This document shows positions 1 to 43,995 of a stretch of DNA of 43,995 bases, in pieces (the stretch's first letter is position 1; each line of letters opens with the position of its first letter). The notes beneath the pieces are model-generated. The model saw nothing but the letters and a program-made list of their open reading frames with translations, was not told the DNA's origin and did no database searches. The stretch is from an uncultured Bacilli bacterium. Its GTDB lineage: Bacteria; Bacillota_I; Bacilli_A; RF39; UBA660. The position numbers were made by a program, and so were the translations under genes. Where the stretch lies: contig CALVJQ010000011.1 of assembly GCA_944332265.1 (NCBI GenBank), positions 1-43,995 of the forward strand. The letters run 5' to 3'.

Positions 1-84
1 GTATTAGGAATTTTGACAATTGTGAGTAGTTTATTATATATTTTGTTTTTATTTATTATTTTATTATTTTTTAATATTTTATAA
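1..84 (+). CDS. C-terminal end of an unidentified membrane protein (partial)
   Basis: Frame 1 is open from the first base to a TAA at 82-84. Its 27 residues are almost all Leu, Ile, Val and Phe, as in a final transmembrane helix. A terminator hairpin follows within 6 bases, which is how other genes in this window end. The low-complexity AT-rich sequence could give an open frame by chance, so this is a tentative call; the family cannot be named from so short a piece. Confidence 0.4.
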   Translation, partial: VLGILTIVSSLLYILFLFIILLFFNIL

Positions 85-89
85 TAAAA

Positions 90-119
90 AAAAATTCCTT
101 GTAATTAAGGAATTTTTGT
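90..119 (+). terminator. Intrinsic terminator
   Basis: An 11-bp perfect stem (90-100 pairs with 107-117) with a 6-base loop runs into a T-rich tract. It would end transcription of the upstream gene whose last codons lie at 1-84. The A-run on the 5' side could let it work in the other direction as well. Confidence 0.75.
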
Positions 120-155
120 TTTGATTTTATATTTTTATTATATATTTATGAAGCA

Positions 156-164
156 TGGTATAAT
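156..164 (+). promoter_or_regulatory. Extended -10 promoter for the zinc-ribbon/SH3 gene
   Basis: TGG followed directly by a perfect TATAAT (159-164) forms an extended -10 element. No good -35 box is visible. The ATG at 190 is 25 bases downstream, with an AAAGGAG ribosome-binding site between. Confidence 0.6.
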
Positions 165-189
165 GTAAATAGTAAAGGAGTTTGAGTTT

Positions 190-969
190 ATGACTTTAAT
201 AAATTGCAGGGAGTGTGGCAAGGAAATAAGTGATACTTCTAAAAGATGTATTCATTGTGGAGCTATAATAAAGAAAGAGAAGATTAAAAAGGAAAAAAAT
301 AAAGAAGTAAGTAAAAATAAGAAAAAATTAATTTTAATAATATTAGGTATAATTTTAATTATTGGAACTATCATAACTATATATTTTTTACTAAATAATA
401 ATGTAGAACAAACAAATTTAAGAGATGATACTAAAAGTCAAGTTGAAATTATTACTGATTATATAAATATAAGAGAAAATCCTAATGTTTCAAGTGATGT
501 TTTAGGAAAAGTATATCAAGGAGAAATATACACGATATTAAGCGAGAATAATGATAGTGAATATAAATGGATAGAGATTGAAACATCTAATGGAATTAGA
601 GGGTATATATCAGGTGTTGAAGATTATGTTAAGAGGTTGGAAAATCTAGATGATAATAATTTTACTAATAAAGAAGATCTTGTTGGAATTTATGAGGCAG
701 GCGACTTTAAAATAATGTTACTAGATGATTCGAATTGTAATATGATTTTTGGCTATGTTGAAGGTTATGATGATATTTCAATATCTACAAATAATTGTAA
801 GTGGTATAGCATAGATGTTAATAATGAAAAAAAAGTTTTTATTAGTTATATTGTAACTGCAACGACAATGTATGGGCAAACATATAATAAACAAGTAAGT
901 GATGAATGGACATATGCTAATGGTGCATTATCTAATGTAGAAGGTGGTTATTATACCAAAATCCAGTAA
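190..969 (+). CDS. Zinc-ribbon, single-pass membrane protein with SH3-like domain
   Basis: 259 residues. The N-terminus carries a four-cysteine zinc ribbon (C6-x2-C9 and C20-x2-C23). A Lys-rich stretch and one strongly hydrophobic helix (about residues 46-67) follow. The outer part begins with a bacterial SH3-like segment (about 84-142, with an INIRENPN motif typical of the family); SH3b domains usually bind cell-wall peptides. The last 100 residues resemble no family I can name. Predicted topology is an inside zinc ribbon and an outside SH3 domain. The ATG has a good AAAGGAG site and its own promoter. The gene is monocistronic. Domain calls are firm; the role is unknown. Confidence 0.85.
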   Translation: MTLINCRECGKEISDTSKRCIHCGAIIKKEKIKKEKNKEVSKNKKKLILIILGIILIIGTIITIYFLLNNNVEQTNLRDDTKSQVEIITDYINIRENPNVSSDVLGKVYQGEIYTILSENNDSEYKWIEIETSNGIRGYISGVEDYVKRLENLDDNNFTNKEDLVGIYEAGDFKIMLLDDSNCNMIFGYVEGYDDISISTNNCKWYSIDVNNEKKVFISYIVTATTMYGQTYNKQVSDEWTYANGALSNVEGGYYTKIQ

Positions 970-1006
970 TATGTTTGATTTATTTGAATATTAATTTATG
1001 GTTAAG

Positions 1007-1042
1007 AAAAAACTAGTAAATTTCCATATTTACTAGTTTTTT
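1007..1042. terminator. Bidirectional terminator between the SH3 gene and tRNA-Lys
   Basis: A 14-bp perfect stem (1007-1020 with 1029-1042, core ACTAGTAAA) and 8-base loop has an A-run on the left arm and a T-run on the right, so it can stop transcription from both sides. It ends the plus-strand gene at 969 and the minus-strand tRNA-Lys. Confidence 0.85.
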
Positions 1043-1052
1043 AATATTCAAA

Positions 1053-1128
1053 TGGTGTCCCCTTAGGGATTCGAACCCTAGACCCACTGATTAAGAGTCA
1101 GTTGCTCTACCAACTGAGCTAAGGAGAC
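1053..1128 (-). tRNA. tRNA-Lys (anticodon CTT)
   Basis: On the minus strand a 76-base cloverleaf is visible. The 7-bp acceptor stem is GTCTCCT with AGGGGAC (one G-T pair). The D-arm contains AGCTCAGTTGGTAGAGC, the anticodon loop is CTCTTAA (anticodon CTT, reading AAG), the T-arm contains GGTTCGAATCC, and the discriminator A is followed by an encoded CCA (1053-1055). All arms pair well, so it looks functional. Confidence 0.97.
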
Positions 1129-1245
1129 ATTTTTTCTCAGTACATGATAAATTATACAATAAAAATTAAATAAATGCTAGATATAAATAATATTTTTTTA
1201 AAAAAAGTAAAATTTTATGATAATATATTGACAGGAGTGATTTCG

Positions 1246-1563
1246 ATGTATCAAGATTTAACTGATGAAGAGAAAAAGAGTTTGAGATTTGAGTATATTA
1301 AAACTCAAAAGGGATATGAGATGATTGCTAGACTTAATCGTTTAGTTTTAGAGGGGTTATTTTGTTTAGTAACTTTTGTTGTTACAATTTGTGCGATATT
1401 TATATTAGATTTAGCTTCTTGGTATTGGGCATTTGTTGGTTTAACTTTATTTTGTGGAATATTGTTTTTAGTAGGTCAATATAAAATTAGAATGAGAGAG
1501 TATAATAAATTTTATACAGCAAAATATAAAAATACAAAAAAGAAGTTGACGAAGGTTAAATAA
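1246..1563 (+). CDS. Small two-helix membrane protein of unknown function
   Basis: 105 residues from an ATG preceded by ACAGGAG at 1231-1237. An in-frame ATG 72 bases upstream exists but has no ribosome-binding site and its extra residues are AT-driven, so I prefer 1246. The chain has a polar helical start, two hydrophobic helices (about residues 37-57 and 59-79), and a Lys-rich tail, fitting a hairpin membrane protein with both ends inside. A TGA-TAATAT extended -10 at 1218-1226 could drive it. It lies between two tRNA genes. I do not recognise the family. Confidence 0.7.
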   Translation: MYQDLTDEEKKSLRFEYIKTQKGYEMIARLNRLVLEGLFCLVTFVVTICAIFILDLASWYWAFVGLTLFCGILFLVGQYKIRMREYNKFYTAKYKNTKKKLTKVK

Positions 1564-1594
1564 TTAGTTATAATTTATTTGTTACCTTGGTTAT

Positions 1595-1685
1595 GGAGCA
1601 GTACTCAAGAGGCTGAAGAGGCGCCCCTGCTAAGGGTGTAGGTCGGGTAACTGGCGCGAGAGTTCAAATCTCTCCTGCTCCGCCA
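1595..1685 (+). tRNA. tRNA-Ser (anticodon GCT)
   Basis: A 91-base class II tRNA. The acceptor stem GGAGCAG pairs with CTGCTCC, the anticodon loop is CTGCTAA (anticodon GCT, reading AGC and AGT), a long variable arm lies between the anticodon and T arms, and the T-arm contains GAGTTCAAATCTC. The discriminator G is followed by an encoded CCA (1683-1685). The long variable arm is diagnostic of serine or leucine tRNAs, and the anticodon decides for serine. Confidence 0.97.
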
Positions 1686-1695
1686 TTTAATATAT

Positions 1696-1724
1696 AACTC
1701 AAGTATTACTTGAGTTTTTTTCTT
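1696..1724 (+). terminator. Terminator after tRNA-Ser
   Basis: An 8-bp stem AACTCAAG/CTTGAGTT (1696-1703 with 1709-1716) with a 5-base loop is followed by a long T-rich tract, 10 bases after the tRNA 3' end. Confidence 0.88.
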
Positions 1725-1753
1725 TTATTAAACATATATTTTAATGGTGATCG

Positions 1754-2401
1754 ATGTTGCGTAAATTAATAAAAAATGATTTTTCTTATATAAAATATAA
1801 TAATTTATTATTAAATGAATTAAGTTTAGTAAAAGATATTAGAAAAAGGGTTGTTTTAATTGCTAAATTTATGTTAGATAAATTTCCTAAATTACCTTAT
1901 TTTTGGGGTGGTGGACACCATGATTCTTATAACGAACTTGTAGGGATTAATAAAAATTGGGGTAGATTACGAAGAATAGAAGATGATGGTTGTTTAAAGC
2001 AAGAAAAGGGAAAACTATACCCTTATTCTTTAGATTGTTCAGGTTTTGTTACATGGGTTTTTATTAATGCAGGATATAAGTATAATAATAAAGTTAATAA
2101 AGATATATTAGATACAAGAGATATTTTAAAGTTAGGTAAGAAGTATTTAATTAAAGATAATTTTAATATTATTGATATTGGTGATATTGCATGGATGGAT
2201 GGACATGTGGGGATAATAATAAATGTTTGGGATAGATATTTAGATATTGTTCATGTGTCATTAAGTGGAGAAGGTTTAAATATGACAAGAATTGATAATA
2301 ATGGGTTTATTGTTTTTGACGATTTAGGAGAAATGAAAGAGTGTAAAATAGACAGAAGAGGGATAAAGTATTTTACCCATGTTATTAAAATAAGATATTA
2401 A
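1754..2401 (+). CDS. NlpC/P60-like cysteine hydrolase
   Basis: 215 residues. The catalytic signature DCSGFV places the nucleophile at C95, followed by GHVGI with H151 and a third polar residue, probably H167, in an IVHVS strand. This is the order Cys-His-His of the NlpC/P60 papain-like amidases, which cut peptide stems of peptidoglycan or related amides. There is no signal peptide, which is odd for a wall hydrolase, so it may act inside the cell or leave by another route. A region with PYFWGGGHHDS before the Cys matches the substrate-groove stretch of the family. The start ATG follows GGTGATCG. It stands alone between tRNA-Ser and pflB. Confidence 0.82.
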   Translation: MLRKLIKNDFSYIKYNNLLLNELSLVKDIRKRVVLIAKFMLDKFPKLPYFWGGGHHDSYNELVGINKNWGRLRRIEDDGCLKQEKGKLYPYSLDCSGFVTWVFINAGYKYNNKVNKDILDTRDILKLGKKYLIKDNFNIIDIGDIAWMDGHVGIIINVWDRYLDIVHVSLSGEGLNMTRIDNNGFIVFDDLGEMKECKIDRRGIKYFTHVIKIRY

Positions 2402-2459
2402 AAAATATGTTAAGATGTGTAAAAAAATATATTATTTTTTAATTATTATAATTAATTTA

Positions 2460-2468
2460 TGGTAAAAT
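2460..2468 (+). promoter_or_regulatory. Extended -10 promoter of pflB-pflA
   Basis: TGG then TAAAAT (2463-2468) lies 25 bases before the pflB start, with an AGGAGGAG ribosome-binding site between. A second TATAAT at 2447-2452 might also serve. No clear -35 or Rex-type operator is seen. Confidence 0.5.
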
Positions 2469-2492
2469 TTTGATGTTAGGAGGAGTTTTTAT

Positions 2493-4730
2493 ATGAAAGA
2501 AGAATGGAAAGGATTTAATGAAGGGGTATGGACTAAAGAAATAAATGTTAGTGATTTTATTAAAAAGAATTATACTCCTTATGAAGGAAATGAAAGTTTT
2601 TTAGTTGGACCAACTGATAAAACTAAGAGAGTATTAAAAGTATATGAAGATATGTGTCTTGAAGAGGTAAAGAAGCATGTAATTGATATTGATGTTGAGC
2701 ATCCAGCTGCTATTAATGCTTTTAAACCTGGATATATTTCTGAAGATGATGATGTTATTGTAGGTTTACAAACTGATAAATTAGGTAAGAGAAGTATCGT
2801 TCCTAAGGGCGGTATTAAAATGGTTTATCAAGAATTAGAAGCTTATGGTTATAAGATGGATCCTGAATTAGAAAAATTTATTAAAGAAACTAATTTAGTA
2901 AAAACACATAATGATGGAGTTTTTGATGCTTATACTAAAGAAATTAGAACTGCTAGACATGTTAAATTATTAACTGGATTACCTGATGCTTATGGTAGAG
3001 GACGTATTATTGGTGATTATCGTCGTATTGCTCTTTATGGTGTTGACTATTTAATGGAACAAAAACAATATGATTTTGATAATATGAAGATTACAGTAAT
3101 GGATGATGAAACTATTCGTTTACGTGAAGAAATTTCAATGCAATATAGAGCTTTAAAAGAAATGAAAGAGATGGCTGCTAGTTATGGCTTTGATATTTCT
3201 AAACCAGCACGTAATGCTAAAGAAGCTGTTCAATGGACATATTTTGGATATTTAGCTGCTATTAAGGAAAATAATGGTGCTGCTATGTCTTTAGGTCGTG
3301 TTGATGCGTTTTTTGATATATACTTCGAAAGGGATTTAGCTAATGGAGTTTTAACAGAAGAAGAAGCACAAGAAATTATTGATCAATTTGTTATTAAATT
3401 AAGAGCTGCTAGACACTTAAGAACTCCTGAATATGATGAGTTGTTCTCAGGAGATCCTACTTGGGTTACTTGTTCTTTAGGTGGTATGACTAATGAAGGA
3501 AAGACAATGGTAAATAAGACTTCATTTAGAATTGTTCATACTTTAGAGAACTTAGAGAGTGCTCCAGAACCTAATATGACTATTTTATGGGCTCAAGATT
3601 TACCAGATAGTTGGAAGAAGTATTGTTCTAAAATTAGTATTGCTACTGATTCTATTCAATATGAAAATGATGATGTAATGCGTCCTAGTATGGGAGATGA
3701 TTATGCCATTGCTTGTTGTGTTTCTTCTATGAGAGAGGGAAAAGACATGCAATTCTTTGGAGCTCGTTGTAATCTAGCTAAAACATTATTATATGCTATT
3801 AATGGTGGAGTAGATGAAGTTAGACGTCAATTAGTTATTCCAGGTTTTGAAAAGATGACTGATGAAGTATTAGATTATGACAAAGTAAAAGAAGCTTATT
3901 TTAGAATGATGAAGGAAGTAGCTAGAATATATAGTGATGCAATGAATATTATTCATTACATGCATGATAAATATGCTTATGAAGCAGGTCAAATGGCATT
4001 ACATGATACTTATGTAAATCGTTTAATGGCTTATGGAGTAGCAGGTTTTTCTGTAGCAGTTGATTCTTTATCTGCTATTAAATACGCAAAAGTAAAACCT
4101 ATTAGAGATGAAGAAGGTATTACTGTTGATTTTGAAATTGAAGGAGATTATCCTAAATATGGTAATGATGATGATCGTGTAGATGATATTGCTAAAGAAA
4201 TAATTGAAAAGTTCTATCAAGAATTATGTACACATCCTTGTTATAGAAATGCTCATCCTACATTATCTATTTTAACTATTACTTCAAATGTTGTTTATGG
4301 TTCTAATACAGGAGCTACTCCTGATGGTAGAAAAGCTGGAGTTGCATTTGCTCCTGGGGCTAATCCTATGCATGGTAGAGATATATCTGGAGCTGTTGCT
4401 TCATTGAATTCAGTAGCTAAATTAGATTGGGCAAATTGCTGTCGTGATGGTATTTCTAATACTTTCTCTGTAGTTCCTGCTGCTTTAGGTAATACTGAAG
4501 ATGAAAGAGTTGAAAATTTAGTTGCTTTAATGGATGGTTATTTTGGTCAAGGAGCTCATCATTTAAATGTTAATGTTTTAAATAGAGATACATTAATTGA
4601 TGCAATGAATAATCCTTCAAAATATCCATTACTTACAATAAGAGTTTCTGGATATGCTGTAAGATTTAATAAATTAACTAGAAAACAACAAGAAGAAGTT
4701 ATATCTCGTACATTCCATGAGAAGATGTAA
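2493..4730 (+). CDS. pflB: Pyruvate formate-lyase (formate C-acetyltransferase)
   Basis: 745 residues, the usual length. It converts pyruvate and CoA to acetyl-CoA and formate in anaerobic fermentation. The two active-site cysteines are adjacent at C408-C409 in ACCVSSM, and the glycyl-radical site is G720 in RVSGYAVRF near the C-terminus, both intact. Substrate-pocket stretches such as GRVDAFFD and [13 protein letters not shown] are present. Translation starts at an ATG after a strong AGGAGGAG. The stop codon overlaps the start of pflA by one base, so enzyme and activase are translationally coupled. Identification is secure. Codon choice is visibly richer in favoured codons than its neighbours, suggesting high expression. 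Confidence 0.98.
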
Positions 4731-5452
4731 TGATTAAAGGTTCGATTGATTCAATTGAAACATTTGGTTTAGTAGATGGACCCGGTATTCGTACCGTGGT
4801 CTTTCTTAACGGATGTAGTTTAAGATGTAAGTATTGCCATAATCCAGAAATGTGGCAGATGAAAGAACTTAATTATACTCCTCTAGAAATTACAAAGAGA
4901 GTAATTCGTAATAAACCTTATTTTAAAAGAAATAATGGAGGAGTTACTTTTTCTGGTGGGGAACCATTATTACAATATGATTTTTTAGTTGAAACTTGTA
5001 AATTATTAAAGGAACAAGGTATTCATATTGCAATAGATACTGCAGGAATTGGCATAGGTGATTATCAAGAATTATTTAAATATATAGATATGGTATTACT
5101 TGATATAAAACATATTACAACTAAGGGGTATAATGATATTACTTGTCGAGATTATTTAGATAAATTTTTTGCTTTTGTTCAAGAACTTAACAAAACTGAT
5201 ATTGAAGTATGGATTAGACAGGTTGTTGTACCCGGAGTCCATGATAATGAAGAATATATGCATGATTTAGCTTTATTTATCAAAAAATATATTAAAAATG
5301 TTAAGAGAGTTGATTTTTTACCTTACCATAAACTAGGTGGCGAAAAATATGATACTTTGAAGTTAGATAATCCTTATAAGGATAAACCAGCTATGGATAA
5401 GGATAAATGTGATCAATTATATGAAGTATTTTTAGAAGATTTTAAAAAATAA
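4730..5452 (+). CDS. pflA: Pyruvate formate-lyase-activating enzyme
   Basis: 240 residues. A radical-SAM enzyme that generates the glycyl radical on PflB using a [4Fe-4S] cluster and S-adenosylmethionine. The cluster cysteines are C29, C33 and C36 in NGCSLRCKYCHNPEMW, and the SAM-binding GGEP motif follows in TFSGGEPLL. Length and order match the PflA family. The ATG overlaps the pflB stop (TAATG) with no strong separate ribosome-binding site, consistent with coupling. The 5' arm of its terminator lies inside the last codons. Confidence 0.97.
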   Translation: MIKGSIDSIETFGLVDGPGIRTVVFLNGCSLRCKYCHNPEMWQMKELNYTPLEITKRVIRNKPYFKRNNGGVTFSGGEPLLQYDFLVETCKLLKEQGIHIAIDTAGIGIGDYQELFKYIDMVLLDIKHITTKGYNDITCRDYLDKFFAFVQELNKTDIEVWIRQVVVPGVHDNEEYMHDLALFIKKYIKNVKRVDFLPYHKLGGEKYDTLKLDNPYKDKPAMDKDKCDQLYEVFLEDFKK

Positions 5453-5468
5453 AATCTTCTTTTTTTTT
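5434..5468 (+). terminator. Terminator of pflB-pflA
   Basis: An 11-bp stem (5434-5444 with 5450-5460, AGAAGATTTTA and its complement) with loop AAAAA is followed by eight T. The pflA stop codon (5450-5452) opens the 3' arm. Confidence 0.9.
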
Positions 5469-5505
5469 GACATTTTGATGTCAAAAAATAAAAAAGTTTT
5501 ATAAT
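5463..5505 (+). promoter_or_regulatory. Hairpin followed by a TATAAT box upstream of the unknown gene
   Basis: Directly after the pfl terminator an 11-bp inverted repeat (5463-5473 with 5478-5488, core TGACAT/ATGTCA) has a 4-base loop. A perfect TATAAT sits at 5500-5505. The right arm of the repeat falls where a -35 box would be, so it may be an operator, or simply a second terminator stem. No firm assignment is possible. Confidence 0.4.
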
Positions 5506-5566
5506 AAATTGGACAATTTTTTAGATATGTGGTAGTTTAGACATAGCTTGAAGGGAGGGGAATCAT

Positions 5567-5650
5567 ATGTTAGATGTTAATTGTCGGTCTAATATGGATA
5601 ATGACGAAGAAGATGGTTCCTCTTCGTTATACTTGGAATATATATGGTAA
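5567..5650 (+). CDS. Possible 27-residue leader peptide or small protein
   Basis: An ATG preceded by a very strong GAAGGGAGGGG (5550-5560) opens 27 codons that end with TAA at 5648-5650. The peptide has an acidic centre (DNDEEDG) and an aromatic end (YLEYIW). Within the ORF ACGAAGA (5604-5610) can pair with TCTTCGT (5621-5627). The gene at 5689 starts 38 bases later with its own ribosome-binding site. It may be a leader peptide affecting that gene, or an independent small protein; the strong Shine-Dalgarno is the main evidence that it is translated. Confidence 0.45.
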   Translation: MLDVNCRSNMDNDEEDGSSSLYLEYIW

Positions 5651-5688
5651 AGGAGATAAAGATATATTAAAAGAAAGGGTTGATTAAA

Positions 5689-6375
5689 ATGAAAATTGTT
5701 TTAAACAAGAATAATGGGGGAATGATTTGTCATGTTCAAGTAAAAGATTTTTTACGTTTGGCAAGAATTAGAGGAGATAAAAAATTTGCTCAGTATTATG
5801 TTCATTTTATAAATAAAGGTAAAGGGGATTTTGATTTTATTGATATTTCTGAATCACGTTATATAGATGATGTATTACATTGCAGTGAAATAGCTAATTT
5901 TATGGATTATAAAGATATGGCTGTAAGTGATATAAGTCAACAAATAGTACAATGGTATACTTTCTTAGCTAATACGGGTAATAAGAATGAAGAAAATAGT
6001 AAAATAAGTGATTTAAGAGATATTATTGCTTATAAAAAAGGAGAATTAGGATATCCAATTCCATTAGTTTTAGATAGTAGACTAACAGCTCATGATGAAG
6101 ACCATAAATTATTTTTTAGTAGTAGTATTATTAAAGACTGTTATGTTATTAAAACGATAGATCATAGTTTAATTAGTAGTATTGATTATGAGAAGTTTTT
6201 GAATAAGGTAATTGATGAAATATTTCAAAATGATTATCCTTCTATAGATATTGAAGATAGAAAGGTAGCTGTACATGTTAATGATGATAATATATTAATT
6301 GTTGTTAATAATACTAATAAGAAAAAAAGTTTGGTAGGAAATATCCTTAGTAAGATAATTAAAGTAAATAAATAA
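5689..6375 (+). CDS. Unknown soluble protein
   Basis: 228 residues from an ATG nine bases after GAAAGGG. A TTG nine bases further upstream is a weaker alternative start. No signal peptide, membrane helix or known catalytic motif is visible. The composition is rich in Asp, Ile and Lys, with a central HDEDHKLFFSSS stretch and a basic hydrophobic tail (VGNILSKIIKVNK). It is monocistronic, preceded by the possible 27-residue ORF and followed by a terminator shared with the opposing lipoprotein gene. I do not recognise the family. Confidence 0.8.
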   Translation: MKIVLNKNNGGMICHVQVKDFLRLARIRGDKKFAQYYVHFINKGKGDFDFIDISESRYIDDVLHCSEIANFMDYKDMAVSDISQQIVQWYTFLANTGNKNEENSKISDLRDIIAYKKGELGYPIPLVLDSRLTAHDEDHKLFFSSSIIKDCYVIKTIDHSLISSIDYEKFLNKVIDEIFQNDYPSIDIEDRKVAVHVNDDNILIVVNNTNKKKSLVGNILSKIIKVNK

Positions 6376-6405
6376 AAAGAATTATCAGTTTAGATAATTC
6401 TTTTT
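6374..6405. terminator. Bidirectional terminator between convergent genes
   Basis: A 13-bp perfect stem (6374-6386 with 6393-6405, AAAAAGAATTATC and its complement) with a 6-base loop lies between the plus gene ending at 6375 and the minus gene ending at 6407. A-runs and T-runs on both flanks let it serve both. Confidence 0.92.
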
Positions 6406-6406
6406 A

Positions 6407-7276
6407 TTATTCTAGAACAACGTCAGATATTTTAGTAATAAAGCCATTCATAATAGTTAAGTAGTTATCTCCATTAGTTCTTTCTTGATCTGTTAAAGTA
6501 GTCATTGTATTAATTTCTATTAATTCAGCTTTATAATTATCAACGATATCTTTTATACTGTCTGAGACGTTGTCTTTATCATCTACGAATATTTTAGTAT
6601 ATGTTTTATCTTTGAATTTATTTTTAATACTACTTGTTATATTATTTTCACCACTTATATTAATAATTTTAAAACCATATTTTTCTAAGAAACCAAATGA
6701 ATTATATGCTATTACGATAGTTTCATTATTGTTTTTAATAGCAGCTTTAGCAATGGTTCTTAATTCGGCATCTAAGGTGGTTAAGCTTTCTTCTAGTTGA
6801 TTATAGTTTTTTTCTATTTCTTCAGCTGTATATTTTGAAGAACTAAGATTTTCTAAGTCATCTTTAATTGTATTAGCTAGCATAAGGAAGTTATTAGGAT
6901 TTAACCATAATTCTTCAAGGCCATATTTATATTTCAGTCCATATGAAGCATCGATTATTTGTAAATCGCCGTTTTTATTAATTAATGTTTTGGCTATTTC
7001 TTTTTCATTACTTAGACCATTATAAACGAATAAGGAAGTTGTTTTAGCATAGTCGTTTATTTGTTTTTCGGTTAGTTTATATTCTTCAATATTTGTATCA
7101 TTAGGATAGATACTAGTTATGTTACTTTTATCACCATATAAAACGTTTACTAGGTATTCAATAGGATAAATAGTAGTTGTGATATTTGAGCCTTCTAGTT
7201 TATCATTATTGCATCCAGTAGTAAGTGTTAAGATAGCTATTGATAGTATTATTAATAATATATTTCTTCTTTTCAT
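6407..7276 (-). CDS. ZnuA/AdcA-like substrate-binding lipoprotein lacking histidine ligands
   Basis: 289 residues. A lipoprotein signal peptide ends in the lipobox LTTGC (lipidated C22). The rest follows the metal ABC-transporter binding-protein fold: an ITTTIYPIEYLV first strand, a long central helix linking two lobes, and a C-terminal TLTDQERTNGDNYLTIMNG stretch typical of ZnuA proteins. The family binds Zn or Mn with His, Glu and Asp. Here the whole protein contains no histidine: the usual DPH-type loop reads YPNDTNIEEY and the second His site reads AYNSFGF. No permease or ATPase gene is adjacent. It may bind another ligand or act in adhesion or signalling. The ATG has a perfect AAGGAGG. 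Confidence 0.85.
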   Translation of the reverse strand: MKRRNILLIILSIAILTLTTGCNNDKLEGSNITTTIYPIEYLVNVLYGDKSNITSIYPNDTNIEEYKLTEKQINDYAKTTSLFVYNGLSNEKEIAKTLINKNGDLQIIDASYGLKYKYGLEELWLNPNNFLMLANTIKDDLENLSSSKYTAEEIEKNYNQLEESLTTLDAELRTIAKAAIKNNNETIVIAYNSFGFLEKYGFKIINISGENNITSSIKNKFKDKTYTKIFVDDKDNVSDSIKDIVDNYKAELIEINTMTTLTDQERTNGDNYLTIMNGFITKISDVVLE

Positions 7277-7307
7277 AAATCCTCCTTAGGATAATAATCT
7301 ATTAATT

Positions 7308-7336
7308 ATTTTACTATAAAAAGATATTTTTGTAAA
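7308..7336 (-). promoter_or_regulatory. Promoter of the ZnuA-like lipoprotein gene
   Basis: On the minus strand TTTACA (7331-7336) and TAAAAT (7308-7313) are separated by exactly 17 bases, with the start codon about 31 bases downstream of the -10 box. It points away from the rnc promoter. Confidence 0.65.
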
Positions 7337-7363
7337 ATAAGTTTAGTAAATATTGTAATATTT

Positions 7364-7372
7364 TGGTATAAT
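7364..7372 (+). promoter_or_regulatory. Extended -10 promoter of rnc-smc
   Basis: TGG then TATAAT (7367-7372). The rnc ATG lies only 16 bases beyond the -10 box, so the transcript leader would be about 10 bases, just enough for the GGTGAT ribosome-binding site. Confidence 0.65.
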
Positions 7373-7388
7373 TGGATTGGTGATAAAA

Positions 7389-8039
7389 ATGGACTTTTTA
7401 AAAAAATTTGGAATCGAGATTAAGAATAAAGATTTATTGTTACAAGCTTTGACTCATTCTTCTTATTCTAATGAACATAATGTTAAGAATTATGAACGTT
7501 TAGAATTTTTAGGAGATGCTGTTTTACAAATTTTAATGAGTGATTATTTATATAATAATATGGATTTGTCTGAAGGAGATATGAGTAAGACAAGAGCTTC
7601 TTATGTTTGTGAAAGTGCTTGTTGTAAGTATGCGGAGCTAGTAGAGTATAAACCTTATATTAGAGTTGGTCATGGACAAATGCATAATATTAATGATACT
7701 ATTGTGGCTGATATTTTTGAAAGTATTATGGGATGTATTTATTTAGATCAAGGTTTAGAGGCTGCTCGTTCTTTGTTTAATCAAGTTGTTATTCCTTGTG
7801 TAAAGGATCATCGTATTTTTTTAGGTGATTATAAGAGTCGTTTACAAGAATTAGTTCAAACGACTAAAAAATCTTTAGAATATCGTTTGGTTGGAGAGAA
7901 GGGTCCTGCTCATGATAAGGAATTTACAGTTGAGGTAGTTATAGATAATATTGTTTATGGCCGCGGAGTTGGTAAATCGAAGAAGGAAGCTGAGCAAAAA
8001 GCAGCTTTAGATGCTTATAATAAACAAGCTAGATTATAG
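7389..8039 (+). CDS. rnc: Ribonuclease III
   Basis: 216 residues. It cleaves double-stranded RNA in rRNA processing and decay. The catalytic signature ERLEFLGD spans residues 36-43 and the second acidic site is in VADIFESIMGC; the C-terminal 65 residues form the double-stranded RNA-binding domain ending in KSKKEAEQKAA. An in-frame TTG-GTG 12 bases upstream was rejected because the ribosome-binding site GGTGAT would lie inside it. smc follows after 9 bases, the common Firmicutes rnc-smc pair, though ftsY is not next in line here. Confidence 0.96.
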   Translation: MDFLKKFGIEIKNKDLLLQALTHSSYSNEHNVKNYERLEFLGDAVLQILMSDYLYNNMDLSEGDMSKTRASYVCESACCKYAELVEYKPYIRVGHGQMHNINDTIVADIFESIMGCIYLDQGLEAARSLFNQVVIPCVKDHRIFLGDYKSRLQELVQTTKKSLEYRLVGEKGPAHDKEFTVEVVIDNIVYGRGVGKSKKEAEQKAALDAYNKQARL

Positions 8040-8048
8040 GTGATATTA

Positions 8049-10988
8049 ATGTATTTGAAAAATATTAGGGCGAATGGCTTTAAGTCGTTTGCGGATAAAG
8101 TAGATATTGAGATAAATAGAGGAATTACTGGAGTGGTTGGACCTAATGGCTCTGGAAAAAGTAATATTGTAGATGCTGTTAAATGGGTTTTAGGTGAACA
8201 ATCTGTTAAAGCTTTACGTGGGGATTCTTCAATGAGTGATGTTATTTTTGCCGGTTCTAAATCACGTGGAGCACAATCACGTGCTAGTGTTTCTTTAGTT
8301 TTTGATAATAGTGACCATTATTTAAATAGTGAATTTAATGAAATAGAAATTAAACGTGTAGTTTATAAGTCTGGTGAAAACGAATATTATATTAATAATA
8401 GTAAAGTAAGATTAAAAGATATTACTAATTTGTTTTTAGATAGTGGTGCTGGTAAGGAATCTTTTAATATAATTTCCCAGGGAGCAGTTGCTGATATTAT
8501 AAATAGTAAACCTGAGGATCGACGTGTTATATTTGAAGAAGCTGCAGGGGTATTAAAATATAAAAAAAGAAAAGAAGAGTCTTTTCGAAAGTTAGATAAA
8601 ACAAATGAAAATTTAGCACGAGTTAATTTATTAATTGATGAGTTACTTACGACTTTAACTCCTTTAAAAGAACAAAGTGAAAAAGCACGTAAATATTTAG
8701 ATTATAAAGGTGATCTTGAGAATATTGAAATTGCTTTAATAGCTAATGATATTGAACAATTGAATGAAGAGTATCTTAAAGTGAAAAATCATGTTAATGT
8801 TTTGAATGAAGAAGTAGAAAAATTAAATTTAAATAACACTACTGATAGTTCTAAAGTAGAAAAATTAAAACTTGATAGTTTGAAATTAGATGAAGAAATA
8901 GATAAAAAGAATGAAATTATTAACAATTTAACACAGGAGATAGTTGAATTACAAAGTAAAAAGCAAATTACTTTGGAAAGACAAAAATATGAAGTTGATG
9001 ATGCTAAGTTACAGGAAAATATTTTATCTTTGAAAGAAGAAGTATTAAATTTAAAACAGATGATGGATTCCTTTACTAATGAAATTTTAACTTTGAAAAA
9101 TGAATTAGAAGTTAAACAATTAAGAAGTATGGAATTAATTAAAGTAAGTGACGAAAAGAAAAATAGAAGAAACCAATTACTTAGCAAGATAGATTTAGAA
9201 AATAGAACTATAATGAATTTAAATAATAAGATAGATATCTTAACAGATAATATTAATAATGATACAAAATTGCCTTATAGTGTAAGAAATATTATTAATA
9301 ATGTTAGATTAACGGGTATATACGGAGTGTTAGGTAAATTAATTGAAGTACCAGAGAAGTATGTTATAGCTATTGAAACTAGTTTAGGGGCTAATAATAA
9401 TGTGTTGGTGGTCAAAGATTCTAATAGTGCGAAAGAAGCGATTAATTATTTAAAAGATAATAAATTAGGTAGGGCAACTTTTTTCCCTGTATCAATTATT
9501 AAACCACGTAATGTAATGTATGAAGATTTACAAAAAATAAAAGATTTAGATGGATTTATAGGGACTGCAGATACTTTAGTTAAGTATGATGAAAAGATTA
9601 TGAATGTAGTTTTAAATCAATTAGGAAATGTTATTGTTGTAAGTGATATTGATACTTTGAATAAAGTTGGTAAACTAATTAATTATAAGTATAAGATTGT
9701 TACTATTGAAGGAGATATTCAATATTCTGGAGGAGCTATTACAGGAGGAACAATTAAGAATAGTAGTAGTGTTATTAATCAGAAATATGAACTGGATAAT
9801 TTAAAGAAAGAAGTCAATAGTAAGAAAGAAACTTTAGAGAAATTAGAAAAAGAATTAAAAGAAGTTAATGCTAATTTATCTAGTAATGCAATCGATTTGG
9901 AAAATAACCAAAGAGAAGTTGTATTGATGACAGAGAAAGTTCAAGCTAAAGATAATTATTTAAAAGAAGTTAAAAATAATTATGATAGTAAAAATAGTGA
10001 ATTAGAAGGAGCTTTAAATAAAAGTAATAATTCTTTAGATAAGGAATTAGATGAAATTGTTCAATTATATTATGATAAGGTAGCTTTAAAAGAAAAAGAG
10101 AGTAAAGAATTAGATAAAATTAAGATTAATAAGTCTGAACTTAATACAGAGATTGCTTTATTAGAAAAAACTTATCGTGAAATGAATAGAGAGATTACTA
10201 GTAAACAAAATGAGCTTAAGATAGAAGAAATTAAATTAGGAAAGATGGATGTAAGATTAGATAACTTGTTACTTACTTTAAATGAGAATTATAGTCTTAC
10301 TTATGAGAAAGCTCATAGTGATTATAGTTTAGATGTTGAGGTAGAAACAGCCCGTTTAACAGTTAACAATTTAAAAGCTAAGATTAAGTCTTTAGGGGAA
10401 GTAAATACTGGAAGTATTGCAGAATATGAAAGACTTAATGAAAGATATACTTTTTTAACTAAGCAAAGAGATGATTTAGATAAGTCTGTATCTAGTTTAT
10501 TAGAAGTTATTCAAGAAATGGATGAGTTAATGAAGGAGAAATTTGTTGAAACTTTTGATAGGATATCAGTAGAATTTAAAGAAGTATTTAAAAAATTGTT
10601 TAAAGGTGGTGAAGGGGTTTTAGAACTTACTGATCCTTCGGATATTTTAAATACAGGAATTGAGATATCAGCTCTTCCTCCAGGAAAGAAATTAAATTCA
10701 ATTGCTTTATTATCTGGTGGAGAAAAAACTTTAACGGCGATTGCTTTATTATTTGCGATTTTAAATGTTAAACCAGTTCCTTTTGTTATTTTGGATGAAG
10801 TAGAGGCGGCATTAGATGAAGTTAATGTTGATGCTTTTGGAAACTATTTACTTTCTTGTAAGGATCGTAGTCAATTTATAATTATTACGCATAAGAAAAG
10901 AACAATGGAATATGCTGATGCTTTGTATGGTATTACAATGCAAGAATCAGGTGTTTCTAAGTTAGTAAGTGTTAAATTAGAGGGGTAG
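8049..10988 (+). CDS. smc: Chromosome segregation ATPase SMC (short form)
   Basis: 979 residues, about 200 fewer than the roughly 1180 usual in Firmicutes. It forms a ring-shaped dimer that organises the chromosome together with ScpA and ScpB. Walker A is GPNGSGKS (31-38), the ABC signature LSGGEKT starts at L888, and Walker B LDEVEAALD begins at L915. A hinge region lies at about 412-565, including the GDIQYSGGAITGG stretch. Heads and hinge are complete, so the loss is in the two coiled-coil arms, about 240-260 residues each. The start ATG was chosen over the upstream GTG at 8040 because AGGTGAT (8037-8043) is the ribosome-binding site; it overlaps the rnc stop. Confidence 0.96.
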   Translation: MYLKNIRANGFKSFADKVDIEINRGITGVVGPNGSGKSNIVDAVKWVLGEQSVKALRGDSSMSDVIFAGSKSRGAQSRASVSLVFDNSDHYLNSEFNEIEIKRVVYKSGENEYYINNSKVRLKDITNLFLDSGAGKESFNIISQGAVADIINSKPEDRRVIFEEAAGVLKYKKRKEESFRKLDKTNENLARVNLLIDELLTTLTPLKEQSEKARKYLDYKGDLENIEIALIANDIEQLNEEYLKVKNHVNVLNEEVEKLNLNNTTDSSKVEKLKLDSLKLDEEIDKKNEIINNLTQEIVELQSKKQITLERQKYEVDDAKLQENILSLKEEVLNLKQMMDSFTNEILTLKNELEVKQLRSMELIKVSDEKKNRRNQLLSKIDLENRTIMNLNNKIDILTDNINNDTKLPYSVRNIINNVRLTGIYGVLGKLIEVPEKYVIAIETSLGANNNVLVVKDSNSAKEAINYLKDNKLGRATFFPVSIIKPRNVMYEDLQKIKDLDGFIGTADTLVKYDEKIMNVVLNQLGNVIVVSDIDTLNKVGKLINYKYKIVTIEGDIQYSGGAITGGTIKNSSSVINQKYELDNLKKEVNSKKETLEKLEKELKEVNANLSSNAIDLENNQREVVLMTEKVQAKDNYLKEVKNNYDSKNSELEGALNKSNNSLDKELDEIVQLYYDKVALKEKESKELDKIKINKSELNTEIALLEKTYREMNREITSKQNELKIEEIKLGKMDVRLDNLLLTLNENYSLTYEKAHSDYSLDVEVETARLTVNNLKAKIKSLGEVNTGSIAEYERLNERYTFLTKQRDDLDKSVSSLLEVIQEMDELMKEKFVETFDRISVEFKEVFKKLFKGGEGVLELTDPSDILNTGIEISALPPGKKLNSIALLSGGEKTLTAIALLFAILNVKPVPFVILDEVEAALDEVNVDAFGNYLLSCKDRSQFIIITHKKRTMEYADALYGITMQESGVSKLVSVKLEG

Positions 10989-10995
10989 TGTGAAA

Positions 10996-11268
10996 ATGAA
11001 GAAAAAATTTCAAATGGAAAATGAAGTTGGAATTAGTGTTTGTTATACAGTTCTTGCTAGTTGTAATGAAGATAATAAAGAATATGTTATTTATACTAAT
11101 TACCTGCCTTCAGAAAACGAACTTGGTGTACGTTTATTTGCTGGAGAACTAGTAGATAAAGGTAATTTTAAAGTAGCAAAGATTAGTAAAGAAAAAGAAA
11201 GTAAATTAATAGATAATTTTATTATAGAAGTTGTAACTTCTGGGAAAAAGATAAGACGAGTTAAATAA
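10996..11268 (+). CDS. DUF1292-like small protein
   Basis: 90 residues. It opens with charged residues, then an aspartate/glutamate-rich beta sequence with the VIYTNY strand typical of the DUF1292 (YrzB) family, which often reads YxVYTD. A second member of this family lies at 39414. The ATG is 10 bases after AGGGG; a GTG two codons earlier is possible. It sits 7 bases after smc, where ftsY is often found in other Firmicutes, and shares that operon. The function of the family is not known. The terminator stem begins within its stop codon. Confidence 0.72.
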   Translation: MKKKFQMENEVGISVCYTVLASCNEDNKEYVIYTNYLPSENELGVRLFAGELVDKGNFKVAKISKEKESKLIDNFIIEVVTSGKKIRRVK

Positions 11269-11292
11269 GATTGGTAAAACCAATCTTTTTTT
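11267..11292 (+). terminator. Terminator of the rnc-smc operon
   Basis: An 8-bp stem AAGATTGG/CCAATCTT (11267-11274 with 11280-11287), loop TAAAA, then a T-run. The TAA stop at 11266-11268 provides the first bases of the stem. Confidence 0.9.
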
Positions 11293-11385
11293 AAAGGATA
11301 ATTTTAGGAGAAAGATAAAATATTAGATAGAGATAATTCGACATAATTATTATTATCATTATGATAAATTGAGTTAGGTGAAGAT

Positions 11386-11817
11386 ATGAAGAAAATGATA
11401 ATAGTAGTATTAGTAGCTATTATGTTAGGTGGAGGAATTGCTTATTATTTATTTAATAATGTAATTTTAAAAAGTGACGATATAATAAAAGAAAAGGTAG
11501 TTAATGCTTTTCAAGTTGGGGCATTTACGAATTATGACAATGCATTAAGAGTAGCACAGAGAGACAATGGGTTAGTTGTTTTTGATGAGGATATTTATCG
11601 TGTTTATGTTGCAATATTATATGATGATGAGGCGATTTTAAAATTGAGTGCTTATTATGAGTCGATAGGTTTAGAATATTATTTAAAACCCATTTATGTC
11701 AGTGAAGAATTTGTTAATGAGATAAAAGATAATGAGGAATTATTGAAAGTTAGTAGTAGTGATACTTATGTGACAATTAATAGTGATGTATTAAGTAAAT
11801 TTGAGGAGATGTTATGA
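11386..11817 (+). CDS. SPOR-domain membrane protein, SpoIIB-like by position
   Basis: 143 residues. One N-terminal membrane helix (about residues 4-26) is followed by an outer domain with the SPOR pattern: FQVGAFTNYDNALRVAQ at the first strand and helix and YRVYVAILYDDEAILKLS at the second. SPOR domains bind denuded glycan strands of peptidoglycan at division septa. In Bacillus subtilis the SPOR protein SpoIIB is encoded just before maf-radC-mreBCD, and this gene stands at the same place just before radC, so SpoIIB ancestry is a reasonable inference. Its TGA stop overlaps the radC ATG (ATGA). The start has GGTGAAGAT upstream. Confidence 0.72.
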   Translation: MKKMIIVVLVAIMLGGGIAYYLFNNVILKSDDIIKEKVVNAFQVGAFTNYDNALRVAQRDNGLVVFDEDIYRVYVAILYDDEAILKLSAYYESIGLEYYLKPIYVSEEFVNEIKDNEELLKVSSSDTYVTINSDVLSKFEEML

Positions 11818-12498
11818 GTTATTTAATTAAGGATTTACCCTCGGGATGAACGTCCACGTGAAAGATTTAAGAAAGATGGGGTTGAAGCTTTGAGTAATGA
11901 AGAATTATTAAGTATATTGCTTAGAACAGGAACTAATAATGTATCTGTAAAAGAACTAAGTATGGCATTACTTAAAGAGATAGATATCTATGATTTAGAA
12001 AATATTAATTATAAGACTTTAAGTAAAATAAAAGGAATTGGTGAGGTTAAAGCCATAACTTTATTAAGTGCTTTGGAATTAGGTAAAAGATTATTAAATA
12101 AAAAGACTAATTTGCAGAAAATCAAGACTGGAGATGATGTTTTTAATTTAGTTAAAGGAAAAATGGCTAATGAGTTACAAGAAAAGTTTTTAGTTTTATA
12201 TTTAGATACTAAAAATAATTTAATTATGCAGAAAGTTTTATTTATTGGAACGGTTAATCATAGCTTTATAACTGCTCGTGATGTATTTAGGGAGGCGGTT
12301 AAAAATAATGCTGCGAAGATGATATTGGTTCATAATCATCCCGCTGGATCAGTTATCCCTAGCTATGATGATATTAGTTTAACTAATACTTTTATTAAAT
12401 TAGGTAAAATGATGGAAATTAGTGTTCTTGATCATATAATTATAGGAAATGATTCTTATTATAGTATTAGGGAAGGCAATAGGGATTTATTTAATTAA
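11814..12498 (+). CDS. radC: RadC/JAB-domain DNA-repair-type protein with apparent +1 frameshift
   Basis: The ATG at 11814 follows GAGGAG and opens MSYLIKDLP, the conserved RadC N-terminus. It then meets a TGA at 11847. The next frame continues with RDERPRERF and the full family sequence to 12498. Skipping one C in CCC-T (11838-11841) restores IKDLPRDERPRERF exactly. From there the helix-hairpin-helix region and the JAB/MPN metal site (LVHNHPAG, then SYDD) are intact. The downstream open frame alone would have to start at an internal TTG at 11890 with no ribosome-binding site, so a frameshift, a one-base assembly error, or recent damage is more likely. Total length without the extra base would be 227 residues, normal for RadC. 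Confidence 0.85.
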
Positions 12499-12520
12499 GC
12501 AATCTTTTAGATTGCTTTTT
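12497..12520 (+). terminator. Terminator after radC
   Basis: A 9-bp stem AAGCAATCT/AGATTGCTT (12497-12505 with 12509-12517) with loop TTT and a T-tract. It starts inside the radC stop codon. Confidence 0.9.
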
Positions 12521-12565
12521 ATTATAGATAAAATTAATTTGGGAAAAATAGTATTGGAGGTATTT

Positions 12566-13201
12566 ATGTATATAAGAAAAAAATTAATTATGAAAATAAT
12601 ATTAGTTTTTGTTATATCACTTATAGTATTTGGTGGTGGTTATGTACTAAGTTATTTAAGGTATAATGATACTAATATAGTAATTAATGCAGTATTAGAA
12701 AAGCAGAATAATATTTTGAAAGAAGAGATTAAGGAACTTAGAAAGTTAAATAATATTAAGGGAGAATTAGTTATAGGGAGAGTTATTTCGCGTGATTTAT
12801 ATAGTTTTTTAGATGAAGTTATTATTGATGTTGGAAGTAATGAAAAAATAAATAAGGGGGATGCTGTTTTAAATAGTGAAGGTTTGGTAGGAATAGTTGA
12901 TAAAGTTTTAGATAAAACAGCATATGTTAAATTATTAAGTGGCGATTATAATGTTTCTGTTGAAGTTAATCAATTGTATGGAAACTTAAATCAAGGGATG
13001 ATTACTTTACTTAATAAGTATGCGGAAATAGAAAAAGATACTTTAGTATATACATCAGGATACGGGAATATACCTAAAGGAATATATGTAGGGAAAGTAA
13101 AAGATGTAGCAATAGATAAGGATAATCTTGGTAAAGAAGTTAGAGTTGAACTAATTGATAATCGTTATTTAAATTATGTTGTAGTAATGAGGAATGAATA
13201 A
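12566..13201 (+). CDS. mreC: Cell-shape protein MreC
   Basis: 211 residues. An N-terminal membrane helix (about residues 9-31) is followed by a coiled coil that dimerises MreC (about 40-65) and a beta-rich outer domain with the family stretch NKGDAVLNSEGLVGIVD. MreC links the inner cytoskeleton to wall-synthesis enzymes. The start at 12566 follows TTGGAGG; an open frame extends upstream into radC but has no start support. The gene order is radC-mreC-mreD; mreB, which lies between radC and mreC in Bacillus, is missing here. The mreC stop touches the mreD start. Confidence 0.9.
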   Translation: MYIRKKLIMKIILVFVISLIVFGGGYVLSYLRYNDTNIVINAVLEKQNNILKEEIKELRKLNNIKGELVIGRVISRDLYSFLDEVIIDVGSNEKINKGDAVLNSEGLVGIVDKVLDKTAYVKLLSGDYNVSVEVNQLYGNLNQGMITLLNKYAEIEKDTLVYTSGYGNIPKGIYVGKVKDVAIDKDNLGKEVRVELIDNRYLNYVVVMRNE

Positions 13202-13569
13202 TGATTATAATTGGTTTTTTATTAGATTTTTTTATAAAGTTATTTTATCCTTTTAATACTTATTTTATTGCAGCATTTATTGATAAAAATAAAATCTTTA
13301 ATATTATATTAGTAGGTTTAATTTTAGATGTTTTGTATCGTTCTTTTGGAATATATTTATGTATGTTATTATGTTTTTATTTTGTTTTTAAACAATTTAA
13401 AGTAAAGAAAAAGTATTATATATATTTAGTTATTTTAGAATATATTATTTTTTTTAATGTTACTTATTTGATATTTGGATATATTAATGATTATTATTTT
13501 AGAGATTTGATAATTGGTTTTATTTTGTATTTGGTTTATTTAAAAATAATAAAAGTATTTTTTAATTAA
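13201..13569 (+). CDS. mreD: Rod-shape protein MreD-like
   Basis: 122 residues, nearly all hydrophobic, with about four membrane helices; MreD proteins are usually 160-170 residues, so this one is short. It is assigned mainly from its place directly after mreC with a TAATG overlap, and from hydrophobicity. The helix following the start (IGFLLDFFIKLFYP) resembles the MreD first helix. MreD works with MreC in the elongation complex. The pattern LILDVLYRSFGIYL matches the family DLLYG-type loop only loosely. Confidence 0.7.
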   Translation: MIIIGFLLDFFIKLFYPFNTYFIAAFIDKNKIFNIILVGLILDVLYRSFGIYLCMLLCFYFVFKQFKVKKKYYIYLVILEYIIFFNVTYLIFGYINDYYFRDLIIGFILYLVYLKIIKVFFN

Positions 13570-13597
13570 AAAAATCATATTATTTATTGGTGATATG

Positions 13598-14170
13598 ATG
13601 AAAGATAGTAAGTATTATAGGAAGATAAAGATAAGAAAAAATAATAGTAAGATTCAGTTAACTAAATTATTATTATCAATTATTATAATTTTGTTATGTT
13701 TAATTATTGCTAATATTAATGATAAATTTAAGAATTTTTTAAGTAATAATGTGTTAGAGGAGAGTATTAGGTTTAGTGATATTCATAGTCTTTATGATAA
13801 ATATATTGGGAAAATACAGGAATCTAGTATGTTAGTTGGTAATACGAATATTGAATTTATAAATATGCCAAGATTGGAGAATGATGGAGTTTATACGATT
13901 GAAGTTGGGACTGATTATATGTTAAATTTTTTAAAACCAGGAATAATTGTCTATATGGGAGAAAAGGATGATTTTGGAGAAACAGTAATAGTTCAGGGAA
14001 ATGATGGAATTGATATATGGTATGGAAATGTTTTAGTTAGTGAATATAGTTTATATGATTATGTTAGTGAAGGTGATATTTTAGGAACTAGTGTAAATAA
14101 TGAAATAAAATTAGCAATTTTAAAAGATGGAGAAAAGATAAAATATGAAGACTATTTTAAAGAGAACTAA
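13598..14170 (+). CDS. SpoIVFA-like membrane protein with degenerate M23 domain
   Basis: 190 residues. A basic N-terminus and one membrane helix (about residues 23-44) precede an outer beta domain like a LytM/M23 peptidase (about 90-190: IIVYMGEKDDFGETVIVQ, IWYGNV, VSEGDILG). The HxH metal site of active M23 peptidases is absent, as in SpoIVFA. It overlaps the M50 protease gene by 26 bases and lies between mreD and rplU, the SpoIVFA position in Bacillus subtilis. There SpoIVFA anchors and controls SpoIVFB in the forespore outer membrane. The ATG at 13598 is favoured over 13595 because GGTGAT abuts the latter. Homology is inferred from architecture and place. Confidence 0.72.
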   Translation: MKDSKYYRKIKIRKNNSKIQLTKLLLSIIIILLCLIIANINDKFKNFLSNNVLEESIRFSDIHSLYDKYIGKIQESSMLVGNTNIEFINMPRLENDGVYTIEVGTDYMLNFLKPGIIVYMGEKDDFGETVIVQGNDGIDIWYGNVLVSEYSLYDYVSEGDILGTSVNNEIKLAILKDGEKIKYEDYFKEN

Positions 14171-14921
14171 GATAGATTATTCGACGTATATTTTAATCTT
14201 TTTGGCTTTATTGGCAGGATATATTAAAAATGTTTTTCTAATATTATTAATAGTATTAATACATGAATTGGGTCATGTATTTTTCTTTCTATTATTTAAG
14301 ATAGAAGTTAGAAAAATTGTTATTTATCCTTATGGTGGAATGAGTTATGTTAATAAGAAAATAAATGAAAGAATATATAGAGATATTTTAATAAGTATGG
14401 GAGGTATATTATTTCAAATATTATTATATTTATTTTTTATTATATTATTTAGAAATGATATTATAGTAAGAAATACTTTTGATTTGTTTAAATTGTATAA
14501 TATAAGAATTATTTTATTTAATATTATTCCTATTATACCTTTAGATGGAAGTAAGTTTATATTGGCTTTTTTTAGTAAATTTTTATCTTACAGAAATAGT
14601 TATAGATTAATGGTTATAATAGGTATAATAAGTCTTATTTTATTTATTAGTTATAATTTTATATATAGGGTTAATGATTTAGTATTATATATATTTTTAG
14701 GATATAGTTTATATAAAGTTATTATTGAGTATAAGTATGTTTTAAATAGGTTTTATTTAGAGAGAATATTAGGTAATTGTTATTATAATGGAATTATTAG
14801 TAATGAGACTGATTATAGAAAGATGAGAATTGATAAGTATTATTATTTTTATTTTAAGGGAAGATTTATGAAAGAGAAGGATTATCTTAGAAAGTATTAT
14901 TTTAAAAAGGGAGAATATTAG
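14145..14921 (+). CDS. spoIVFB: SpoIVFB-like intramembrane M50 metalloprotease
   Basis: 258 residues. A site-2-type protease inside the membrane: the zinc site HELGH is H40, E41, H44 and the third ligand D134 lies in IPIIPLDG, with N126 before it, all as in SpoIVFB. About six membrane helices are seen. In Bacillus it releases sigma-K from its pro-form. The C-terminal 55 residues are short and basic; the CBS domain that senses ATP in B. subtilis SpoIVFB appears to be missing, so control may differ. The start overlaps the SpoIVFA-like gene, with GGAGAA about 10 bases upstream. Whether this organism sporulates cannot be told from the window. Confidence 0.87.
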   Translation: MKTILKRTKIDYSTYILIFLALLAGYIKNVFLILLIVLIHELGHVFFFLLFKIEVRKIVIYPYGGMSYVNKKINERIYRDILISMGGILFQILLYLFFIILFRNDIIVRNTFDLFKLYNIRIILFNIIPIIPLDGSKFILAFFSKFLSYRNSYRLMVIIGIISLILFISYNFIYRVNDLVLYIFLGYSLYKVIIEYKYVLNRFYLERILGNCYYNGIISNETDYRKMRIDKYYYFYFKGRFMKEKDYLRKYYFKKGEY

Positions 14922-14940
14922 GTATAAGGGATGAATTTGT

Positions 14941-14969
14941 TTGACTTTCAGATAGTTCTTTGTTATAAT
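14941..14969 (+). promoter_or_regulatory. Strong promoter of rplU-prp-rpmA
   Basis: TTGACT (14941-14946), 17 bases, then TATAAT (14964-14969) with an extended TGT directly before it. It is among the best promoters in the window, fitting ribosomal-protein genes. Confidence 0.85.
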
Positions 14970-14975
14970 CTTAGT

Positions 14976-15059
14976 TGTTTTGAAGGAGCTAATCATCAAA
15001 ACCGCACTAAAAAGGTTTAAGTACTTTAGGTCACCTTAAGGGCGCGTCTTAAAATTTAT
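14976..15059 (+). ncRNA. L21 leader (ribosomal-protein autoregulatory 5' UTR)
   Basis: The roughly 95 bases between the promoter and the rplU ribosome-binding site are less AT-rich than anything nearby and contain pairable segments: AAACC with GGTTT around 14998-15019, and a CTTTAGG/CCTTAAG-type arm with GGGCGCGTC after it. Firmicutes carry a conserved structured L21 leader exactly here (Rfam L21_leader). The boundaries are approximate and the match is by position and character, not computed. Confidence 0.65.
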
Positions 15060-15073
15060 AAGGAGGTATGAAG

Positions 15074-15373
15074 ATGAAAGCTGTATTTGTAACGGGCGGA
15101 AAACAATATTATGTTTCTGAAGGAGATACTATCTATGTTGAAAAATTAGATGCTGAAGTAGGAAAAGATGTTGAATTTACTGAAGTATTATATGTAGATG
15201 GTGTTGCTGGAACTCCTGTTGTTCCAGGTGCAAAAGTTGTTTGTTCTGTAGAAAAACAAGGTAAACAAAAAAAGGTTATTGTTTTTAAATACAGACCTAA
15301 GAAAAAATTCCGTAAGAGAAAAGGACATAGACAACCATATACTAAGTTAACTGTTAAGAAAATTGTTAAATAA
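15074..15373 (+). CDS. rplU: Ribosomal protein L21 (bL21)
   Basis: 99 residues, typical. It opens [18 protein letters not shown] and ends with the Lys/Arg-rich RNA-binding tail [18 protein letters not shown]. It binds 23S rRNA in the large subunit. The ATG at 15074 is chosen over 15068 because AAGGAGGT abuts the latter and the family begins with MKA or MYA. It is first in the rplU-prp-rpmA operon. Confidence 0.97.
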
Positions 15374-15375
15374 TT

Positions 15376-15684
15376 ATGATAATAGTTAATATTAAGAAAA
15401 AAGATAAGAAAGTTAAGGAAATCATAATTAAAGGTCATGCTGATTATGATAATTTAGGAAAAGATATTGTTTGTGCGGCTGTTAGTACAATGGCAATTAC
15501 TTCAATTAATAACATAATTGCTTTAGAAGAGACTATTGATTATGAAGAAAAAGCTGGCTTATTAAAAATTAGAGTTTTAAATGATACTGAAATTAATCAG
15601 AAGATTTTAGATAATCTTATAAGAATGCTTAAGGAGTTAAGTTGTCAGTATCCTAAAAATATTGAGATTAGAAATGAGGTTTAA
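15376..15684 (+). CDS. prp: Ribosomal-processing cysteine protease Prp
   Basis: 102 residues. The catalytic pair is H21 in KGHADYDNLG and C33 in DIVCAAVS, the signature of Prp (YsxB). Prp removes the N-terminal extension of L27 in Firmicutes and relatives. The gene lies between rplU and rpmA in the standard order, 2 bases after rplU, with no clear ribosome-binding site of its own, so it is probably translated by coupling. The L27 next to it carries a matching cleavage site. Confidence 0.95.
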   Translation: MIIVNIKKKDKKVKEIIIKGHADYDNLGKDIVCAAVSTMAITSINNIIALEETIDYEEKAGLLKIRVLNDTEINQKILDNLIRMLKELSCQYPKNIEIRNEV

Positions 15685-15687
15685 ATG

Positions 15688-15972
15688 ATGAAATTTTTAA
15701 GTTTAAATATTCAATTATTTGCTCACGTTAAAGCTCAAGGTTCTACTCAAAACGGTAGAGATTCTAGAGGTCGTAGATTAGGTGCGAAAGCAGCTGATGG
15801 ACAAACTGTTAGTGCAGGTAGTATTTTATACCGTCAAAGAGGAACTAAGATTTTTCCAGGAGTAAATGTTGGAATGGGTAAAGATCATACTTTATTCGCT
15901 AAAGTTTCTGGTGTAGTTAAATATGAAAGACTAGGAAGAGACAAGAAAAAAGTTAGTGTTTACGAAGCTTAG
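15688..15972 (+). CDS. rpmA: Ribosomal protein L27 (bL27) with Prp-cleaved extension
   Basis: 94 residues. The start [11 protein letters not shown] is an N-terminal extension; mature L27 would begin [21 protein letters not shown] after cleavage between LF and AH. This corresponds to the LNLQFF-A motif known from Staphylococcus aureus, cut by Prp, whose gene is adjacent. L27 reaches the peptidyl-transferase centre with its mature N-terminus, so cleavage is needed for function in such species. The ATG at 15688 is 7 bases after GAGGT; the ATG at 15685 is possible. Confidence 0.96.
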
Positions 15973-15977
15973 TTTAT

Positions 15978-16003
15978 AAAAGACCTTTTAAAAGGTCTTT
16001 TAT
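15978..16003. terminator. Terminator of the rplU-prp-rpmA operon
   Basis: A 24-base near-perfect palindrome with stem AAAAGACC/GGTCTTTT (15978-15985 with 15994-16001) and T-rich end. It begins 6 bases after the rpmA stop. Confidence 0.88.
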
Positions 16004-16006
16004 TTA

Positions 16007-16015
16007 TGATACAAT
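16007..16015 (+). promoter_or_regulatory. Extended -10 promoter of obg
   Basis: TGA then TACAAT (16010-16015), only about 6 bases beyond the previous terminator. The obg ATG lies 20 bases downstream with GAGAGGTGAT between. Confidence 0.5.
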
Positions 16016-16035
16016 GATGAAAGAGAGGTGATTTG

Positions 16036-17313
16036 ATGTTTGTTGATGAAGTCACTATTAAGTTAATAGCTGGAAAAGGTGGAGATGGCTGTACATCTTT
16101 TAGAAGAGAAAAGTTTGTTCCATTAGGAGGACCTAATGGAGGTAATGGTGGAAAAGGTGCAGATATAATTTTCCAAGTAGAAAAAGGTTTAAAGACATTA
16201 GTTGATTTAAAATACAAAAAGATAATTAAAGGTTCAAAAGGAGTAAATGGTAAAGGTAGTAATAAACATGGAGCTAATGCAGAGGATGTTATTGTTAAAG
16301 TACCTGAGGGAACGACTTTAATTGATAATGAAACAGGTTTAGTAATCTGTGATTTGGTTCGTGATGGAGATCGTTTTACTGTTTGTCATGGTGGACGTGG
16401 TGGACGTGGTAATAAAGCTTTTGCTACGCAAGAAGAGCCAGCTCCTAAAATGAGTGAATATGGCGAACCAGGAGAAGAAAGAGTTGTTAAGTGTGAACTT
16501 AAGGTTTTAGCTGATGTTGGTTTAGTTGGAATGCCTTCAGTAGGCAAGAGTACAATATTATCTTTAATTAGTGGGGCTAATCCTAAGATAGCAGCTTATC
16601 ATTTTACTACATTGAGTCCTAATTTAGGGGTTGTTAAATTAAAAGATCAACGTAGTTTTGTAATGGCTGATTTACCAGGGTTGATTGAGGGTGCATCTTC
16701 TGGTTTAGGATTAGGTGAAAAATTTTTAAAACATGCAATGAGAACGAAAGTTATTGGTCATGTTATTGATATGGGCTCTTTTGAAGGACGTAATCCGATA
16801 GATGATTATTTAACTATCCGTAAAGAAATAAAACAATATGATGAAAAGTTAGCAAGAAAACCAGAACTAATTATTGCTAATAAGATGGATTTACCAGATT
16901 TTGAAGTTAATTTAGAAAAGTTTAAAAAAGAATTTCCTAACTTAGAAGTGGTTTGTGTTTCAGCAATGGAACAAAAAGGATTGGATGAAATGATTTATAA
17001 ACTTGCTGATATGCTTGAAAACGCTGTTTTAGAACCTTTATATGAAGAAAATAATTTTGAAAGTCATATTGTATATAAATTTAATGAAGAAAAACCATTT
17101 ACAATTACACGTGATGATAGTGGTGTATGGATACTGAAGGGTGAAGAAATAGAAAAATTATTAAAGATGACTAAATTTCAAGAAGATGAATCTGTAGATC
17201 GTTTTGCTCGTAAGTTACGAGGAATGGGTGTTGAAGATGAGTTGGAACGTTTAGGTGCTAAACGTGGAGACGATGTTCAAATACTTGATTATGTGTTTAC
17301 TTTTAAAGAGTAG
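16036..17313 (+). CDS. obg: GTPase Obg (CgtA)
   Basis: 425 residues. A ribosome-assembly and stress-linked GTPase. The Gly-rich Obg fold (about 1-157) includes GGPNGGNGGKGADI and GGRGGRGN repeats. The G domain starts with the P-loop GMPSVGKST (165-173) and contains DLPGLIEG (G3) and NKMD (G4). The C-terminal OCT domain (about 345-425) completes the Firmicutes form. It follows rpmA as in Bacillus but without spo0B between them. The start at 16036 uses GAGAGGTGAT; a TTG one codon earlier is less likely. Confidence 0.97.
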   Translation: MFVDEVTIKLIAGKGGDGCTSFRREKFVPLGGPNGGNGGKGADIIFQVEKGLKTLVDLKYKKIIKGSKGVNGKGSNKHGANAEDVIVKVPEGTTLIDNETGLVICDLVRDGDRFTVCHGGRGGRGNKAFATQEEPAPKMSEYGEPGEERVVKCELKVLADVGLVGMPSVGKSTILSLISGANPKIAAYHFTTLSPNLGVVKLKDQRSFVMADLPGLIEGASSGLGLGEKFLKHAMRTKVIGHVIDMGSFEGRNPIDDYLTIRKEIKQYDEKLARKPELIIANKMDLPDFEVNLEKFKKEFPNLEVVCVSAMEQKGLDEMIYKLADMLENAVLEPLYEENNFESHIVYKFNEEKPFTITRDDSGVWILKGEEIEKLLKMTKFQEDESVDRFARKLRGMGVEDELERLGAKRGDDVQILDYVFTFKE

Positions 17314-17329
17314 TTATTCTACTCTTTTT
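17305..17329 (+). terminator. Terminator of obg
   Basis: A 9-bp stem AAAGAGTAG/CTACTCTTT (17305-17313 with 17319-17327), loop TTATT, then Ts. The TAG stop forms the top of the left arm. Confidence 0.9.
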
Positions 17330-17340
17330 ATAAGCTAGAT

Positions 17341-17369
17341 TTGGTTTTATTAGTTATTTAAGTTATAAT
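17341..17369 (+). promoter_or_regulatory. Promoter of the HExxH gene
   Basis: TTGGTT (17341-17346), 17 bases, then TATAAT (17364-17369). The start codon is 23 bases beyond, after ACAGGGGG. Confidence 0.65.
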
Positions 17370-17392
17370 TATATAGTGACAGGGGGAATTTT

Positions 17393-18253
17393 ATGAATAA
17401 AGAATTTAAAGAACGTTTATTAAATGATAAAAAAGCTTTTGATATTTTAGGATTGAAATATTTAACCCCAGAAGATAAAAGAGCAGCCAATTATGTGGCT
17501 AATTCTTTAGGAGATATTAAAACAGGGGCAATTGTAAGTGAAAAAACTGTTTTATTTGAAGATATTTTTCATAAAAGTGTTGCTAATATGAAGATTTTTG
17601 GTGATGATATTTCTCTTTCGTCATTTCGTTTTTCTTTAGTTAGTTTTTTACCTATAATCAATTATTCTTATGCTTATATGACTCATATTATATTTGATGT
17701 TGATGATAAAACTATGCAAGTAGATAGGGAATCTGGAAGAGTAGAATCTTTTAAAATACCTAAAAAGATGGATGAAGTAACAGCGGATATATTTTTAACT
17801 CATGAATTTATTCATGGATTAAAAGATGTTAATTATAATGAGTATATTTTAGTTAATTCTTTAGGAGATGTAATACCATTATTTTATGAAATGATTCAAG
17901 TAGAAAATGATGTGCGTAAGAAAGAATTTTTAAATATTAGAATGAATTTATTAAATAATGAAAGATATTCTTATATAGATGTAAGTACACGAATGAAAAA
18001 AAGTAAGAATGATAAAGATTTATATAAGGTTGTACAAAGTAGAAGTGGGGAGTATTTAAATAGTTTTTATTATGCATTAGGATTATATCATATATATAGG
18101 AAAAATCCTAAAAGGATTTTAGAATTAGTAAAGAAAGTATTAAATAAAGAGATTACTACATTAGATATGCTATTATATTTAGGTATATATCATGTTAATT
18201 TAGATAGAGAATTTAGTTATGAATTAAATGAAATAAGAAAAGTTTTAAAATAG
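17393..18253 (+). CDS. Putative zinc metallopeptidase-like protein (HExxH)
   Basis: 286 residues, no signal peptide and no clear membrane helix. The sequence LTHEFIHGL contains H137-E138-x2-H141, a zincin motif, and E166 in PLFYEMI lies 25 residues on, where gluzincins of the M3 type place their third zinc ligand. The rest does not match a family I can name, and it is much shorter than M3 oligopeptidases. A zinc-dependent peptidase acting in the cytoplasm is the simplest reading. The ATG follows ACAGGGGG. It has its own promoter and terminator and sits between obg and the giant sigma gene. Confidence 0.72.
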   Translation: MNKEFKERLLNDKKAFDILGLKYLTPEDKRAANYVANSLGDIKTGAIVSEKTVLFEDIFHKSVANMKIFGDDISLSSFRFSLVSFLPIINYSYAYMTHIIFDVDDKTMQVDRESGRVESFKIPKKMDEVTADIFLTHEFIHGLKDVNYNEYILVNSLGDVIPLFYEMIQVENDVRKKEFLNIRMNLLNNERYSYIDVSTRMKKSKNDKDLYKVVQSRSGEYLNSFYYALGLYHIYRKNPKRILELVKKVLNKEITTLDMLLYLGIYHVNLDREFSYELNEIRKVLK

Positions 18254-18269
18254 AACTTTTCTTTTTTTT
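18237..18269 (+). terminator. Terminator of the HExxH gene
   Basis: An 8-bp stem GAAAAGTT/AACTTTTC (18237-18244 with 18254-18261) and 9-base loop holding the TAG stop, followed by eight T. The next promoter's TGA-TATAAT begins at the last T. Confidence 0.85.
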
Positions 18270-18277
18270 GATATAAT
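18269..18277 (+). promoter_or_regulatory. Extended -10 promoter of the giant sigma gene
   Basis: TGA then TATAAT (18272-18277), abutting the preceding terminator's T-tract. The start codon is 17 bases beyond the -10 box, so the leader should be about 10 bases. Confidence 0.6.
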
Positions 18278-18294
18278 AAAAAAAGGTGGTTTAT

Positions 18295-21200
18295 ATGGGT
18301 AATGAGGAAATAGAAAATGTATCACAAAAAGAGATTGAAAATTATTTTACTGGGGATGCTATTTCTTTATATATGAAAGAAGTATTTAGTTATCCATTAA
18401 ATTCTATTAATGATAATAAAGAGTTAGCAAGAAAATATAAAAATGGTGATATTGAAGCTAGAGATAAAATGATTAAAGGCAATTTAAGATTAGTTATTAA
18501 TGTAGCTTATAAATATCGTGATAAAATATCTCATTTACAATTATTAGATATTATACAGGAAGGTAATTTAGGCTTAATTAAAGCTATTGAGGAATATAAT
18601 CCTGAAATTGGTGCTTTTTCTACTTATGCTATATGGTGGATTAAACAAGCTATTTGGCGAGCTATATCTAATAAGGAAGAAGAAATTAGAAAACCAGTTT
18701 ATTTTGATGAAAAAAGGAAAAAATATATAGCTTTAGTTAGTGAGTATACTAAAGTTGGTAAGAATTTACCTAGTGATGAAGAAATATGTAAAATTCTTGA
18801 TATTTCATTAAATCTTTTAAAAAAGATTAAAGAACAAGCAAGTTCAGTGGTTGTAAGTATTAATAAAGAAATAAACGATGATAAAAATACAGAATTAGGA
18901 GAGATGATTGCTGATTCAAGAAATGATTTTAATGAAGTAGAAGATAAAATAGTTCAACATCAGTTATTTGTTATTTTAAAAGAAGTATTATCTCCTGTAG
19001 AATATTATGTTATTTATTATAGAATTTTAGCTCCTCATCAAAGTACTTTAGAAAGTATATCAAGTAAACTTTTTATTACTAGGGAAAGAGTACGTCAAAT
19101 TGAAGTAAAAGCATTAAAGAAGATAAAACCATATATGGAGGAAAATTCAAAGAAAAGTATTAATTTATATGCTAAGATTTTAAAAAGAGAAAGAAATTAT
19201 TATAATTATATAAATACTGAACCTATAGATCCAGTTAAAATTTGTAAGTTTATGTATGTAAAAGATTTATTAAGTGAAGATGAATGTAAAATATTATATT
19301 TCCTTTATTTTGGTAAATATGCTTTACCTAGTAAAGATATAGGGGATTATTTAGGATATGAAGATAGTGATTATAAGAGGTATTATACGAGTTTAATAAT
19401 TAAGATTAAGGAAGCTTTTTTAGATGAAGAGAAGTTTAGATTATATAGAGATGAATTGTTAAAAAGTTATGGAACAAAGATTTTTAAAATTAATTTATCT
19501 AAGTCAATTAATTTTGTTGATTATAAATTTATAAAAGATAGATATGCTTCTTTAACATGGAATGATATAGAAACTAAAATAAATGATTATCAAGATGAAT
19601 TTAATAATGATGAAAAACGATTATTAGAAAAGTTTTTTAAAATAAAACAAGTGGGGAATATTAATAAAAGTAATTTAATGAAAGATATTAATCTAAGTAT
19701 TTTTGGTTTAAAGGAGAAACGCTTTATTTTAGATAAAAATAAGTTATGGGGGATTTATCAAGAAAATATTAATGATTTTAATATGGAACAACGTTTATTT
19801 TTAGAGTGCTACTTTTTTAATACGAGAAAAAAAGAAGATTTTATTTCAACTTATAAAGGAAGTTCTTTATATTATAGATATTATTATTTAATCGATAGAT
19901 TAGAAAGAATGTATTATAATATTTATTGCTATTTTGAATACAATTTTAGTTTGGAACAATATAAAGAGTTTAGAGCTAAATATAAAGATAGTTTTTCAGC
20001 TAAAAGGATTGAATTATTAGACTTATTTTATGGGTATAATGGGGAAACTTATTCTATATCTGCATTAGCTCTTAAGTATAATATTGATTATATAAAGATG
20101 CATGATATGATTAGTGATGCAAGAGAAGCTGCTATTATTTTATATTGTGGTTATGGAAATAAGTTAGAAATAGATAAAAAGAAATATATTCCATATATAA
20201 ATAATAGAATTTATGAATATACAGAAGAAACAAGAACAGCTCTTTTAATGTATTTAATTGATAATAAAGATTATGATGAGATATCTAAAGTATTAGGTGT
20301 TTCTAAATATCGTTTATCTAATATAATTACTGATGGAATTAGAAAAATTGATAATTATCGTTTTGGAATAAGTAAACCATTAGTAATTACTAAAGAAGAA
20401 CTAGATAATTATTTTAAATATTATAAGGATAAAATTAGTACTTTAGAAAAAGATATATTACGATTAAAATATTTAAAATATAAGACTAATAAAGATATAT
20501 CTTTATTATTAGGTATTTCGATTGGTGAAGTAAATAAGTATTCAAGAAGATTTAATTTATTATATTATAGTTATTTAATTAGAGATGTTGAAATTGAGGA
20601 ATCTGATATTATAAGAGAAGTATATAGACATCCTAGTGAAAGTGTTTTAAGTGATAAAGAGAAACAATTTGCTAGCTTATATTGGGGAATTAAATCGATA
20701 TATAATAAAGAAGGAATAAAATATAATCAAACAGAGATTTGTAAAATGTTAAACATAACAATAAATAGTTATTATCATTTATATCGAGAGATAGTAAATA
20801 ATATTAAAGGTTTAAAAAAGGGAATAAAGGAAGTACCTAATTTATATATTGAAAGAGATAAATTAGATGTGATTTTGGAAGATAGTCATTTACCTTTATC
20901 ACAAAAAGAGAAAGATATTATATGTTATTTATTTCAGTTGAAAGGTTATCCATATAAAACAATGGATGATTTAGTTAATATTTTGGAGGATAATAAAGGC
21001 AGTATTATTAGACGATATAATAGAGCTATTGTAAGTATATATAAATATTTAAATAAAGAGATAGAAGGTAAGATTGATTATGAGAAGGATATTTTACCTA
21101 ATATGAAATATTTTAGTTTATCTGATCGTACTATAATAGAAAAATATTATAAAGAAGGCTTAACGGTTAATGAACTAGCTACTATTTATAATTTAACTTT

Positions 21201-21924
21201 TGATAAGATGAGTAGAATAGTAGGAAATATAAAGGTATATTTATATGATTTATTAAATAATCCAAAGGTAAAGAAGTTTGATTTTGATTATTATTTAGAA
21301 GTTAGAAATAATAAAGATATACCTTTTTGTGGTAATAAAGAATTAGCAATCAAGATATTTGATTTATATTATGGGATGGTTGGATTGTATCGTTTAACTA
21401 TTCCAGAAATTATTAATTATTTAAAATTAGATATGAATAATTCGGCTGTTAATCGTGTTGCTAATAATTTGATGTTATGTATATGTAAATATAAAGATGG
21501 AATTAGAAATAATATACCCTTTAGTGATGAAGATATTTTTAAATATTATCAAGAGCATGCAAATGAAATGAATTATCAGCATAAACTTTTTTATTTACGA
21601 TATTTAGCTAGAATAAAAAAAGGGGGAATTTTAAATGGAATATCAGTAAAGATAAGTAATGTTATCTTATATGATTTATTAGTAGATAATTATAATGTAC
21701 TAAGTTTTGAAGATTTAGATAGAAATAAAGTAATAGAATTATTAAAGAACAAAGGTAAAATGTTTAGTTCAACAACAAGAAACGAATTAATGGCTTTATT
21801 TTCTATAAGTGGTCGTGATTTAATGAATGGTAAGGATATAAATCATGTATATAGAATTTTGGATAAATTATATAGATTAGAGTATAAAATGGGTATTAAT
21901 GCTTTATTATTAAAAAAAGACTAG
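18295..21924 (+). CDS. Giant sigma-70 family protein with about eleven extra sigma-4-like HTH modules
   Basis: 1209 residues; ordinary primary or group 2 sigma factors have 300-600. Residues 1-285 form a complete sigma core. Region 1.2 contains DAISLYMKEV. Region 2 contains QEGNLGLIKAIEEYNP and the -10 recognition stretch YAIWWIKQAIWRAI (111-124). Region 3 contains IRKPVYFDEK and a GEMIADS linker. Region 4 has the -35 helix TRERVRQIEVKALKKIK (262-278). The remaining 920 residues look like repeated helix-turn-helix modules opening near residues 327, 436, 495, 567, 643, 715, 786, 868, 943, 1014 and 1093, for example STLEKDILRLKYLKYKTNKD and LSDKEKQFASLYW. Best-preserved HTH examples are near 655 (ISKVLGVSKYRLSNII), 730 and 955. 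No stop or frameshift interrupts it. The ATG is 5 bases after AAAGGTGG. It is transcribed alone. Function is inferred as promoter selection with extended DNA contact; this could instead be a regulator using the sigma fold. Confidence 0.88.
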   Translation: MGNEEIENVSQKEIENYFTGDAISLYMKEVFSYPLNSINDNKELARKYKNGDIEARDKMIKGNLRLVINVAYKYRDKISHLQLLDIIQEGNLGLIKAIEEYNPEIGAFSTYAIWWIKQAIWRAISNKEEEIRKPVYFDEKRKKYIALVSEYTKVGKNLPSDEEICKILDISLNLLKKIKEQASSVVVSINKEINDDKNTELGEMIADSRNDFNEVEDKIVQHQLFVILKEVLSPVEYYVIYYRILAPHQSTLESISSKLFITRERVRQIEVKALKKIKPYMEENSKKSINLYAKILKRERNYYNYINTEPIDPVKICKFMYVKDLLSEDECKILYFLYFGKYALPSKDIGDYLGYEDSDYKRYYTSLIIKIKEAFLDEEKFRLYRDELLKSYGTKIFKINLSKSINFVDYKFIKDRYASLTWNDIETKINDYQDEFNNDEKRLLEKFFKIKQVGNINKSNLMKDINLSIFGLKEKRFILDKNKLWGIYQENINDFNMEQRLFLECYFFNTRKKEDFISTYKGSSLYYRYYYLIDRLERMYYNIYCYFEYNFSLEQYKEFRAKYKDSFSAKRIELLDLFYGYNGETYSISALALKYNIDYIKMHDMISDAREAAIILYCGYGNKLEIDKKKYIPYINNRIYEYTEETRTALLMYLIDNKDYDEISKVLGVSKYRLSNIITDGIRKIDNYRFGISKPLVITKEELDNYFKYYKDKISTLEKDILRLKYLKYKTNKDISLLLGISIGEVNKYSRRFNLLYYSYLIRDVEIEESDIIREVYRHPSESVLSDKEKQFASLYWGIKSIYNKEGIKYNQTEICKMLNITINSYYHLYREIVNNIKGLKKGIKEVPNLYIERDKLDVILEDSHLPLSQKEKDIICYLFQLKGYPYKTMDDLVNILEDNKGSIIRRYNRAIVSIYKYLNKEIEGKIDYEKDILPNMKYFSLSDRTIIEKYYKEGLTVNELATIYNLTFDKMSRIVGNIKVYLYDLLNNPKVKKFDFDYYLEVRNNKDIPFCGNKELAIKIFDLYYGMVGLYRLTIPEIINYLKLDMNNSAVNRVANNLMLCICKYKDGIRNNIPFSDEDIFKYYQEHANEMNYQHKLFYLRYLARIKKGGILNGISVKISNVILYDLLVDNYNVLSFEDLDRNKVIELLKNKGKMFSSTTRNELMALFSISGRDLMNGKDINHVYRILDKLYRLEYKMGINALLLKKD

Positions 21925-21941
21925 TATATTTGTCTTTTTTT
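21912..21941 (+). terminator. Terminator of the giant sigma gene
   Basis: A 10-bp stem AAAAAAAGAC/GTCTTTTTTT (21912-21921 with 21932-21941); the 10-base loop contains the TAG stop. Confidence 0.85.
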
Positions 21942-21970
21942 ATGTTAGAATTTATGAGGAGGGTAGAAGA

Positions 21971-23362
21971 ATGAAGTATGATGTTATTATTATAGGTGCT
22001 GGACCTGCTGGTTTATTTAGTGCTTATGAATTAATTACAAAGAATAAAAATTTGAAAATAGCAATGTTAGATAAAGGATTTAGAGTTCAAAATAGAATTT
22101 GTCCAATGAATAAAAAAGGAATTCCTTGTCAAAATTGTAATCCGTGTGCAATTTTAGCTGGATATGGTGGAGCCGGAACTTTTTCTGATGGAAAACTTAA
22201 TTTTATTCCTAAATTAGGAAAAAGTGATTTAACTAAATATATGTTAGAATCTGAAGCTAATAAGTTAATTGATGAAACTGAAGAAGTTTTTAATAAATTT
22301 AAGATGGATGCTGAAGTTTATCCAAGTAATATGGATGAAGCTAAAGAAATTGGGAAAAAGGTAGCAATTGCAGGAGCTAAGTTGTTGATTATTAAACAGA
22401 AACATTTGGGTAGTGATCATTTACCTGAATATATAGATGGTATTTGTGATTATTTGATAGAAAATGGTGTTACTTTAATTGATAGAGCTTCAGTTACTGA
22501 TATAAAGACTATTAATGAGAATGAACATGAAGTGACTTATGTAACAGGTAAAGAACAAATTACATTAAAGGGTACTAATATAATTGTAGCTCCTGGAAGA
22601 ACTGGGGCTAAATGGATTCAAGAATTAGCAGATAAGTATCAAATACCTTATTTATCACAAAGTATTGAAATAGGAGTAAGAGTAGAAGTAAGAAAAGATA
22701 TTATGGAAGAAATAACTAATGTTATATATGATCCAACTATTTTTATTAAAACACATACTTATGGTGATGAAATAAGAACTTTCTGTACTAATCCTGGAGG
22801 ATTTGTGGCAAAAGAAAATTATTATGGTTATATATGTGTTAATGGTCATGCGTTAAAAGAAGTAAAAAGTAATAATACTAATTTTGCGTTTATTTCTAAG
22901 ATTAATTTAACAGAACCTGTAACTAATACAAGATTGTATGGAGAAAGTATTGCTAGAATTGCTAATGTTTTAGGAGACGGAAAACCTATTATTCAATCTT
23001 TAAAAGATTTAAAAAGTGGAAGAAGAAGTGAGTGGCATCGTATAAATAAAGGATTTATAGAACCAACTTTAAAAGATTGTGTGGCTGGAGATTTAGCTTT
23101 AGTATTACCACATCGTATAATAACTAATATTTTAGAAGGATTAGAGACTTTAGATAAGATAATACCTGGAGTAGCTAATGATGATACGTTATTATATGGA
23201 CCAGAGATTAAGTTTTTTAGTAATGAGATTCAAACTAATAATCATTTTAGACTTGAAAATGATAACATTTATTTTATTGGCGATGGAGCTGGTAAAGCTG
23301 GTAATATTGTAACAGCAGCAGCTACTGGTTTAGTCGCAGCTAGAGATATATTAGGCAAATAA
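21971..23362 (+). CDS. FAD-dependent dehydrogenase (COG2509-type)
   Basis: 463 residues. A Rossmann FAD-binding start VIIIGAGPAG (residues 5-14) is followed by a four-cysteine stretch (C44, C53, C56, C59) and AGYGGAGTFSDGKLN, a combination seen in the COG2509 group of uncharacterised FAD dehydrogenases. A second FAD contact is VAPGRTG and the C-terminal one is IYFIGDGAGKAGNIVTAAAT. Four closely placed cysteines suggest an iron-sulphur or zinc site, which is inference. The ATG follows GAGGAGGG. It is monocistronic. The substrate is unknown. Confidence 0.88.
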   Translation: MKYDVIIIGAGPAGLFSAYELITKNKNLKIAMLDKGFRVQNRICPMNKKGIPCQNCNPCAILAGYGGAGTFSDGKLNFIPKLGKSDLTKYMLESEANKLIDETEEVFNKFKMDAEVYPSNMDEAKEIGKKVAIAGAKLLIIKQKHLGSDHLPEYIDGICDYLIENGVTLIDRASVTDIKTINENEHEVTYVTGKEQITLKGTNIIVAPGRTGAKWIQELADKYQIPYLSQSIEIGVRVEVRKDIMEEITNVIYDPTIFIKTHTYGDEIRTFCTNPGGFVAKENYYGYICVNGHALKEVKSNNTNFAFISKINLTEPVTNTRLYGESIARIANVLGDGKPIIQSLKDLKSGRRSEWHRINKGFIEPTLKDCVAGDLALVLPHRIITNILEGLETLDKIIPGVANDDTLLYGPEIKFFSNEIQTNNHFRLENDNIYFIGDGAGKAGNIVTAAATGLVAARDILGK

Positions 23363-23377
23363 TTTTGCCTTTTTTTG
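23353..23377 (+). terminator. Terminator of the FAD dehydrogenase gene
   Basis: A 7-bp stem AGGCAAA/TTTGCCT (23353-23359 with 23364-23370); the TAAT loop contains the stop codon; a T-run follows. Confidence 0.88.
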
Positions 23378-23438
23378 TATGACATAAAGTTTATTAGAAA
23401 GCGTAAAATAATAATAGTAGAGATGAGTGTTTTTCTGA

Positions 23439-23467
23439 TTTACTTTTAGATATTGTAATGTTATAAT
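23439..23467 (+). promoter_or_regulatory. Promoter of the InlB-repeat operon
   Basis: TTTACT (23439-23444), 17 bases, then an extended TGT-TATAAT (23462-23467). The leader to the ATG at 23500 is about 25 bases. Confidence 0.7.
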
Positions 23468-23499
23468 TTTATTAATAGAGTATAGGAAGTGTGAATCTT

Positions 23500-24762
23500 A
23501 TGGATAATAATAAAAAGAAAAAAGCTTTAGTTGTAAGTACTTTGTTATTAGTCTTTTGTATTGGCATAATAACTCTTTTTTGTGTAATGCCTACTAATAA
23601 TTCGAAGGAAGTTTTAGAAACTTTTAAAGTAAGTTTTGATCCAAATGATGGTGGTAATGTGGCAGCTATTGAAATAGAGGATGGGAAGGCTCTTCAAGCA
23701 CCTGAGGATCCAACTCGTGAAGGGTATATTTTTGTTGGCTGGATGTTAGGTGATGAACTATATGATTTTAGCCAAAGTGTAACAGGAGATATTACTTTGA
23801 AAGCAGCTTGGCAAGAATTAGAACCTGATAAAGTTTATTATACAGTTACTTTTGCAACTGATGGTGGTACTACTTTTGCTAATCAAGTAATTGAAAGTGG
23901 GCAACCTGTTGTTCGTCCTGCGGATCCTGTAAAAGATGGATTTGAATTTAAGGGATGGCAAGTAAATGGTCTTGATTATAATTTTGATCAACCTGTATTA
24001 ATGGATTTAACAATTGTTGCAGTTTGGGAACAAGTTGAAGAACCAGAAGATGATCAAAACGAAGATGATAATACTGAAGATGAAGATAAAACTTATACTG
24101 TTCGTTTTAATGGTAATGGTGGAACATTGGGTAAGAATTGTGGAACTCAAACAATTGATGCTGGTGGTTTAGCAAGAAATGTTTGTACTGCTACAAGAGC
24201 TGGTTATACTTTAGTAGGATTTAATACAAGTAAGAGTGCAAGTAGTTCAAATATTTCTTCAAGAAGAATTAATTCAAATACAACTTTCTATGCAATATGG
24301 CGTGCAAATCCTAAGACTTATTATAATTTGAGCTTTAATTTAAATGGTGGCAGTGGTAGTTGTGCAACGAAGAAGTTAGAATCTGGCTCAGCAATTACTA
24401 GTGCTTTAAATAGCTGTAAACCTACGAAAAAATATTATACTTTATCTAAATGGGTTACTTCAGGTGGCGGAAATGCTTCTGGAACAAAGATTTATAATAA
24501 TATGACGGTAAGAGCAGAGTGGACAAAACAAAAATTTAAGGTTACTTGTACACAAACTGGTGGTATTGCCGGTCAAGAATGCTTATTTACTGTTTCTGGA
24601 GTTAGTAATTCTGATATAGATAGTATTTCATATTATTATTCTGGCGTATGGATAAATGCTACCAAGTATGGTTCTTCTTATAAGATGAATAATGCTTTAT
24701 TTAGTAGAGTTTCGTCTTTTAGAATAACGATAGACGGTGAAGTTTTTGATGGAGCAAAGTAA
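23500..24762 (+). CDS. InlB B-repeat surface protein with N-terminal membrane anchor
   Basis: 420 residues. A Lys-rich start and one hydrophobic helix (about 8-30, no clear cleavage site) would anchor it in the membrane. The outer part has two Listeria-Bacteroides (InlB B-type) repeats, with REGYIFVGW and KDGFEFKGW cores. An acidic linker (VEEPEDDQNEDDNTED) separates them from two more, of which the third has NGNGGTLG and RAGYTLVGF and the fourth NLNGGSGS; these last two each hold a cysteine pair. A C-terminal domain with two cysteines (VTCTQ, QECLF) is unfamiliar. No LPXTG motif. ATG 23500 is preferred over GTG 23491, which crowds the AGGAA site. The next gene starts 14 bases after it. Confidence 0.85.
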   Translation: MDNNKKKKALVVSTLLLVFCIGIITLFCVMPTNNSKEVLETFKVSFDPNDGGNVAAIEIEDGKALQAPEDPTREGYIFVGWMLGDELYDFSQSVTGDITLKAAWQELEPDKVYYTVTFATDGGTTFANQVIESGQPVVRPADPVKDGFEFKGWQVNGLDYNFDQPVLMDLTIVAVWEQVEEPEDDQNEDDNTEDEDKTYTVRFNGNGGTLGKNCGTQTIDAGGLARNVCTATRAGYTLVGFNTSKSASSSNISSRRINSNTTFYAIWRANPKTYYNLSFNLNGGSGSCATKKLESGSAITSALNSCKPTKKYYTLSKWVTSGGGNASGTKIYNNMTVRAEWTKQKFKVTCTQTGGIAGQECLFTVSGVSNSDIDSISYYYSGVWINATKYGSSYKMNNALFSRVSSFRITIDGEVFDGAK

Positions 24763-24775
24763 TGAGGTGAAAATG

Positions 24776-27709
24776 ATGAAAAGAGTTAAATTATTAATTA
24801 TTTCTATTATATATTGCTTTATATTTACGGCTTTTATAAATGTAAATGCTAAACAATACTCTTTAGAAGAAATTCCTGATGGTGCTTATATTATTGGTAC
24901 GCATATGTTTTCTTCTTCCTTATCTCCCGAAACATCGCCTTTTTATTCAGGATTAATTGATTCTTCTACAGTTATGCTTGGTTCATCAACGATTGATACT
25001 TCTGGTTTTGAATCAAGCAAAGATTTTGTGATTTATTATAAAATTATCGAAGATATTTGGCTTGATTCTATAACAGGGTCTGACATTACTCCACCTGAGG
25101 ATGGTTTTGAAATAACTCATGTAAATGGTGAATGTGTTGATCCATCTTGTATGGGTAATGCTATTTCTGTTAAATTCTTAGCAAATGCTGGATTAGAAGA
25201 TGTTTTTGAAACAAAAACAATTAATGTTGAATATGGCGAAAAAATTTCAGCAGCTGAAATTCCAACGTTAAATAATCGTCCTGGATATAAGTTTACTTGT
25301 TGGACAATGAAAGATAGTGATGAATGTTTTGATTTAGATACTCCTATTACTAATGAATTACTTGGTGAAGAGGAAGAGTTAGTATTAGAAACTAAATGGG
25401 AACAAATAAACTATAAAATTACTTATAATAATAATTTTGATGAAACGACTGAAATTAGAGAATGTACTTATGGTAATGTAGGTAATGAAGAGATAAATTG
25501 TTCTTTTGCTGAATATGATTCATTATTTGGGGCACGAGAAAATTATATTTTTGCTGGGTGGTCAACTACTCCAGACGGAGATACTTTATATAATGAAAGT
25601 ACTGACATGGGTGTTATTTTAGGCGATTCTGAAAATATTACTTTATATGCTATTTGGAAAACTGTAAGTTATAAAGTTACATATGATTTAAATGGCGGTA
25701 CATTTAGTGAAGTAGTAAGTCCGCAAACGACATTTACTACGGAAGATGAAAGTATTACTTTACCTAATGTAAATAAAGTCGGTTATAATTTTGTAAATTG
25801 GACTTATGATGGTGAAGAATTTGATGGAAATGATTTACCTAATAAAGATATTACTATAAAAGCTAATTGGAAACCAATTACATATTCATTTGTATATGAG
25901 TCTGATAGAGTAGAATGTACATATGATGTAGATTGTACTATTGATATTACACCTGAAAATGTTCCAGAAGGACGTGAATTTAATAAGTGGTATATTAATG
26001 ATACAAGTAAGATATATATCGGTAATAAGGTTAAGAATTTTACAACAACTGATAAAAAAGAATTTACTTTAGTTCCAGAGTACGAATTAATTAAATATTA
26101 TATTACATATGATTTAGATGGTGGAATTTTAGAAGATGAGAATGTTAATTCTTATACTTATGATTCTATAGAACCTTCTAATAATAAGAATATTACTTTA
26201 AATGTACCAAATAAAGTTGGTTATGATTTTGCTGGATGGGAAGTTATTAAAGGTACAGGTCTTAGTGTAAGAAGTAATACGGAAGTAGTAATTGTTGGAG
26301 CTTCTGATGTTACTTTGAAAGCTAAATGGAAAGAAAAAACTTATACTATTCAATATTATAATGATGATGCGATGGTTGAAAATAAAAATTGTACTTATAC
26401 TAATTGTATAGTTAATGCTCATGATGTTACAAAAGAAGATTATGTATTTATTGGATGGAAATCAGAAAGTACAGGTTTAGTATATAGTAAAGATAGTCTT
26501 ATTTCTTCAACTGATTTAGTAGATGAGGTAGTTAAGCTTGATGCTAAATGGACTAATGAGTATCGTTATACTATTGCTTATGATTTAGATGGTGGAACAT
26601 TTGCTGGAGAAGCTCCTGTTAGTTATATGGCTAATGAAGAAGTATTACTTCCTACGCCTACTAAAGAAGGATATAAATTTGCTGGTTGGTTAGTTGATGA
26701 TGAAGAATTAGATGATAATCGTTTAATTGGATATAGTAAGGATGTTAAATTAAAAGCACAATGGGTTGCTAATACATATACAATTAAATTTAATATGACT
26801 GGTAAATCTATTCCTGAAGTTGTTTGTACATATGATAAAGATTGTTCTTTTGGAGATCATAGTTCTTATGTAGCAGAAAATATGAAATTATTAGGTTGGG
26901 CTAAGATTTCTCAAGGTTCTATCTATTATGGAGATAATTTAGTAGTTAAAAATTTAACGAATAATGATAAAGATGTTATTAATTTATATGCTGTATTAGA
27001 AGATATTACTGTTCGCCATAATGTTTCTTATTATTTAGATGGTGGAGAGTTAACAAGTGGAATAATAAATAATACTTATGTTGATGGTGAAAAGGTAACT
27101 TTACCAGAACCTACTAAAGAAGGATATAAGTTTGCTGGTTGGTATGATGTTAATAGTAGTTCTATTATAGAAAGTGGAACAGCAATTAAGAAAGATTGGT
27201 TATTAGTTGCTAAATGGGAAATACTTACTTATAAGATTACTTATGTTGATTCTTTAGGTGAAGATTTATTAGTTGATGGTTCTTATCCTACTAGTTATGC
27301 TTATGGTGTTAAAGAAATTATTATTCCTAAATTACCTGATGGTGTAATTAGTTGGAAAGTTTTAGGAACTGAGTTAAATAAATATTTCTTAAATGGTGAT
27401 GAGACTTCTAGTTATGTAATTAATGTTAGTAATTATGGAGATATCGAGGTAGTTGGAGAGTTAGCTCCTAAACCAGAACCTGTTATTAAGAAATATGAAG
27501 TTAGTTTATATGATGAAGATATATTATTAGGTGTTCTTTTAGTAGAAGAGAATGATACTATTATAAGTGATAAAACGGTATTTAAAGATATTGAATATGA
27601 AGGATATAAAGAAATGTCATGGAATGATAGTGAAGGAGAACCTTTTGATATTGAATCTACAACTATTACAGAAAATATTAATTTATATTTAGTAAAAGAT
27701 AATGCTTAG
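24776..27709 (+). CDS. Secreted protein of about eleven InlB B-type repeats
   Basis: 977 residues. A signal peptide (about 1-23) ends at VNA, with cleavage before KQYS. After a region of about 100 residues unlike the repeats come some eleven units of about 70-80 residues, each starting with a YxITYDLDGG-like strand and centred on GYxFAGW, ending in a LxAKW strand. Canonical units (3, 5, 7, 9) alternate with units carrying a CTYxxxC motif (2, 4, 6, 8: ECTYDVDC, NCTYTNC, VCTYDKDC). No sortase motif or C-terminal helix is present, so it is either released or held non-covalently. ATG 24776 is favoured by GAGGTGA at 24764. It forms an operon with the preceding gene. Confidence 0.87.
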   Translation: MKRVKLLIISIIYCFIFTAFINVNAKQYSLEEIPDGAYIIGTHMFSSSLSPETSPFYSGLIDSSTVMLGSSTIDTSGFESSKDFVIYYKIIEDIWLDSITGSDITPPEDGFEITHVNGECVDPSCMGNAISVKFLANAGLEDVFETKTINVEYGEKISAAEIPTLNNRPGYKFTCWTMKDSDECFDLDTPITNELLGEEEELVLETKWEQINYKITYNNNFDETTEIRECTYGNVGNEEINCSFAEYDSLFGARENYIFAGWSTTPDGDTLYNESTDMGVILGDSENITLYAIWKTVSYKVTYDLNGGTFSEVVSPQTTFTTEDESITLPNVNKVGYNFVNWTYDGEEFDGNDLPNKDITIKANWKPITYSFVYESDRVECTYDVDCTIDITPENVPEGREFNKWYINDTSKIYIGNKVKNFTTTDKKEFTLVPEYELIKYYITYDLDGGILEDENVNSYTYDSIEPSNNKNITLNVPNKVGYDFAGWEVIKGTGLSVRSNTEVVIVGASDVTLKAKWKEKTYTIQYYNDDAMVENKNCTYTNCIVNAHDVTKEDYVFIGWKSESTGLVYSKDSLISSTDLVDEVVKLDAKWTNEYRYTIAYDLDGGTFAGEAPVSYMANEEVLLPTPTKEGYKFAGWLVDDEELDDNRLIGYSKDVKLKAQWVANTYTIKFNMTGKSIPEVVCTYDKDCSFGDHSSYVAENMKLLGWAKISQGSIYYGDNLVVKNLTNNDKDVINLYAVLEDITVRHNVSYYLDGGELTSGIINNTYVDGEKVTLPEPTKEGYKFAGWYDVNSSSIIESGTAIKKDWLLVAKWEILTYKITYVDSLGEDLLVDGSYPTSYAYGVKEIIIPKLPDGVISWKVLGTELNKYFLNGDETSSYVINVSNYGDIEVVGELAPKPEPVIKKYEVSLYDEDILLGVLLVEENDTIISDKTVFKDIEYEGYKEMSWNDSEGEPFDIESTTITENINLYLVKDNA
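25160..27705 (+). repeat. InlB B-type repeat array
   Basis: Tandem protein-level repeats within the 977-residue secreted protein. The best-conserved DNA-level pair encodes TKEGYKFAGW at about 26660-26690 and 27113-27143, indicating some recent duplication; the other units have diverged at DNA level. Confidence 0.7.
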
Positions 27710-27725
27710 GTATTATCTTTTTTCT
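27694..27725 (+). terminator. Terminator of the InlB-repeat operon
   Basis: A 10-bp stem AAAAGATAAT/ATTATCTTTT (27694-27703 with 27712-27721), with the TAG stop in the 8-base loop, then Ts. Confidence 0.88.
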
Positions 27726-27744
27726 TGTTAGGATGATTATAAAA

Positions 27745-27753
27745 TGGTATAAT
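27745..27753 (+). promoter_or_regulatory. Extended -10 promoter of the Tad-like cluster
   Basis: TGG then TATAAT (27748-27753), 17 bases before the ATG at 27771. Confidence 0.6.
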
Positions 27754-27770
27754 TTATATAGTAGGGGACT

Positions 27771-28556
27771 ATGAAGGTTTGTGATATTATGAAATTAAAA
27801 AAAGGTAAAAGTATGTGTTTTTTTTCTGCTAAAGGTGGAGTTGGAAAAACTACTAATATTTTAAATTTTGCAGGAATATTTGAACAATTAGAAAAGAAAG
27901 TCTTAATTATTGATATGGATTTATATAGTGGAGGAATTGCACTTTATTTAAATAAGAGTTGTGATAAAAGTGTCTATAATATGGCTTTTGATATAATGAA
28001 TGGTTCTTTTACGGAGTTTAATAATTATACTGTAAAAGTTGATAATTATATTGATATCTTAGCAGCTCCTAAGGATCCAAGAGATGCAAATAAAGTAGAT
28101 GCTAGATGTATTAAAACGATAATAGATAAAGCTTGTTCTATATATGATGCTGTGTTAATTGATATGAATCATGCCTTAGATGAAATTAATTTATCAGTAA
28201 TAGATGCTGTTAATGAGATTATGTTTTTTATTACAAATGATCCATTAGATTTAAAAAATATTAGAAGTTTATTATCTATTTTTGATAGTTTAGGAATTAA
28301 GAATTATAGTTTGTTATTGAATAATAGTCGTGATCCTTTTAAATCTTATTTTAGTTTATATGAGATGAGAAAGATTATTAATCATGATATAAATTATTCT
28401 CTTTCAGTTGATTTGTTTTTAAAAGATATGGAGAAATTAATAATGAAAGGAGCTATTGTATCTTTAGATCGAAAGTTTGCTGATGTAATGAGTGATGATT
28501 ATAAAACTTTTGTTTTAATGGCGACTGATTTATTAGAAAGGGATAGTTTGAAATGA
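27771..28556 (+). CDS. MinD/ParA-type ATPase, CpaE/TadZ-like
   Basis: 261 residues. The deviant Walker A KGGVGKTT (21-28) and LIIDMDLYSGGI show the SIMIBI ParA/MinD class. In Tad (Flp) pilus loci such an ATPase (CpaE/TadZ) places the machine in the cell, and here it is followed directly by CpaF-, TadB- and TadC-like genes. The receiver-like N-terminal domain found in many CpaE proteins is absent. The ATG at 27771 follows AGGGG and suits the promoter spacing; ATG 27789 is an alternative that would shorten it by six residues. Its stop overlaps the next start (ATGA). Confidence 0.85.
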   Translation: MKVCDIMKLKKGKSMCFFSAKGGVGKTTNILNFAGIFEQLEKKVLIIDMDLYSGGIALYLNKSCDKSVYNMAFDIMNGSFTEFNNYTVKVDNYIDILAAPKDPRDANKVDARCIKTIIDKACSIYDAVLIDMNHALDEINLSVIDAVNEIMFFITNDPLDLKNIRSLLSIFDSLGIKNYSLLLNNSRDPFKSYFSLYEMRKIINHDINYSLSVDLFLKDMEKLIMKGAIVSLDRKFADVMSDDYKTFVLMATDLLERDSLK

Positions 28557-29875
28557 GTAGATTATTAGAAGAATTTAATATAAGAAGAGATAACCTAGAT
28601 AAAGATGTTAATGATTATTCTTCTTTTCAAGATAAAGATTTATTAGATAAATTTCGTCTTGAAATATTAGAAGATTTAAGTGATAAAGGGTTAGTTAGTG
28701 ATTATGTTAATAAAGATTTAATTAATAGTGAAATTGATGATGTTACTTATGGATATGATTTATCTAATCAAGAAAGAAGTTATTTATTTAATTTGATTGA
28801 TGGGGAAGTAAATGGTTATGGACCGATTACTGAATTATTAAAAGATGATAATATTACTGAGATAATGGTTAATGGTCCTGATCAAGTATTTGTTGAAATT
28901 GATGGTAAAATAGTTAGAGATTATAGTGTTTCTTTTATTAATGAACGACATATTATTAGAACGATTGAAAGATTAATTGAAGATGATGGTAAGAGTATAG
29001 ATGTTAATAGACCAATGGTTGATGCTCGTTTAAAAGACGGAAGTCGTTTTAATGCAATTATTCCGCCTCTTTCTAGTGTTCCAGTTATGACGATTAGAAA
29101 GTTTCGTAAGAATATTGTAACAATGGAGGACTTAGTAAGAAATGGAACTTTAACACCATATATGGCGCGTTTTTTAGAAGCAGCAGTTAAAGCTAAATTG
29201 AATATTATTATCTCTGGTTCAGCAGGAGCTGGAAAGACTTCAGTTTTAAATATATTAGGTAGTTATATATCTGATGATGAGCGAATAATTACTATTGAAG
29301 ATGTTAAGGAATTAAATTTGCAAAAGAGTAATTTAGTTGCTTTAGAAACTAAAAATGCCAATTATGATGGTGGTGGAGAAATTACTGTTTCTCATTTAGT
29401 TAATAATGCGATGCGAATGAGACCTGATCGAATTATTGTCGGAGAAGTTAGAGGGAAAGAAGCATTTGATATGCTACAAGTTATGAATACTGGACATGAT
29501 GGGTCGATTACTACAATACATGCTAATAATACTCATGATGCAATGGATAGATTAGAAACAATGGTTTTAATGGATGGGTTGGAAGTCCCAATTAGAGCGA
29601 TGAGGGAATATATGAATAATGCTATTGATTTAGTAGTTCATATTGCTCGTATGCGCGATGGTCGTCGTAAAATAACAGATATTTCAGAAGTTGTTGGCGT
29701 AAAAAATGAAGAATTAGTTTTAAAGAAGATATTTACATTTAATACTGATGGAATTGGTGAGAATGGAATAGTTCAAGGGGAGTTTGTCTTAGAAAAATAT
29801 ACACCTAAAGTATTAGATAAGATTCGTGGTGAAGGAATTTTTGATTTAGATGATATTTTTAAAAAAAATAAGTAA
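28553..29875 (+). CDS. Type II/IV secretion ATPase, CpaF/TadA-like
   Basis: 440 residues. The hexameric ATPase that powers Tad pili. An N-terminal region (about 1-100), then [17 protein letters not shown] and the Arg-rich TIRKFRK stretch, the Walker A GSAGAGKT (222-229), the Asp/His boxes in [12 protein letters not shown], Walker B-type [15 protein letters not shown], and the TTIHANN His box. These are all typical of CpaF. It overlaps the ATPase gene upstream by four bases. Membrane partners follow. Confidence 0.93.
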
Positions 29876-29886
29876 GGAGGTATATG

Positions 29887-30873
29887 ATGGAAGATTATAA
29901 AACATTATTACAAGTTATATTGTTATTAATTTGTTTATTTTTCATATATCTTCTTATTAAATATATTCGTTCTATAATTATGAGGAATAGACTTAGTTAT
30001 TATTCACTTAATTTAGATGATGACAGTTTAGAATATAAATCTTTTTATAAAATTATTTCTAAATTCAGTACTTTTTTAAATAGTTTAGTTATTTTTAATG
30101 GTTTAGCTAGAACTTATAATAAGTATATTTATGATAATAGTAAGTTAAGAAAAGGAATAGATTTTATATCTTTGAAATTTATTTCTGGTATTTTGATGAT
30201 ATTATTATATTTGTTTTTAGCTATTTTATATAAAAATGATATTTTATTATATTTAGTTTTAGTATGTTTTGTATTAGGATTTTTATTACCTGACTTTTAT
30301 TGTTTTTTTAAAGAAAAACATTATTCTAGAATAAGTAATCAAGATATATTACGTGCTGTTATTATAATGGAAAATAGTTATAAGGTAAATAAAAGTACTG
30401 AACAAGTATTGGAAGATGTTATAAAGAGAAGCGATGGACGTTTAAAAAATGAATTTATAAGAGTTTTAAATGATATAAGAATTGGTTTAGAAATACCTGA
30501 TGCTTTTTATAGAATGTATTATCGAACCGGCATTGAGGTTCTTAAAAATATCGCTGAAGGATTAAAGGTTGTTATTGTTAGTGGAATTAATCCTGCTATG
30601 GTATTTGAAGAAATAGAAAAATCTTTAATTATGAAAGAACGTTTTTTACAAGAGATATCAGTTTATTTAAGTGTAAATAAAATAGCTCATTTAGTATTTT
30701 TGTTGTTACCTTTAATTTTTATTGTTTGTATTTTTTTATTTAATAAAAGTTATGTAGATATTTTATTAAGTGATATTGGAGTGTTTTTAGTACTTATTTT
30801 AGGAATAGTATATTTATTATATATGTTATTTTTAAGAAGTGTAGTTAAGGGGGATATAAATGAAGAAGAATAA
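29887..30873 (+). CDS. TadB-like membrane platform protein
   Basis: 328 residues. One N-terminal helix, a central pair of hydrophobic helices (about 92-137), a cytoplasmic T2SF-type helical bundle, and two C-terminal helices (about 264-316). The gene order CpaF-TadB-TadC supports the call, since TadB is the inner-membrane platform of the Tad motor. The cytoplasmic part includes DILRAVIIMENSYKVNKSTEQVLED, with the family's ordered helices. ATG 29887 is six bases after AAGGAGGT; 29884 is a close alternative. The 3' end overlaps the next gene by 14 bases. Confidence 0.78.
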   Translation: MEDYKTLLQVILLLICLFFIYLLIKYIRSIIMRNRLSYYSLNLDDDSLEYKSFYKIISKFSTFLNSLVIFNGLARTYNKYIYDNSKLRKGIDFISLKFISGILMILLYLFLAILYKNDILLYLVLVCFVLGFLLPDFYCFFKEKHYSRISNQDILRAVIIMENSYKVNKSTEQVLEDVIKRSDGRLKNEFIRVLNDIRIGLEIPDAFYRMYYRTGIEVLKNIAEGLKVVIVSGINPAMVFEEIEKSLIMKERFLQEISVYLSVNKIAHLVFLLLPLIFIVCIFLFNKSYVDILLSDIGVFLVLILGIVYLLYMLFLRSVVKGDINEEE

Positions 30874-31510
30874 GAAGAATCGCATAAGTCGTAAATTACA
30901 ATTGATGGGTTTACATCTTAATTATAAAGTATTTGGATATATGCGTATAGTAAGTACTATTATCTTATTTATTGGATTATTATTTTTATCACCATATGGT
31001 TATATAGTCGCACCAATATGTGCTTTAATTTATTATTTTCTTTTAGAATATATTATATTAGATTTAGGTATTAAAAGAAGAAAAAGATTATTAGAAAGTC
31101 AAGCTAATTCTTTCTTTCGTACTTTTTTACTTTTATTAAAAAGTGGAAGAGGAATAAAAAATTCTTTAATATTAACTACTTCTGTTTTAGACAATGAATT
31201 AAGTTATGAATTTAGAAAAGAATTGGGTAATATAAAAAATGGTAAGACTTTAGAAGAAGGTTTATCTTCATTAACTCTGAGAATTCCAAGTTTAATTATA
31301 AATAATATTATTACAAGTGTTATTGAAGCTAGTCGTTATGGTAATAATGTTTTAGAAAGTATTTTATTACAATTGGAATATATAAAAGAAATAGAAGAGA
31401 AGAGAGTATTGAGGTCTTATCGCGTTGTACCTTATAAAGCTGCTTTATTAAGTTTAATGTTTGGTTTTATTATGATTGGAATATTGATTCTTTTTGCCAT
31501 TTATGTTTAA
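30860..31510 (+). CDS. TadC-like membrane platform protein
   Basis: 216 residues, shorter than the 280-300 usual for TadC. Two N-terminal helices (about 25-68), a T2SF-type cytoplasmic bundle with LLLLKSGRGIKNSLILT and LEEGLSSLTLRIPSL, and one C-terminal helix. It is the second platform partner of the Tad motor. The ATG overlaps the TadB-like gene and follows GGGGGAT. No pilin, prepilin peptidase or pseudopilin gene follows. Confidence 0.75.
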   Translation: MKKNKKNRISRKLQLMGLHLNYKVFGYMRIVSTIILFIGLLFLSPYGYIVAPICALIYYFLLEYIILDLGIKRRKRLLESQANSFFRTFLLLLKSGRGIKNSLILTTSVLDNELSYEFRKELGNIKNGKTLEEGLSSLTLRIPSLIINNIITSVIEASRYGNNVLESILLQLEYIKEIEEKRVLRSYRVVPYKAALLSLMFGFIMIGILILFAIYV

Positions 31511-31524
31511 AACAATAATATTTA

Positions 31525-31533
31525 TGATATAAT
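31525..31533 (+). promoter_or_regulatory. Extended -10 promoter of the small helical protein gene
   Basis: TGA then TATAAT (31528-31533), 20 bases before the ATG at 31554. Confidence 0.55.
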
Positions 31534-31553
31534 GATTATAGGAGGAGATTAAG

Positions 31554-31865
31554 ATGAAAGAGGATTTAAAAACAGTATTATTTATGGGTTTAGGAGCTTT
31601 AGCTGAGACTAATGAGAAGATGAAAGACGTTAAAGATAGTTTATATACTCGTGGTAAGGAATTATACGAAAAAGGAGTTATTGCTAACGAAGAATTAAAA
31701 CATAATATAAATGAAGCAATGAAAGAAAGAGTAACTGTTGTTAATGTTAATTCTAATAAGAAAGAAGATCTTATTGAAGCGATTAATAAAATGTCAGCTA
31801 AGGATAGAGAAGATATTTTAAAAGGAATTAAAGTTAGTCAAAAAAATGAGAAAGGAGAAAAGTAA
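31554..31865 (+). CDS. Small helical phasin-like protein
   Basis: 103 residues, all predicted helix, with heptad-like charge spacing, no membrane segment and a Lys/Glu-rich end. Small proteins of this type (annotated phasin-like or polyhydroxyalkanoate-granule regulators) often precede AarF/UbiB genes in Firmicutes, and a UbiB-like gene is next here. The ATG has a strong AGGAGGAG. No firm function. The stop lies in the left arm of its terminator. Confidence 0.72.
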   Translation: MKEDLKTVLFMGLGALAETNEKMKDVKDSLYTRGKELYEKGVIANEELKHNINEAMKERVTVVNVNSNKKEDLIEAINKMSAKDREDILKGIKVSQKNEKGEK

Positions 31866-31888
31866 AAAGCAGGCTTTTTACTTTTTTT
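31858..31888 (+). terminator. Terminator of the small helical protein gene
   Basis: A 13-bp inverted repeat AAAAGTAAAAAGC/GCTTTTTACTTTT (31858-31870 with 31873-31885) and T-run. The apex closes as a 4-base CAGG loop. Confidence 0.88.
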
Positions 31889-31900
31889 GTTTGTTAAATA

Positions 31901-31909
31901 TGATATAAT
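31901..31909 (+). promoter_or_regulatory. Extended -10 promoter of the UbiB/AarF gene
   Basis: TGA then TATAAT (31904-31909), 28 bases before the preferred ATG at 31938 and close behind the previous terminator. Confidence 0.55.
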
Positions 31910-31937
31910 TAGAAAGTAAGATAGTAGTTGGAAAGTG

Positions 31938-33536
31938 ATGGTGGTATTTGTGAATGAGAATATCAGCGGGAAAAAAAGATTAATGGAAATTATTAGGATT
32001 TTAAAAAATAATGATATTTTTTCACCAATGACACCTGTTAAATTTAGAAAACTATTGGAGGAATTAGGTCCTACTTTTGTAAAAATAGGACAGATATTAT
32101 CTAATCGTCCTGATATATTAAGTAATGATTATGTTAGTGAGTTAAGTAAGCTTCGTACAAAAGTATCACCAATGTCTTATCAAGAGATATTAGATATTTT
32201 AAAAGAAGAATATGGTAAGCCTTTGTTTTTATCTTTTAGAAGTATTGATCGTAATCCTTTAGGTAGTGCATCTATAGCTCAAGTTCATAGAGCTGTTTTA
32301 AAAGATGGCGAAGATGTCGTTATTAAGGTACAACGTCGAAATATTAAAGCTAAGATGATAGCTGATATTAGAGTTTTAAAAAAAGCTCTTCATATTTTGC
32401 ATGTCCAAAAATTTTTTAAAGATATAATATCTTTTGATAATGTTTTAGATGAATTATTGAATACGACATTAGAAGAAATGAATTTTTTAACAGAAGCTGA
32501 GCATATTAAAGAGTTTTACTTAGAAAATAAAGATTTAAAATATATTAAAGTTCCTAAGGTTTATAATAGTTTAACTACAGAGAGAGTTTTAGTAATGGAA
32601 TATATTGATGGCTATAATATAAGTCAACTTGATAAGATAATAGAAAATGGATATGATTTGAAAGAAATAGCTTTGAAGTTAGCTGATAACTATATTTATC
32701 AAGCTATTGATGTTGGATATTTTCATGCTGATCCTCACCCTGATAATATTATTATTACAGATGGAAAAATTGCTTATATTGACTTTGGTATGATGGGAAG
32801 ATTAAATAGTCGTAATAAAGAATTATTAGAAAAATGCATTATAGCTATTTTTAATGATGATATTAGAGAAGTTGAACGTATTTTATTAACTTTAGGAGAT
32901 GCTAAGTATGAAGTTAATCATTATCGTTTATGTAATGAAATACAAGTTATTTTAGATAAGAATAAATCGATGGGGATTAAAGATATTAATATTACGAAAT
33001 TTGCTAATGAGTTATTAATATTACTTGGTGATAATGGAATTACTTTACCTGATGATATAACAATGTTAGTTAGGGGAATTGTCGTATTAGAAGGAACTTT
33101 AGAAATAATTAGTCCTGAAATTAATTTAATGGAAGTTTTTGAAAATCGTGTACAAAATGGAAGTTTAAAAAATTATTTTAATAAAGAAAGATTGGAAAAA
33201 GAATTAGGTCATAGTGTCAATTCATTATTAAGTTTAAATAGATTACCAAATGATTTACATAAATTATTTAAAGGAATGGCACGTGGAGAGACTAAGTTTA
33301 ATATTGAAATCAATGATGCTAATAAAGCTTTTGATAGATTAGAAAAAATGATTCATCGTATAGTTGTTTCTTTTTTAGACGTTGCATTCATTTTAGGGGC
33401 AGCTTTAATGGTTTCTAATGGCTTGGAAACTAGTGATCAAAGATTTTTATTTTATATTTATGTAGCTGTTGGTTTTATTTTTACAGTATGGTTATTTATT
33501 AAGATGTATTTTGATAAATTGAATCGTAAAAAATAG
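31938..33536 (+). CDS. AarF/UbiB-family atypical kinase
   Basis: 532 residues. The ADCK/UbiB protein-kinase-like fold: KxGQ stretch GPTFVKIGQILSNRPD, an Ala-rich nucleotide loop GSASIAQVHRA, the catalytic-loop ADPHPDN and the DFG stretch YIDFGMMG. Two C-terminal membrane helices (about 475-525) complete it. UbiB proteins have ATPase activity tied to quinone or lipid metabolism; many quinone-free anaerobes keep a copy, and no quinone genes are seen here. Start at 31938 uses TTGGAAAG; GTG 31950 is an alternative. Confidence 0.92.
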   Translation: MVVFVNENISGKKRLMEIIRILKNNDIFSPMTPVKFRKLLEELGPTFVKIGQILSNRPDILSNDYVSELSKLRTKVSPMSYQEILDILKEEYGKPLFLSFRSIDRNPLGSASIAQVHRAVLKDGEDVVIKVQRRNIKAKMIADIRVLKKALHILHVQKFFKDIISFDNVLDELLNTTLEEMNFLTEAEHIKEFYLENKDLKYIKVPKVYNSLTTERVLVMEYIDGYNISQLDKIIENGYDLKEIALKLADNYIYQAIDVGYFHADPHPDNIIITDGKIAYIDFGMMGRLNSRNKELLEKCIIAIFNDDIREVERILLTLGDAKYEVNHYRLCNEIQVILDKNKSMGIKDINITKFANELLILLGDNGITLPDDITMLVRGIVVLEGTLEIISPEINLMEVFENRVQNGSLKNYFNKERLEKELGHSVNSLLSLNRLPNDLHKLFKGMARGETKFNIEINDANKAFDRLEKMIHRIVVSFLDVAFILGAALMVSNGLETSDQRFLFYIYVAVGFIFTVWLFIKMYFDKLNRKK

Positions 33537-33544
33537 AAAGAAGA

Positions 33545-34603
33545 GTGATTAAGATAAAGACTAATCGAAGTATGTATATTACATTAATTATTACTTTTTC
33601 ACTATTTTTCTTTGTTTTATTTTTAGTATATTTAATATATTGTTATGCTTATTATGATGAATATCAGGTTAGTCTTTATACAGAAATGTTTAATAAAGGA
33701 AGATATACTTTAGTATATAATAACTTTGATTCTAAAGATAAAATTGATTATGAGGATTATAGTAAAGTAATTAATTTAATGTATGATAAGAATAGTTTAA
33801 AGAATATATATTATTTATATTATAATGAGATAATGACATTAGATGATTTTATAAATATTTATTATTATGGTAGTTCTAAGATTGAAGAAAATGATATTAC
33901 TTTTTTAGAAATAGGTAAAACGAATTTATTAAAGAGAAAGAAAATTAAGTATCAGGAGATAAAAGTTTTAAATAATGAAGGATATCAAAGTAATTTAGGA
34001 ATTAAAGAAAATGTTGTTTTAGAAGTTGAAAATAATAGTAGATTGTATTTAGATGATACGGAAATAGTTTGTAAAGATAATATATGTAATATTGATTATA
34101 TATTTGGAGGATTGCATGAAATAACTTATATTTCTAATAATATTGAGTATTATGGAATAATTAATGTTAATAAAGATAAGCAAGTTATTAAAATTCCTTT
34201 AGTTAATAGTTTAGTTAAAAAAGAGAAGAAGATAGATGAAGAAGTAGTTAAAGTTATTAAAGATAGTGAATTAGAGTATGGAAAATATAAATTAAAGGAA
34301 TGTTATTTAAGTAGTGGATGTCCTTCTAAAAGTAAGAGTTATATAATGCTTAATGAAGATGGAAAAGCTTATTTTTATACGTATATTACTTTAGATCAAG
34401 CTGGTGATTATTATGAAGGGACTTTCTTAATAGAAGGAGAGTTTTTAGTATTAAAATTTGATAGTCATGTTTATACAGTATTTGATTATGATACGAAAGT
34501 TGCAACTGATATAGAAGCAGAATGTGATATAGAGTTTAGATTTAAAATAGAAGATAAACAAACAATAAGAAATAATGATTATTTATTTAAGTATAGTATG
34601 TAG
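33545..34603 (+). CDS. Unknown single-pass membrane protein
   Basis: 352 residues. One N-terminal membrane helix (about 10-34), an Asp/Tyr-rich first outer segment, then beta-rich sequence; cysteines are at ECYLSSGCPSKSK and in CKDNICN, so disulphides are possible. The final third reads like a small beta barrel (YIMLNEDGKAYFYTY, FLVLKFDSHVYTVF). The GTG start follows a weak AAGAAG; an ATG nine codons later is an alternative. It starts 8 bases after the UbiB gene and is probably in the same transcript. I do not recognise the family. Confidence 0.72.
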   Translation: MIKIKTNRSMYITLIITFSLFFFVLFLVYLIYCYAYYDEYQVSLYTEMFNKGRYTLVYNNFDSKDKIDYEDYSKVINLMYDKNSLKNIYYLYYNEIMTLDDFINIYYYGSSKIEENDITFLEIGKTNLLKRKKIKYQEIKVLNNEGYQSNLGIKENVVLEVENNSRLYLDDTEIVCKDNICNIDYIFGGLHEITYISNNIEYYGIINVNKDKQVIKIPLVNSLVKKEKKIDEEVVKVIKDSELEYGKYKLKECYLSSGCPSKSKSYIMLNEDGKAYFYTYITLDQAGDYYEGTFLIEGEFLVLKFDSHVYTVFDYDTKVATDIEAECDIEFRFKIEDKQTIRNNDYLFKYSM

Positions 34604-34626
34604 TAAAACTATATACTTTTTCTTTT
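34589..34626 (+). terminator. Terminator before ruvA
   Basis: An imperfect stem: AAGTATA (34589-34595) with TATACTT (34612-34618), then TAGT with ACTA around an AAA loop, with a 5-base bulge on the left. The TAG stop is in the stem. A T-rich tract follows. Confidence 0.65.
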
Positions 34627-34642
34627 AATAAGTACAAACGTA

Positions 34643-34651
34643 TGCTATACT
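34643..34651 (+). promoter_or_regulatory. Extended -10 promoter of ruvA-HAD-ruvB
   Basis: TGC then TATACT (34646-34651), 21 bases before the ruvA ATG. Confidence 0.5.
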
Positions 34652-34672
34652 TAATCTTGAGGATGTGGGAAA

Positions 34673-35224
34673 ATGTTTAATTATATTAAAGGAATAGTTA
34701 CTTCGTATGGTCCTAATTATATAAGTTTAGAAAATAATGGGGTAGGTTTTTTAATATATGTACCTAATCCATATGTATATCAAGAGAATAAAGAATATAA
34801 AGTATATATATATAATCATATTAGAGAAGAAGAATTTACTTTATATGGTTTTAGAAGTGAACAGGAACGTGATTTATTTTTACGTTTAATTAATGTTAAG
34901 GGAGTAGGCCCTAAATTAGCATTACCTATTTTAGCTAGTCCTGTTGATGGAATATATGATGCTATTGAAAGAGAAAATATTTTATATTTAACTAAATTTC
35001 CTAAGGTTGGAGATAAAGTAGCACGTCAAATTATATTAGACTTGAAAGGTAAGTTAGTACGTAATGATGATTTATTTACTAATGATGGTTTAGATGAATT
35101 AATGGCTGTATTAGATAGTCTTGGTTATAAAAAAGGTGATGTTAAGAAAATATTACCTCAAGTAGATGCTTCATTACCTATTGAACAACAAATAAAAGAT
35201 GCGTTAAAATTATTAATGAGGTAA
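34673..35224 (+). CDS. ruvA: Holliday junction helicase subunit RuvA
   Basis: 183 residues. The N-terminal OB-type domain starts MFNYIKGIVTSYGPNYISLE, the tetramer-forming helix-hairpin-helix regions contain LINVKGVGPKLALPIL and FPKVGDKVARQIILDLKGK, and the C-terminal RuvB-contact domain (about 135-183) is present. It binds four-way junctions as the partner of RuvB, whose gene is two genes on. The ATG follows GAGGATGTGGG. Confidence 0.96.
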   Translation: MFNYIKGIVTSYGPNYISLENNGVGFLIYVPNPYVYQENKEYKVYIYNHIREEEFTLYGFRSEQERDLFLRLINVKGVGPKLALPILASPVDGIYDAIERENILYLTKFPKVGDKVARQIILDLKGKLVRNDDLFTNDGLDELMAVLDSLGYKKGDVKKILPQVDASLPIEQQIKDALKLLMR

Positions 35225-35228
35225 GAAT

Positions 35229-35813
35229 ATGAGGATTGGAATAGATATAGATGATACGATTTCATTAACTAATAAGAAGCTAATTGAAGAAGCTCTTAAA
35301 TATGATAAATTACATGTTCGTGGAAGAGGTTTTAAGAATAAGAATGCTTATTCTTTTATGGAGATGTTTTATTGGACTGTTTTAGATTTAGATGGTTTTA
35401 TGAAAGATGTGCGTAGTGGTAAGTTTTTTACTACCTTAGAACCGGTTGAAGGATCAGTTTTAAATATTAATAAATTATATCAAGAAGGAAATGAAATTAT
35501 TTTTATTACAAGAAGGCAAAATGATTTAAAGACGCGAATGAAAACTAAGAAATGGCTTAAGAATATGGGATTTAAGTATAATAAGTTAGTCTTGGGTGGT
35601 GAGCATAAGGACGAGATATGTAATAAATATCAAATAGATTTTTTTATTGATAATGATTTAAAAAATGTTATTGAAGTATCTAGTGAAGGAATTCCTTGTG
35701 TATTAAAGGGAACTCAATTTAATGATGTAGATAGCGAGTACCGTCGTATTGAATCTTGGGATGATATTTACGATTATATAAAAGAGGTGGAAAAAGATGG
35801 GGAGATTAGTTGA
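35229..35813 (+). CDS. HAD-superfamily phosphatase, nucleotidase-like
   Basis: 194 residues. The HAD motif [11 protein letters not shown] gives the nucleophile D6 and acid/base D8; motif II is in IIFITRR and motif IV in IDFFIDND. This resembles the 5'-nucleotidase NT5C-like group of small HAD enzymes. It lies between ruvA and ruvB and its last 17 bases overlap the ruvB start, an unusual insertion into the ruvAB pair. The ATG follows GAGGTAAG. The substrate is not known. Confidence 0.85.
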
Positions 35814-36807
35814 TGGTGAGAAAAGAGATGAATTAGATTCTTTTGATCAATCAATACGTCCTTCTTCACTTGAAGAGTATGTGGGACAAACTGATATAAA
35901 AGAGAATTTAAAGGTCTTTATTAAAGCTTGTAAAATGAGAGATGAAGTTTTAGATCATGTTTTACTTTATGGGCCTCCTGGATTAGGTAAAACTACATTA
36001 GCCCATATTATTGCTCATGAGATGGGAACTAATATTAAGACAGCTTCAGGACCTTCAATAGAAAAAAGTGGAGATTTAGCGGCGATTCTTTCACAATTAG
36101 AGCCAGGAGATGTTTTGTTTATTGATGAAATACATCGTATTCCACGCTATATTGAAGAAATTTTATATCCAGCAATGGAAGATTTTGTTTTAGATATTGT
36201 TATTGCTAATGGAGATGGTACTTCGAGAAATTTAAGAATTGATTTACCACCTTTTACTTTAGTTGGAGCAACGACAAGAGCAGGGGATATATCTGCTCCT
36301 TTAAGAGATCGTTTTGGTATTACAGCTAAATTAAATTATTATACAGATGAAGAATTATTTTTGATTGTTAATCGAACAAGTAAGGTTTTAGGCATGCCAA
36401 TTGAGGAAGAAGCTGCTTGGGAATTGGCTCGACGTAGTCGAAAAACACCAAGAATAGCTAATCGTTTATTTAAAAGAGTTCGTGATTTTGCTTTAGTTTT
36501 TGAACAAGATATAATTGATGAAGAAATTACTAAGACATCTTTAAATCGTTTAAAAGTAGATGAAGATGGATTAGATCAAATTGATATTCAATATTTAGAA
36601 GCATTAATTACAAAGTTTAATGGTGGACCTGTTGGGGCTCAAACAGTTGCAACGAGTATTGGAGAAGAGGTTACAACTATTGAAGATGTAGTTGAACCAT
36701 ATCTTTTGCAAGAAGGTTTTGTTAAGAGAACTCCACGTGGGCGTGTAGCAACCGAAAAAGCTTATCTTCATTTAAATATTGAATATGATAATAAAGGGAA
36801 TAAATAA
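35797..36807 (+). CDS. ruvB: Holliday junction branch-migration motor RuvB
   Basis: 336 residues. Walker A GPPGLGKT (59-66), Walker B LFIDEIHR, sensor I GATTRAGD and arginine finger stretch APLRDRFG are present, plus the C-terminal winged helix with [12 protein letters not shown]. It drives branch migration with RuvA. The ATG overlaps the HAD gene, after AAGAGGTGG. A convergent terminator follows. Confidence 0.97.
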
Positions 36808-36833
36808 AAGATCATTTTTGATGATCTTTTTTT
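36806..36833. terminator. Terminator between ruvB and the LysR gene
   Basis: A 10-bp stem AAAAGATCAT/ATGATCTTTT (36806-36815 with 36821-36830), loop TTTTG, then Ts. It starts within the ruvB stop, and the minus-strand gene ends inside it at 36812, so it is shared. Confidence 0.9.
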
Positions 36834-37708
36834 AATATTTCAATTAGTTTATTAGCTCCAAAACTATGAAAGGAGTTTTTAAGAGTTATTAAAGAAAAGT
36901 TAATGCTTGGGATTTCTGGTTTTGTTTTAATAATAAATACTTCTTGATTATTTATTTTATTGATAGCAAATTCTTTGGTTACTAATCCGATTCCTAGACC
37001 GATTTTTACAAAATCTTCTAACAGATTAGCTGAAGCTATTTCTATTTTAGTGGTCATTTCAATATTATTTTTATGGCAAAATTTATCAAAGTTTTCTCTA
37101 GTTGTGGATGGACTTTTGGGGAATAATAGTGGATAGTTGTTTAGATCTTTTAAGGAAATTGGACGATTTTTTAATTCTTGGAAATTGTTGGAAGCGATAA
37201 AACATTGGTGAAGAGTTCCCAGTTGATATACTTCAAGGTCATCGTCTTCTTTTTCAGTTTCTTTAGCAATTAAAAGGTCGATAGTTCCATCTTTTAGCAT
37301 TTGGCGCATTATTTTACTAGGATCAGTAAATACTTGAATAGCAACATTTGGATATGTTTTATGAAATTCATCTAGGTATTTTAGAAGATAGAGACGGCAT
37401 AGGGTTGTACTAATACCAATCTTGATAGTTCCTGATTCGAGTTTTTTTAAGTTGCTAAATTGAAGTTCAGCTGTTTCAAAGTAGTTCATTCCTTGTTTTA
37501 TGTAATTGTAGATTTCGCGACCATTTTCAGTTAAAATAACACCTCTTTTTGTGCGAATGAATAATTCGCCTCCTAGTTGTTCTTCTAGAGTTTTTATTTG
37601 CTTGGTAACTGCTGGTTGACTTATCATTAGTTTTTTACTGGCTTTAGTAATATTACCAATTGTTGCAACTATATAGAAAACACGATATAGCTCAAAGTTA
37701 ACATTCAT
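36812..37708 (-). CDS. LysR-family transcriptional regulator
   Basis: 298 residues. The N-terminal winged helix-turn-helix contains ITKASKKLMISQPAVTKQIK and the linker helix LEEQLGGELFIRTKRGV; a periplasmic-binding-type effector domain follows (about 90-298). The ATG at 37708 is chosen since GAGGTG is seven bases upstream; a further in-frame ATG at 37729 lacks such a site. It is transcribed away from the PHP gene. LysR proteins commonly control their divergent neighbour, here a PHP phosphoesterase, and a dyad lies between them. Confidence 0.94.
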   Translation of the reverse strand: MNVNFELYRVFYIVATIGNITKASKKLMISQPAVTKQIKTLEEQLGGELFIRTKRGVILTENGREIYNYIKQGMNYFETAELQFSNLKKLESGTIKIGISTTLCRLYLLKYLDEFHKTYPNVAIQVFTDPSKIMRQMLKDGTIDLLIAKETEKEDDDLEVYQLGTLHQCFIASNNFQELKNRPISLKDLNNYPLLFPKSPSTTRENFDKFCHKNNIEMTTKIEIASANLLEDFVKIGLGIGLVTKEFAINKINNQEVFIIKTKPEIPSINFSLITLKNSFHSFGANKLIEILKKDHQK

Positions 37709-37727
37709 ATCATAACACCTCGTTATC

Positions 37728-37766
37728 ATAACTATTAAAAATTTGTATTTTTATTATAATAGTTAT
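37728..37766. promoter_or_regulatory. Candidate LysR operator dyad
   Basis: A perfect 10-base inverted repeat ATAACTATTA/TAATAGTTAT (37728-37737 and 37757-37766) with 19 bases between lies in the divergent promoter region. Spacing and place fit a LysR recognition site; the AT-rich background makes a chance dyad possible. Confidence 0.5.
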
Positions 37767-37771
37767 TAGTT

Positions 37772-37777
37772 TATAAT
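37772..37777 (+). promoter_or_regulatory. -10 box of the PHP phosphoesterase gene
   Basis: A perfect TATAAT 24 bases before the ATG at 37802. A -35 box would fall inside the dyad at 37728-37766, consistent with regulator control. Confidence 0.5.
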
Positions 37778-37801
37778 GCAATTATAAAAGGAGTGATTAT
37801 A

Positions 37802-38671
37802 ATGGGTGTTGTTGATTTACATATGCATAGTGTTTATTCTGATGGATCTATGGAACCAAAAGATCTTATTTTGATGGGAAAAGAAAGAGGACTTAAAATA
37901 ATGGCTTTAACTGATCATGATGATATAGAGGGTTCTAAGGAGTTTGTTAAATATAATAATCTTGGAGTTTATTTATATAGTGGAGTTGAATTAACTGCTA
38001 AAGCTAGTAAAGGGCGTATGCATATATTAGGATATAATATTGATTTAGAAAATGAAGAGTTAAATAAGAAATTAAAAGAGATGAAAGAAGCTTCAATATA
38101 TAATTTTTTATTATATGTTGAACTTTTGAGAAAAGATTATGGTTTATTATTACCACAAGATAAAATAGAAGAAATTATTAAGATTAGAGGTAATATCGGT
38201 AGACCTCATTTAGCTCTTTTGTTAATTGAGTTAGGATATTCTAATAGTGTTTCAGAAGCATTTGATCGTTATTTGAAACCTGTTTATGAAAGGGTAAGAA
38301 AAATAAAGAAAGGTTTAACAAAGGAAGAGTGTATTTCTTTAATTAAGGGAGCTTCTGGAATAGTTAGTTTAGCACATCCTGTTACTTTAGAAATGGATTA
38401 TGATGAACTAGAAAAAGAAATTATATATTTAAAAAGTTTAGGTTTAGATTGTATTGAAGTAATTCATACTAATAATGGTAGTAATGAAAGAGAGTTTTAT
38501 CATTATTTAGCTAATAAGTATAATTTATTAGAATCTGGGGGAAGTGATTTTCATGGAATTTCAATTAAGCCTGATGTAGTAATGGGTAGTGGTCGAAACA
38601 ATAATGTTTCAATTAAGAAAAGGACTTTATCTTTAACAAATAATATTAGAAGTCGATATATGGAAAGATAG
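37802..38671 (+). CDS. PHP-domain phosphoesterase
   Basis: 289 residues. Metal-site motifs of the PHP family are all visible: DLHMHSVYSDG (H7, H9), ALTDHDD, a VSLAHP histidine and GGSDFHG near the end. This is the YciV/RNase AM-like group (3'-5' nucleotide or RNA-end phosphoesterases). The ATG follows AAAGGAGTGAT. It is divergent from the LysR gene and separated from the next operon by a terminator. Confidence 0.9.
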   Translation: MGVVDLHMHSVYSDGSMEPKDLILMGKERGLKIMALTDHDDIEGSKEFVKYNNLGVYLYSGVELTAKASKGRMHILGYNIDLENEELNKKLKEMKEASIYNFLLYVELLRKDYGLLLPQDKIEEIIKIRGNIGRPHLALLLIELGYSNSVSEAFDRYLKPVYERVRKIKKGLTKEECISLIKGASGIVSLAHPVTLEMDYDELEKEIIYLKSLGLDCIEVIHTNNGSNEREFYHYLANKYNLLESGGSDFHGISIKPDVVMGSGRNNNVSIKKRTLSLTNNIRSRYMER

Positions 38672-38686
38672 TAATATCTTTTTTTT
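38664..38686 (+). terminator. Terminator of the PHP gene
   Basis: A 7-bp stem AAAGATA/TATCTTT (38664-38670 with 38675-38681), loop GTAA, T-run to 38686; the TAG stop lies at the top of the stem. Confidence 0.85.
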
Positions 38687-38711
38687 ATCTCTTTTCAAAT
38701 ACTTAAAATAA

Positions 38712-38726
38712 TGGTAAAATTATAAT
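38712..38726 (+). promoter_or_regulatory. Promoter of the ireB-ruvX-mltG-trmR operon
   Basis: TGG-TAAAAT (38712-38720) and an adjacent TATAAT (38721-38726) are overlapping -10 candidates, 21-27 bases before the ireB ATG. Confidence 0.55.
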
Positions 38727-38747
38727 GAGCTAGAGAAGGTGTATTAT

Positions 38748-38993
38748 ATGGATGATAAGACAAGTTTGTTTGATGTTAGTTTAGTTAAACGTAAATTAAT
38801 ATCATCAACACTTAAAGAAGTCTTTGAAGCTTTGAAAGAACGTGGTTATAATCCAATTAATCAGATAGTTGGTTATTTGATTAGTGGAGATCCTGGATAT
38901 ATTTCAAATTACAAAGATTCAAGAAGTAAGATGCTTGATTTTGATCGTTCAGAAATAATGGCGATTATTTTGGAAGAATATTTAGGTAAGTAA
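38748..38993 (+). CDS. ireB: IreB-family regulatory phosphoprotein
   Basis: 81 residues, the usual length. The sequence LKEVFEALKERGYNPINQIVGYLISGDPGYISNYKDSR is diagnostic of IreB (DUF965, B. subtilis YrzL). In Enterococcus IreB is phosphorylated by the Ser/Thr kinase IreK and affects cephalosporin resistance. The next genes ruvX, DUF1292 and mltG repeat the B. subtilis order. The ATG at 38748 follows AGAAGGTG. The TAA stop overlaps the ruvX ATG. Confidence 0.94.
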   Translation: MDDKTSLFDVSLVKRKLISSTLKEVFEALKERGYNPINQIVGYLISGDPGYISNYKDSRSKMLDFDRSEIMAIILEEYLGK

Positions 38994-39412
38994 TGAGATG
39001 CTTAGGATTAGATTTAGGGACTAAAACTTTAGGAATTGCAATTTCTGATAAGATGAATATTATTTCTTCTCCTTATTGTGTTTTACATTGGGATGGAGAA
39101 GATTATAATCTTTTATTTAATGAATTAGATAAAATAATTAAGAATAATGAAATTACAGATTTGGTTTTAGGATTACCTAAAAATATGAATAATACACTGG
39201 GTTTTGCAGCAGAAAGAAGTTTAGCTTTTAAAGATGCTTTAGAGAAAAGATATAATTTAGAGGTTAAACTTATTGATGAAAGGCTTTCAACTGTTGAAGC
39301 GACAAATTATTTGTTAGATGCTGATTTAAGCAGAAAGAAAAGAAAAAAAGTGGTTGATGGTGTTGCGGCTAGTATAATACTTGATACCTATTTAAAAAGG
39401 AGAGAAAAGTAA
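38993..39412 (+). CDS. ruvX: YqgF/RuvX-family nuclease
   Basis: 139 residues. The RNase H-like fold has its acidic residues in LGLDLGTKTLGIAISD, in LVLGLPKNMN, in LIDERLSTVEA and in VVDGVAAS. The family acts in 16S rRNA 5'-end maturation and was first named as a Holliday-junction resolvase. The start overlaps the ireB stop as TAATG. The next gene follows after one base. Confidence 0.94.
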   Translation: MRCLGLDLGTKTLGIAISDKMNIISSPYCVLHWDGEDYNLLFNELDKIIKNNEITDLVLGLPKNMNNTLGFAAERSLAFKDALEKRYNLEVKLIDERLSTVEATNYLLDADLSRKKRKKVVDGVAASIILDTYLKRREK

Positions 39413-39413
39413 G

Positions 39414-39704
39414 ATGGAAGAAAAAAAAGGCGTATTTACGATTGTAGATGATAAAGGAGCAGAAATTGAATGTGAAATTTTATTTACATTTGATTCTGAT
39501 GAAACTAAGAAAAGTTATATAGTTTATACTGATAATACTTTGGATGAAGAAGGTAATACGAAAGTTTATGCTTCTGTATATGATCCAACAGGACAAAATC
39601 CTGCATTAATGCCTATTGAATCAGATAAAGAATGGTTAGTTATAGAGAATATATTATCATCTGTTCAACAAAAAATAGATGAAGCAGGAAATAATGCAGC
39701 TTAA
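39414..39704 (+). CDS. DUF1292 protein (YrzB-like)
   Basis: 96 residues. Acidic protein with KKSYIVYTDNTLDEEGNTKVYASVYD, the DUF1292 core. Its place between ruvX and mltG is that of B. subtilis yrzB. A second member is at 10996. The family role is unknown. Its last codons overlap the mltG start, and it follows AAAGGAG. Confidence 0.9.
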   Translation: MEEKKGVFTIVDDKGAEIECEILFTFDSDETKKSYIVYTDNTLDEEGNTKVYASVYDPTGQNPALMPIESDKEWLVIENILSSVQQKIDEAGNNAA

Positions 39705-40752
39705 AATGGGGAAAAAGAAAATATTAATTATAGCAACTGCTATATTTTCTTTTTTTGTCTGTTGTTGTTTAGGAATTCTTATATTTTATAATTATTCTTT
39801 AACTGCGGTTTCTAAAGAGGAAGAAAAAGTTACTTTTGTAGTTGAAAGTGGTTCTTCTTCGGCAGATATAGTTGATTCTTTATATGATAATAGGCTTATT
39901 CGTAATAAATTTGTTGGATATGTTTATTTGAAATTACATGGAAATTATGTTTTACAAGCAGGTGTTTATGATTTAGACAGAAGTATGTCTTTACCAGAAA
40001 TATTAGATTATATGTTTAATGGTAAAGTAGTTAATGATAGTGTTTCTATTACTTTTGTCGAAGGTAAAAGACTAGTTTCTTATGTTAAACAAATAGCAGA
40101 AAATTTTCCTTATACAGAAGAAGAGATTTTGGCTAAATTGAGTGATAAGGAATATTTAAGTAGTTTAATAGAAAAGTATTGGTTCTTGACGGATGAAATA
40201 TTAAATGATAAATTATATTATGCACTTGAGGGATATTTGTATCCTAATACTTATCAATTTGCTAAAGATGCTTCAATTGAGGAGATAATTGATAAACTTT
40301 TAGGGGCAACCGGAAGTGTTTTAAATGAATATCGTGATTTAATTCGGGGAAGTAATTATAGTGTACATGAAGTATTAGCAATGGCTTCAATTATAGAATT
40401 AGAAGCGGTTAATTCTGATGACCGAGCAACTGTTTCTCAAGTTATTCATAAGAGATTGGAACTTGGAATGACTCTTGGAATGGATGTTACAACATATTAT
40501 GCGGTTAAAAAGGATATGAGTGAAGCTTTATTATATAGTGATTTAGAAGTTAATAATCCTTTTAATACAAGAGTTGTAGCCGGTTTACCAGTTGGACCAA
40601 TTTGTAATTCTAGCGTAGAAAGTATTAATGCTGTATTTAAACCTTCTCAGACAAATTTTATTTATTTTTATGCTGATATTAAAACAGGTAAAGTTTATTT
40701 TGCTGAAACACATGAAGAATTTTTAGATTTAGTTAAGCAATATGGAAGTTAG
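39694..40752 (+). CDS. mltG: Endolytic murein transglycosylase MltG
   Basis: 352 residues. An N-terminal membrane helix (about 9-31), a LysM-like segment (about 45-105), then the YceG/MltG domain: GYLYPNTYQF, catalytic E235 in ASIIELEA, and NPFNTRVVAGLPVGPI. It cuts nascent glycan strands and sets their length. Start at 39694 follows AGCAGGAAAT and overlaps the DUF1292 gene; ATGs at 39679 and 39706 are possible. It stands in the position of B. subtilis yrrL. Confidence 0.93.
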   Translation: MQLKMGKKKILIIATAIFSFFVCCCLGILIFYNYSLTAVSKEEEKVTFVVESGSSSADIVDSLYDNRLIRNKFVGYVYLKLHGNYVLQAGVYDLDRSMSLPEILDYMFNGKVVNDSVSITFVEGKRLVSYVKQIAENFPYTEEEILAKLSDKEYLSSLIEKYWFLTDEILNDKLYYALEGYLYPNTYQFAKDASIEEIIDKLLGATGSVLNEYRDLIRGSNYSVHEVLAMASIIELEAVNSDDRATVSQVIHKRLELGMTLGMDVTTYYAVKKDMSEALLYSDLEVNNPFNTRVVAGLPVGPICNSSVESINAVFKPSQTNFIYFYADIKTGKVYFAETHEEFLDLVKQYGS

Positions 40753-40766
40753 ATTTAGGTGATTTG

Positions 40767-41360
40767 ATGAAAGAAAAAATTATGGAAATGGAGCAATATG
40801 CTAAAGATTATAATGTTCCGATTATTGAAAAAGATTCAATAGCTTTTATTATGAAATTTATTAAGGCTAATGATGTAAAGGATGTATTGGAAATAGGAAG
40901 TGCTATTGGATATTCTGCTATTTTAATGGCTTCAGTTAAAGAAGATGTTAAAGTTACAACAATAGAAAGAGACGAGACAAGATACATGGAGTGTCTTAAA
41001 AATGTAAAAAATTGTGGCCTACAAAATAAGATAAATGTAGTTTATCAAGATGCTTTGGAAGTTAATTTAACTGGTGTGGCGTATGATTTGATTTTTATTG
41101 ATGCAGCTAAAGGACAATATACTAAGTTTTTTGAAAAGTATAAATATTTCTTAAAACCAGGGGGAGTAATTATTACAGATAATTTAAAATTTCATGGTCA
41201 TGTTGGTAATCGTAATAATATTGCTAGTCGTAATTTAAAACAATTAGTTGGTAAAATTGAAAATTATATTGATTTTTTAAAGAATAATGATGAATTCGAA
41301 ACAAAATTTTATGATGTTGGAGACGGCTTATCTGTAAGCATACGTAAAAATGATATCTAA
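40767..41360 (+). CDS. trmR: tRNA 5-hydroxyuridine methyltransferase TrmR-like
   Basis: 197 residues. Class I SAM-dependent methyltransferase of the COG4122 O-methyltransferase group: VLEIGSAIGYSAI (E42, G44) binds SAM and DLIFIDAAKGQY follows. It sits where B. subtilis has yrrM (trmR), which makes 5-methoxyuridine at tRNA position 34 from 5-hydroxyuridine; the two U32 genes next to it match yrrN and yrrO, needed for the hydroxyuridine. Function is inferred by family and order. ATG 40767 follows AGGTGAT. Confidence 0.88.
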   Translation: MKEKIMEMEQYAKDYNVPIIEKDSIAFIMKFIKANDVKDVLEIGSAIGYSAILMASVKEDVKVTTIERDETRYMECLKNVKNCGLQNKINVVYQDALEVNLTGVAYDLIFIDAAKGQYTKFFEKYKYFLKPGGVIITDNLKFHGHVGNRNNIASRNLKQLVGKIENYIDFLKNNDEFETKFYDVGDGLSVSIRKNDI

Positions 41361-42150
41361 GATATTAATATATGTATCAGCAATAGAAAATATTGATGAT
41401 TATAGAAAAGCAGGTGTTTCTGCTTTTCTTTTTGGTTTAGATGGGTATTGTGTAGGATATAATACATATTCTTTAGATACAATAAAAAAAGTTAATGTTT
41501 CGAATAAATATATATTATTAAATCGTGTAATTGACTGCAAAGATATTGATAAATTAAAAAATGTTTTGACTCAATTGGATGGGATAAAAGGAATTGTCTT
41601 TGAAGATATTGGAGTTTATGAAGTAGTAAAGAAGATGAATTTAGGATTAGAATTGATTTTATTTCAAAATCATTTTGCAACGAATAAAGATTCGGTGTCT
41701 TTTTGGTTAGAACGTGTAGATAGTGTCTTTTTAAGTAATGAAATAACATATGAAGAATTAAAGAAGATAGTTGATAGTGTTTCTAAAAAGGTTTGTGTTC
41801 ATTTATATGGGTATAATCAAGTTATGTATAGCCGTCGTTTATTACTTACTAATTGGTCTTTAGAATTTAATATACCTTATAAGGATAAAAATATTATTGA
41901 AGATAAAGGGACACATATTAAATTTAGAGTAATGGAAAATGAATATGGCACGGTTATGTATTCTGAGAATATTTTTAATGGAGTTAAGTATTTAAAAGAT
42001 TTAGATGTTCTTTATTATTATGTTAATACGATGTTAATTGATCATGAGAAAATAATGAAATTTTTAAATGGTTTAAATGATTCTTTGAGTGAAGGTGAAG
42101 ATATCGGTTTTTTAGAAAAAGAAACGATATATAAACTTAAGGAGAGATAA
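41350..42150 (+). CDS. Divergent U32-family protein (YrrN-like)
   Basis: 266 residues. The stretch VCVHLYGYNQVMYSRRLLLTNW aligns with the U32 pattern VHGAxCxSxSGRCxLSNY, but the conserved cysteines are replaced. The TIM-barrel part is recognisable only by order of strands. By position it corresponds to B. subtilis yrrN, which with yrrO is involved in tRNA U34 hydroxylation. It may be a partner subunit to the intact U32 protein that follows. The start overlaps trmR by 11 bases. Confidence 0.78.
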   Translation: MISKILIYVSAIENIDDYRKAGVSAFLFGLDGYCVGYNTYSLDTIKKVNVSNKYILLNRVIDCKDIDKLKNVLTQLDGIKGIVFEDIGVYEVVKKMNLGLELILFQNHFATNKDSVSFWLERVDSVFLSNEITYEELKKIVDSVSKKVCVHLYGYNQVMYSRRLLLTNWSLEFNIPYKDKNIIEDKGTHIKFRVMENEYGTVMYSENIFNGVKYLKDLDVLYYYVNTMLIDHEKIMKFLNGLNDSLSEGEDIGFLEKETIYKLKER

Positions 42151-42152
42151 TT

Positions 42153-43358
42153 ATGCAAGAAAGAATAGAATTATTATCTCCAGCTGGGGATTTAGAAAGA
42201 TTAAAAATAGCTTGCTTATATGGAGCTGACGCAATTTATATTGGTGGGCAAAATTATAGTTTAAGAGCTAATGCTTTAAATTTTAGTTTAGATGATATTA
42301 AGGAAGCTGTTTTATTTGCTCATAACTTAAATAAGAGAGTATATGTTACAGTTAATATTGTATTTCATGATAAGGATTTAGCTGGGGTTAAAGAGTATTT
42401 AAAGAATTTAGATAGTATTGGTGTTGATGCAATAATTGTTTCTGATGTTGTTATTATGGATTTATGGCGTAAGATGAAGTTAAAGATGGAATTACATGTT
42501 AGTACTCAAGCATCAGCATTAAATTACGAAGTTGTAAACTTTTATAAAGAATTAGGAGCTACTCGTGTTGTTTTAGCGCGTGAAGCAACAAAAGACGACA
42601 TTATTAGAATAAAAAAAGAAACAGGTTTAGAATTAGAATGTTTTGTTCATGGAGCAATGTGTACAAGTATTAGTGGAAGATGTGTTTTATCTAATTATGC
42701 TACTAATAGAGATAGTAATAGAGGTGGATGTGCGCAAGTATGTCGCTTTGTTTTTGATGCATTAAATACAGATAAAGTCTTTAGTATGACACCAAAAGAT
42801 TTAAATATGGTTAGTGATATTGCCGAAATGATTAAGATAGGTGTTAATTCTTTTAAAGTTGAAGGACGAATGCGTAGTGTTTATTATATTGCAACTGTAA
42901 TTGATGTATATAGACATTTAATTGATATGGTTGTAAATAATAAGTTAGATATAGCATATACTAATTATTACTTAAGTATACTAAATCGTTGTGCAAATCG
43001 TGATTCTACTAGTCAATTTTTTAATGGATTACCAGGTAGAAATGAGCAATATTTCTTAGGAAGAGATGAAGTAAGTAATAAAGATTTTTTAGGTATTGTT
43101 TTAGATTATGATAAAGAAAATAAGATTGTTACTTTAGAGCAGAGAAATTATTTTAAAGTAGGAGATGTTGTTGAATTCTTTGGTCCTAAGCATGAGGTTT
43201 TTGAATTTGTTATACCTGCTGATATTAGAAATAAAGATGATGAAATAATAGAAGTTGCTAATCATCCAAGAATGATAGTTAAATTCAAGATTGACAGAGA
43301 GTTAGAACAATTTGATATGATGCGTATTAAAGTGTTTGACATTTCACAATTTTTATAG
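42153..43358 (+). CDS. U32-family tRNA hydroxylation protein (TrhP/YrrO-like)
   Basis: 401 residues. U32 family: the start ELLSPAGDLERLKIACLYGADAIY is diagnostic, and the four conserved cysteines are C170, C177, C193 and C197 in HGAMCTSISGRCVLSNY and GGCAQVC. These are thought to hold an iron-sulphur cluster in TrhP. Homologues (B. subtilis YrrO, E. coli TrhP) act in prephenate-dependent hydroxylation of tRNA U34, rather than being proteases. Start ATG follows AAGGAGAG. The greA promoter overlaps its last codons. Confidence 0.94.
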   Translation: MQERIELLSPAGDLERLKIACLYGADAIYIGGQNYSLRANALNFSLDDIKEAVLFAHNLNKRVYVTVNIVFHDKDLAGVKEYLKNLDSIGVDAIIVSDVVIMDLWRKMKLKMELHVSTQASALNYEVVNFYKELGATRVVLAREATKDDIIRIKKETGLELECFVHGAMCTSISGRCVLSNYATNRDSNRGGCAQVCRFVFDALNTDKVFSMTPKDLNMVSDIAEMIKIGVNSFKVEGRMRSVYYIATVIDVYRHLIDMVVNNKLDIAYTNYYLSILNRCANRDSTSQFFNGLPGRNEQYFLGRDEVSNKDFLGIVLDYDKENKIVTLEQRNYFKVGDVVEFFGPKHEVFEFVIPADIRNKDDEIIEVANHPRMIVKFKIDRELEQFDMMRIKVFDISQFL

Positions 43359-43364
43359 TATTCT
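43336..43364 (+). promoter_or_regulatory. Promoter of greA
   Basis: A perfect TTGACA (43336-43341), 17 bases, then TATTCT (43359-43364). It overlaps the end of the U32 gene and is 32 bases before the greA ATG, so greA can be made independently of the operon. Confidence 0.75.
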
Positions 43365-43396
43365 TATGAAGATGTTTTTTTAAAGGAGATGCTATA

Positions 43397-43867
43397 ATGG
43401 CAAAAAAAGAAGAAATATTATTGACTGCAAAAGGTTATGCAGATTTAGAAGAAGAATTACATGATTTAAGAGTTAATAAAAGAGCAGAAAATGTTCAAGC
43501 TATTAAAGAAGCAAGAAGTCATGGTGACTTATCTGAAAATTCTGAATACGACGCTGCTCGTGATGAACAAGCTAAAATTGAAGCAAGAATTCAAGAATTA
43601 GAATATAAATTAGAACATGCTACAATTATTGATAGTAAAGATAAGACACAAGTTAATGTTGGATGTGAAGTTACTATTTTATATGTAGATGATAATGAAG
43701 AAGATACTTATAGTATAGTAGGATCTTTAGAAGCTGATCCATTTGAAAATAAGATTAGTAATGAATCACCAATCGGGGCTGCTTTAATAGGTAGTAAAGT
43801 TGGCGATATTATTAATGTTGATGGACCTAATGGCTCTTATGCTGTTAAAGTATTAACGATAGCTTAA
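43397..43867 (+). CDS. greA: Transcription elongation factor GreA
   Basis: 156 residues, normal length. An N-terminal antiparallel coiled coil (about 10-78) includes the tip residues in SHGDLSENSEYDAARDEQ, which reach the RNA-polymerase active site and trigger cleavage of backtracked RNA. The C-terminal FKBP-like domain holds SPIGAALIGSKVGD. In B. subtilis greA follows yrrO-udk; udk is missing here. The ATG follows AAAGGAG. Confidence 0.97.
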   Translation: MAKKEEILLTAKGYADLEEELHDLRVNKRAENVQAIKEARSHGDLSENSEYDAARDEQAKIEARIQELEYKLEHATIIDSKDKTQVNVGCEVTILYVDDNEEDTYSIVGSLEADPFENKISNESPIGAALIGSKVGDIINVDGPNGSYAVKVLTIA

Positions 43868-43879
43868 TGCTATCTTTTT
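43858..43879 (+). terminator. Terminator of greA
   Basis: A 6-bp stem GATAGC/GCTATC (43858-43863 with 43869-43874), loop TTAAT containing part of the TAA stop, followed by five Ts. Confidence 0.85.
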
Positions 43880-43995
43880 ATATTTTAGTTATAATTATCT
43901 TTTATTTTAGATATAAAAATATATTATATAGTATTAATTATTAGTTATATTAAATAACTATTTATTTTCATATTTCTTTGGTTGTAATTATGAAA
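43880..43995. other. AT-rich intergenic end of the window
   Basis: No gene is visible in these 116 bases. A short inverted repeat TAGTTAT/ATAACTA is present near 43942-43961, probably a weak hairpin. The final ATG at 43990 has no clear ribosome-binding site; it could open a gene beyond the window, but this cannot be told. Confidence 0.4.

Follow-up and report, generated by a model that had tools for sequence, protein, structure and literature searches.

A giant alternative sigma factor of uncultured Bacilli with a tail of twelve sigma-4-like modules

Described sigma factors and the sigma part of the giant protein

Region 4 of sigma factors fixes the -35 element, and sigma-4 domains also bind the beta flap, anti-sigma factors and activators, while region 3 separates groups 1-3 of the sigma-70 family from the ECF sigmas. 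To our knowledge described sigma-70 factors carry one region 4, and a literature search, with subscription journals mostly outside its scope, found no description of a sigma factor with multiple region-4 modules. The nearest idea is that of the ECF sigmas with C-terminal extensions, including ECF41 (PMC3426412; reviewed in PMC8999054), in which, according to the portions of these papers available, a sigma factor likewise carries an extra C-terminal part and the extensions are other domains. The giant protein presented here, encoded in the window (the whole stretch of 43,995 nucleotides analysed), differs from the extended ECF sigmas, as far as those portions describe them, in having regions 1.2 and 3 and in that its extension consists of sigma-4-like copies, not of one unrelated domain. 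Compared to RpoD- and RpoS-type sigmas, the giant has 924 more residues with twelve sigma-4-like modules. Its single modules may have the same fold as UPF0122, KorA and ArdK (Z 8.3-10.5), which are free-standing single-module proteins, whereas the giant is a chain on a sigma factor.

The window is one contig of the 1.42 Mb genome of a gut bacterium, and re-reading of the open frame found the coordinates, the uninterrupted frame and the 1209-aa length given in a preliminary description of this DNA to be correct (Table 1). The same genome encodes a normal RpoD (375 aa) plus several shorter sigma-like genes and, as this separate RpoD is present, the giant is an alternative sigma factor. A second odd sigma-like protein, of 621 aa, is encoded in the same genome (G000:C15; L073:1862-3724, + strand) and has a clear region 4 (63 bits), a weak region 2 and long extra N- and C-terminal parts.

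The assignment of sigma regions 1.2, 2, 3 and 4 to residues 1-285 in the preliminary description is borne out by Pfam and NCBIfam. Sigma70_r2 (PF04542) matches residues 60-126 at 1.5e-16, above its cut-off, Sigma70_r3 (PF04539) matches residues 140-209, just above its cut-off, and Sigma70_r4 (PF04545) matches four separate stretches (5.2e-21 over the whole protein). The RpoS/RpoD-type NCBIfam models align end to end over residues 14-285 (TIGR02394, 8e-56; TIGR02393, 1e-50), and region 1.2 is thus included. The marks of a sigma-70 factor are present, i.e. region 2 and a region 4 with a helix-turn-helix (HTH), as well as regions 1.2 and 3, but the scores lie far below the curated cut-offs for RpoS (189.6 vs 378.7), RpoD (172.3 vs 354) and MzaA (160.4 vs 800), so that the protein belongs to the sigma-70 family and to none of these subfamilies. 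The likeness to MzaA, the sigma factor of the MZA anti-phage system, is to the giant's core only (8e-47; PADLOC 3.5e-33), with no similarity in the tail. Conservation is highest in region 2, which holds the core-binding and -10 functions (mean pairwise identity 0.47 among 28 giants); the core-binding LDxIQEGNLGL and the -10-reading FSTYA..WI.Q motifs are kept in most of these giants, and the region 4.2 motif TRERVRQIE in many. Decayed -10 motifs occur in some giants (L008, L009 and L048).

Table 1. Features of the giant sigma factor gene, in coordinates of the window.
Feature	Residues	Positions	Strand	Basis
Giant sigma factor gene	1-1209	18295..21924	+	single open frame, ATG at 18295, stop ends at 21924; relatives of equal length
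Extended -10 (TGATATAAT), TATAAT, putative own promoter of giant gene		18272..18277	+	read in sequence
Shine-Dalgarno AGGTGG, directly before ATG		18284..18289	+	sequence
Probable intrinsic terminator, inverted repeat (I3) and T-run between upstream gene and giant		18231..18267	+	sequence, inverted-repeat search
Sigma regions 1.2-2, core-binding and -10 region	15-127	18337..18675	+	Pfam r2 60-126; conservation
Sigma region 3	135-214	18697..18936	+	Pfam r3, 1.1e-5
Canonical sigma region 4, TRERVRQIE	215-287	18937..19155	+	Pfam r4
M1	308-378	19216..19428	+	profile vs sigma-4 score 47, prob 96; model helices
M2	405-474	19507..19716	+	linked to M4 (30), M12 (36-37); model
M3	476-545	19720..19929	+	linked to M6 (30-31); model
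M4	548-622	19936..20160	+	sigma-4 score 31; VIA-align: Thermus SigA region 4, Z 7.3-7.5
M5, sigma-4.2-like SKxRxSNII	627-694	20173..20376	+	sigma-4 score 36; Pfam r4
M6	695-767	20377..20595	+	VIA-align: KorA, Z 10.0; M. tuberculosis SigD region 4, Z 8.8
M7	768-846	20596..20832	+	VIA-align: S. aureus SigA domain 4, Z 7.8
M8, most conserved, most basic helix	848-924	20836..21066	+	conservation, charge, profile comparison
M9	926-992	21070..21270	+	VIA-align: WhiG region 4, Z 8.3, 1.9 A; Pfam r4 944-968
M10	993-1071	21271..21507	+	linked to M4 (41), M5 (38)
M11	1074-1135	21514..21699	+	linked to M2 (28)
M12	1136-1209	21700..21921	+	linked to M2 (36-37), M8 (34); model helices

A conserved tail of homologous repeats

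The other 924 residues are, judged from profile comparisons and a structure model, twelve successive sigma-4-like HTH modules (M1-M12), each some 60-80 residues long. A region-4 profile built from 30 relatives matches nine non-overlapping places in the tail (residues 288-1209), the best at residues 318-377 (E 1.2e-6), against 0.07 matches per trial, and at most one, at scores of at least 19 in column-shuffled tails and a single match scoring 14 in the reversed tail. When all modules were compared with each other, every one was linked to others with best scores of 28-56, the maxima being 19 for shuffled and 21 for reversed sequences, and at most 16 for sigma region 2 as a helical control. Eight modules (M1 and M4-M10) match sigma region 4 directly, M10 with a score of 21-22 only, which is near the null maximum; M2, M3, M11 and M12 are linked to it only via other modules. 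The departure from one region 4 per protein thus comprises eight further direct matches and four via these. Some modules also reach scores of up to 31 with sigma region 3, which is HTH-like too, and the similarity is therefore partly general HTH likeness; region 4 stays closer than region 3 for M1 (47) and M5 (36). On the tail as read from the DNA, PF04545 gives low-scoring matches at residues about 643-685 (E 3e-4), 714-747 and 944-968, and a profile of the tail gives weak matches only to the sequences of solved structures, the best being region 4 of SigF (E 0.09). Each of the eleven module openings (residues 327 to 1093) of the preliminary description falls inside one of M1-M11, and its count of about eleven holds one to one for these, having missed M12 at the C-terminus.

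An AF2 model of residues 286-1209, based on a 17-sequence alignment, has a mean pLDDT of 86.8 and repeats the anticipated four-helix pattern all along the tail; its pTM of 0.61 makes the path of the chain and the mutual placement of the modules uncertain. According to VIA-align, five modules (M4, M5, M6, M7 and M9) match solved sigma-4 domains with Z 7.3-9.1, values that are modest for small helical folds, and M5 and M6 match the single-module proteins UPF0122 and KorA with Z 10.0-10.5, a range common among such folds. The matches of M5 are to UPF0122 (Z 10.5), SigF (Z 9.1) and SigE region 4 with -35 DNA (Z 8.3), and several modules match sigma-4 structures solved with an anti-sigma factor or other partners. 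In a Foldseek search with the tail model the top rows were nearly all sigma factors, no row being individually significant, and structure prediction from the single sequence of residues 286-702 (pLDDT 41) was of no use.

The recognition helices differ in mean charge, being +2.3 in region 4, +1.3 to +3.2 in M5-M9, +0.5 in M3 and -0.6 to 0 in M1, M2, M4 and M10 (charges cover region 4 and M1-M10, with hand-set and less sure positions for M2, M3 and M10). A region-4.2-like SKxRxSN is retained in M5, and 78% of the relatives preserve three basic positions in M8; outside M5, most of the contact residues of sigma region 4.2 are absent from the tail. Since the helices of M5-M9 are basic and those of M1, M2, M4 and M10 neutral or acidic, only about five modules look fit for DNA, and some of the others probably do not read DNA.

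Locus, distribution and evolution

The own -10 element and Shine-Dalgarno sequence, together with the inverted repeat and T-run that separate the upstream gene, suggest that the giant gene is probably its own transcription unit. A TATAAT-like -10 lies close 5' of the start in most relatives, and since sigma-A-like promoters precede several giants, a special self-promoter is not evident. A repeat search before the giant genes of L020 and six other loci revealed no general arrays of upstream sites. Nine 39-nt palindromic repeats (AAATTGTCGCGCCATTGGCGCGACAATT type) precede the giant gene of L020 (7048-7948) and are absent from the other six loci; a further copy of this type lies at about 6316 of L020, inside a DUF1016/PDC-S02-type nuclease gene. 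What stands of the earlier interpretation is a genuine sigma-70-type N-terminus with many sigma-4-like modules in a design not found described. Its suggestion that these could read long arrays upstream of promoters is not borne out: only about five modules look DNA-fit by charge, and a repeat array stands before the giant at L020 but not before giants in general.

Upstream of the giant (17393-18253, +) is encoded a 286-aa protein with an HExxH motif (THEFIHG), which matches no Pfam family and probably represents a small unnamed metallopeptidase family. In close relatives its counterparts adjoin the giant, whereas in other members of the family they occur without it. It was rejected as the giant's partner or protease because homologues occur in giant-less genomes, the giant also occurs without it, a probable terminator lies between both genes, and it is not near the giants of other genera. 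A neighbourhood comparison found no constant partner gene, and in the window's closest relatives the giant steadily precedes an FAD-dependent oxidoreductase gene. At L021 (268-16539) the giant lies inside a defence cluster with two AbiD-like genes, a DRT2-like reverse transcriptase and type I restriction genes; a general link with defence genes was rejected, as it is clear at L021 only, with single candidates at L020, L015 and L031. Elsewhere in the window, two probable surface proteins (23491-24762 and 24737-27709, both +) contain Listeria-Bacteroides (InlB B-type) repeats, 4 in the first and 7 in the second, and a ribosomal protein L21 leader (RF00559; 14988-15059, +) precedes the gene at 15068, which is taken to be rplU.

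The search for homologues proposed in the preliminary description recovered full-length relatives of about 1090-1228 aa, at 27-51% identity, from 12 genera and about 22 of the species sampled. Giants are present in 16 of the 386 genomes of the window's family, and the search of family and order gave 22 genomes in 12 genera, as counted from search tables with split genes included. A search of the class turned up no giant beyond this one family of uncultured Bacilli. A phage or plasmid origin was rejected since no relatives were found in viral contigs or in phage or plasmid records. The relatives stem from MAGs titled uncultured Bacilli or Tenericutes, and many isolate names contain 'Lapin', which we read as rabbit gut.

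Other forms accompany the giants. Short forms of about 400-418 aa end after M1, and a 607-aa sigma (L071:1516-3336, -), in which the region 4-M1 unit occurs twice, is likely a step in the growth of the tail. At L015 a frame change breaks the protein at residue 413/415 into a 418-aa sigma and a 793-aa tail, whose overlap in different frames (L015:6197-6221) may reflect a frameshift, a sequencing error or a programmed frameshift, while L018 has an in-frame stop within region 4. The headless L031 (975 aa) lacks regions 2-3 and has its own promoter and Shine-Dalgarno sequence; together with the decayed -10 motifs of some giants, this suggests that the tail may have some activity independent of polymerase. 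The tree does not separate short from giant forms and needs at least four changes between them. We read this as repeated tail loss at a fixed boundary, because several independent origins of a twelve-module tail are unlikely; the site at which the tail can be lost or split off is residue ~400-415.

Purifying selection acts on the tail (dN/dS 0.27-0.34 in three pairs), and the modules proved conserved among the 28 giants, M5, M8, M9 and M10 at 0.36-0.41 compared to 0.37 for sigma-4. Between L019 and L025 identity is 71% up to residue 400 and 56% beyond, with dS about 0.5 and 0.8-1.1, respectively. The two tandem copies at L023 agree at 79-89% within roughly the first 100 residues and at 28-50% later, and each tail has its closest match at another locus (49% to L027 and 53% to L026, respectively); between the copies lie a transposase and what remains of another 3' end. 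This is most simply read as gene conversion that affected the head of copies whose tails are old and different. Judged by these comparisons, sigma part and tail diverge independently, which points to a tail with a role of its own. Between L019 and L021 a stretch of 92% identity begins 41 bases 5' of the start and ends at the stop, with unlike sequence on either side, indicating that the gene moves alone.

Possible roles of the tail

The explanation that we put forward, and consider evenly poised, is that of an alternative sigma-70 factor whose tail contacts DNA upstream of the -35 element via M5-M9, the rest being spacers or protein contacts. Sequence and model establish the sigma core, the conserved repeats and the occurrence of short and split forms, and the mechanism is inferred from them. 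Region 4 would have been multiplied into the C-terminal chain of twelve HTH modules. By analogy with other sigmas, regions 2-4 would bind the host core polymerase and read the -10 and -35 elements, and from the latter the tail would extend upstream along the promoter. The basic middle modules, above all M5 and M8, would hold DNA, and M1-M4 and M10-M12 would be spacers or protein binders. Promoter choice would then depend on a long composite upstream zone, as if an activator were built into the sigma factor. The tail may be an exchangeable specificity part, as tandem copies share the sigma part but carry old, different tails. With more hesitation, we picture a sigma with its own multi-part upstream DNA reader, an exchangeable sigma-4 chain that would set the promoter specificity of the polymerase and be shuffled between copies whose polymerase-binding head is kept uniform.

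The charge pattern, basic in M5-M9, and the conserved features of M5 and M8 favour an upstream-DNA tail over its rivals. The same basic, conserved helices argue against a tail serving as protein-binding scaffold or built-in regulator, which would bind partners or else, by folding back, block the sigma until a signal arrives; this possibility, though somewhat doubtful, would fit the neutral or acidic recognition helices of M1, M2, M4 and M10, the module matches to sigma-4 structures solved with partners, and a tail that can be a separate gene or occur without regions 2-3. ECF41 offers a precedent, a fused C-terminal regulatory domain in the portion of the description available (PMC3426412). No constant partner gene lies nearby, however, and the HExxH neighbour, found in giant-less genomes and not near other genera's giants, does not fill that place.

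The headless relative, the decayed -10 motifs and the relocation of the single gene between unrelated neighbourhoods, one of them rich in defence genes, could also mean that the protein has left sigma work and is a DNA organiser or gene-island repressor with a mere sigma-like head. This is unlikely, as region 2 is the most conserved part in the family and its copies are kept alike in the tandem pair. That the gene is decaying or selfish and plays no part in the cell appears highly improbable: the patchy occurrence within the family, the frame breaks in two relatives (L015 and L018) and the transposase between the L023 copies are consistent with it, but most relatives keep full length despite their divergence, purifying selection extends along the whole tail, and close relatives keep the gene beside the same oxidoreductase gene.

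Thirteen region-4 units in one chain, selected across about a dozen genera, would widen the promoter concept and may reveal a new route by which bacterial polymerase chooses genes. They raise the questions of whether a sigma factor needs activators to bind far upstream and whether a tail swap can alter its specificity, and the short (about 400 aa), duplicated (607 aa), split, headless and giant forms provide a natural series for testing these.
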